Shown here one piece after another: positions 1 through 39,423 of a stretch of 39,423 nucleotides of DNA; the stretch's first letter is position 1; each line of letters starts with the position of its first letter. This DNA comes from a virus. Location of the stretch: positions 1 to 39,423 of the IMG/VR virus record IMGVR_UViG_3300029448_000117, one strand, 5' to 3'. The translations under genes and the position numbers were made by a program. The notes under the pieces are model-generated. The model did no database searches and was not told where the DNA came from. It was given only the letters and a program-made list of their open reading frames with translations.

Positions 1-10
1 GTCAACGTAA
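1..10 (+). CDS. Probable last codons of the tail-fibre-like gene that starts at 38939
   Basis: If the contig is circular, base 1 completes the codon begun at 39422. The reading then continues Lys-Ser-Thr and stops at TAA 8-10. The next gene has its ribosome site AGGAGA at 22-27 and its ATG at 34, which is normal spacing between neighbours here. This is inferred from the reading frame only. Confidence 0.55.
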
Positions 11-33
11 TGTATGAATCATAGGAGAATAGA

Positions 34-588
34 ATGGCATTAAGCAAAATACAAGCTGAGTCAATGAACTTAGCAGATACCTATGCATTTAGTGGAACTG
101 TAAGTGGTGTAGGTGAAATAACACACATTGACCAATGGAGATTGACTTCAAGTTTTACTGGAGATGTTGACCCTTTAACTTCTAATCTTGAAAGAGTTGA
201 TACTAATGGTGGTGCATTACTTGGTAGTGCAATGACACAATCAAGTGGAGTATTTACTTTTCCAGTAACTGGACTTTGGCAAATAACTTTTTTTGGATAT
301 CATTCTTCTTCTGCAAATAATAATGATGCTAAAATAATTTTAACAATTAATTCAACAGTAGATAATAGTAATTATAATCAGGCTTCAGAAACTGCCAGTA
401 ATACACATGGAACTGGTGGTGCTGCAAGGAGTTCAAGTACAACTACTTTTATAATGGACGTAACTGATGTTTCAACTCACAAGGTAAAGTTTTCTGTAGA
501 TGCTTACGACAATGCCAACACTACAACTTATGGGGGTAGTAACGATAGTTATACTGGTTTTACTTTTATAAGACTAGGAGATACATAA
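34..588 (+). CDS. C1q-like tail appendage protein
   Basis: This 184-residue protein contains a stretch (SGVFTFPVTGLWQITFFGY, about residues 71-89) typical of C1q/TNF-like jelly-roll domains, and ends in a short beta-type sequence, GFTFIRLGDT. It is rich in Ser, Thr, Asn and Gly, as phage receptor-binding modules usually are. The start is supported by AGGAGA seven bases upstream. It is one of a run of small appendage genes and its stop overlaps the next start (TAATG). A role in host surface binding is inferred from family and position. Confidence 0.6.
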   Translation: MALSKIQAESMNLADTYAFSGTVSGVGEITHIDQWRLTSSFTGDVDPLTSNLERVDTNGGALLGSAMTQSSGVFTFPVTGLWQITFFGYHSSSANNNDAKIILTINSTVDNSNYNQASETASNTHGTGGAARSSSTTTFIMDVTDVSTHKVKFSVDAYDNANTTTYGGSNDSYTGFTFIRLGDT

Positions 589-905
589 TGTTTAGACCTA
601 CACATATAGAAGATTATTTAATTACAGTAAGAACTGGTCAATGGTTCGGTTGGTCTGACTCTAAAGATAAAGTTTATGCTAATTTAATTGTGCATGATGA
701 TGGTGCAAAGCCAAGTAATGCTGATTGCACTAAGGGATTAAAGGCTATGCAAGATGCTTGGGATTTAGAAAATGATTCATACAAATCTAAAAGAAGAGCA
801 GAGTATCCATCAATAGAAAATCAATTAGATGACTTGTATCACAATGGCATAGATGGTTGGAAAACAACTATCAAAGCTATTAAAGACAAGCACTCAAAGG
901 AGTAA
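588..905 (+). CDS. Small conserved phage protein, tail-assembly-chaperone-like
   Basis: This 105-residue protein is charged and soluble, unlike the beta-rich neighbours. Its C-terminal part has the pattern R-x-x-YPSIENQLDDLYH, GIDGW, IKAIKDKH. The same pattern is seen in small proteins encoded beside tail-fibre genes in many phages (XkdW or tail-assembly-chaperone-like). It overlaps the preceding gene by one base and lies among fibre genes, so a role in fibre folding or assembly is plausible. No catalytic motif is visible. Confidence 0.5.
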   Translation: MFRPTHIEDYLITVRTGQWFGWSDSKDKVYANLIVHDDGAKPSNADCTKGLKAMQDAWDLENDSYKSKRRAEYPSIENQLDDLYHNGIDGWKTTIKAIKDKHSKE

Positions 906-908
906 GCC

Positions 909-1382
909 ATGCCCTATATAGGAAAACAGCCTTTAACTGGGCAATTCACTAAGCTGACAGCTATTAGTGCAGGGGCAGGTGGACTAACAGACACTTACCC
1001 TTTAACTAAAGGTTCAGCAGCTTTCTTTCCTGCAACAGCAGAACAACTAATAGTATCTGTTAATGGTGTAACTCAAGCACCTAATGATGCCTATAGTGTA
1101 TCAGGGTCTAACATTATCTTTACAGAAGACTTAACCACATCAGATACAGTAGATTACATATTGGCTTTAGGTGAAGTTGGTATGAGTGTTGTACCTACAG
1201 ATGGCTCTGTAACTGGAGATAAGTTTAGTTCTACAGTCTATAGAGATGGGATTAGGATTAATGGTAGTTCAGCTACGGATAATGTAACGATTGCTAGTGG
1301 TGAACGTGCAATGGTTGCAGGTGACTACACCATACCTACAAACAAAACATTAACAGTAAATGGAGTATTGACCATTGTCTAA
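909..1382 (+). CDS. Tail-fibre-like protein, paralogue of the gene at 38939
   Basis: The 157-residue product starts MPYIGKQPLTG and contains DGSVTGDKFSS, matching MPYIG and DGSVSTAKI in the edge gene. Its middle (EQLIVSVNGVTQAPNDAY, about residues 45-62) resembles the ELYINNVRQEPTTSY segment of the edge gene. The C-terminus is short and beta-rich (GDYTIPTNKTLTVNGVLTI). A structural role in the tail appendage is inferred. The last eight bases overlap the next gene. Confidence 0.6.
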   Translation: MPYIGKQPLTGQFTKLTAISAGAGGLTDTYPLTKGSAAFFPATAEQLIVSVNGVTQAPNDAYSVSGSNIIFTEDLTTSDTVDYILALGEVGMSVVPTDGSVTGDKFSSTVYRDGIRINGSSATDNVTIASGERAMVAGDYTIPTNKTLTVNGVLTIV

Positions 1383-1899
1383 AATATACGTTGACGAGAT
1401 TCAACCCAAAACAACTGGTGGTGTTATTAATGCCAAAGGTATGGTTATACAAGTAGTTAATCATCAAGATTCTCAACAAGCATTAGGTACTGCAATAATA
1501 CCAAATGACGATTCAATACCTCAAAAGACAGAGGGTACAGAATTTATGACTCTGTCTATTACACCTAAGTCAGCCTCAAGTAAATTACTTATACAAGTTG
1601 TTGTAAGTTCAACTGCTAGTAGTGCTAATGCATTAAATATATCAGCATTATTTAAAAATGATGAAACAAATGCTTTAGCTACAACTGGACAATACCAGTC
1701 TGTAGGAACTGGAATAATGACCACAACCTACAGTCATTATATAACTGCAGGAACTACGTCATCAATTACTTTTAAAGTAAGAGGGGGTGCTAGTACTGGA
1801 AATTATACATTTAATGGCTACCATCATAGTGGTAATTTATACAGAAACTTTGGTGGTTCTTCTGCTTCAAGTATGACAATTATGGAAATAGGAGGATAG
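1375..1899 (+). CDS. Small tail appendage protein, EIGG family
   Basis: Translation most likely starts at TTG 1375, inside the end of the preceding gene. GGAG at 1362-1365 lies nine bases upstream, and the start gives the N-terminus MSKIYVDEIQ, which matches the short anchor peptides of its neighbours. The 174-residue protein has a SITPKSASSKLLIQVVVS segment (about residues 61-78) and ends MTIMEIGG. Both features recur in the gene at 2552. These look like duplicated receptor-binding modules. The function is inferred. Confidence 0.6.
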   Translation: MSKIYVDEIQPKTTGGVINAKGMVIQVVNHQDSQQALGTAIIPNDDSIPQKTEGTEFMTLSITPKSASSKLLIQVVVSSTASSANALNISALFKNDETNALATTGQYQSVGTGIMTTTYSHYITAGTTSSITFKVRGGASTGNYTFNGYHHSGNLYRNFGGSSASSMTIMEIGG

Positions 1900-1900
1900 C

Positions 1901-2551
1901 ATGAGTAGTAAACTAGGTGTGCAAAACATAGCACACACCAACGGCACAAATGCTATGACTATAAGTAGTGGTGGTGTAGCTACTTTTACAAGTATGCCAA
2001 TAGGAGCAAGTCAAACAGAATTACTTCATTCAGTTACAGTAACAAGTGGTTCATCTAATGAATTAGATTTTAATGGTTACTTTTCTTCAACTTATACTAA
2101 CTACGAATTACACGGAACTAATGTTCATCTTAGTGCAGATGGAAATCATATAGGCATGAGGTTTATAATTGGTGGTGCAGTTAAATCAGACAGTCATTAT
2201 AGATATACAAGAATAAGATTATATAGTGGTTCAACTGCTAGTACAACTGATAATATTGTTGGTCAGGTTGAGCAGACAGATACTGACTTTGGTCTTATAG
2301 GTGGAGAGTCTGTTGGTAGTGGTACTGGAGAAAATACTAATTTTAAAATTACTATCTTTGACCCTTTAGCTACAGATAATTACAAGATGATGAAAGCTGA
2401 AACTAGCTACATTGATTTAACTCCTGATAGTGGTCAAATCCATGCATCAGGTCATTACAAGAACGGAACAGCAGCTTTGTCAGGTGTTCGTATATTTGTA
2501 AGTAGTGGAAACATAGTATCAGGTAAATTTAAATTATATGGGGTTAGGTAG
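1901..2551 (+). CDS. Small tail appendage protein
   Basis: The 216-residue product starts MSSKLGVQNIAHTNGTNAM, an anchor-like N-terminus related to those of its neighbours. The body is beta-rich, with YTNYELHG near residue 66 and a C-terminal VSGKFKLYGVR. That ending is common in marine phage tail proteins. AGGAGG upstream of the ATG at 1901 gives a strong ribosome site. It sits in a head-to-tail run of appendage genes. Confidence 0.55.
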   Translation: MSSKLGVQNIAHTNGTNAMTISSGGVATFTSMPIGASQTELLHSVTVTSGSSNELDFNGYFSSTYTNYELHGTNVHLSADGNHIGMRFIIGGAVKSDSHYRYTRIRLYSGSTASTTDNIVGQVEQTDTDFGLIGGESVGSGTGENTNFKITIFDPLATDNYKMMKAETSYIDLTPDSGQIHASGHYKNGTAALSGVRIFVSSGNIVSGKFKLYGVR

Positions 2552-3085
2552 ATGACAAGTATACTTAAAGTAGACAACCTTCAAAATGCCAATGGTTCTG
2601 GCACTCCTTATATTAAAGATGCTGTATTAAATGTATTACAAGGAACAAGTACAACAGAAAGTTCTGCAATTACTTCTGGAAATTCTGCTGATGCTGTTTC
2701 AAAAGTTATTACCCCATCTTCAACAAATTCTAAAATATTAGTTAGATGTGCTGTGGCAATAAGTGGAGGAGGAAATGCTTATGGTCATGGAATTTTATAT
2801 AGAGGTTCTACTGCAATAGGTATTGGAACTAATGCTACTGGAAGTCAAACTAATGCTTCATTTATGTTTGAAGGAAATAATTACACATATGGTAGTTATC
2901 GTATGCACACACATTATTTTGAATTTTTAGATTCCCCAAATACTACAAGTGCAACAACATATAAAATTACAGTAACTTCTACATCAGACACATTATATAT
3001 TAATAGACCTCATACTGATGGGGGAGATTCAGCTATTGTTGTTTCTCCTATGTCAACAATTACATTAATGGAAATAGGAGGATAA
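2552..3085 (+). CDS. Small tail appendage protein, EIGG family
   Basis: This 177-residue protein starts MTSILKVDNLQNANGSG, has a VITPSSTNSKILVRCAVAI segment near residues 52-70 and ends TITLMEIGG. It shares this plan with the gene at 1375 and, more weakly, with the gene at 3087. The ATG follows directly after the preceding stop codon. A jelly-roll-like receptor-binding or adhesion role is likely but not shown. Confidence 0.6.
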   Translation: MTSILKVDNLQNANGSGTPYIKDAVLNVLQGTSTTESSAITSGNSADAVSKVITPSSTNSKILVRCAVAISGGGNAYGHGILYRGSTAIGIGTNATGSQTNASFMFEGNNYTYGSYRMHTHYFEFLDSPNTTSATTYKITVTSTSDTLYINRPHTDGGDSAIVVSPMSTITLMEIGG

Positions 3086-3086
3086 T

Positions 3087-3602
3087 ATGCCACTTACCAA
3101 ACTAAACTCAGCAAGTGTCATTGAACGTCTTCCAGTTGGTAGTGTGTTGCAGACAATACAAGGCTCAAGTGATGCTAGATATACTTTAGATTCAACAGAC
3201 ACTTGGGAAAATACTGGATTTGTAAGTTTAACTTTTCCTAATGCACTACAATCTAACTCAAAGGTTTTGGTAAGAATAAATGTTTTAATAGGAGAGGTAA
3301 GTGATAGTGGTTGGGCAGCAAGAACAGCATTAACTATATTTGAAAACTCTACTAATAAAGGTCATGCTACTTATGGAATTGTTAGTTCTTCTGCACATGA
3401 TAACGGAAGTGCTAACACAGTATATAAAGCTGAAAGTATGTCAGGAGAGTTATTATTTACTCCATCTGTAACTAATGGAACTTATACTTTATATTGTAAA
3501 GCACCTAATAGTTATGCACGAACTATAGGAGGTACTGCAAATACTAGTGCAAATACCCCAGTAGGTAATACTCAAGTAACACTTCAGGAGATTAAGCAGT
3601 AA
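3087..3602 (+). CDS. Small tail appendage protein
   Basis: The 171-residue product starts MPLTKLNSASVIERLPVGSV. It has an ALQSNSKVLVRINVLIGEV segment matching the SKLLIQV and SKILVRC segments of its paralogues, and ends TQVTLQEIKQ. It is the last of the appendage run. The stop codon overlaps the start of the next gene (TAATG), which begins the lysis-type membrane proteins. Confidence 0.55.
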   Translation: MPLTKLNSASVIERLPVGSVLQTIQGSSDARYTLDSTDTWENTGFVSLTFPNALQSNSKVLVRINVLIGEVSDSGWAARTALTIFENSTNKGHATYGIVSSSAHDNGSANTVYKAESMSGELLFTPSVTNGTYTLYCKAPNSYARTIGGTANTSANTPVGNTQVTLQEIKQ

Positions 3603-3796
3603 TGAAAATGCAAATGAAACCTGAACTCCAAGTACAACTAGAACTTGATGCCCACGAGAAGGAGTGTGCCTTACGTTACAAAATGGTAGATGACAAACTT
3701 GTAGCACTTGATAAACGTATGTGGAGAATAGAAGCAATGATAATGGCAAGTACTGTAACTGTAGTTGCCCTTATGATAAGTATAATTATGAAATAG
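3602..3796 (+). CDS. Small membrane protein, XhlA/holin-accessory-like
   Basis: This 64-residue protein has a charged helical N-terminal part (residues 1-43, with DKLVALDKRMWRIEAM) and one hydrophobic segment at about 45-63. The layout is that of haemolysin XhlA-type proteins: cytoplasmic coil plus one C-terminal membrane helix. The nearby 3-TM-type holin-like gene supports a lysis role. No enzyme motif is present. The assignment rests on topology and position. Confidence 0.5.
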   Translation: MKMQMKPELQVQLELDAHEKECALRYKMVDDKLVALDKRMWRIEAMIMASTVTVVALMISIIMK

Positions 3797-3808
3797 AAAG
3801 TTAGCTAA

Positions 3809-4261
3809 ATGATAGACCCAATTTCTGCTTTCGCTGCAATTACTGCAGGGCACAAAACTATTATGAAAGCTATACAAATTGGCAAAGATTTAAGTTCACT
3901 TTCTCATGCTGTGGGAAAATATGCCCAAGGTGAAGCAGAACTTCAATTCGCAGAAACTCAAAAAAAGAATAGTAGATTTTCTTTCGCAGAAGATTCAGCC
4001 ATAGAAAAACATTTCAAAAAAGAACAACTAGATGATATGAGAAATGAATTGCGTTCTATGTTTCTTCTATATGGAAAACCTGGACAATGGGAAAGATTAC
4101 AGTCAGAAATAGCTGCAGAGAGAGCCAGAATTAAAAAAGAACTAAAAGAACAACTTAGAATTAGAACAAGAAACATTAATATAGCTGTAGGAGTTACTAT
4201 ATGTGTAGTAGGTATAGTAGTTATTGTAACTTGGGCTAAGTATTTACAAGGAACATTATGA
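3809..4261 (+). CDS. Predicted coiled-coil membrane protein of the lysis region
   Basis: The 150-residue product has a long charged helical part (about residues 45-120, with EIAAERARIKKELKEQLRIR), and one membrane helix at about 123-142. The C-terminal tail is short. Similar proteins occur next to holin genes in marine podoviruses. A spanin-like or holin-accessory role is possible, but there is no signal peptide or lipobox to support a spanin assignment. The end overlaps the next start. Confidence 0.45.
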   Translation: MIDPISAFAAITAGHKTIMKAIQIGKDLSSLSHAVGKYAQGEAELQFAETQKKNSRFSFAEDSAIEKHFKKEQLDDMRNELRSMFLLYGKPGQWERLQSEIAAERARIKKELKEQLRIRTRNINIAVGVTICVVGIVVIVTWAKYLQGTL

Positions 4262-4464
4262 TGTTTAAAGCATTAGTTGTAGCTTGTGCTATAGCAAACC
4301 CAAAGATGTGTATTACATTCGAGGACACTATGTACAAACTAGATACAGAACAGCAATGTATGGCAAGGGTTTATGAGATGCGTAAAGATATTGCAGAAAA
4401 TTTAAAACATATGAAAGCTATTATGTACAAATGTATTCAATTAAGAAAAGGTAAGTTCACATGA
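4258..4464 (+). CDS. Small Cys-containing protein with a hydrophobic N-terminus
   Basis: This is a 68-residue protein with a short hydrophobic N-terminus (MMFKALVVACAIANP) and four cysteines at 10, 18, 34 and 59. Its remainder is charged and helical. A second ATG at 4261 could also be the start. The N-terminus could act as a weak signal peptide, in which case the cysteines could form disulphides in the periplasm. It lies in a tight run of small membrane genes. No function is recognised. Confidence 0.45.
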   Translation: MMFKALVVACAIANPKMCITFEDTMYKLDTEQQCMARVYEMRKDIAENLKHMKAIMYKCIQLRKGKFT

Positions 4465-4841
4465 TACAAATACTAACAGGTCTATTAGGACTAGCAGGAA
4501 GTGCTGTTGATGGTTATGTAGAAACTAAGAAAGCCAAAGCAAAACAAAAGCTAGTTAAGATAGAAGCAGAAACATCCTTAATGGAAAAACAAATTAAGGG
4601 TGAAATAGATTGGGATGTAGAAGCAGTAAAGAGTTCAAAAGATTCATGGAAAGACGAATATTTAACAATTTTGTTTAGCATACCCTTGTTACTATGCTTC
4701 TTGCCTTGGACAGTTGAATATGTTGAAAGAGGATTTAATGCGTTAGCTATGACACCAGATTGGTACAAGTACACTTTAGGAGTAATTGTGAGTGCATCAT
4801 TTGGAATCAAAGGTGCAACAAAGATGTTTGGAAAAAAATAA
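4461..4841 (+). CDS. Holin-like protein, 3-TM holin family type
   Basis: The 126-residue protein has an N-terminal amphipathic segment (LTGLLGLAGSAVDGY), a charged KAKAKQKLVKIEAE helix and two clear membrane helices at about 67-83 and 103-119. It ends ATKMFGKK. This matches proteins annotated as Holin_3TMs in marine phages. It would form the membrane lesion that lets the amidase (17033) reach the cell wall. The start overlaps the preceding stop by four bases. Confidence 0.6.
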   Translation: MIQILTGLLGLAGSAVDGYVETKKAKAKQKLVKIEAETSLMEKQIKGEIDWDVEAVKSSKDSWKDEYLTILFSIPLLLCFLPWTVEYVERGFNALAMTPDWYKYTLGVIVSASFGIKGATKMFGKK

Positions 4842-4979
4842 ATGGAGAAGATAATAGATTTAGTTTTAATTGGGTTGTTTCTACAGACCCTAACAGTAAT
4901 AGGTGTTTTTGTTAATACAGGTATAAACATTGTGTACCGTATGAAAGAGAAGAAGGAGTCATGTAAATGTCAAAAATGA
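4842..4979 (+). CDS. Short single-span membrane protein (45 aa)
   Basis: An ATG directly after the preceding stop opens 45 codons: MEKIIDLVLIG, one hydrophobic helix at about residues 5-30, then a basic tail with RMKEKKES and two cysteines (41, 43). It overlaps the next gene by 13 bases. Tight packing between a holin-like gene and the terminase genes suggests it is real, possibly a lysis accessory. It has no recognised family. Confidence 0.4.
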   Translation: MEKIIDLVLIGLFLQTLTVIGVFVNTGINIVYRMKEKKESCKCQK

Positions 4980-5185
4980 AGAAGCTAATGGAACAACTAC
5001 ATGAGGAACTAGCATATAAACTTTTGGAAACAGTACGTGACCCAGAGTCTAAGGCTAGTGAAATGAATGTAGTTAGACAATTTTTAAAAGACAATGATAT
5101 GACAGCATTGCCTACTGACGATAATGTCATGCAGCAGATACTAAAAGATTTACCATTTGATGAGGAACTAGATTCAGTACAATGA
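4967..5185 (+). CDS. terS: Putative small terminase subunit
   Basis: This 72-residue acidic helical protein contains LMEQLHEELAYKLLETVRDP and VVRQFLKDNDMTALPTD. That is the pattern of the short small-terminase proteins of T7-like marine podoviruses (DNA maturase A equivalents). It ends with the acidic segment LPFDEELDSVQ. Its place shortly before the large terminase supports a role in DNA recognition for packaging. It is shorter than T7 gp18 (about 89 residues). Confidence 0.6.
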   Translation: MSKMKKLMEQLHEELAYKLLETVRDPESKASEMNVVRQFLKDNDMTALPTDDNVMQQILKDLPFDEELDSVQ

Positions 5186-5373
5186 TTAACAGTCCATGCA
5201 CCCAGAAATGTCACGTAAATCCAGACTTCGGATATTGCACAGGATGTTTTAGGACAACCTCAGAGATTGCTAAATGGCAACAAGCAGATGATAGAGAAGC
5301 ACTAGATATTTTAACCAACACAAAAATTAGAAAAAAGAAGTGGGAGAACAGATGTCACTATATGACAGTATGA
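5182..5373 (+). CDS. DUF1289-family small Cys protein
   Basis: The 63-residue product begins MINSPCTQKCHVNPDFGYC and continues TGCFRTTSEIAKW. This is the DUF1289 signature, with cysteines at 6, 10, 19 and 22, then E28 and W32. The four cysteines could hold a metal or an iron-sulphur cluster. The family is widespread in Proteobacteria and its function is unknown. The start overlaps the stop of the small terminase gene (ATGA), so the two are translationally linked. A host origin is likely. A role in packaging is only suggested by position. Confidence 0.7.
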   Translation: MINSPCTQKCHVNPDFGYCTGCFRTTSEIAKWQQADDREALDILTNTKIRKKKWENRCHYMTV

Positions 5374-5486
5374 ACAAGAGAAAAAAGGCAGGGACATCTC
5401 GTCCTAAGTCAAAGTCAACAGTATCACCAAAAGCCTACGCAAACATGAAGGCAGGATTTCCAAAGAAAAAAGCTAAGAAGTCTTAG
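5352..5486 (+). CDS. Small basic protein before the large terminase (44 aa)
   Basis: The ATG at 5352 lies nine bases after GGGAG and opens 44 codons rich in Lys, Arg and Ser (MSLYDSMNKRKKAGTSRPKS, ending PKKKAKKS). It overlaps the preceding gene by 22 bases and ends two bases before the large terminase start. Short basic proteins with an MSLY start are common at this place in T7-like phages. Nucleic-acid binding is plausible. No function is established here. Confidence 0.55.
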   Translation: MSLYDSMNKRKKAGTSRPKSKSTVSPKAYANMKAGFPKKKAKKS

Positions 5487-5488
5487 TC

Positions 5489-7150
5489 ATGGTAAAAGAT
5501 TTTAAGAACTTCCTATATATGGCATGGAAGCATCTAAACCTACCACAACCAACACCAATACAATACGACATAGCAGATTATCTACAGAACACCAACGAAA
5601 GACGTGAAGTCATAGAAGCATTTCGAGGTGTAGGAAAGTCGTGGATTACTTCTGCTTATGTTTGTCACCAATTATTTCTAAATCCACAAATGAATATACT
5701 TGTGGTGTCAGCATCAAAGACTAGAGCAGATGACTTTAGTACCTTTACATTAAGGTTAATACATGAGATGCCTATTCTTGCCCATTTAAGACCCAAGGAT
5801 GGACAAAGAATGTCTAAGATATCATTTGACGTTGCACCTGCTCAAGCCTCTCACGCACCGTCTGTGAAGTCTCTAGGGGTAACTGGACAGTTAACAGGAA
5901 GTCGTGCTGACTTAATCATTGCAGATGACGTTGAATCAGCTAACAACTCTATGACACAAATGATGAGAGACAAGTTAGCAGAAACAATTAAAGAATTTGA
6001 AGCTATTATTAAACCTAAAGGACGTATTGTGTTCTTAGGTACACCACAAACAGAAATGTCCATCTATAACTTACTAGATGAACGTGGATATAAAACTAGA
6101 ATATGGACTTCTAGGTTTCCAGATGACCGACTAAAGGTAGCTATGGGTAACAAACTAGCACCTGTCATTGCAGATGTAGAAGATAAAGAAGGAAAACCTA
6201 CAGACCCACTAAGATTTGATGATGATGACCTACTAGAACGAGAAGCATCTTATGGTAAGTCAGGATTTGCATTACAGTTTATGCTTGATGTAAGCCTCTC
6301 TGATGCCAATAAGTATCCTCTGAAGCTAAATGACCTTATGGTTATGTCTGGCTGTTCTACATGGTCTGAAGCCCCAGTAAAACTACAATGGGCATCAGGC
6401 AAAGAACAACTAGACGGATGTAAGCATTTACCTAACATTGGATTAAAAGGAGACTATTGGTGCAATCCTATGACGATATCCCCAGAGACTGCTGTCTGGG
6501 ACGGTTCAGTAATGAGTATCGACCCTGCAGGACGAGGGAAGGACGAAACAGCTTACGCAGTAGTAAAGATGATGAAAGGTCAATTATATTTGACAGCTTC
6601 TGGTGGGACGAAGAATGGTTATCAAGAGGATTCTCTGGCAGTCTTGACTCACGTAGCCAAGTCACAAAACGTCAACAAGATAATTGTAGAAAGCAACTTC
6701 GGAGACGGAATGTTTACACAATTATTAAAGCCTGTTTTAGCTAAGAAGCATCCTGTAAGTATAGAAGAAGTTAGACATAATGTTCAAAAAGAGAAACGTA
6801 TAGTTGATACATTAGAACCTATGCTTAACCAACACAGACTTGTAGTAGATGAAAAGGTAATACTTGATGACTACAACTCTGAGACAGAACTAAAGTATAA
6901 ACTGTTCTATCAACTTACAAGACTTACAAGAGACAGAGGTGCACTTATACATGACGATAGGTTAGATGCTTTAAGTATAGCTGTAGCCTACTGGATTGAA
7001 ACTATGGATAGAGACATAGACATGGCTGTACAAGACCATAAGAACGAATTGTTAGAAGAAGAGTTAGACAGATTCATGGAAGCAGCTATAGGTAAGAAAA
7101 GTAATTCAGATAACTGGACTAATTTATATGAAGGTAGAGACAGACCTTAA
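5489..7150 (+). CDS. terL: Terminase large subunit (T7 gp19-like DNA maturase B)
   Basis: The 553-residue enzyme packages DNA into the prohead. Walker A is AFRGVGKSW (residues 44-52, K50). Walker B is ADLIIADDVE (about 140-149). VFLGTPQTEMSIY is the coupling motif. The C-terminal nuclease domain starts at MSIDPAGRGKDET, where D345 is the probable first metal ligand. It continues with IIVESNFGDGMF and closes with HDDRLDALSIAVAYW. Length and order match T7-like large terminases. The gene is followed by a 490-bp gap that probably holds the genome ends it cuts. Confidence 0.95.
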   Translation: MVKDFKNFLYMAWKHLNLPQPTPIQYDIADYLQNTNERREVIEAFRGVGKSWITSAYVCHQLFLNPQMNILVVSASKTRADDFSTFTLRLIHEMPILAHLRPKDGQRMSKISFDVAPAQASHAPSVKSLGVTGQLTGSRADLIIADDVESANNSMTQMMRDKLAETIKEFEAIIKPKGRIVFLGTPQTEMSIYNLLDERGYKTRIWTSRFPDDRLKVAMGNKLAPVIADVEDKEGKPTDPLRFDDDDLLEREASYGKSGFALQFMLDVSLSDANKYPLKLNDLMVMSGCSTWSEAPVKLQWASGKEQLDGCKHLPNIGLKGDYWCNPMTISPETAVWDGSVMSIDPAGRGKDETAYAVVKMMKGQLYLTASGGTKNGYQEDSLAVLTHVAKSQNVNKIIVESNFGDGMFTQLLKPVLAKKHPVSIEEVRHNVQKEKRIVDTLEPMLNQHRLVVDEKVILDDYNSETELKYKLFYQLTRLTRDRGALIHDDRLDALSIAVAYWIETMDRDIDMAVQDHKNELLEEELDRFMEAAIGKKSNSDNWTNLYEGRDRP

Positions 7151-7151
7151 T

Positions 7152-7175
7152 ATTAATACCCCCTCATATAGTATA
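7152..7175 (+). promoter_or_regulatory. Candidate phage RNA polymerase promoter, copy 1
   Basis: TAATACCCCCTCATATAG starts at 7154, just behind the large terminase. It matches the sites at 15958 and 24402 and is close to the T7 promoter core TAATACGACTCACTATAG. Its place corresponds to the T7 end promoters. Activity is inferred. Confidence 0.5.
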
Positions 7176-7262
7176 AATATAATATAGTATATCTATAGTA
7201 ACACTATAGTCCCCCTATACTTCTATATATAAGTAGAATAAAGGTAAAAGGGATAAGTCATT

Positions 7263-7293
7263 ACTTTAGGTATACTTTAGGTTAACTTTAGGT
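7263..7293 (+). repeat. Three ACTTTAGGT repeats at exact 11-bp spacing
   Basis: Exact copies of ACTTTAGGT start at 7263, 7274 and 7285, one helical turn apart. The core CTTTAGG is the reverse complement of CCTAAAG, the short repeat remembered from the T7 genome next to its terminal repeats (SRL/SRR). This supports a genome end close by, or a protein-binding array. Confidence 0.75.
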
Positions 7294-7460
7294 AAGCCTT
7301 TTGTTTTACTAAAAAAATCTGAGGGGCTTATACGTAGGTGCTGCTGCCAATTTACCCCATTAGACCTAGCCAAGTCCTAAAAAAATCAAGTGTATACTGG
7401 TATATTGTCTATAAATATTGCGTATTACATAAAAAATAATAAGGTAATGACTGGTTTAAC

Positions 7461-7553
7461 ATGGGATTAAATAGCCAATTACTATTATTAATGATTGCTT
7501 TTAGTTTTTTTATTTGGGTTTGTTTTTCTTTTGGTCTGTTTTTTTCTAATTAA
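7461..7553 (+). CDS. Possible 30-codon hydrophobic peptide
   Basis: The ATG at 7461 opens 30 codons encoding a single hydrophobic segment (LLLLMIAFSFFIWVCFSFG). There is no clear ribosome site, and T-rich DNA easily gives such frames by chance. It may not be expressed. Confidence 0.15.
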   Translation: MGLNSQLLLLMIAFSFFIWVCFSFGLFFSN

Positions 7554-7640
7554 TAAACCTAAATAAAACTTTATGCTTTACTTTTAATTAAAACTAAATT
7601 AATGATTTAAGAATACTTAAACAAACTATGAGGTTTTATT

Positions 7641-7859
7641 ATGATAAAGACAATAACAAGATTTAAACATTATACATTTTTAACAACTACATTATGGTTA
7701 ATTGCTATATTAAATTTTATGGGTACTACATTATTAATTGATTTTATACTTGGTTTAAATCTATTTTTATTATTTGGTTTTCTAGGATTAATAACAATGG
7801 GTTTAGAAATGTACTCAATTAATTATAGATTTGAAAAGCTAAAACATAGAATAAAATAA
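7641..7859 (+). CDS. Small membrane protein of the AT-rich island
   Basis: The 72-residue product has two probable membrane helices at about 13-34 and 35-57 and a basic C-terminus (YRFEKLKHRIK). The ATG follows GAGG at 7631-7634 in the context GAGGTTTTATT, a ribosome-site context that recurs at 8803. A terminator follows at 7878. It would be the first gene transcribed after the genome end, so an early role at the host membrane is possible. No family is recognised. Confidence 0.5.
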   Translation: MIKTITRFKHYTFLTTTLWLIAILNFMGTTLLIDFILGLNLFLLFGFLGLITMGLEMYSINYRFEKLKHRIK

Positions 7860-7877
7860 ACCTTTAAATATTCCCTT

Positions 7878-7914
7878 AAAAAAACCTTAGATTAATTTTC
7901 TAAGGTTTTTTTTT
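7878..7914. terminator. Rho-independent terminator
   Basis: AAAACCTTAG (7881-7890) pairs with CTAAGGTTTT (7900-7909) around a nine-base loop, followed by a run of T. The A-run on the left could make it work in both directions. It closes the gene at 7641. Confidence 0.8.
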
Positions 7915-8026
7915 ATTTAATACTTGTAATTTGTTTAAAAATGATTATTTAATATATTATTAGATTAATTTTTTAAATTTCATTCGTTTAATTAATTAAT
8001 ATCTGTTTCTCATTGTTGGTGATTTA

Positions 8027-8047
8027 TTCGAGGTTTTAGAAGGTTAG
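8027..8047 (+). repeat. Left arm of a perfect 21-bp inverted repeat
   Basis: Bases 8027-8047 (core TCGAGGTTTTAGAAGGTTAG) are the exact reverse complement of 8762-8782, 714 bp further on. The arm contains GAGGTTTTA, the ribosome-site context seen before the genes at 7641 and 8814. The enclosed segment carries two protein genes. Confidence 0.9.
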
Positions 8048-8096
8048 TAATAACCTTGCCTAATAATTATATTAGGTACTTTTAGAAAGTCTAAAA
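8040..8096. promoter_or_regulatory. Three tandem hairpins before the gene at 8099
   Basis: Three perfect stems follow each other. AAGGTT/AACCTT spans 8040-8057 (loop of six). CCTAATA/TATTAGG spans 8059-8076 (loop of four). TTTTAGA/TCTAAAA spans 8080-8096 (loop of three). The last ends two bases before the ATG at 8099, where no clear ribosome site is free. Control of translation or RNA stability is possible. The first stem overlaps the left arm of the long inverted repeat. Confidence 0.6.
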
Positions 8097-8098
8097 CT

Positions 8099-8422
8099 AT
8101 GAAAAACAATAATAAAATTTCATTAATTCAAATCTTATCTTTAATTAAGGCTAGAAGGGAATTTATAAAACCTTCAAGAGTTTATAAAAAAAGATATGGA
8201 ATAACTCGAGGTAAACAAAGTTTAGGTTTACATTTTGGTTTAAAATCTAAATATTACTTTTTAGGTAATGCAGGAAATAGAACTTTTATTCCTGCAATGC
8301 CAACAATGGAAAGGAATAAATATCTTAAGGTTAAAGCTAATAACCTTTTAATTATTGGAAAAAGAAATAAACTTAAAAAAAGTCAGGGTTTATTTTCTAA
8401 TTTTGAAAAAGGTACAATATAA
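8099..8422 (+). CDS. Basic protein of unknown function inside the inverted-repeat cassette
   Basis: The 107-residue protein is strongly basic, with many Lys and Arg (KARREFIKPSRVYKKRYG, GKRNKLKKSQG). The middle part is GLHFGLKSKYYFLGNAGNR. Nucleic-acid binding is plausible from charge alone. The start lies two bases after a hairpin and lacks a clear ribosome site. The stop overlaps the next start (TAATG). No family is recognised. The gene is very AT-rich, like the rest of this island. Confidence 0.45.
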   Translation: MKNNNKISLIQILSLIKARREFIKPSRVYKKRYGITRGKQSLGLHFGLKSKYYFLGNAGNRTFIPAMPTMERNKYLKVKANNLLIIGKRNKLKKSQGLFSNFEKGTI

Positions 8423-8652
8423 TGATTAATGAAAAAGCAAATAGAATCCAAGACAATGCTAATGAAATTATTGACATTAAAAGTTATGTTGATGATTTGA
8501 TAATTGAAAGTAAAAAACTTAATGAAGGTTTTTCCACTAATCAAATAGCTAACATTGTTAAAAGTGTATACGGTAATAAAGGTTATAATATAGCTTTTGA
8601 ATACATTTTAAATAAACGTGGTTTATCTAGATTTGTTGATAGTAGGTTTTAA
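8422..8652 (+). CDS. Small helical protein of unknown function inside the cassette
   Basis: This 76-residue protein is predicted to be mainly helical: charged N-terminal half (EKANRIQDNANEIIDIKSYV), then FSTNQIANIVKSVYGNKGYN, which could be a small helix-turn-helix-like segment, although the match is weak. It is translationally coupled to the gene at 8099 by a one-base overlap and shares its AT-rich composition. The function is unknown. Confidence 0.45.
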   Translation: MINEKANRIQDNANEIIDIKSYVDDLIIESKKLNEGFSTNQIANIVKSVYGNKGYNIAFEYILNKRGLSRFVDSRF

Positions 8653-8653
8653 A

Positions 8654-8725
8654 ATGATTATTAAAGCATTACTTGAAACAATCTTATTACTTAGCTTTAT
8701 TGGTTTTATTCTAATCATAGCTTAA
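8654..8725 (+). CDS. Possible 23-residue membrane peptide
   Basis: The ATG at 8654 follows TAGGTTTTAAA, like the context of the real start at 8814 (GAGGTTTTAAA). It opens 23 codons, almost all hydrophobic (MIIKALLETILLLSFIGFIL). It starts one base after the preceding stop. It may be a toxin-like or regulatory membrane peptide, or a chance frame. Confidence 0.3.
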   Translation: MIIKALLETILLLSFIGFILIIA

Positions 8726-8761
8726 ATACATTTTAAAAGGGTTTGGACGGCTTCAAGTCGT

Positions 8762-8782
8762 CTAACCTTCTAAAACCTCGAA
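8762..8782 (-). repeat. Right arm of a perfect 21-bp inverted repeat
   Basis: This is the exact reverse complement of 8027-8047 over 21 bases. A six-base-pair hairpin (GACGGC, loop TTCAA, GTCGTC, 8746-8762) directly abuts it. The GP88-like gene begins 31 bases downstream, outside the cassette. Confidence 0.9.
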
Positions 8783-8813
8783 AATAATTTTAACTGTTAT
8801 ATGAGGTTTTAAA

Positions 8814-9422
8814 ATGGAATTTTCACAAATACATATAAGTAAAGGTTCTGGAAAACTAGAACTTATTAATTCTATTAATACTAATACGTTAACTAATGAT
8901 TATTGTACTAAACAAGCTAAGAATAAAAAGTCTATTTGTAGTTTATGTTATAGCCAAAAATCATTAAAAACATATCGTAAAAATATGGTTAATGTATTAG
9001 AAAAAAATACAAGGTTATTAAGTGAACAAGTTTTTCAAAAGTCTTTATTACCTACAATCTTTAATAGTTATTTTAGGTTTAATTCTCATGGTGAATTAAT
9101 TAATTTAATTCATTTAGAAAACTTGGTTAACATAGCTAAGAAAAATCATCATTGTAATTTTACATTATGGTCTAAAAGATATGATTTAATAACTATATTT
9201 TTTGATACTCATAAAAAACCTAAGAATTTATTTTTGGTTTATTCAAATAGCAAATTAAATAAACCTATTGATAAACCTATTAAATACTTTGATAAAACTT
9301 TCAATAATATTTCAAAAGACAAAGTTAATAATTTTAAAATTAATTGTTTTTCTAAATGTAAAAATTGTTTACTTTGTTACACTAAAAATAAAACTACTAC
9401 TATTATTGAAAAGGTTAAATAA
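8814..9422 (+). CDS. GP88-like Cys-rich marine phage protein
   Basis: The 202-residue product resembles the phage 'gene product 88' domain family. It has C31, then C42-x-x-C45-Y46 (ICSLCYSQKSLK), FRFNSHGEL (86-95) and LWSKR (118-122). A C-terminal cysteine cluster lies at 178, 182, 185 and 188 (CFSKCKNCLLCY). The cysteines could bind a metal or a cluster. The family is common in marine phages and its function is unknown. The start has GAGG seven bases upstream. A strong terminator follows. It lies just outside the inverted-repeat cassette. Confidence 0.6.
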   Translation: MEFSQIHISKGSGKLELINSINTNTLTNDYCTKQAKNKKSICSLCYSQKSLKTYRKNMVNVLEKNTRLLSEQVFQKSLLPTIFNSYFRFNSHGELINLIHLENLVNIAKKNHHCNFTLWSKRYDLITIFFDTHKKPKNLFLVYSNSKLNKPIDKPIKYFDKTFNNISKDKVNNFKINCFSKCKNCLLCYTKNKTTTIIEKVK

Positions 9423-9462
9423 AAAAAAGGTCTATAGATTAATTTTTATAGACCTTTTTTAT
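9423..9462. terminator. Strong rho-independent terminator
   Basis: The left strand 9423-9436 (AAAAAAGGTCTATA) pairs perfectly with 9447-9460 (TATAGACCTTTTTT) around a ten-base loop. The flanking A and T runs make it potentially bidirectional. It closes the AT-rich island behind the GP88-like gene. Confidence 0.85.
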
Positions 9463-9562
9463 TGCCTAAAATTAATTAAAAAAAAACTCAGCTCAATAAT
9501 TTTATTTAACAAGTTAATAATATATAGTCTAAAATTTCCCAAAAATTCACCATATTTTACAT

Positions 9563-9607
9563 CTTGTTCCCTTCTTGTTCCCTTGATAAATTTTTTTTCT
9601 TGTTCCC
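9563..9607 (+). repeat. Three CTTGTTCCC repeats before the early operon
   Basis: Exact copies start at 9563, 9574 and 9599. The first two are 11 bp apart (one helical turn) and the third 25 bp further. They lie between the island terminator and the first early gene, so they may be binding sites for a regulator or for integrase arms. Confidence 0.65.
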
Positions 9608-9651
9608 TCTTGTAATTTTATATAGCCCTTCCTATATGTAAGTTTGTAGTC

Positions 9652-9693
9652 GTAGACACATGGCTTTTCCTCATAGTTTTACCATGTGTCTAC
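9652..9693. promoter_or_regulatory. 12-bp inverted repeat before the early operon
   Basis: GTAGACACATGG (9652-9663) pairs perfectly with CCATGTGTCTAC (9682-9693) around an 18-base loop. It ends 26 bases before the ATG at 9720. No T-run follows, so it is not a standard terminator. An operator, a leader stem or an RNA-processing site is possible. Confidence 0.6.
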
Positions 9694-9719
9694 AAGTATT
9701 AACTTTAATGGAGGACTAA

Positions 9720-9938
9720 ATGAAACATTGGAAAACCAAAGAAGATATGGGTAATGGCTTTCAGTTTAATGAGAAAGACCATATGGAAAATGGATATAAC
9801 TCTTTAGTGTGGGATGAAATTCCACAGTATGAAAAGAATGTAATGAGAACTTTCTATCTTATTAGAGATGTTTGGGATAGAGAACGTAAGTTAAAGTTAA
9901 AAAAGTTTTTAAATGATAATTTAAATGAGGAGTTATAA
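9720..9938 (+). CDS. Early protein of unknown function
   Basis: The 72-residue product starts MKHWKTKEDMGNGFQFNEKDH and has a charged helical C-terminal half (RDVWDRERKLKLKKFLNDN). GGAGG at 9711-9715 gives a clear ribosome site. It is the first gene of the early operon behind the 12-bp stem and repeat region. No family is recognised. Confidence 0.5.
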   Translation: MKHWKTKEDMGNGFQFNEKDHMENGYNSLVWDEIPQYEKNVMRTFYLIRDVWDRERKLKLKKFLNDNLNEEL

Positions 9939-10103
9939 ATGATTTTATATGGATATAATCTTGCAAAAGAAAAAAAGTTTGAAGTAAATGCAGAAGTTAT
10001 ATGTGAAAGAATAAATACAGATAGTTATTTTTCAGATGATTACTATGTGTTTGTGTCTAAAGAAGATAGAGATTTTCACTTTAATGAAAATGTTAATAAA
10101 TGA
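9939..10103 (+). CDS. Early 54-residue protein of unknown function
   Basis: The ATG at 9939 follows the preceding stop directly, with GAGGAG upstream (9927-9932), and opens 54 codons. The product is acidic and aromatic-rich (MILYGYNLAKEKKFEVNAEV, then DSYFSDDYYVFVSKED). Tight packing with both neighbours supports it as a real gene. Its function is unknown. Confidence 0.5.
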   Translation: MILYGYNLAKEKKFEVNAEVICERINTDSYFSDDYYVFVSKEDRDFHFNENVNK

Positions 10104-10113
10104 GGAGGACTAA

Positions 10114-10479
10114 ATGAAGACATATTTTATAGACGCAATAAACGAACTCATAATTGAAACAGATGTTAAAGGTTATGAGCATAAGAAAGAATTAATTAAA
10201 TGTAATTGGTTGGAAATATATCCATACCTAGTAAATGGCAATGACATATGGACAGATGAGGAAGCTAATCTACAGAATTATAATTACTTCTTTCAACTAG
10301 ATGATGTTATTGTTAGTGGTAATGCACTCATCATGTCATGTGATGAAGAAGGAGAATCAATACCACCTAAGAACTTAACTCTTGAAGAACTTAAAAAGAG
10401 AGTTACCTTTATGGGCAAGAGATACATTGACCATGATAAATTATTTAGTAAATTTAAAATAGAGGAGTGGAAGATATAA
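10114..10479 (+). CDS. Early protein, DUF3846-like
   Basis: The 121-residue product reads like the small DUF3846-type proteins of marine phages. It has an N-terminal strand with KTYFIDAINELIIETDVKG, a middle NGNDIWTDEEANLQNYNYF, then VIVSGNALIMSCDEEGESIP and a C-terminal PKNLTLEELKKRVTFMGK. The function of that family is not firmly known. GGAGGAC upstream of the ATG is a strong ribosome site. The stop overlaps the next start (TAATG). The family call is from pattern memory and needs a profile search. Confidence 0.5.
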   Translation: MKTYFIDAINELIIETDVKGYEHKKELIKCNWLEIYPYLVNGNDIWTDEEANLQNYNYFFQLDDVIVSGNALIMSCDEEGESIPPKNLTLEELKKRVTFMGKRYIDHDKLFSKFKIEEWKI

Positions 10480-10766
10480 TGATTACTGTAACACAAACAA
10501 TGTATGACAAGTCTTGTATAGATGCTAACAAGTCTGTCATGGGTTTCTTTGAGCATTACTTTGGTGAAGAACCATTTAATACTTATGGTGCTTACTACAT
10601 GATTAGAGGTATATACGAAGATGATTGTACTCTTAAACTATTTAGGACTAAGGGTAGAAAAGATAAACGTATAGCTTTTCCTATGTGGAAGAAGTACATC
10701 AAAGTTGGAGATACTATTAAGTTAACTATAAATGACGTAGACCAAATTGGTATAGAAGTGGAGTAA
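10479..10766 (+). CDS. Early protein of unknown function
   Basis: I place the start at ATG 10479, behind AGAGGAG (10461-10467), rather than at GTG 10467, which lies inside the ribosome site. The 95-residue product starts MITVTQTMYDKSCIDANKSV and ends IKLTINDVDQIGIEVE, a beta-type ending. The middle holds a basic stretch (FRTKGRKDKRIAFPMW). No family is recognised. Confidence 0.5.
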   Translation: MITVTQTMYDKSCIDANKSVMGFFEHYFGEEPFNTYGAYYMIRGIYEDDCTLKLFRTKGRKDKRIAFPMWKKYIKVGDTIKLTINDVDQIGIEVE

Positions 10767-10769
10767 ACC

Positions 10770-10904
10770 ATGAATAGATATTATGTAGAAGTAAAACATT
10801 CTTGGAGTAAGAATCTTGTATCACTTTATGTGTATGCCTATAGCCCTAAACACATAAAAGACATAATTGAAGGTGAATTAGTAACAATAGACCAAACAGA
10901 TTAA
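10770..10904 (+). CDS. Early 44-residue protein of unknown function
   Basis: The ATG at 10770 follows GGAG and the preceding stop closely and opens 44 codons (MNRYYVEVKHSWSKNLVSLY, then SPKHIKDIIEGELVTIDQTD). Small alpha-beta proteins of this look are frequent in early regions of marine phages. It sits in the same tight operon. The function is unknown. Confidence 0.45.
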   Translation: MNRYYVEVKHSWSKNLVSLYVYAYSPKHIKDIIEGELVTIDQTD

Positions 10905-10914
10905 AGGAATCTTT

Positions 10915-11280
10915 ATGACACAGAAAATTAAACTAGAACTATTAAAGGTTAAGTATGCTATCAAAGATATGTTAGGTCTTGATGGTTGTACTCAAAGTAA
11001 TGACGAACAATATAAACAGATGATAGAACGATTAGAAACTTTAGAGGAGGATAGTGTGAAGTATAGATATACACATGAAGAACAAACAGTTGACGTCAGG
11101 TCATGGACTGTAGAGTCAGACGTTCCATTGACTGATGAACAAGTAGGAGAATTATGTAGTGAGCATGGCTTTGATGAAGGTATAGCACATGATACAGAGC
11201 AAGGTAATTCAGTACAGTATCTTGGTACTGAGTATGGTGATGACTCACAAATAAATACTTATTGTACTAAGGGATTGTAA
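10915..11280 (+). CDS. Early acidic protein of unknown function
   Basis: The 121-residue product has a helical N-terminal half (LELLKVKYAIKDMLGLDG, QYKQMIERLETLEED) and an acidic C-terminal half (VPLTDEQVGELCSEHGFDEG, YGDDSQINTYC). AAAGGAA precedes the ATG. An internal start near residue 47 (GTG after GAGGA at 11045) is possible. No family is recognised. Confidence 0.45.
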   Translation: MTQKIKLELLKVKYAIKDMLGLDGCTQSNDEQYKQMIERLETLEEDSVKYRYTHEEQTVDVRSWTVESDVPLTDEQVGELCSEHGFDEGIAHDTEQGNSVQYLGTEYGDDSQINTYCTKGL

Positions 11281-11282
11281 GC

Positions 11283-11411
11283 ATGGAAGATGAATACGTA
11301 TATAGTTTAGAATGTAACAACTGTGAAGACATGACTTGTGCAGAGGTGTGTTTCTTTTATAAAGATGAAACTTACTGTGAGTGGTGTTGTCCTGAAGGAT
11401 ATGGAGAGTAA
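11283..11411 (+). CDS. Cys-rich 42-residue protein, possible zinc ribbon
   Basis: The ATG at 11283 opens 42 codons with seven cysteines: C11-x-x-C14, C19, C23, C32, C35 and C36 (LECNNCEDMTCAEVC, YCEWCCPEG). This spacing suggests one small metal site. It begins two bases after the preceding stop. Its stop is two bases before the next start. Small zinc-ribbon proteins are common early proteins in marine phages and may bind host factors. Confidence 0.45.
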   Translation: MEDEYVYSLECNNCEDMTCAEVCFFYKDETYCEWCCPEGYGE

Positions 11412-11413
11412 GT

Positions 11414-11653
11414 ATGGATAAAAAAATAAAATATAACTCATGTTCCATTGATACTTGGGATGGTAAAACTTATTGGCATAAAGGTTTTGAAACACTTGAT
11501 GAAGTTTATGCTCACTTAAAAAAATATGTTCATAAACAATGTGACGTTATTATTTATGATATTTCTGAACGTAAAGAACATGGTATTAAATTTGTTGGTA
11601 TTATTAAAAGATATAGCAACAGAAAGGAAACTAATGAACTGTTGGCATTGTAA
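11414..11653 (+). CDS. Early protein of unknown function
   Basis: The 79-residue product starts MDKKIKYNSCSIDTWDGKTY and has a helix (FETLDEVYAHLKKYVHKQC) followed by strand-like VIIYDISERKEHGIKFVGII. The alpha-beta plan hints at a small compact fold. The end overlaps the next gene by 20 bases. No family is recognised. Confidence 0.45.
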   Translation: MDKKIKYNSCSIDTWDGKTYWHKGFETLDEVYAHLKKYVHKQCDVIIYDISERKEHGIKFVGIIKRYSNRKETNELLAL

Positions 11654-11810
11654 TACTAAATTAATATGGGGGGGTGACCATGATATAAGCGAGGAGGATG
11701 GTTATTCATACGAAGGTATAGTCACTAACCTCTCTTGTCCTAACCCTAATTGTAACTCTCATGTTGACGTTTATTTACCTATAGAAAGGACTGATGATGA
11801 ACCTGATTGA
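11634..11810 (+). CDS. Small zinc-ribbon-like protein (58 aa)
   Basis: The frame is open further upstream, but the supported start is ATG 11634, behind AAAGGA (11622-11627). It gives MNCWHCNTKLIWGGDHDISE, then LSCPNPNCNSHVDVYLP. The pairs C3/C6 and C-x4-C near residues 35-40 form a typical zinc-ribbon arrangement. The MNCWHC-x-x-LIWGGDHD start is familiar from other marine phages. The function is unknown. Confidence 0.6.
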   Translation: MNCWHCNTKLIWGGDHDISEEDGYSYEGIVTNLSCPNPNCNSHVDVYLPIERTDDEPD

Positions 11811-12084
11811 ACTTGAATATAAAACAAGTAATAAATTTAAATTGTTTGTTGATGCTTCAGTAGAAACTATGTGGGCAGAAGCAATACAAAATGATGACAT
11901 TGGTGATACTTGGCACTCATTTTGGTACAGAGATAGACCATATGATTTTAATATATGGACTGATGATGTTACTGATGTGACATATTGTTCTGTCTACTCT
12001 TGTTATTATGATGAGGATAACGATATATGTACTGATGATTCAGATTTTTACAGAGTTAAAGAGGAGAAGATACTTGTACATTGA
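11794..12084 (+). CDS. Early acidic protein of unknown function
   Basis: The 96-residue product has two possible starts, ATG 11794 and ATG 11797. The second has the better distance from AAGGA (11786-11790). The sequence is acidic and aromatic (SVETMWAEAIQNDDIGDTWH, YDEDNDICTDDSDFYRV). It overlaps the preceding gene by 17 bases and the next by 11. An acidic early protein of this kind could mimic DNA, but nothing specific shows it. Confidence 0.45.
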   Translation: MMNLIELEYKTSNKFKLFVDASVETMWAEAIQNDDIGDTWHSFWYRDRPYDFNIWTDDVTDVTYCSVYSCYYDEDNDICTDDSDFYRVKEEKILVH

Positions 12085-12262
12085 CCCAATACCAACAAAC
12101 ACACATCTTGTTGACGTAGTAAGTGAATATAAAAAGCTACGTCAACTTCAGTATGACTTTGAATGGGACGAGAACTCACAACGAGCAGAGTTCTATAAGT
12201 CTCAAGCAAATCATTATCATACTTTAATGAAAAAAGGAATATTGTTTGACCCTTTATTTTAA
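12074..12262 (+). CDS. Early protein, TTG start (62 aa)
   Basis: The frame is open from 12008, but the best start is TTG 12074 behind GAGGAGAAG (12061-12069). It gives 62 residues beginning MYIDPIPTNTHLVDVVSEYK. The IDPIPTNT-x-LV segment recurs in small early proteins of marine podoviruses. The rest is helical (QRAEFYKSQANHYHTLMKKG). It is the last small gene before the integrase. Confidence 0.5.
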   Translation: MYIDPIPTNTHLVDVVSEYKKLRQLQYDFEWDENSQRAEFYKSQANHYHTLMKKGILFDPLF

Positions 12263-12297
12263 ATTACTATACGCACCTCAAACCACAGGAGAATCAT

Positions 12298-13329
12298 ATG
12301 CCAATTAGAAAAATAGCAAATGCTTGGCAAGTAGACATTCGTAAAAAGGGTGTTGTATTTCGCAAGTCATGTTCCTCTAGGAATGATGCAGTCAAACTTG
12401 AAAAGCATTGTATGAAATGTATTGAAGATGGGTTACCTTTACCAGAAGCAAACTGTGTCTTAGGTATGACATCTGAAATCTTGTTCCAAAAGACTGCAGA
12501 TAAATATTGGTCAGACTCTGATTGGGGTCTAACACAGATACGTAGACAAGATAAAATACTTGATGTCATGGGACGTAATGTTCCTATACAAGATATTAGT
12601 TCCACCATGATTGATGATGTTATACAACACTTCAAAAAGAATGGTGCATCTTCTTCTTCACTCAACAAGATTAGTGCTTGTATTTCTAAGTCACTAAATC
12701 TAGCAGTAGACAGAGGGTGGTTAGATAGGAAACCTAAACTTGATTGGATACCAACTAAGAATGGTAGACTAAGATATTTAATTGAAGAAGAAGAAACCTA
12801 TCTTGTTCAGAGGTTAACTGAAAAAAATGAAACAGACTGCAGAGATTTTTTCTTGTTCCTGTTGGACACAGGTTTACGTAGAGGAGAGGGCTTACGTTTG
12901 TCCTGTCGTGACGTTGACCTAGACAAAGGAACTCTTTCTGTTTGGGAAACCAAGAACGGACATCCTCGTACTGTTCCGTTGACAAGACGAGTTAAGAATA
13001 TATTACAGACTCGTATTGACACAGAAGGCAGACTAAAAAACAAACCTATATTTAATCTTACAGAAGACAAGATAAGACGTGTATGGGAATGGCTACGTGA
13101 TGACATGGGTCTACAAGATGACAAAGAGTTTGTCTTACATAGCTTACGTCACACCTGTGCATCTCGTCTTGTTCAGCGAGGAATACAACTGCAAGTTGTA
13201 CAACAATGGCTTGGTCATAAGTCTATACACATGACTCTAAGATATGCACACTTGGATACGCAAAATCTTTTAGATGCGAGTAGAGTGTTAGAATCTGATG
13301 ACAAATTTATGGACAATATGACAGGCTAA
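12298..13329 (+). CDS. int: Tyrosine-family integrase
   Basis: This 343-residue site-specific recombinase integrates phage DNA into the host chromosome. The N-terminal arm-binding part is residues 1-60, the core-binding helices run about 62-150, and the catalytic domain about 165-343. Catalytic residues are R194 (TGLRRGEG), K219 (WETKNG), H281 and R284 (HSLRHT), H307 (WLGHKS) and the nucleophile Y316 (LRYAH). AGGAGA lies before the ATG. A tRNA-Leu 3' half, the probable attP, follows 47 bases behind the stop. Integrase directly before the RNA polymerase is the arrangement known from temperate pelagiphages. Confidence 0.95.
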   Translation: MPIRKIANAWQVDIRKKGVVFRKSCSSRNDAVKLEKHCMKCIEDGLPLPEANCVLGMTSEILFQKTADKYWSDSDWGLTQIRRQDKILDVMGRNVPIQDISSTMIDDVIQHFKKNGASSSSLNKISACISKSLNLAVDRGWLDRKPKLDWIPTKNGRLRYLIEEEETYLVQRLTEKNETDCRDFFLFLLDTGLRRGEGLRLSCRDVDLDKGTLSVWETKNGHPRTVPLTRRVKNILQTRIDTEGRLKNKPIFNLTEDKIRRVWEWLRDDMGLQDDKEFVLHSLRHTCASRLVQRGIQLQVVQQWLGHKSIHMTLRYAHLDTQNLLDASRVLESDDKFMDNMTG

Positions 13330-13371
13330 TATGTGTAAGTATCTGAATTATAGATTGGTAATCCTAAGTCA

Positions 13372-13430
13372 CTCGACTTAAAATCCCTCGACTTAACGGT
13401 CATGTCGGTTCGAGTCCGACCCTGGGCACA
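13372..13430 (+). other. Probable attP: 3' half of tRNA-Leu(UAA)
   Basis: From 13376 the sequence reads as the 3' part of a class II tRNA. The anticodon loop is CTTAAAA (anticodon TAA), followed by stem strand TCCCT. A variable arm GAC/GTC spans 13390-13400. The T arm is GTCGG-TTCGAGT-CCGAC (13404-13420), then the acceptor strand CCTGGGC and A. The 5' strand of the anticodon stem is absent (CTCGA instead of AGGGA), so this is not a working tRNA. Such a fragment next to an integrase restores the host gene after integration. CTCGACTTAA occurs twice, at 13372 and 13387. Confidence 0.85.
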
Positions 13431-13469
13431 CCTTCTAAGTAATTCAAATACTTCATAAAGTTAACAAGT

Positions 13470-13494
13470 CCCTTGAGAAATCAGGGGCATTTTA
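13470..13494 (+). terminator. Hairpin, possible weak terminator behind attP
   Basis: CCCTTGA (13470-13476) pairs with TCAGGGG (13481-13487) around a GAAA tetraloop, with one G-T pair. CATTTTAA follows. The U-run is short, so termination would be weak. An RNA-processing role is also possible. A second small stem, CCTG/CAGG with TTTTTT, follows at 13497-13517. Confidence 0.45.
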
Positions 13495-13551
13495 ATCCTG
13501 TTTACGTCAGGTTTTTTAGACAATCGTAGACAATTTTATGGAGAGTTCAGT

Positions 13552-15957
13552 ATGGACACACGACAAGTATCGTTAGAACGTGAAATGCGAGAAGAAGGAA
13601 TCCACAGATTCCACAAGAATAACCTACAAAAAGCAGAGAAAGCCCAAGAATCTACAACTACCTATGGTCAATACCTCTTGAGACAGACAGTCTTAAAGGT
13701 AGAGGAAGCCATCAATGAGCACATAGAATCCTCAATGAAGGGTAGGTCAGGTAAGTCAGCTACATCAGCAGTCTTGTTGAATGACCTAGAGCCATCAGTC
13801 ATAGCAGTCATTACCTTGAGAGTAGCCATATCACAGATAACTAGGAAGAGAGACTACAGTAGTTGTGCAGTAGCTTTAGGTATGGCTATTGAGGATGAGT
13901 TGAGGATAAGAACATTCGAGGAAAACAATCCTCGTTTGTATAAGGTAGTTAAGCAAGACCTTGATAAGAGGTCATCAGGTTATACCTACAAAAGACGTAA
14001 GCTGATTGAGTCAGCTAGAAGAGATGGCATTGAGTGGACATCTTGGACACAGAGAGAAAAACTCTTGGTGGGTAATGCCTTACTTGATTTAACTATAGTC
14101 AACACAGGACTATTGGAACTCAAGAGTATGATGAAGGGTGGCAAGAGAAGACAACTCCTGTTGGCATCTGAAACTACACTAAAGATAATCAAAGACCTTA
14201 GTGCTTTCCAAGAGATACTAAGACCTGAGTTCTATCCTTGTGTTGTTCCACCTAAAGATTGGACTACACCTACAGATGGTGGATATCACACTCATCATGT
14301 AAGGCAGATACCTCTTGTTAAGACTGAAAACAAGAACTACCTAAAGGAACTCAAGCACTTTGATATGCCTATGGTGTATGGAGCAGTTAATGCTATGCAA
14401 CAGACAGGATTCAAGGTCAATCAGTTTGTCTTACAGGTACTAAAAGATATTTGGGATAGTGGCATAGCTTTACCTAGCTTACCACCATCAGAGAACGCAC
14501 CAATACCTAACAAGCCACATGATATTGCTACCAATAAACAAGCTAAGATTAATTGGAAAAGAAATGCAGTCATAGTTCATACAGAGAATAATCGTATGGC
14601 ATCTAAAAGACTCTTGTTAAGGAAGACTATACAGATAGCTGATAAATTCAAAGACGAGAAAGCTATCTATATGGTCTATCAACTAGACTTTAGAGGACGT
14701 ATATATGCAGTACCAAACTATCTGAACCCACAAGGTACAGACTTTGCTAAAGGACTACTGCTTTTTTCTGGTGGAAAAAAATTAGACGAGCAAGGGGCTT
14801 GTCACTTAGCTATACATGGGGCAAATATGTTTGGTTATGATAAAGCATCTTTGCAAGAACGTATTGATTGGGTAGAAGAACATCAAGATAGAATATTATC
14901 CTGTGCTAAAGACCCATTGGCTGACCTATGGTGGGCTAAAGAATCTGATAAACCTTTTCAGTTCTTAGCTTTCTGTAAAGAATGGGAAGGTCTTGTTGCT
15001 GACCCTGAGAACTTTGAGTCTAGTCTTCCTGTCTGTGCTGATGGTAGTTGTAATGGACTCCAACATTTTGCAGCAATGTTAAGGTCAGAGACTACAGGTA
15101 GAGAAGTTAATCTTGTACCAATGGATGACCCACAAGACATCTATCAAAAGGTAGCCGACACAGTTACCAATAAGTTAAAAGAAATGCCAGATGAATTAGC
15201 AAAGAAGTGGGTTGATTATGGTGTGTCTAGGTCATGTTGCAAACGTCCATGTATGGTGTTGCCTTATGGTGGTAAGCAATATTCTTTTACAGATTTTGTA
15301 ATGGATTATATTGTTGAGCAAAGAGACAAAGGTATATCACATCCGTTTGGTGAAGATGTATTTAAAGCTGCAACTTTTTTGTCTAAGTTAATCTGGCAAT
15401 CTATATCTGAAGTTGTTCATGCAGCAACTGATGCTATGGCATGGCTACAAAAAGCAGCTAGGGTTGCATCATCAGAAGGACTACCTATCAGATGGGACAC
15501 TCCATGTAATCTTCCTGTTCTACAGGCATACCAAGAAGTGAAGTCTAGTCAGATACAAACCAAGTTACTTGGAAAAGTATTTAAACCTAGAGTGTATTCA
15601 CAGACAGGTAAGTTAGATAAGAACAGACAAGCTAATGGTATCTCTCCTAACTTTGTACATAGTATTGATGCTAGTCACCTGATGATTACTCTTCATGTTG
15701 CCAAGCAGTTAGACATACATTCTTTTGCAATGGTACATGATAGCTATGGTACTCATGCTGCAGATGCTGAAGAAATGTGGAGTGCATTACGTACTGCATT
15801 TGTAGAGATGTATTCACAGATGGATGTACTAGAAGAGTTTAGAAATTATCTTTTAGAAGTTCTGCCTGAACACAGACATAAAGAGATAGAACCTATACCA
15901 ACTAAAGGAAATTTAATTTTAGATAAGGTACTTGAAAGTTCTTTTTTCTTTGCATAA
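13552..15957 (+). CDS. T7-type single-subunit DNA-directed RNA polymerase
   Basis: The 801-residue enzyme transcribes the phage middle and late genes. Seen motifs are YQLDFRGRIYAVPNYLNP (thumb/palm), CADGSCNGLQHFAAM with catalytic D497 (T7 D537), and RSCCKRPCMVLPYGG with K564 and Y572 (T7 K631 and Y639, same spacing). VHDSYGTHA carries the second catalytic D730 (T7 D812). It is shorter than T7 RNA polymerase (883). The start has GGAGAG upstream. A candidate target promoter lies directly behind the stop. Confidence 0.97.
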   Translation: MDTRQVSLEREMREEGIHRFHKNNLQKAEKAQESTTTYGQYLLRQTVLKVEEAINEHIESSMKGRSGKSATSAVLLNDLEPSVIAVITLRVAISQITRKRDYSSCAVALGMAIEDELRIRTFEENNPRLYKVVKQDLDKRSSGYTYKRRKLIESARRDGIEWTSWTQREKLLVGNALLDLTIVNTGLLELKSMMKGGKRRQLLLASETTLKIIKDLSAFQEILRPEFYPCVVPPKDWTTPTDGGYHTHHVRQIPLVKTENKNYLKELKHFDMPMVYGAVNAMQQTGFKVNQFVLQVLKDIWDSGIALPSLPPSENAPIPNKPHDIATNKQAKINWKRNAVIVHTENNRMASKRLLLRKTIQIADKFKDEKAIYMVYQLDFRGRIYAVPNYLNPQGTDFAKGLLLFSGGKKLDEQGACHLAIHGANMFGYDKASLQERIDWVEEHQDRILSCAKDPLADLWWAKESDKPFQFLAFCKEWEGLVADPENFESSLPVCADGSCNGLQHFAAMLRSETTGREVNLVPMDDPQDIYQKVADTVTNKLKEMPDELAKKWVDYGVSRSCCKRPCMVLPYGGKQYSFTDFVMDYIVEQRDKGISHPFGEDVFKAATFLSKLIWQSISEVVHAATDAMAWLQKAARVASSEGLPIRWDTPCNLPVLQAYQEVKSSQIQTKLLGKVFKPRVYSQTGKLDKNRQANGISPNFVHSIDASHLMITLHVAKQLDIHSFAMVHDSYGTHAADAEEMWSALRTAFVEMYSQMDVLEEFRNYLLEVLPEHRHKEIEPIPTKGNLILDKVLESSFFFA

Positions 15958-15981
15958 TTAATACCCACTCACTTAGACCAA
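15957..15981 (+). promoter_or_regulatory. Candidate phage RNA polymerase promoter, copy 2
   Basis: TAATACCCACTCACTTAG starts at 15959, between the RNA polymerase and the SSB gene. It shares 17 of 20 bases with the site at 7152 and contains both TAATAC and ACTCACT of the T7 promoter, one base further apart. It would drive the replication genes. Confidence 0.6.
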
Positions 15982-16003
15982 TGAAACTATTAAGAGGTTA
16001 ATA

Positions 16004-16615
16004 ATGGATAAAATTCAATACGAAAATATAGTAACTCCTGTAGGTAGAGCAATCTATCCTTGGTTGATTGAACCTGATACAAAGTTCAATTCATTAGGAG
16101 AATACAAGGTTAGTCTTTCACTTAATTCTAGTGAAGCTGAACCTCTCATCAAGAAGATAGATGAGGCTATGGAAAAAGCAAAGTCCCTAGCACCAGAAGG
16201 AAAGAAAATAAAAGTAGCAGACCCACCTTACTTTAATGAAGTGGATGGGGATGAACAGGAGACAGGTAATGTCGTGTTCAAGTTTAAATCTAAAGCACAG
16301 ATACAAACTAAAGATGGCAAGACTCTAAAGATAACTCCTAAACTTTTTGATGCGAAAGGAACTTTACTCACAGACATTGAGCAAGTCTGGGGTGGTTCTA
16401 AAATAAAAATTAGTGCTGACCTTGCCCCTTACTTTGTTGGTGCTGTTGGTGCAGGTGTAAGCCTGAGACTAAAAGCAGTACAGATAATTGAGTTAGTGAC
16501 AGGTGGTGGCAATAATGCAAACAGCTACGGTTTTGAGGCAACCGAAGGATACGAAGCCTCGACAGAGACAAGTCAAAATGAGTTCAATTCTGCAGATGCA
16601 CAAGAGGACTTTTAG
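16004..16615 (+). CDS. Single-stranded DNA-binding protein (T7 gp2.5-like)
   Basis: The 203-residue product starts MDKIQYENIVTPVGRAIYPW and has the pattern of gp2.5-type SSBs: an OB-type body (YKVSLSLN, VVFKFKSKAQIQTKDGK, KIKISADLAPYFV, GVSLRLKAVQIIEL) and an acidic C-terminal tail ending AQEDF. In T7 the acidic tail with a last aromatic residue contacts polymerase and helicase. It is the first gene behind the second promoter. AGAGG lies before the ATG. Confidence 0.85.
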   Translation: MDKIQYENIVTPVGRAIYPWLIEPDTKFNSLGEYKVSLSLNSSEAEPLIKKIDEAMEKAKSLAPEGKKIKVADPPYFNEVDGDEQETGNVVFKFKSKAQIQTKDGKTLKITPKLFDAKGTLLTDIEQVWGGSKIKISADLAPYFVGAVGAGVSLRLKAVQIIELVTGGGNNANSYGFEATEGYEASTETSQNEFNSADAQEDF

Positions 16616-17036
16616 TAAATTCGTTAGGGATAAAGGCTATCGTAGTGGACTCGAACAGAAAGTTGCAGGTGAACTCAACGCATTAGGTATCAAGTTTAGT
16701 TATGAACCTAAAGGTTGGGTCACTTACAACAAACCTACGTCACGTTACAAACCAGACTTTGTATTACCGAATGGAATCATAATAGAAACAAAAGGACAGT
16801 TCCTTAGTTCAGATAGGACTAAGCATAAATTAATAAAAGAACAACATCCTAACATTGATATTAGATTTGTATTTAGTAATTCCAAAAAGAGATTAGGTAG
16901 TAAATCTAAGACTACCTATGGTATGTGGTGTATCAAGTATGGGTTTGATTACGCAGATAGAAGTATTCCTAACGAATGGATACATGAGAAACCAACACCT
17001 TCAAGGATGAAGGCAATTAAGGTATTAGGGATATGA
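16578..17036 (+). CDS. Endonuclease I (T7 gp3-like Holliday junction resolvase)
   Basis: The catalytic set matches T7 gp3: E26 (RSGLEQKV), D60 (YKPDFVLPNG), E70 and K72 (IIETKG). T7 gp3 has E20, D55, E65 and K67. It resolves branched DNA and breaks host DNA in T7. The frame is open from 16503, but that start lies deep inside the SSB gene. ATG 16578 (152 residues) and ATG 16596 (146 residues) both give the family length of about 149, and neither has a strong ribosome site. The 3' end overlaps the amidase start. Confidence 0.9.
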   Translation: MSSILQMHKRTFSKFVRDKGYRSGLEQKVAGELNALGIKFSYEPKGWVTYNKPTSRYKPDFVLPNGIIIETKGQFLSSDRTKHKLIKEQHPNIDIRFVFSNSKKRLGSKSKTTYGMWCIKYGFDYADRSIPNEWIHEKPTPSRMKAIKVLGI

Positions 17037-17476
17037 ATAAAAGAACTAAAACTAATTACATAGTTGTACATTGTGCTGCAACTAAACCAAGCATGGACAC
17101 AACTGCTGCTGATATAGATAGATGGCACAGAGAACGTGGTTGGTTAAAGATAGGCTATCACTTTGTTATTAAACGTGACGGAGTTATAGAAGAAGGTAGA
17201 CAGGTTGATGAAGTAGGAGCACACGCAAGTGGTTACAACTCTTCTTCTGTTTCTGTCTGCATGATTGGTGGTTTATCAGAAGATGGTAAGTCATCAGAAA
17301 ATAATTTTACAGAAGAGCAATGGGAATCTTTAGGGTCAGTAATTGATACTCTTACAAATAGATATCCTAACGCAAAGGTCATTGGACATAACGACATATC
17401 TAAAAAAGATTGTCCAACATTTAATGTAGGAGAATGGTATGCAAAGTATAGGGAAGTTGAAGGATACCCAGTCTAG
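17033..17476 (+). CDS. N-acetylmuramoyl-L-alanine amidase (T7 lysozyme-like, gp3.5)
   Basis: The 147-residue zinc amidase cuts peptidoglycan. In T7 it also inhibits the phage RNA polymerase. Zinc ligands are H13, H119 and C127, with Y42 and K125 as catalytic residues. These correspond in spacing to T7 H17, H122, C130, Y46 and K128. The ATG overlaps the preceding stop (ATGA). It has no signal peptide, so it needs the holin-like proteins at 3602-4841 to reach the wall. Confidence 0.93.
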   Translation: MNKRTKTNYIVVHCAATKPSMDTTAADIDRWHRERGWLKIGYHFVIKRDGVIEEGRQVDEVGAHASGYNSSSVSVCMIGGLSEDGKSSENNFTEEQWESLGSVIDTLTNRYPNAKVIGHNDISKKDCPTFNVGEWYAKYREVEGYPV

Positions 17477-19106
17477 TGATGTAATTTTTATTATGCACGA
17501 ACCATGTCCTCAATGTAAATCTAAGGATAACTTAGCACGTTACTCTGATGGACATGGTTATTGTTTTGGGTGTGGTCATTATGAAAAAGGAAACGAAATG
17601 GAAGCAACGGAATCCAATAGCGAGAAGTTTGGTTTCCACAAAGTACTCGCAACAGATAATAAAGAACAAGAAACAATATTCTCGGAAGGTGAAATCAAAA
17701 GCCTCAACAGACGTGCAATAAATAAAGACACTTGTATTAAATTTGACTACCGAGTTACGACTCACATGGGTAAGCCATGTCAGGTAGCGAACTACAAGCA
17801 TAACAATAAGATAGTAGCACAGAAGTTGAGGTTTGCTGATAAGACATTCAAGTGGATTGGTTCATCACAAGATGTTGGTCTGTTTGGACAACACCTTTGG
17901 AGAGATGGTGGCAAGATGGTTGTTGTTACCGAAGGTGAACTAGACTGCATGAGTGTTAGTCAGGCACAGGGAAACAAATGGGCAGTTGTCTCCATAAAGA
18001 ATGGTTCGCAAGGTGCGAAGCGAGATGTACAAAAGTCTCTCGAATGGTTAGAGAAGTTTGAGAGTGTCATCTTTATGTTTGACATGGACGATTCAGGTCA
18101 ATCGGCTGCTCATGCTTGTGCCTCTGTACTAAAGCCTGGGAAAGCTAAGATAGCACAGCTACCTCTCAAGGATGCTAATGAGATGTTAGTTGAAGGTAAA
18201 GTCAAAGAACTTATAGATGCCATATGGTCAGCTAAAACATTTAGACCTGATGGTATTGTAAGTGGAGAAGAGTTGTGGGGTGACGTATCTAAAGAAGATG
18301 TTGTTGTCTCTGTTGACTATCCTTTTGTTGGACTCAATGACAAGACTCATGGCTTACGTAAGTCAGAACTTACAACTATAACTGCAGGTTCAGGTATAGG
18401 TAAGAGTGCTCTTGTTCGTGAGATTGGTTACAACCTTATTAACATGGGAGAACGAGTTGGTTTTATCATGCTTGAAGAAACAGTTAAGAGAACTGCTCTT
18501 GGGATTATGGGGTTGCATCTTAACAAACCTTTACATCTGGGTAACTTTTCTACCGAAGAGTCTGAGTTACGTAGTGCGTATGACCATACTATCGGTAATA
18601 GTAGGGTATATTTTTATGATAGTTACGGTAGCACTTCTATCGACAATCTTCTCAGTAGAGTCCGTTTTCTTTCTCAAGGAACAGAATGTGATTGGATTAT
18701 ACTTGACCATCTCAGTATTGTTGTTTCTGGTCTTGGTGACGGTGACGAAAGAAGATTGATTGATAATGCAATGACTATGTTAAGAACCTTAGTACAAGAG
18801 ACAGGTGTTGGTTTGATATTAGTATCACATCTTAAACGTCCTGATGGAAACAAAGGACACGAGGAAGGTGCACAAACATCTCTATCACAATTAAGAGGTA
18901 GTCATGCTATTGCACAGTTATCGGATATGGTTATCTCTCTTGAAAGAAATCAACAAGGTGATGACTCTAACTTAACTACTGTTCGTGTATTAAAGAATAG
19001 GTTTAGTGGAGACACAGGAGTTGCCTGTCATGTTCAGTATTCTCCAGAGACAGGAAGAATGACAGAAACAACACTTGAGTTTAATGAAGATAAGGAGGAG
19101 TTCTAA
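17439..19106 (+). CDS. DNA primase-helicase (T7 gp4-like)
   Basis: The 555-residue protein has an N-terminal zinc ribbon (C23, C26, C42, C45). A TOPRIM primase core follows (VVVTEGELDCMS, IFMFDMDDSGQ), then a DnaB-type helicase with Walker A AGSGIGKSA (K322), Walker B DWIILDHLS and SHLKRP. The acidic C-terminus ends NEDKEEF, like the T7 tail that contacts the polymerase. ATG 17439 has AGGAG at 17428-17432, inside the amidase gene, so the two genes overlap by 38 bases. ATG 17493 is a later possible start. Confidence 0.95.
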   Translation: MQSIGKLKDTQSSDVIFIMHEPCPQCKSKDNLARYSDGHGYCFGCGHYEKGNEMEATESNSEKFGFHKVLATDNKEQETIFSEGEIKSLNRRAINKDTCIKFDYRVTTHMGKPCQVANYKHNNKIVAQKLRFADKTFKWIGSSQDVGLFGQHLWRDGGKMVVVTEGELDCMSVSQAQGNKWAVVSIKNGSQGAKRDVQKSLEWLEKFESVIFMFDMDDSGQSAAHACASVLKPGKAKIAQLPLKDANEMLVEGKVKELIDAIWSAKTFRPDGIVSGEELWGDVSKEDVVVSVDYPFVGLNDKTHGLRKSELTTITAGSGIGKSALVREIGYNLINMGERVGFIMLEETVKRTALGIMGLHLNKPLHLGNFSTEESELRSAYDHTIGNSRVYFYDSYGSTSIDNLLSRVRFLSQGTECDWIILDHLSIVVSGLGDGDERRLIDNAMTMLRTLVQETGVGLILVSHLKRPDGNKGHEEGAQTSLSQLRGSHAIAQLSDMVISLERNQQGDDSNLTTVRVLKNRFSGDTGVACHVQYSPETGRMTETTLEFNEDKEEF

Positions 19107-19155
19107 TGTTAGGACACGTATTTATAATATCTGAAGAAATTTTGAAAGGAAGAAA

Positions 19156-19563
19156 ATGTCAGAGAACTTACGAGAAACATACGTCAGAGAATTTCAAAAG
19201 TGTATGGGACAAGATGTTGATGTTCCTTACAATCCGAAAACCTTATATCTAAGAATGAATTTAATCACAGAAGAACTTAATGAACTCCAAGATGAAGTTG
19301 AGAAAAGTATCTTTGAGTTTAAGGAACATAGTGGAAAAGTAACTAAAGAAACTAAACAAAAGATTCTAAAAGAATTATGTGATTTGATGTATGTAGTATC
19401 AGGCTTTGCAGTTACCTTTGGACTATCAGTTCAACCTGCCTTTAATAGAGTACACCAATCTAATATGAGTAAGTTAGTTAATGGGATACCTCAATTAAAT
19501 GAGTGGGGTAAAGTTGAGAAGGGTAAGAATTATAAACCACCAAACATGGAGGATTTAGTTTGA
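19156..19563 (+). CDS. MazG-like nucleotide pyrophosphohydrolase
   Basis: The 135-residue product has the helical MazG pattern: LITEELNELQDEVEK (E39, E40, E43) and KELCDLMYVVSGFAV (E73, D76), which supply the metal-binding acids. The C-terminal part has FNRVHQSNMSKL and GKNYKPPNMEDL, typical of the phage branch. Such enzymes hydrolyse NTPs or dNTPs, or alarmones in some proposals. AAAGGAAG lies before the ATG. The stop overlaps the polymerase start. Confidence 0.8.
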   Translation: MSENLRETYVREFQKCMGQDVDVPYNPKTLYLRMNLITEELNELQDEVEKSIFEFKEHSGKVTKETKQKILKELCDLMYVVSGFAVTFGLSVQPAFNRVHQSNMSKLVNGIPQLNEWGKVEKGKNYKPPNMEDLV

Positions 19564-21305
19564 GATATGTATTCGATATAGAAACAGATGGACTATTAGA
19601 TACAGTTAGTAAAGTTCATTGTCTTATATTAAAAGACATAGATACAAATGAAATTATATCTTATGTAGATAATTGGGAAGAGGGGGTTAAACGATTAGAA
19701 GATGCTGAACTAATTATAGGACACAATGTTATTAAGTATGACATACCTGTACTAAAGAAGCTAACTACGTTTAACCCTAAAGGTCTTGTTCGAGATACAC
19801 TTGTTTGCACACGTTTAATATGGGCAGACATAAAGCAAGGTGATTTCACAAGGACAAACTTTCCTACCAAACTTATAGGCTCTCATAGTCTAAGAGCATG
19901 GGGGCATAGGATTGGTAACTATAAGGATGACTATGATGGTGGATGGGAAACATTTAGTCAGGAGATGTGGGACTACTGTATTCAGGATTGTAATGTTACT
20001 CATACGTTATGGAATAGAATTAGTGAAAAAAATTATTCGCAACAAGCCTTGGAGTTAGAGCATGAACTTACTGAAATTATTTACAGGCAAGAGACTCATG
20101 GATTTGCCTTTGACAAACAGGCTGCAGGTTCTTTATATGCAGAACTGTCAGCCAGAAAACATGAACTTGAAACTAAACTTAGAACAGTCTTCCCTGATTG
20201 GGAAGTTAAAACACCTTTTACTCCGAAAGTAAATTCAAAAAAGTTTGGGTACGAGAAAGGTGTACCTACGCATAAAGTAAAACTCATAGAGTTTAACCCT
20301 AGTAGTCGTGACCATGTTGCTAATCGTTTACAAACTATTCGAGGATGGATACCAAAAGACTTTACCAATGATGGTAAACCCAAGGTGGATGAAGAAGTTC
20401 TATCACACCTAGATTATCCTGAAGCAAAACTTCTTGTTGAATACTACACCTTACTTAAAAGGTTAGGTCAACTTGGAGATGGTAACCAAGCATGGTTAAA
20501 GGTAGAAAAGAAATCACGCATACATGGCTCTGTAAATACAAACGGTGCTGTAACAGGACGTGCAACACACGCATATCCAAACGTAGCCCAAGTACCTGCC
20601 AACGGTGTACCGTATGGTAAGGAATGTCGTTCACTTTTCATTCCATCTTTAGGAAAAGAATTAGTAGGTATTGATGTTTCAGGTTTGGAACTTAGATGCT
20701 TGGCACATTACATAGCTAAATATGATGGGGGAGACTATGCCGAGAAGGTTGTTCATGGGGACATTCACACAGAGAATCAAAAAGCTGCAGGGCTTACCAC
20801 AAGAAACCAAGCCAAGACATTTATTTATGGATTCTTATACGGTGGAGGTGCAACGAAACTGGGACAAATTGTTGGTGGCTCTGCCAAAGAAGGAGCAAAA
20901 CTAAAAGCAAGATTCTTGAAGGCACTTCCTGCTCTCAATACTTTAATACAAAAAGTACAACAGGCATCAACAAAAGGATATTTGATTGGTCTTGATGGTA
21001 GACGTATCAAAGTAAGAGCAGAGTATGCAGCACTCAATACCCTACTACAATCAGCAGGTGCATTGATATGCAAACAATGGTTAATAGAATTTGACCATGC
21101 CTTAAAGGAAACAGGGTTATGTAAACAGGCACAACAAGTGGCATGGATACATGACGAAATCCAAGTAGAAGTTGAGAAAGGATACTCAGATGAAGTCGGA
21201 AGAATTGCAGTTAAATCTATTCGAGATGCAGGAAAGTATTTCGGAATCAGATGCCAACTTGACGGAGAGTTCAAAGTCGGAGACAACTGGGCTAACACCC
21301 ACTAA
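19560..21305 (+). CDS. DNA polymerase I family replicative polymerase (T7 gp5-like)
   Basis: The 581-residue enzyme starts at TTG 19560, seven bases behind GGAGG, which puts the exonuclease motif FDIETDG at residues 5-11 (D6, E8). Polymerase motif A is GIDVSGLELR (D372). Motif B is RNQAKTFIYGFLYGG. Motif C is WIHDEIQVEV (D532, E533). It is shorter than T7 gp5 (704) and I see no clear thioredoxin-binding loop. It acts with the helicase and SSB genes beside it. Confidence 0.95.
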   Translation: MRYVFDIETDGLLDTVSKVHCLILKDIDTNEIISYVDNWEEGVKRLEDAELIIGHNVIKYDIPVLKKLTTFNPKGLVRDTLVCTRLIWADIKQGDFTRTNFPTKLIGSHSLRAWGHRIGNYKDDYDGGWETFSQEMWDYCIQDCNVTHTLWNRISEKNYSQQALELEHELTEIIYRQETHGFAFDKQAAGSLYAELSARKHELETKLRTVFPDWEVKTPFTPKVNSKKFGYEKGVPTHKVKLIEFNPSSRDHVANRLQTIRGWIPKDFTNDGKPKVDEEVLSHLDYPEAKLLVEYYTLLKRLGQLGDGNQAWLKVEKKSRIHGSVNTNGAVTGRATHAYPNVAQVPANGVPYGKECRSLFIPSLGKELVGIDVSGLELRCLAHYIAKYDGGDYAEKVVHGDIHTENQKAAGLTTRNQAKTFIYGFLYGGGATKLGQIVGGSAKEGAKLKARFLKALPALNTLIQKVQQASTKGYLIGLDGRRIKVRAEYAALNTLLQSAGALICKQWLIEFDHALKETGLCKQAQQVAWIHDEIQVEVEKGYSDEVGRIAVKSIRDAGKYFGIRCQLDGEFKVGDNWANTH

Positions 21306-21720
21306 GAAGAATCGTAAGAAGTTTGATATTGACCTAGCTTATGGAAAAGTCTTTGAAGATAAAATCAAAGATATGCTTCAAGGAAAAAAGATTGAAGTAA
21401 AAACAGAAAAGAATATCTGGCAGAAGTCAGGCAACATTGCAATCGAGTTTGAATCCTATGGTAAGCCTTCAGGTATAAATGTTACCGAAGCAGACTATTG
21501 GTTTCATAACTTATCTATTGATGACGAAGTATATTGCACTCTAGTTTTCTCAACACCAATGCTTAAAAAGATTGTAGAGAAACTTGATTACCACAAAGTT
21601 ATAAAGGGTGGTGATAATTGGGCATCCAAGATGTACTTGGTTAACTTATCTAAATTATTTTCAACTGACACACTAAAACTTTTTAAGGAGAAAATGAATG
21701 ACAAGGACGTTGTTAATTGA
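21190..21720 (+). CDS. PD-(D/E)XK-like nuclease candidate overlapping the polymerase gene
   Basis: The best start is ATG 21190 behind GAGAAAGGA (21174-21182), which gives 176 residues and a 116-base overlap with the polymerase. The first 30 residues are Ser- and Glu-rich and probably disordered. The core reads FDIDLAYGKVFEDKIKDML, KKIEVKTEKN, NIAIEFESYGKPSGINVTEADYW. E-x-K and a following acidic strand fit a PD-(D/E)XK nuclease fold. Similar proteins follow the polymerase in marine podoviruses. The activity is inferred. Confidence 0.6.
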   Translation: MKSEELQLNLFEMQESISESDANLTESSKSETTGLTPTKKNRKKFDIDLAYGKVFEDKIKDMLQGKKIEVKTEKNIWQKSGNIAIEFESYGKPSGINVTEADYWFHNLSIDDEVYCTLVFSTPMLKKIVEKLDYHKVIKGGDNWASKMYLVNLSKLFSTDTLKLFKEKMNDKDVVN

Positions 21721-22444
21721 TGGAGACATTGTTATCTACCAATACTCTTCTACTGTAGAAAAAGAAGTTAATTGGGGTGATGACGTATGGTCTTTATGGG
21801 CTGATGCCAAAGAAGCTAAACAGTTAATCCTACAATACATAGATATATTAATGGAGAAGACAGCAGCAGATAAGTTGGTGTTCTGCTTCACAGGCAAGGA
21901 TAACTTTAGAAAAGGTATATTAGATACTTATAAATCTAATCGTAAAGACAAACGCAAACCTGTTTGTTACAAAGCTATTAAAGAATGGATAGAAGAAAAC
22001 TATGACACAGAAGAGTGGCATGGTTTAGAAGCTGATGATGTATTAGGAATACTTGCTACTTCAGGTGACCGTTTCATAGAAGGTGAAAAGGTTATTGTAT
22101 CTGAAGACAAAGACTTAAAAACAATTCCATGTAAGTTATGGAGAAGTGGGGAACTACTAGACATAACTGAAAGAGAAGCAGACTACAATCATTTATTCCA
22201 AACACTAACAGGAGACACTACAGATGGCTACTCAGGACTACGAGGAGTTGGCACGGTTAAAGCGAAAACAATACTTACTGTACCTATTTGGAAAAGTGTT
22301 GAGGATGCTTTCATCAAGGCAGGATACACAAAAGAAGATGCCTTAGTACAGGCACGTCTTGCTCGTATTCTAAGATTTGAAGATTACAACTTTGAATATG
22401 ATATGCCTATTGAGTGGACTCCTAAGTATAAGATTGTGTATTAG
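21698..22444 (+). CDS. 5'-3' exonuclease (T7 gp6-like)
   Basis: The 248-residue protein belongs to the FEN/PIN-like exonucleases. It has TLLIDGDIVIYQY (D8, D10), FCFTGKDNFRKGILDTYKSN, HGLEADDVLG with paired acids, VIVSEDKDLKTIP and the helix-hairpin-helix-type GYSGLRGVGTVKAKTIL. In T7 it removes RNA primers and digests host DNA. AAGGAG lies before the ATG, which overlaps the preceding gene by 23 bases. Confidence 0.92.
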   Translation: MTRTLLIDGDIVIYQYSSTVEKEVNWGDDVWSLWADAKEAKQLILQYIDILMEKTAADKLVFCFTGKDNFRKGILDTYKSNRKDKRKPVCYKAIKEWIEENYDTEEWHGLEADDVLGILATSGDRFIEGEKVIVSEDKDLKTIPCKLWRSGELLDITEREADYNHLFQTLTGDTTDGYSGLRGVGTVKAKTILTVPIWKSVEDAFIKAGYTKEDALVQARLARILRFEDYNFEYDMPIEWTPKYKIVY

Positions 22445-22446
22445 GT

Positions 22447-22713
22447 ATGGAGTCACATATTAATTATATGGTTAGAAGGTTAAAAGAAGAAATGGAAAAA
22501 GAAGATGACAATAGTAGTTCTATTGACCCCAAGCATTACAACACATGGAAGATAGAACCTATAACTTTCATTATGGAAAATGACTTAGGGTTTTGTGAGG
22601 GTAACATCATTAAGTACATCATGCGTTGGCAGATGAAGAATGGTATTACTGATTTAAAGAAAGCAAGAAAGTACATAGACTTTATTATAAAGAAGGAAGA
22701 GGAACAGGGATGA
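22447..22713 (+). CDS. DUF3310-family protein
   Basis: The 88-residue product contains the DUF3310 pattern: IDPKHYNTWKIEPITFI, then FCEGNIIKYIMRW, KNGITDLKKARKYIDFII. The family is frequent in phages beside nucleotide metabolism genes and is sometimes called nucleotide-kinase-like, but its activity is not established. It overlaps the ribonucleotide reductase start by four bases. Confidence 0.8.
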   Translation: MESHINYMVRRLKEEMEKEDDNSSSIDPKHYNTWKIEPITFIMENDLGFCEGNIIKYIMRWQMKNGITDLKKARKYIDFIIKKEEEQG

Positions 22714-24404
22714 TACCTAATCAGCATTATGGAATGACACTACCATTATCAGAAGAAATAGACACACAGAAATACAGACAAACAGGAGAAGACTTTTATA
22801 GTAAAGTTGTACGTATTGCAGGGGCATTAAAAGATTCACCCACACACTTTGAAGAATTTAAAGATACACTACGTAACATGAGGTTTCTTCCTGCAGGTAG
22901 AGTACAAAATGCTATGGGTGCTGCAAGACAGACTACAGCATTTAACTGTTTTGTGTCTGGGACTATTGATGATTCTATGGAATCTATAATGGCACGAGCC
23001 ACCGAAGCATCTGAGACTATGAGACGTGGGGGTGGTATAGGTTATGACTTCTCTAAACTACGACCAAGAGGTGACCTTATAAAATCTTTGGACTCAAGGG
23101 CATCAGGCTCTGTGTCTTTCATGGGTATCTATGATTCTATCTGTCAGACTATCGCATCATCAGGTCACAGACGTGGTGCACAGATGGGTGTTCTTAGAAT
23201 TGACCATCCAGACATTGAGCAATTCATCACATCTAAACATGATTCTACTTCATTAACAGGCTTTAATATTTCTGTTGGGGTTACAGATGAGTTTATGAGA
23301 TGTCTAAAAGAAGAACGACCTTTTCCTCTAACCTATGAGGGTAAAGTCTACAAGGAAGTAGACCCTGTTGCCTTATGGGATATGATAATGAGAAGTACAT
23401 GGGATTGGGCAGAGCCTGGGGTTTTATTTATAGATACCATCAACAAGATGAACAATCTATATTACTGTGAAACTATTGCTGCAACTAATCCATGTGGAGA
23501 ACAACCATTACCACCCTACGGTGCTTGTCTTCTAGGTTCATTTAACTTAGTTAAGTATGTTACTGATAAGAAGTTTGATTTTGGTTTGTTTACAAGTGAC
23601 ATAGCTACTGTTGTTAGAGCAATGGATAACGTAGTTGATAGAACTATATACCCATTAAAAGAACAAAGAACAGAAGCTGAGAACAAGAGAAGAATGGGAC
23701 TAGGAGTTACAGCCCTATCTAATGCTGCAGAGATGTGTGGTTATCCATATGCTTCAGAAGAGTTTAATCAATTTACAGAAAAAGTAATGGCAACATTAAG
23801 AGACTACTGTTATGCAACTAGTGCAGACCTTGCAAAAGAAAAAGGTTCTTTCCCATTGTATGACCAATACCATTACATGAAAAGTAAATACATACAGAAA
23901 TTACCTAATTGGGTAAAAGAAAAAATATTACAGAATGGTATTAGAAATTCTCACTTAACTTCTATTGCACCTACAGGAACTATCTCTCTTACTGCAGATA
24001 ACGTAAGTTCAGGTATTGAACCACCTTACTCATTGTTCTATGACAGAACTATACAACAGTTTGATGGACACCAGATAGAACGAGTAGAAGACTATGCTTA
24101 CACGCAAGGTGTTAAGAGTAGAACTGCTAACGAAATTAGTGCACAAGAACATTTAGAAGTATTAGCTATTACATCTAAGTATATTGATAGTGCTGTTAGT
24201 AAGACTTGTAATGTAGGTGATGATGTTACTTACGAAGAGTTTAAGAAACTATATACAAATGCTTGGGAACTAGGATGTAAAGGTATAACGACCTTTCGTG
24301 CTGCAGGAAAAAGATATGGTATCTTAAATGAAGTTAAAGAAGATAAGCCTAAAGCAGAGGCTTGTTTTATTGACCCAACAACAGGGCAAAAGGAATGTTC
24401 CTAA
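22710..24404 (+). CDS. nrdJ: Ribonucleotide reductase, adenosylcobalamin-dependent class II type
   Basis: The 564-residue enzyme makes dNTPs from ribonucleotides. The active-site set is C80 (AFNCFVSG), N260, radical C262 and E264 (NPCGEQPL), and C273 (GACLLGS). The C262-C273 distance of 11 equals that of the Lactobacillus leichmannii class II enzyme (C408, C419). SIAPTGTIS is the phosphate-binding part. The C-terminal cysteines (ACFIDPTTGQKECS) may be the redox shuttle. It is shorter than many class II enzymes (around 700). No small-subunit gene is present, as expected for class II. Confidence 0.88.
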   Translation: MIPNQHYGMTLPLSEEIDTQKYRQTGEDFYSKVVRIAGALKDSPTHFEEFKDTLRNMRFLPAGRVQNAMGAARQTTAFNCFVSGTIDDSMESIMARATEASETMRRGGGIGYDFSKLRPRGDLIKSLDSRASGSVSFMGIYDSICQTIASSGHRRGAQMGVLRIDHPDIEQFITSKHDSTSLTGFNISVGVTDEFMRCLKEERPFPLTYEGKVYKEVDPVALWDMIMRSTWDWAEPGVLFIDTINKMNNLYYCETIAATNPCGEQPLPPYGACLLGSFNLVKYVTDKKFDFGLFTSDIATVVRAMDNVVDRTIYPLKEQRTEAENKRRMGLGVTALSNAAEMCGYPYASEEFNQFTEKVMATLRDYCYATSADLAKEKGSFPLYDQYHYMKSKYIQKLPNWVKEKILQNGIRNSHLTSIAPTGTISLTADNVSSGIEPPYSLFYDRTIQQFDGHQIERVEDYAYTQGVKSRTANEISAQEHLEVLAITSKYIDSAVSKTCNVGDDVTYEEFKKLYTNAWELGCKGITTFRAAGKRYGILNEVKEDKPKAEACFIDPTTGQKECS

Positions 24405-24425
24405 TGCCCTCTCATAAAGAGGACT
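24402..24425 (+). promoter_or_regulatory. Candidate phage RNA polymerase promoter, copy 3
   Basis: TAATGCCCTCTCATAAAG starts at 24402 and overlaps the end of the reductase gene. It matches the site at 7154 in 15 of 18 positions. It stands at the border between the replication and structural modules, where T7 class III promoters begin. Confidence 0.55.
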
Positions 24426-24428
24426 ATC

Positions 24429-24629
24429 ATGGCTTTAAATAATCAAGACGAAGATTCTTTACCTTATACTGGAAGCCAATTAGTAGATAAATTAAATGAA
24501 GTATTCCCAGAAAAATCTGCCGAACTAGGTATGTCTATCGAAGAACTAATGTTTAAAGGTGGGCAAAGGTCAGTAGTTAATTGGCTAAGAGAATTACAAA
24601 AAAGGGAAGAACAACAGAATGAGGATTAA
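24429..24629 (+). CDS. Small conserved protein before the connector gene
   Basis: The 66-residue acidic helical product reads MALNNQDEDSLPYTGSQLVD, then FPEKSAELGMSIEELMFKGG and VNWLRELQKREEQQ. GAGGAC lies before the ATG. Similar short proteins stand at this place in marine podoviruses. No function is recognised. It is the first gene behind the third promoter, so it would be made late. Confidence 0.5.
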   Translation: MALNNQDEDSLPYTGSQLVDKLNEVFPEKSAELGMSIEELMFKGGQRSVVNWLRELQKREEQQNED

Positions 24630-24632
24630 GTA

Positions 24633-24848
24633 ATGTGTTTACCAAGGTCAAGACCTGCCCCAACTCCACCACCACCACCTGTAGTAGAAGAGCCTACTAA
24701 ACAAGAGATTTATGATTCAACACCACATCAAGTTGATAAAGTTAAAAAATCTTCTACCACATCTAAGAAAAAAGGTAAGGCATCTTTAAGAACAGATTTA
24801 AGTATTGGTGCAGGAAATGCAAGTGGTGCAGGATTAAACGTAGGATAG
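24633..24848 (+). CDS. Small Pro-rich protein, T7 gp7.3-like by position and C-terminus
   Basis: The 71-residue product starts MCLPRSRPAPTPPPPPVVEE, continues with a Lys- and Ser-rich linker and ends KASLRTDLSIGAGNASGAGL-x-x-G. T7 gp7.3, a small tail-associated protein just before the connector, also has a Lys-rich body and a KKSL...GGGI-type ending. Position and ending support the comparison, but the similarity is weak. Confidence 0.45.
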   Translation: MCLPRSRPAPTPPPPPVVEEPTKQEIYDSTPHQVDKVKKSSTTSKKKGKASLRTDLSIGAGNASGAGLNVG

Positions 24849-24852
24849 TATA

Positions 24853-26409
24853 ATGATAAATAATATTTCATGCTCCCAGAGGTATCATAAATTTACAGGG
24901 GACAGGGAAATATACTTAGACAGAGCAAGAGAATGTTCTGAACTTACATTACCATCCCTTATAACACCTGAAGGTTTTAGTTCTGCTACAGACTTATATC
25001 AACCTTTTCAAAGTACAGGTGCTAGAGGTGTTAATAATTTAGCTTCTAAACTATTATTACTTTTATTTCCACCTAACTCTCCTTTCTTCCGTTTGGCAAT
25101 GGATACAAAAACCAAAATGGAACTAGACCAAGATGGACAGTTAAGAGCAGAAATAGAACAAGGTTTAGCAGGTGTAGAACGTGAGGTTATGGGAGAGATA
25201 GAAAACTCTGCCATGAGAGTTCATGTCTTTGAGGCACTCAAGCATCTTATAATATCAGGTAATGTATTAGTCCATCTACCAAAGAAGGGTGGAATAAGAG
25301 TATTTCCTTTATCTAGTTATGTATGTAAACGTGACCCTAACGGAGAACTTTTAGAAGTTATAGTGCAAGAAACTGTATCTCCTAAAGTATTACCAGAAGG
25401 TATGGAAGGTATAGACTACACATCTGAAAAAGATATAAAGATTTATACTAAAGTAACTAGAACTAAAGAAGACGAATATTATATATACCAAGAAGTAGAG
25501 GGTATGTTAGTTCCAGATTCAGAAGGAACTTATAAGAAAGACCTACTACCTTGGAGAGCCTTGCGTATGGTTCACTTAGATGGTGAAGATTATGGAAGGT
25601 CTTACGTTGAAGAATATCTTGGTGACCTAAAGTCACTAGAAGGTTTAATGGAATCAATAGTAAGTGCTGCTGCAGCTTCATCTAAATTAGTATTTTTGGT
25701 TAGACCAAACGCATCTGTAAAGAGACGTGACCTAACTAATGCTAAGAATGGTGCAGTTATAGTTGGTTCTCCTGATGACGTTAAAGTATTACAGACTGAA
25801 AAAGACAGAGATTTAAGAGTTGTCTTAGAAACAGTTAAGAGAATTGAAGATAGATTAGCATTTGCTTTCTTATTAAATACATCTATACAAAGAGATGCAG
25901 AAAGAGTTACAGCCGAAGAAATAAGATTTATGGCTCAAGAATTAGAGTCAGCTTTAGGTGGTGTTTATTCTATTCTGTCTCAAGAAATGCAGTTACCTAT
26001 TGTTCATATATTAATGGACAGAATGTCTACTGCAAAGAAAATACCTAAGTTACCTAAAGGTTCAGTTACACCTGTTATTGTTACAGGAGTAGAGGCATTA
26101 GGTAGAGGAAATGACCTCAACAAGTTAAGAGGTTATGTTCAGGATTTGATGCAATTAGCACAGGCAAATCCACAAGCTATACAAATGATTAACTTTAATG
26201 ACCTTGTTGCAAGATTAGCTACTGGTCATGGCATTGATACCATTGGTCTTATAAAGACTGAGCAACAATTACAAGCTGAAATGGAAGCACAACAAGCTGC
26301 ACAACAAGACCAAATGATGATGCAGACTATGCAAGACTCAGCACCTTCAGTTGCTAAAGAAATGGCAAAGGGTGCAATGCAAAATCAACAAGAAACTGTA
26401 GAGGAATAG
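24853..26409 (+). CDS. Head-tail connector / portal protein (T7 gp8-like)
   Basis: The 518-residue protein forms the dodecameric ring at the capsid vertex used for packaging and tail attachment. It has the gp8 pattern: DRARECSELTLPSLITPEG, GARGVNNLASKLLLLLFPP, FRLAM, then DYGRSYVEEYLGDLKSLEGL and RVTAEEIRFMAQELESALGG. The C-terminal region is Gln-rich (MEAQQAAQQDQMMMQTMQ). Its length is close to the T7 connector (536). Confidence 0.95.
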   Translation: MINNISCSQRYHKFTGDREIYLDRARECSELTLPSLITPEGFSSATDLYQPFQSTGARGVNNLASKLLLLLFPPNSPFFRLAMDTKTKMELDQDGQLRAEIEQGLAGVEREVMGEIENSAMRVHVFEALKHLIISGNVLVHLPKKGGIRVFPLSSYVCKRDPNGELLEVIVQETVSPKVLPEGMEGIDYTSEKDIKIYTKVTRTKEDEYYIYQEVEGMLVPDSEGTYKKDLLPWRALRMVHLDGEDYGRSYVEEYLGDLKSLEGLMESIVSAAAASSKLVFLVRPNASVKRRDLTNAKNGAVIVGSPDDVKVLQTEKDRDLRVVLETVKRIEDRLAFAFLLNTSIQRDAERVTAEEIRFMAQELESALGGVYSILSQEMQLPIVHILMDRMSTAKKIPKLPKGSVTPVIVTGVEALGRGNDLNKLRGYVQDLMQLAQANPQAIQMINFNDLVARLATGHGIDTIGLIKTEQQLQAEMEAQQAAQQDQMMMQTMQDSAPSVAKEMAKGAMQNQQETVEE

Positions 26410-26410
26410 A

Positions 26411-26566
26411 ATGGCAGAAAAAAGTCTAAATAAACTAGAACCTAAAAAGGAAACTCCTAAAGAAAAAAGTTATCCTAAATGGCAGGGAATGGACAAAGCT
26501 GAAATAGGGGTTACTTATATTAAAGATAATGGAAACTTAATTAAAAAAGGTGACAAACCCTTATGA
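26411..26566 (+). CDS. Small basic protein between connector and scaffold (51 aa)
   Basis: An ATG one base behind the connector stop opens 51 codons, Lys-rich at the start (MAEKSLNKLEPKKETPKEKS). It then reads YPKWQGMDKAEIGVTYIKDN and ends IKKGDKPL. The stop overlaps the scaffold start (ATGA). The tight packing supports a real gene. Its function is unknown. Confidence 0.5.
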   Translation: MAEKSLNKLEPKKETPKEKSYPKWQGMDKAEIGVTYIKDNGNLIKKGDKPL

Positions 26567-27291
26567 GTACAGAAACTATACAAATGGAAGGTAACATTAC
26601 AGGGAGTGAAGCACCACAAGAAGAAGTGGTACAAGAACGTCCTGAGTGGTTACCTGAAAAATTTAAATCTCCAGAAGATATGGCTAAAGCCTATGGAGAA
26701 TTAGAAAAACAATTTACTAAATCAAGACAAGAAGAATTACAAGTAGAAGAAACTGAATCAACACCTACAGAAGATGCTAAAGAAGTTGTAGAAAATGTTG
26801 GTTTAGATTTTGATTCTATGAGTAATGAGTATATGGAAAACGGACAACTGTCTGATGAAACATATTCACAACTGGAATCAAAAGGTATTCCTAAAAATAT
26901 TGTAGATTCTTATATACAAGGTCAACAATCAATAGCTGATGGTGTTAAAGGTGACATTTTTAATACTGTAGGTGGTGAACAAAGCTACCAACAGATGACA
27001 GAATGGGCAGCCGATAATATGAATCAAGCTGAAAAAGATGCATTTAATTTAGCTGTTAACTCAGGTGATTTAGCACAAGCTAAACTAGCTGTAGAAGCAT
27101 TAAATGCACGTTACAAAAATACAGTCGGAGTAGAGCCAAACTTAGTTGGGGGTAGACCCTCAGAGTCTGTGGACACTTATGAAAGTTGGGCACAAGTTAC
27201 AGCCGATATGAAAAAACCTGCTTACGTCAAAGACCCTGCCTTTAGAGCAACGGTAGAGAAAAAATTAGGACGAAGCAAAACTCTAGCATAG
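26563..27291 (+). CDS. Capsid scaffold / assembly protein (T7 gp9-like)
   Basis: The 242-residue acidic protein has the usual scaffold plan. The N-terminal region is disordered and acidic, with ERPEWLPEKFKSPEDMAKAY (the common 'PEWLPEKF' scaffold motif). Helical middle parts follow (YIQGQQSIADGVKGDIFNTV, GDLAQAKLAVEALNARY), then a basic C-terminal end (ATVEKKLGRSKTL) that would contact the capsid protein. It lies between connector and capsid, as in T7. Confidence 0.92.
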   Translation: MSTETIQMEGNITGSEAPQEEVVQERPEWLPEKFKSPEDMAKAYGELEKQFTKSRQEELQVEETESTPTEDAKEVVENVGLDFDSMSNEYMENGQLSDETYSQLESKGIPKNIVDSYIQGQQSIADGVKGDIFNTVGGEQSYQQMTEWAADNMNQAEKDAFNLAVNSGDLAQAKLAVEALNARYKNTVGVEPNLVGGRPSESVDTYESWAQVTADMKKPAYVKDPAFRATVEKKLGRSKTLA

Positions 27292-27422
27292 TCTTCCTAA
27301 CAAGGAAGCTATCAGTTCAAAACATCAAACCAAAGACTAGACCCTTGCGAGGATACTCATGTGTAAGGTAGGAATGTTGGAACGCAATTTTAATTTCAAC
27401 TTTTTACAAGGAGACATTTATT
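27292..27422 (+). promoter_or_regulatory. Leader region of the capsid gene
   Basis: The 131-bp gap has a hairpin CTTCCT-AACA-AGGAAG (27293-27308) right behind the scaffold stop and a ribosome site AAGGAG (27409-27414) before the capsid. T7 has a strong promoter and an RNase III site at the corresponding place. I see no good copy of the promoter motif here, only a partial ACTCAT at 27354-27359. Confidence 0.35.
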
Positions 27423-28376
27423 ATGTCAAACGCAACTATATCAGATATTGGTAAAGTCAATAATGCCAGTACTGCTGATGCTCTGTTCCTAAAACAGTTC
27501 TCTGGGGAAGTATTAACTTCTTTCGAGCAGACTACTGTTACAGGTGACAAGCACATGATACGTACAATCGCATCAGGTAAGTCTGCACAGTTCCCAGTTA
27601 TGGGTAGAAGTTCTGCTGCATACCATACCCCAGGAAATGAGATTGTAGGTACAGCCCTAAATCATAACGAGAAAGTTATTACTATTAATGACCTTCTAAT
27701 CTCTAACCACTTTATTGCAAATATTCAAGAAGCTAAGAATCATTATGATATTCGTTCTGTATATTCGTCAGAGATGGGTAGAGCACTAGCTTTCCAAATG
27801 GATAAGCACGTTCTTCAAACTATGCTTCAAGCTGCTGCAGGAACTGCAAACGTAGGTGACTCAGGTTACGAAGCAGGTACAATTATTACAGATTCTGATG
27901 CTAATACATCTGCTGCTTCATTGATTACTTCAATCTTTGATGCTGCTGAAGCACTAGATGACGGTTATGTACCATCAGAAGGAAGATTCTGTTATCTAAA
28001 ACCTGAACAGTATTACCTATTAGCTAATGCTACTAATGCTGTCAATGTAGACTTCTCAGGTAGAGGTTCTATTGCTGAAGGTACAATCCCTCAGTTAGCA
28101 GGTATTAACCTAATTAAGACTCCTCATTTACCAACTGCCAATATTACTGGCACAGGTACAGATGCAGGTGGTGCAGGTGGAGCACAGGTAATTAATGCAT
28201 CTAATACAGTTGCTATTATTGCTCATACTTCTGCTGTAGGTACAGTTAAGTTAATGGATTTAGCTGTTGAATCAGAGTACGACATCCGAAGACAAGGTAC
28301 ACTAATGGTTGCAAAGTATGCAATGGGTCATGGTGCACTACGTCCAGAGGCTGCAGTACAAATTCAAACTGCTTAA
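27423..28376 (+). CDS. Major capsid protein (T7 gp10-like)
   Basis: The 317-residue protein forms the icosahedral shell (HK97 fold in this family). Typical segments are LKQFSGEVLTSFEQTTVTGD, SGKSAQFPVMGRSSA, NDLLISNHFIANIQEAKNHYD, SEMGRALAFQMDKHVL and the C-terminal YDIRRQGTLMVAKYAMGHG with RPEAAVQI. AAGGAG lies before the ATG and a strong terminator follows, which fits a highly expressed gene. Confidence 0.96.
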   Translation: MSNATISDIGKVNNASTADALFLKQFSGEVLTSFEQTTVTGDKHMIRTIASGKSAQFPVMGRSSAAYHTPGNEIVGTALNHNEKVITINDLLISNHFIANIQEAKNHYDIRSVYSSEMGRALAFQMDKHVLQTMLQAAAGTANVGDSGYEAGTIITDSDANTSAASLITSIFDAAEALDDGYVPSEGRFCYLKPEQYYLLANATNAVNVDFSGRGSIAEGTIPQLAGINLIKTPHLPTANITGTGTDAGGAGGAQVINASNTVAIIAHTSAVGTVKLMDLAVESEYDIRRQGTLMVAKYAMGHGALRPEAAVQIQTA

Positions 28377-28386
28377 TTTTAATCAT

Positions 28387-28421
28387 AGCGAGAGTCATTC
28401 ATTTGGCTTTCGCTTTTTTTT
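28387..28421 (+). terminator. Rho-independent terminator behind the capsid gene
   Basis: AGCGAGAG (28387-28394) pairs with CTTTCGCT (28407-28414), with one G-T pair, around a 12-base loop, followed by seven T. T7 has its late terminator at the same place behind gene 10. Read-through would supply the tail genes. Confidence 0.88.
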
Positions 28422-28433
28422 ACAGGATTGATT

Positions 28434-29039
28434 ATGTCAACTACACCAACAACACAACTCGAAGCAGTTAACATTATGTTAGGTTCTATAGGTGAATCTC
28501 CTGTATCTAGTTTAGATGATGCTCAACTTGTAGATGTATCTATTGCTAAGTCAATATTAGATGAAACTTCTAGGTCTATACAATCTCAAGGACTTCATTG
28601 TAATTCTGAGCACGAATACCCTATTGTTCCTAATACAGATGGTGAACTAACTGTACCTAGTAATTGTGTCAAGATAGACACTTGTGGTACGAGTTATGAT
28701 GTAGATGTAGTTCAAAGAGGAACAAGACTATATGACCGAAAGAAGTTTTCTTTTACTTCTTTTGAAGGTACATATTATGTAGATATGGTTTTACTTTTAG
28801 ATTTTAATGATTTGCCAGAGCACGTTAAAAGATACGTTACAGTAAAAGCTGCAAGAAGATTTCAAGGAAGATTTATGGGTTCAGATACTTTAGGTGGATT
28901 CTCCGAAAAGGATGAATCAGAAGCTATGGTTTATTTTGAACAATGTGAAGCACAAACAGAAGATAACAATATGTTACTTGATAGTTATGATGTTTCTAAA
29001 ATAGTAATTCGTGGAGCACCACGCAGAGCAGTAAGGTGA
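28434..29039 (+). CDS. Tail tubular protein A (T7 gp11-like)
   Basis: The start is ATG 28434 behind AGGA (28424-28427). A TTG at 28428 lies too close to that site. The 201-residue protein has the gp11 pattern: TTQLEAVNIMLGSIGESPVS, ISKSILDETSRSIQSQG-type helix, WNTE-like CNSEHEYPI, VPSNCVKIDT and a C-terminal part with PEHVKRYVTVKAARRFQGRF. It forms the ring that links connector and nozzle. Confidence 0.92.
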   Translation: MSTTPTTQLEAVNIMLGSIGESPVSSLDDAQLVDVSIAKSILDETSRSIQSQGLHCNSEHEYPIVPNTDGELTVPSNCVKIDTCGTSYDVDVVQRGTRLYDRKKFSFTSFEGTYYVDMVLLLDFNDLPEHVKRYVTVKAARRFQGRFMGSDTLGGFSEKDESEAMVYFEQCEAQTEDNNMLLDSYDVSKIVIRGAPRRAVR

Positions 29040-29043
29040 CAAT

Positions 29044-31086
29044 ATGCCTCTCGTTAGTACAGGACTACCTAATCTCTTAAATGGGGTTAGTCAGCAACCA
29101 TCTACGTTGCGACAAACTACACAGGGGGAAAGTCAATTAAATGGGTTTTCCTCTATAATAGATGGCTTAATTAAAAGACAACCTACAGAACACGTTGCTA
29201 AAATTATAAACTCAGCAGTAAGTGGAGCAGCAGTTCACGTTGTAAATCGTGATGAATCTAACCAATACATTATTGTTGTTACTGCAACCAGTAGTTCAGC
29301 AACTATACAAGCCTTTGATTTAGCAGGTACTAGTGCGACTGTTAACGTACCTAATGGTACAAGTTATTTACATTGTACTAACCCACAAACAGATTTAGCT
29401 TTCGTAACAGTAGCTGATTATACTTTTATAGTTAATAAAACTAAAACAGTTGCCATGACTACTGCAACAGTATCTGGCTCAGTAAGTAGTAGTGTACAAG
29501 AATTTGCTGATTTACCTACGAGTGCTTCTGCAGGTGATGTACATGAAATTATTGGTGACCAAAATAATAACTTTGATAATTACTTTGTAAAAGCATTAAG
29601 TGCTAATACTTATGAAGAAACTGCAAAACCTGGGATTGTATATCAATTAGATAATACTACAATGCCACATAGTTTAGTTTTGACTTCAGGTTCATTTACA
29701 TTTAATAGACAAACATATTCTGAAAGAGGTGCAGGAGATTTATCTTCTAACCCTAACCCATCATTTGTAGGTAGAAATATTAATAATATATTCTTTTACA
29801 AAAATAGATTAGGTTTATTATCAGATGAAAACATTATCTTTAGTCAGTCAGCAGAGTTCTTTAATTTCTTTGCTACAACAGTAACTGCAGTTTTAGATGA
29901 TGCACCTATAGATGTTTCTGTAAGTCACACTAAAGTATCTATCTTACAACACGCAATACCATTCAACGATTCCCTAACATTATTTAGTGACAACACACAA
30001 TTCACTATTGAGACAAGTGGAATACTTACACCCAAAACAATATCAATAGTACCTAGTACGGAGTTTGAAAATGATACAAAAGTTTCGCCTGTTGCTTCAG
30101 GGAATTACTTATATTTTACGTCTAAGCGAGGAAACTTTACGTCTGTTCGTGAGTATTATGTGGAAAGCGATACGGTCATTGTGGATGCTGCTGAAGTCAC
30201 TAGCCATTGCCCTAAGTACGTACCTAAAAACGTGGTTAAATTAGCCTCATCATCCAATGAAGATATATTAGTAGGACTATCAAGTGAAGACCGTTCCAAG
30301 TTATACATATACAAATGGTATTGGCAAGGAACAACTAAGTTAGTATCAAGTTGGTCTGAGTGGCAGATGCACACAGGCTCAAGTGTACTTGATGTAACAA
30401 TATTAGAAAACGATTTATTCTTAGTAATAAGTAGAAGTGATGGAGTATTCATTGAAAAATTACAGCTTCAATATCCTAATGATTCTGGGCTTACTTTCTG
30501 CAGTCGTGTTGACAGGAAAGTTACAGTCTCAGGTTCTTACAATTCAGGAACAAATACGACAACTTGGACATTGCCCTACGTCTATGACGGAACAGTCAAA
30601 GCAATAAAATCTGGTGCATGGTCAAGCAGGAAGGGTACTGATATAACAGTAACCAGACCTACAACATCTACAGTTGCTGCTACAGGAGATTATTCTGCAT
30701 CTACAGTAACTATAGGCATACCTTATACATTTGAATACCAATTCTCAGAACAACACGTTAGAGAAAATCAAGGTAAACAATCTGTACAATCAGGACGATT
30801 ACAATTAAGAACTATGAGAGTTAACTACGAAGACTCTGGTTTCTTTAAAGTACAAGTAACACCTGAAGCTAGAGGTACAAATACATACGAATTTAGTGGT
30901 AACGTAATCAATAGTCCATCAACAACTATTGAAGATGTAAACATTTCTGATGGTACATTTAGATTTCCAATTCAATCTAAGAATGACAGAGTAACAGTAA
31001 AAATACTTTCAGATAGTTATTTACCATGCTCATTTCAATCTGCTGAATGGGAAGGTTTCTATACCATACATTCACAGAGGATATAG
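29044..31086 (+). CDS. Tail tubular protein B / nozzle (T7 gp12-like)
   Basis: The 680-residue protein starts with the characteristic LPNLLNGVSQQPSTLRQTTQ, followed by GESQLNGFSSIIDGLIKRQP. The beta-rich body includes FFYKNRLGLLSDENIIFSQS and FFNFFATT, both typical of the nozzle family. The C-terminal part has YSASTVTIGIPYTFEYQFSE and QLRTMRVNYEDSG. It forms the distal tail tube to which fibres attach. The length is a little below T7 gp12 (794). Confidence 0.94.
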   Translation: MPLVSTGLPNLLNGVSQQPSTLRQTTQGESQLNGFSSIIDGLIKRQPTEHVAKIINSAVSGAAVHVVNRDESNQYIIVVTATSSSATIQAFDLAGTSATVNVPNGTSYLHCTNPQTDLAFVTVADYTFIVNKTKTVAMTTATVSGSVSSSVQEFADLPTSASAGDVHEIIGDQNNNFDNYFVKALSANTYEETAKPGIVYQLDNTTMPHSLVLTSGSFTFNRQTYSERGAGDLSSNPNPSFVGRNINNIFFYKNRLGLLSDENIIFSQSAEFFNFFATTVTAVLDDAPIDVSVSHTKVSILQHAIPFNDSLTLFSDNTQFTIETSGILTPKTISIVPSTEFENDTKVSPVASGNYLYFTSKRGNFTSVREYYVESDTVIVDAAEVTSHCPKYVPKNVVKLASSSNEDILVGLSSEDRSKLYIYKWYWQGTTKLVSSWSEWQMHTGSSVLDVTILENDLFLVISRSDGVFIEKLQLQYPNDSGLTFCSRVDRKVTVSGSYNSGTNTTTWTLPYVYDGTVKAIKSGAWSSRKGTDITVTRPTTSTVAATGDYSASTVTIGIPYTFEYQFSEQHVRENQGKQSVQSGRLQLRTMRVNYEDSGFFKVQVTPEARGTNTYEFSGNVINSPSTTIEDVNISDGTFRFPIQSKNDRVTVKILSDSYLPCSFQSAEWEGFYTIHSQRI

Positions 31087-31593
31087 ATGAATACATACAT
31101 GATAGATGATACAACTATAGTGAGTGTTGTTGAAGCTGACCCTATGGATGCTTTAGTTCTAGCACCACGTTTAAGAAAACCTGACCTTATTGAAGTAACA
31201 GCAATGGGGCACACACCATTCAAAGCATTAATGCAATCATTTGAATTACCTAATTGTCAAGTGTATTCAATATTAGAAACTAAAGCTGAAACTCAACAAT
31301 CTAAAGTTATAGCCATGTTTGGTATAGCTGATTCGGTTGAAGTTCCTGAATATGGTGTACCTTGGATGTTAGCTTCTAATGAGTTAGAAGAATACTCAAG
31401 ACCTTTTCTACGTTACTGTAGGGGTTGGATTAAAAAACTTGAAGACAAATATGACGTTCTCTACAACATGGTTCATTGTCAAAATGCTCAAGGCATGAGA
31501 TGGCTACAATGGTGTGGATTTGAGATTAAAACATCACGCACATATGGTGCAGGGGGTGAAGACTTTTACCTATTTATAAGAGAGAAAAAATAA
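31087..31593 (+). CDS. Internal virion protein A-like (T7 gp13-like, DUF2833 type)
   Basis: The 168-residue product resembles the gp13/DUF2833 group, which has a GNAT-like fold. Segments include LRKPDLIEVTAMGHTPFKAL, VIAMFGIAD, VPWMLASNELEEYSRPFLR and YNMVHCQNAQGMRWLQWCGF. The last is typical of the family. In T7 gp13 is needed for virion assembly. The next gene starts on its last base. Confidence 0.8.
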   Translation: MNTYMIDDTTIVSVVEADPMDALVLAPRLRKPDLIEVTAMGHTPFKALMQSFELPNCQVYSILETKAETQQSKVIAMFGIADSVEVPEYGVPWMLASNELEEYSRPFLRYCRGWIKKLEDKYDVLYNMVHCQNAQGMRWLQWCGFEIKTSRTYGAGGEDFYLFIREKK

Positions 31594-32126
31594 TGTGTGA
31601 CCCAACAACAATGGTAGTAATGCAAATAGCAGGGGCAGCAATGTCTTATATGGCTGCTTCCCAACAAGCTAACGAGCAAAAAAGAAGAAACAATGCAGTA
31701 GCTAAAGAAGCTGACAGAGCCTACAAAGAAGAAGTTAAGATGATTGATAGGCGAATGGAAGAGGAAAAAACTGCTTCTGTTCAAGCTGAACAAGATGTTA
31801 TGGCAGATGCTCGAAAGAAAAAAGCTACAGCTATAGCTTCTGCAGGTGAGTCTGGTGTCGCAGGTATTTCAATAGATAGTATATTACATGAGGTTGATTA
31901 CCAAGAAGGCACAGTTTTAAGTAGAAATCTTACTTCAACTAAAAATACTATGACTAGACTTAATGATGATAAAACACAGGCATATTCAAAAATGGCAAGT
32001 CGGTATAATTCTTTATCATCTGTAGTACAACCATCATTCTTAGGAACAGCTTTAGAGGTAGGTACAGGATTAGCTACAGACCTTAAATTTGATTCAAGTG
32101 GTAACTTAGCATTTAGAAACGCATAG
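31593..32126 (+). CDS. Internal virion protein B (T7 gp14-like)
   Basis: The 177-residue protein starts MCDPTTMVVMQIAGAAMSYM, a short hydrophobic N-terminus. A long charged helix follows (QQANEQKRRNNAVAKEADRA, EEVKMIDRRMEEEKTAS). It then reads ASAGESGVAGISIDSILHEV, a segment common to gp14-type proteins. In T7 gp14 enters the outer membrane at infection. It stands directly before the gp15- and gp16-like genes. Confidence 0.85.
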   Translation: MCDPTTMVVMQIAGAAMSYMAASQQANEQKRRNNAVAKEADRAYKEEVKMIDRRMEEEKTASVQAEQDVMADARKKKATAIASAGESGVAGISIDSILHEVDYQEGTVLSRNLTSTKNTMTRLNDDKTQAYSKMASRYNSLSSVVQPSFLGTALEVGTGLATDLKFDSSGNLAFRNA

Positions 32127-32134
32127 GATTTATT

Positions 32135-33706
32135 ATGGCAACACAAAGAATACAAACTTCTGATGTAAAGGGTTTTGGTTCATATACCAGTACACCTGCT
32201 GCTCGTGGTTTAGATACCTTCAGAGGTGCTCCTCAAGTTAACAAAGATAATACATTATCACAATTAGCTAATGCCTTAAAAGTATCTAGTAAAAATCTTA
32301 TGAAGACTGCAGTAGATGAAGAGAAAGAAAAACAACAATTATTACTAGCAAAGAAAGAAGTGTTAGCTAAAAGAATTAAAAAAGAGTCTGCAGGTAAAAA
32401 AATAAATGCTGTAAAAATTAAAGAGTTAGTACCTGAAGCATCAGAAACAACTTCTATGGCTATTGCTGAATTTATGGGAAACAACCAAGCTAAAGTAGAT
32501 GCAAATAACTTTATTGAAAGATTAAGAAACGAAGAACCTGACATATTTAATAATAAAGTAGAACTAGATAAGAGGGTACTTGCAGAAAGAAAGAGATTAT
32601 CTGATATGCACCAAGGTGCTGACTTTTATCAGAGTGGTGTACTGCAGGGTTTTGATGCAGTTATAAGTCAAAACAATTCTGCATGGACAGCAAAAAGAGC
32701 ACAGTTTCAATTAGGTGAAGCTAAAAAATATATGTATGGTGAAGTCTATAGAAATCTACAAATAAATGGTGCAAAGGCATTTGAAAAAGGTGGTGCGATT
32801 GACCAACTAGATAACAAAAACAAAAGAGTATCTCCATTAAATAATGCAGAAATGAAACAGCAAATAGTAGATGCAACTATAGAATTAGCTATAAATAATA
32901 AAGATACAGAGATACTAACTAAATTACCTAAGAAATACTGGAGTGGTGAAACAGCAGGTAGACTACAGGATACAACAAATAAAATTAATAAGTTAAAACT
33001 TTCTGAGTATACTGCAAAGAAACACGCAGACCAATATGCTAGAAAAGAAAAACTTAGAAATTCTAAAAATGAAATAATGAAAAATCACATTGAGGGAAAA
33101 CCTACTGTTATAGACAAAAAAGACCCTAATTATTTTGAATTACAAAATTACAGATTAACTATTCAAAATACAGCATTAATACCTAAAGCTAATAGTGTAG
33201 CAGTATCAACAAAACTAGAGTCAGCTATTCTAACTAATGCTTCTGAAGGTGGAGATATGAGTAATATTCACTCAAGTCTTAGTGACGGTGCTTCAGAAAG
33301 TGATGTTATTGACCACATCCTTTCCAGAAATGATTTACACCCTGAAGAAAAAACTGCATTGATTGCTAAAGTACCAATTTTATTTGAAGGTGCTAACTTA
33401 GTATTTAGTACAGAAGTAAATAGAAATTATGACGTGGGAATAAAAGAAGAACTAGCAGAGTTTATGAAGAGTGCTTTTGCAGGAGCAAACAAAGCACTTG
33501 GAATTAGAACTCAAAGTGTTGTTAAAAATGTGTACTACAATACTATAAGAAACCAAGTTAAGGCTTTCATAGAAACTAATAATAAAATTCCAAAAGGTGC
33601 TGAATTTCTAAAAATTATGGAAGCTGCTGACACAAAAGCAAGTGACTCTTTAAAGAGATTTGTTTTAGAAGCAGGTGGAATTATAGAACCAGTTACTAAT
33701 TTGTAA
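32135..33706 (+). CDS. Internal virion protein C (T7 gp15-like)
   Basis: The 523-residue protein is mainly helical. It begins MATQRIQTSDVKGFGSYTST, has a PAARGLDTFRGAPQVNKDN segment and long charged helices (DEEKEKQQLLLAKKEVLAKR). Length and position between the gp14- and gp16-like genes are the main support, as this family is poorly conserved in sequence. In T7 gp15 forms part of the channel across the cell envelope. Confidence 0.75.
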   Translation: MATQRIQTSDVKGFGSYTSTPAARGLDTFRGAPQVNKDNTLSQLANALKVSSKNLMKTAVDEEKEKQQLLLAKKEVLAKRIKKESAGKKINAVKIKELVPEASETTSMAIAEFMGNNQAKVDANNFIERLRNEEPDIFNNKVELDKRVLAERKRLSDMHQGADFYQSGVLQGFDAVISQNNSAWTAKRAQFQLGEAKKYMYGEVYRNLQINGAKAFEKGGAIDQLDNKNKRVSPLNNAEMKQQIVDATIELAINNKDTEILTKLPKKYWSGETAGRLQDTTNKINKLKLSEYTAKKHADQYARKEKLRNSKNEIMKNHIEGKPTVIDKKDPNYFELQNYRLTIQNTALIPKANSVAVSTKLESAILTNASEGGDMSNIHSSLSDGASESDVIDHILSRNDLHPEEKTALIAKVPILFEGANLVFSTEVNRNYDVGIKEELAEFMKSAFAGANKALGIRTQSVVKNVYYNTIRNQVKAFIETNNKIPKGAEFLKIMEAADTKASDSLKRFVLEAGGIIEPVTNL

Positions 33707-33721
33707 ATTAAGGATGATTAA

Positions 33722-36700
33722 ATGGCAGAAAAGAAATTGTATCGATATGAAGGGAAGCTATATAGATTAGATAGTTCTCTTTCTGATGATGAAGCCAGAA
33801 AAAAAATAAAAAATCATTTAAAGAAAAATCCTCCTACAACTACTACAACTAATACAACTACTAACAATTCTCAAAAAGTTTCAACCAATGAACCTATCTT
33901 TACTGCTAGGTTTGAGGATAAAACCCCTGATGAATCTATATATGATGAAGATTTAATTAAAGATGCAAAGTTTATAGAAGCATCAAAGATACTATATAAA
34001 ATGAATAGAGGTATTACTTGGGGAGATAAGAAAGCCACAGATTCTTTTGGTAAGTCTGATGAAGATGCTGCTAAGTATGGCATTGAGATGATGGGTTTCT
34101 TTAACTATAACTTACCTAAAATGGCTGTTGATGCTGCAAGAGTACATGGTGCATCTGAATCACAAAAACGTGCTTTTCTATACTTGATGGAATCTTATGA
34201 GGACTTAGGTATATCTTGGAAAGGAACAGGTAGATTTTTTAAAGGAATATTATCTGACCCCACTACATATGCAGGACTAGCAACTTTTGGTTTAGTTGCA
34301 GCAGGGGGACAGACTGCAAAGATTGCTACTAAAGAAGGTCTAAAAGCATTACTAAAACATTCTGTAAAAGCAGGAATGTATACAGCAGTAGAAGGTGCTG
34401 TTTATGCAGCTACAGATAACGTAGCTAGACAAGTGGTAACAACATCTGTAACTGGAGAAGAAATAAATTCAGGTCAAGTTGCTAAGAGTGCACTTATAGG
34501 TTTTGGATTTGGTAAGGCTTTAGGAACAGGAGTTACCTTTGGTACTAAGTATGCAACTGCAGCTATAAAAGGTAAAAAGTCTAAAGTAAAAACTAATGAG
34601 GTTACTGAAGAGGTTACTGAAGAAATTAGTGAAGAAGTTACTGAAAATCTTTCTACTGTTAATAAAATTATAGACGATACTAGCCCAGAAAAAATTAATA
34701 CTAAGATGAATGATGTATTAGTAGAGTTAGATAAAGTTGCACCATCTGGTAAAGTTATAGGATTAACAGAAGACGGAACACAAAGTCTAACAAGACTAGA
34801 AGAAGTATCTAATAAAATTAACGAAGTATTACTCAGGGCTAGTGTAAAAAGTCCAGATGAAGTTGCTGACTTTCTTAATAAATCAAAGATGGGAGAAAAT
34901 CAACAGCAAATATTACAGAAATCTTCACAGACTATTGTAGACAGATACAACAAACAAACAGAAGAGTTAGTTAAGTTAGCAAGGAAAGAAAATCTTACAC
35001 CTACTGAAGTAGAAAAGATAAGAAATACTATAGATAAAATAGAAAAACTAAAAGCACCAGTAGATAGTGTTTATATAGCATTGTCTAAATCTGCAGCTAG
35101 AAGATTACGTCAAACTCAAAAGAGTAGTACCACAGGTGAAGGTAGAGGTTTATCTATATCTAACTTAATGACTGACGAGGGATTAAGTAGAAGTCAAGCT
35201 GAAGTAAGATTCTTAAATATTATGGAAACAGCTAATAAGAAGGCTGACCTTGATGTAGAAGTTAGAAAATTAAATACACAGATTGAGGAAGCTAATGCTT
35301 CAGGTAAACATTTAGAAGCTAAAGAGTTACGTAGAGAACGTGACTTATTAGTATCTGAAATTAAAGATGAAGTATTATCACAAAGCCTTTCTGCAAAAAT
35401 AAAAAGAGGGGTTAACGTAGTATTAAAAGGTGTTAACGAAGTTATTATTGGTAATGTGTTCTCACCTAAAACTCTAATGTTAAACACAATTCCTTCTGCA
35501 CTTAAAACATTTTATAAACCATTTATGAATAATTTAATGAGAGATGGTTTAACTAGAAAAGCCTTACGACAAATGTCAGCAGAATATGGGGCAATAAGAG
35601 GTATAGGGAAAACAGCATTACGTTCTGCTGTTGCAGCTTTTAGATACGAAAGAGCAGTTCTAACAGGAGACACAGCTAGATTTTTAGAATCTTATAACGT
35701 CATACCTAAGAAGTATGCAGGTGGTGTTGCACGATTCTTTCCTAGACTTTTATTAGCAACTGATGCCATGTTTGAGCAAATACTATATAGGCAATTTGTT
35801 GTAGGAGATGCAACTGCAAGAGCACTAGAAGATGCTGCTGCAAAAAAACTCAAAGGTGAAAAGTTAGATAATTATGTAAATAAAAAAGTCAAAGAAGCTA
35901 TAGATAATGCTTATGATGATGCACCTAATGCTGCTGAATTATTAACTGACGAAGCTGTATCAAGAGGTGTAGTTGGTAGATTAGGTAAGTCGGTAGATAA
36001 GTGGGTATCAGATGAGTTAGCTAAGAATGGTGACTTAATGAAATCTGCTACAAATAAAGCAGGTAAAGATTACACACTTGATGCTTTATTTAAGCGAGAC
36101 TTTTCTGGTGAATCATCTGTATCAAAACTGGCAAAAGGTTATGAAGGTTTTATTAACAGACATCCATACATGAGATTGGTTGGTCAGTTATTCTTTAGAA
36201 CACCTATACGTGTTTTTGAAGAAGGTTTTAGATTGACCCCAGGATTACAAATGGTAATGCCTAACTTTATGAGAGATTTACGTGGTGGAGCAGGTGTTCC
36301 AATACATAGACAAGTAAGAGCACAAGGAGAGGCTTTAACATCTTTAGCTATTGTAGGTTCTATATATAGTATGTATGCCACAGGTAATATTACAGGAGCA
36401 CAGGGAAGAGACTACAAAATAAGAAGGCAAGGTGAAAATGCAGGTGGTATAGAACCTTACACAATTATTATAGGTGACTCTGAATTTAACTACCGTAACT
36501 TTGACCCTTTCTCTACACCAATAAAAATTATGGTAAATGCTTTAGAAGGTTTAGATGAACTTGCTTATAGGACAGAACAAGGAGAGCACGTAGGTGAGAG
36601 TGAATATATGCACCTATATGATAAAGGTATGATAGCTTTGACTGCAATACTACAATCTATAAGAGATGCTAATTTGTTTGCAGGTGCTAATGCAATATTA

Positions 36701-37417
36701 GAACTTGGTGAAGATGCTATGAAAGAAGATAACGAAGGAGAGTTCATAAAGTTTATTGGAGAAAAAATACAGACTGCAGTTCCTAACACTTGGTATAAAT
36801 TTCAAATGTTAGACCACCCTGTATTAAATGACCCAGAAAATTTAGGTCAATACTTTATGACTAGAATAAGTCCTAATGATTCTACTATACCAAAACAATA
36901 TACAGCTTTAGGTAGACCTAGAACTTTAAGTAATCCTATGGGTGCTATTAATTTATTTTCTACTACTTCTCAAGAACAAAGAAGGAGAGGTAAGGATGAT
37001 AAAGAGTTAGAGATAGAACAATACTTATATGTATTAGCTAGGGCTAACAATACTCATTTTACTGCACCATACAAACATAAGTTATTACCTGATGTTGACT
37101 TGAGAACAGAGATGACTACAGATGGTAAAGAAACTTTGTATGACAGGTGGATGAGATATACCTATGAAGGAAAACTAAAACAGGCTTTGTATCCCTTTAC
37201 AAAATCTAAACTACCTATAGGTGTCCCTTCAAGTGAAAGTATTGCTGTTAAGAATGTAAAAAATATTATTAATACTTTTAGAGAAGTAGCAATGATAAAA
37301 CTTTTAAATGAAGAGGCAGGAATCAAGAGGTCAACAGAGATGATTGTAGATAAGAAACTAAAATCTATAGGAACTAATGACTCAACTAATTTACCATTTA
37401 ACGTATTAAGGAAATAA
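33722..37417 (+). CDS. Internal virion protein D (T7 gp16-like, large)
   Basis: The 1231-residue protein starts with a small basic domain (EKKLYRYEGKLYRLDSSLSD) and a Thr/Asn linker at about 38-53. A hydrophobic Gly/Ala part lies at about 180-270, then Glu-rich coils (EVTEEVTEEISEEVTENLS). A conserved C-terminal half follows, with NRHPYMRLVGQLFFRTPIRV, GLQMVMPNFMRDLRGG and NYRNFDPFSTPIKIMVNALE. Size and position match T7 gp16 (1318), which forms the DNA-ejection channel. I do not see the N-terminal lytic transglycosylase of T7 gp16. Confidence 0.85.
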   Translation: MAEKKLYRYEGKLYRLDSSLSDDEARKKIKNHLKKNPPTTTTTNTTTNNSQKVSTNEPIFTARFEDKTPDESIYDEDLIKDAKFIEASKILYKMNRGITWGDKKATDSFGKSDEDAAKYGIEMMGFFNYNLPKMAVDAARVHGASESQKRAFLYLMESYEDLGISWKGTGRFFKGILSDPTTYAGLATFGLVAAGGQTAKIATKEGLKALLKHSVKAGMYTAVEGAVYAATDNVARQVVTTSVTGEEINSGQVAKSALIGFGFGKALGTGVTFGTKYATAAIKGKKSKVKTNEVTEEVTEEISEEVTENLSTVNKIIDDTSPEKINTKMNDVLVELDKVAPSGKVIGLTEDGTQSLTRLEEVSNKINEVLLRASVKSPDEVADFLNKSKMGENQQQILQKSSQTIVDRYNKQTEELVKLARKENLTPTEVEKIRNTIDKIEKLKAPVDSVYIALSKSAARRLRQTQKSSTTGEGRGLSISNLMTDEGLSRSQAEVRFLNIMETANKKADLDVEVRKLNTQIEEANASGKHLEAKELRRERDLLVSEIKDEVLSQSLSAKIKRGVNVVLKGVNEVIIGNVFSPKTLMLNTIPSALKTFYKPFMNNLMRDGLTRKALRQMSAEYGAIRGIGKTALRSAVAAFRYERAVLTGDTARFLESYNVIPKKYAGGVARFFPRLLLATDAMFEQILYRQFVVGDATARALEDAAAKKLKGEKLDNYVNKKVKEAIDNAYDDAPNAAELLTDEAVSRGVVGRLGKSVDKWVSDELAKNGDLMKSATNKAGKDYTLDALFKRDFSGESSVSKLAKGYEGFINRHPYMRLVGQLFFRTPIRVFEEGFRLTPGLQMVMPNFMRDLRGGAGVPIHRQVRAQGEALTSLAIVGSIYSMYATGNITGAQGRDYKIRRQGENAGGIEPYTIIIGDSEFNYRNFDPFSTPIKIMVNALEGLDELAYRTEQGEHVGESEYMHLYDKGMIALTAILQSIRDANLFAGANAILELGEDAMKEDNEGEFIKFIGEKIQTAVPNTWYKFQMLDHPVLNDPENLGQYFMTRISPNDSTIPKQYTALGRPRTLSNPMGAINLFSTTSQEQRRRGKDDKELEIEQYLYVLARANNTHFTAPYKHKLLPDVDLRTEMTTDGKETLYDRWMRYTYEGKLKQALYPFTKSKLPIGVPSSESIAVKNVKNIINTFREVAMIKLLNEEAGIKRSTEMIVDKKLKSIGTNDSTNLPFNVLRK

Positions 37418-37420
37418 AAC

Positions 37421-38545
37421 ATGGCTTACGCACTAACTAGGAACACAGGAAATGGTACACTAGCAACCTATACAATAGGATTTACGTATCGTTCTACTGA
37501 TGATGTTAAAGTATATGTAGGGGGAGTTCTTCAAACTATAACCACCCATTATACTTTTCCGTCCTCTAGTCAAATTACTTTTGGAACTCCACCTGCTAAC
37601 GGTACTGCTATAATTTTTAGAAGAAATACTAGCCAAACTTCAAGGTTAGTAGATTATGCTGCAGGTTCTGTCTTGAAAGAATCTGACCTTGATACGGATA
37701 GTATTCAGAGTTTTAATATGTCTCAAGAAGCTATAGATACTGCTAATGATTCTATTACAAAATCTGACTCTACTAACCAATGGGATGCCACCTCATTAAG
37801 AGTAACTAATGTAGCTAATCCAACATCTGACCAAGATGCTGCTACTAAACATTATTTAGAAAATACTTGGTTAAGCAGTACGGATAAAACAGCAATAACT
37901 ACAGTTAATAGTAATTTAACAGCTATTAATGCAGTTAATAATAATCAATCAGATATTGATACAAATGCAACCAACATTACTGCAATACAAAATGCTAGTG
38001 CTAATGCAACAAAAGCACAAAATTATGCTACAGAAACTGACTCTACAGTAACTGGAACTACTGATGATTCAGCTAAGTCTTGGGCAACTGGTGGTACAAG
38101 TACTTATTCTATGAGAAGTGCAGGTAAAGGTGCAGCTAAAGAATGGGCTACATATACTACAGGTACAGCAAATGGTTCAGAATATTCAGCTAAAGAATAT
38201 GCTGTAGGAGCACAACGTAGAGGTCAAGCTGATGGTGGTTCTGCAAAAGATTGGGCTACTTACACAAGTGGTACAGTAGATAATGCAGGATACTCAGCAA
38301 AGTATTGGGCACAACAAGCAGAGGCTTCTAAGACTGAGTTCTCTAATGTTTATCATGGAGCATTAAGTTCAGACCCTACACAAGACCCTGATGGTTCTGC
38401 ATTAGAAGCAGGAGATTTATACTTTAATACAAGTACCAGTAAACTTAAATATTATAATGGCTCAAGTTGGGCAAACATAGAAGCTACAGACACAAGTTCT
38501 TTTGCGACCAAAGGTGTGGCTATAGCAATGGCAATAGCTTTATAA
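37421..38545 (+). CDS. Tail fibre protein (T7 gp17-like N-terminal domain)
   Basis: The 374-residue protein begins with the T7 fibre attachment domain (TYTIGFTYRSTDDVKVYVGG, ITFGTPPANGTAIIFRRNTS, AAGSVLKESDLDTDSIQSFN). A coiled-coil-like part follows at about 150-200. Repeats of the type AKEWATYTTGTANGSEYSAK and AKDWATYTSGTVDNAGYSAK occur at about 240-295. The end (GDLYFNTSTSKLKYYNGSSW) is a common fibre cap. It has no large receptor domain, so the following small genes may supply it. Confidence 0.92.
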   Translation: MAYALTRNTGNGTLATYTIGFTYRSTDDVKVYVGGVLQTITTHYTFPSSSQITFGTPPANGTAIIFRRNTSQTSRLVDYAAGSVLKESDLDTDSIQSFNMSQEAIDTANDSITKSDSTNQWDATSLRVTNVANPTSDQDAATKHYLENTWLSSTDKTAITTVNSNLTAINAVNNNQSDIDTNATNITAIQNASANATKAQNYATETDSTVTGTTDDSAKSWATGGTSTYSMRSAGKGAAKEWATYTTGTANGSEYSAKEYAVGAQRRGQADGGSAKDWATYTSGTVDNAGYSAKYWAQQAEASKTEFSNVYHGALSSDPTQDPDGSALEAGDLYFNTSTSKLKYYNGSSWANIEATDTSSFATKGVAIAMAIAL

Positions 38546-38555
38546 GGAAATAGAA

Positions 38556-38927
38556 ATGTCACAATTATTTAGACGATATAAGATGAGAGACGTAGGAACT
38601 TCTGCTCAAGATGCACCTGACGGAACAGACTTTAATAGCTTTGATACGATAGTAGGTATTCATTGTGCAAACAGAGCAACAACTGCAATTAACGTAGATG
38701 TGTTTATAACTACATATAATGATGATGCAGATGATGACCCAAGTAACAATGAAGCAGATACATACTACCTAGTTAAAGGTGCACCCATAGCAAGTGGGGG
38801 TGCTCTACAAATATTAGATGGTGGAGCAAAAATTGTTGTACAAGACGGTGATAGACTTTGGGTGCAATCAGATACAAATAATTCAGTAGATGCTTGGATT
38901 TCAACAGTAAAAGCTATTAGTTTATAA
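38556..38927 (+). CDS. Small tail-associated protein
   Basis: The 123-residue product has a basic N-terminus (MSQLFRRYKMRDVGTSAQDA) and a beta-rich body (FDTIVGIHCANRATTAINVD, YYLVKGAPIASGGALQILDG, DRLWVQSDTNNSVDAWIS). Proteins of this type stand behind fibre genes in marine phages. A structural role in the tail tip is inferred from position. AAGGAAA lies before the ATG. Confidence 0.55.
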   Translation: MSQLFRRYKMRDVGTSAQDAPDGTDFNSFDTIVGIHCANRATTAINVDVFITTYNDDADDDPSNNEADTYYLVKGAPIASGGALQILDGGAKIVVQDGDRLWVQSDTNNSVDAWISTVKAISL

Positions 38928-38938
38928 GGAGAGTTCAT

Positions 38939-39423
38939 ATGCCATACATAGGCAATCAATCTACAAACTCGTACTCTTCTATGGTTAAACAAGATTTAAC
39001 AGGAGCATCAGGTGCTTCAATTACCTTGAGTCACCCTGTAGCTAATGCTAATGAAGTAGAATTGTACATCAACAATGTAAGACAAGAACCAACAACATCT
39101 TATACAACTAATGGTACTACATTAAATTTTGTAGGTTACACAGTTGCAGCATCAGATGACATCTACGTCATATTTTCTGGTAAGGCTTTGCAGACTGTAG
39201 TTCCCCCTGATGGTTCTGTCAGCACAGCAAAGATTGCAGATAGTGCAGTAAGCACAGCCAAGATTGCAGATAGTGCAGTAAGTACAGCAAAGATAGCTAG
39301 TAGTGCAGTCAATCTTACATCTAAGGTTACTGGAGTTTTACCAGTTGCAAATGGTGGTACTGGTTCAAGCAGTTTTACTGCATCAACAATGACTTTAGAA
39401 ACTGCACAAACTGCTAATGGTAA
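38939..39423 (+). CDS. Tail-fibre-like protein, cut by the window edge
   Basis: The ATG at 38939 follows the ribosome site AAGGAGAG. The frame stays open for 161 codons to the last base. The N-terminus MPYIGNQ resembles that of the gene at 909, so the two are probably paralogues. Residues 95-124 are three copies of a ten-residue unit (STAKIADSAV and variants), followed by a GVLPVANGGTGSSSF segment, a type common in phage tail fibres. If the contig is circular, the last two bases join base 1 and the protein ends Lys-Ser-Thr-stop at 8-10, giving 164 residues. It lies behind the gp17-like fibre gene, so a role in the tail appendage is likely. Its exact function is not known. Confidence 0.8.
   Translation, partial: MPYIGNQSTNSYSSMVKQDLTGASGASITLSHPVANANEVELYINNVRQEPTTSYTTNGTTLNFVGYTVAASDDIYVIFSGKALQTVVPPDGSVSTAKIADSAVSTAKIADSAVSTAKIASSAVNLTSKVTGVLPVANGGTGSSSFTASTMTLETAQTANG
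39221..39310 (+). repeat. Three in-frame 30-bp tandem repeats
   Basis: Three adjacent 30-bp units at 39221, 39251 and 39281 encode STAKIADSAV, STAKIADSAV and STAKIASSAV. The unit length is a whole number of codons, so changes in copy number would keep the frame. Such repeats are typical of extended tail-fibre shafts. Confidence 0.85.

Follow-up and report, generated by a model that had tools for sequence, protein, structure and literature searches.

A tRNA-Leu(UAA) 3′ half of gammaproteobacterial type as a probable attP between the integrase and RNA polymerase genes of a T7-like phage

Half of a tRNA gene behind a phage integrase raises two questions: does it serve as an attachment site, and whose tRNA gene would it restore? 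The window, meaning the whole stretch of DNA analysed here, comprises the 39,423 bases of one virus record, and the intergenic region in question (13330-13551) has a tyrosine integrase gene on one side and a T7-like RNA polymerase gene on the other. A sequence-only reading had described an attP-like tRNA-Leu(UAA) 3′ half behind an intact integrase gene, with identity starting in the anticodon region and reaching the 3′ end. Reading of the sequence together with blast bears out the first description, supports the second at 51/55 in the best host match, and refines the borders to 13375 (rather than 13372) and 13429. The features of the region are:

12298-13329, + strand: tyrosine integrase, 343 aa, intact (PF00589, E 9e-29; phrog_1 integrase)
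13337-13350, + strand: left arm of an inverted repeat, AAGTATCTGAATTA, putative integrase arm-binding site
13375-13429, + strand: tRNA-Leu(UAA) 3′ half, attP identity segment of gammaproteobacterial type (51/55 against tRNA-Leu(UAA) of genome G505; pairing kept in the alleles of relatives)
13375-13384, + strand: core GACTTAAAAT, the 3′ end of the left anticodon stem strand plus the anticodon loop; probable strand-exchange region, recurring behind related integrases
within the segment: right anticodon stem strand, TCCCT
13390-13392 / 13399-13401: variable-arm stem
13404-13408 / 13416-13420: T stem, GTCGG/CCGAC
13421-13427: acceptor strand, CCTGGGC
13428 and 13429: discriminator A, then C
13440-13453, − strand: right arm of the inverted repeat, putative integrase arm-binding site
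13470-13487, no strand: hairpin, an 18-bp palindromic unit whose orientation is opposite among relatives
13497-13517, + strand: terminator-like hairpin, CCTG...CAGG with T6 behind it, lying between attP and the RNA polymerase gene; putative terminator
13552-15957, + strand: T7-like RNA polymerase gene, directly 3′ of attP

The segment spans the anticodon loop to the discriminator base and starts 45 bp behind the integrase gene. The tRNA 5′ half is absent from it, which is why ARAGORN and Rfam report no tRNA in the window. In a blast search of gammaproteobacterial genomes, the segment aligned with tRNA-Leu(UAA) over 55 nt with 93% identity (in one genome, E 3.5e-17), a resemblance that, judged by sequence, is not due to chance. 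Identity with host genes begins at 13375 and ends at 13429, short of the last CA of the host-encoded CCA (...GGGCACACC in the window, ...GGGCACCA in the host). Because the integrase lies on one side and the RNA polymerase on the other, the segment represents the attP state and not a prophage junction. An integrase gene directly 5′ of a single-subunit RNA polymerase gene is the arrangement of temperate T7-like phages of the HTVC019P/LUZ100 kind, and the position of attP between the two genes is the same in HTVC019P-type pelagiphages and LUZ100.

The attP-like site is genuine and of a kind already known, resembling the tRNA-Leu attP of T7-like cyanophages. In P-SSP7 and S-TIP37 a tRNA-Leu attP lies downstream of the integrase gene, and deletion of either int or attP abolishes integration (PMC8776855). 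As in these phages, the integrase gene of the window is followed by a noncoding stretch that matches part of a host tRNA-Leu. In the cyanophages, however, that stretch is identical to the host gene, the hosts are cyanobacterial and integration has been demonstrated, whereas the window carries a gammaproteobacterial-type UAA segment with a best host match of 51/55, and its integration is inferred. We consider it highly probable that 13337-13453 serves a T7-like (Autographiviridae) phage as attP, comprising a core shared with a gammaproteobacterial-type tRNA-Leu(UAA), a restoring 3′ half and flanking arm repeats. The integrase would recombine the core with the same sequence in the host gene, and the phage-borne 3′ half, ending at 13429, would take the place of the displaced host 3′ half; the host tRNA gene would stay functional, with the CCA enzyme supplying the last CA. 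The inverted repeats on either side would serve as integrase arm sites.

The proposal that integration would restore the host tRNA gene holds in silico. Adding a gammaproteobacterial 5′ half to the segment yields a full tRNA-Leu(UAA) that folds as a cloverleaf at -31.9 kcal/mol (ARAGORN plus folding), the last CA of CCA being unencoded. With SAR11 5′ halves the segment gives -19.6 and -23.3 kcal/mol and no cloverleaf; ARAGORN is permissive and calls a tRNA even in these SAR11 chimeras. The SAR11-type genes were located through the 5′ half borne by pelagiphage HTVC109P (exact, 40/40, in genome G171). They share only GACTTAAAATCC with the segment, approximately its first 12 bases, and then diverge, having anticodon stems AAGGA/TCCTT, acceptors GGCCTCG or GCCCTCG and a different variable arm. 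The SAR11 host expected by the sequence-only reading is therefore not borne out. A SAR11 host, with a tRNA-Leu(UAA) that the segment would match, is in our judgement very improbable: the terminase, capsid and RNA polymerase of the phage are indeed closest to those of pelagiphages, and a GC content of ~35% is not contrary to such a host, but terminase and capsid share only 60-68% identity with their pelagiphage counterparts, and anticodon stem, variable arm, acceptor and chimera folding all speak against it. A SAR11-clade genome with TTAAAATCCCTCGACTTAACGGTCATGTCGG would revive this explanation.

The segment instead points to a host of gammaproteobacterial type. The best match was G505, and G543 and its relatives reach 91% over the 55 nt. 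Looking for the exact host gene in sampled genomes (1870 genome look-ups, repeats included, covering part of the gammaproteobacterial species) did not find it. An exact 43-mer of the segment had no match in genome contigs and an exact 31-mer none in viral contigs, and searches in the families and orders of the best-matching genomes (G505, G543 and G385) gave no exact match. The long identity anticipated with a candidate host gene stands at 51/55 in the best gammaproteobacterial case, and an exact gene is absent from the sampled genomes. No attL/attR or integrated copy was present among the IMG/VR matches. A looser-pattern genome scan returned 11 assorted tRNA-Leu(UAA) genes, none of them the host's, and one viral contig (L105) proved to be GC-rich, to carry an ordinary complete tRNA-Leu and not to be a relative. 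It is also conceivable, if rather unlikely, that the same mechanism operates in an alphaproteobacterium other than SAR11, where variable arms ending in CATG are common; the allele of one close relative (L002) matches alphaproteobacterial tRNA-Leu(UAA) such as L127 at 49/55. The window allele, by contrast, reaches 45/55 at best in alphaproteobacteria against 51/55 in gammaproteobacteria, and the acceptor strand GCCCAGG, implied by CCTGGGC, occurs among the collected gammaproteobacterial genes and not among the alphaproteobacterial ones. With a gammaproteobacterial-type host, the att site would tie to such bacteria a marine T7-like clade whose nearest cultured relatives infect SAR11.

Where within the segment would strands be exchanged? 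GACTTAAAAT also stands behind the integrases of HTVC200P, HTVC119P, S28-C10 (also S28C10), L154, L173-L177, L179, L181, L183 and others; the core of LUZ100 is GACTTAAAA, and integrases ~30-60% identical to that of the window have the same GACTTAAAA(T) nearby. Because the core is conserved among related integrases, exchange is likely to fall within 13375-13384. The sequence-only reading had pointed to a repeat, CTCGACTTAA, as a possible marker of the exchange site. Its two mismatch-free 10-bp copies, at 13372 and 13387, are real; the second, however, is variable-arm sequence, and another variable arm stands there in relatives L002-L004 and L154. We rejected the repeat as the exchange site, and regard it as incidental, since relatives do not preserve its second copy.

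Among the closest annotated integrases (32-34% identity) are those of the Votkovvirus-type pelagiphages HTVC200P and HTVC119P, uncultured S28-C10 and Pseudomonas phage LUZ100. Like the window, these phages have the core GACTTAAAA behind the integrase and then a T7-like RNA polymerase. Their core is bare, a complete tRNA-Leu(UAA) flanks the integrase on its opposite side and a MarR gene is present, whereas in the window the core itself bears the 3′ half, and neither a complete tRNA nor a detectable MarR gene is present. A bare core accompanied by a complete phage tRNA-Leu(UAA) also occurs in a series of IMG/VR contigs. Since many relatives bear such a gene beside the integrase, loss of a 5′ half is conceivable, and the segment might be the decayed remnant of a complete phage-encoded tRNA-Leu, no longer used for integration. 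We give this explanation very little credence: the segment starts precisely with the conserved core and runs to the tRNA 3′ end, in the place where relatives have their bare core, stem pairing is kept in all variants, and the half in L154 has the same borders.

A similar difference separates the window from other HTVC019P-like podoviruses with tRNA-Leu as target. The phages uv-Fonsiphage-EPL, HTVC025P and HTVC011P integrate into tRNA-Leu(TAG), and HTVC025P-like phages and the Fonsibacter phage combine a short core with a replacement tRNA there (PMC6811365). These phages have SAR11-clade hosts, an 11-bp core and their own tRNA-Leu replacement; the clade of the window and L154 instead place a 3′ half within attP, as do the T7-like cyanophages with a tRNA-Leu attP. 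HTVC109P shares with the window the core, the intergenic position and a flanking inverted repeat, but its att region contains the 5′ half of a SAR11-type tRNA-Leu(UAA). At the att place of HTVC109P and HTVC134P (L059, L060) stand tRNA 5′ halves (Leu UAA and apparently Arg), a mirrored counterpart to what the window has in its 3′ half.

The arms 13337-13350 and 13440-13453 are complementary at 13 of 14 positions and form the best inverted repeat of the intergenic region, equalled in quality by 1/200 and 0/200 shuffles. The repeat is strong in the window, S28-C10, HTVC019P, HTVC109P, HTVC304P and HTVC121P, and the site of L154 is flanked by a shorter pair, AAGTATATAA/TTATATACTT. As it is not general to all relatives, we regard it only as a candidate for the integrase arm sites.

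Close relatives add a series of alleles. In five of them (L002-L006), whose integrases are 96-98% identical, the tRNA part occurs as three more alleles. In the window and these relatives, 9/56 tRNA columns vary (13391, 13393, 13394, 13397, 13398, 13400, 13405, 13419 and 13421) against 1/85 flanking columns (Fisher p 0.001, columns treated as independent). Two pairs covary: 13391/13400 (A-U, G-C, G-U) and 13405/13419 (U-A, A-U). The layout recurs in L154, whose integrase is 60% identical, but the tRNA allele there is a different one that matches small-genome gammaproteobacteria at 51/55. The simplest reading suggests that the alleles were acquired from host tRNA genes by recombination. Since strictly conservative excision would not swap alleles, this would call for homologous recombination within the duplicated 3′ half, and the series would document, in nature, how phage and host have exchanged sequence at a tRNA gene.

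Other relatives have lost the site. In L007-L009, one population in three assemblies (>99.9% identical), the block that begins at the integrase stop codon and reaches almost to the RNA polymerase leader is missing; L153 is also without the att block, but the border differs and the integrase C-terminus is shorter. No internal stop interrupts any of these integrases. From these sequences, the att block has been lost in two other lineages with the integrase kept, and the site is for that reason dispensable; it may have been relocated elsewhere in these genomes. In the integrase alignment, the catalytic-type residues R194, K219, H281, R284, H307 and Y316 are invariant among six relatives, and dN/dS between the window and close relatives having the site is 0.09-0.20. 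On the L007 branch of the integrase, amino-acid changes are in excess, with 4 synonymous and 7 nonsynonymous changes against 36 and 14 (Fisher p 0.036, one weak uncorrected test). A broader proposal, which we regard as doubtful, is that the clade repeatedly replaces its attP tRNA cassette with alleles from new hosts, and that attP is also repeatedly deleted without loss of the integrase. If true, attP would act as a module for fitting the phage to its host, open to exchange and not indispensable, and the integrase may serve some purpose besides integration. The relatives without the att block offer natural controls on the role of the integrase in T7-like phages that perhaps never form stable lysogens.

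On this sequence evidence the ability to integrate is well supported and likely, and stable lysogeny is unproven. A MarR-family gene stands beside the integrase in 10/10 annotated integrase-bearing T7-like comparators examined, annotated as a MarR-family transcriptional regulator in LUZ100 and as a transcription regulator, which aligns with the other comparators, in S28-C10. A profile built from these 10 found nothing in the window or in L002, L003 and L005-L007, and a Pfam search of the ORFs upstream of the integrase found no repressor. T7-like cyanophages integrate without stable lysogeny (PMC8776855). Because no repressor was recognised, two related lineages lack the site and the cyanophages behave in this way, the label 'temperate' given by the sequence-only reading is unproven. 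Related phages keep MarR in the region corresponding to 7500-12260, which in the window is AT-rich (GC down to 0.24) and filled with small ORFs, with one GP88-like match, one weak DUF3846 match and almost nothing else.

Two further observations concern relatives of this phage. The hairpin at 13470-13487 reads CCCCTGACTTCTCAGGGG in L002 and L004 and its exact reverse complement, CCCCTGAGAAGTCAGGGG, in L003; between the window and L005/L006 the same 18-bp flip is accompanied by one further change, and these flips look like small hairpin inversions at the sequence level. The contig IMGVR_UViG_2823602183_000005 (L162) encodes an RNA polymerase 96% identical to that of the window, and its identifier looks like that of a genome project rather than a metagenome.
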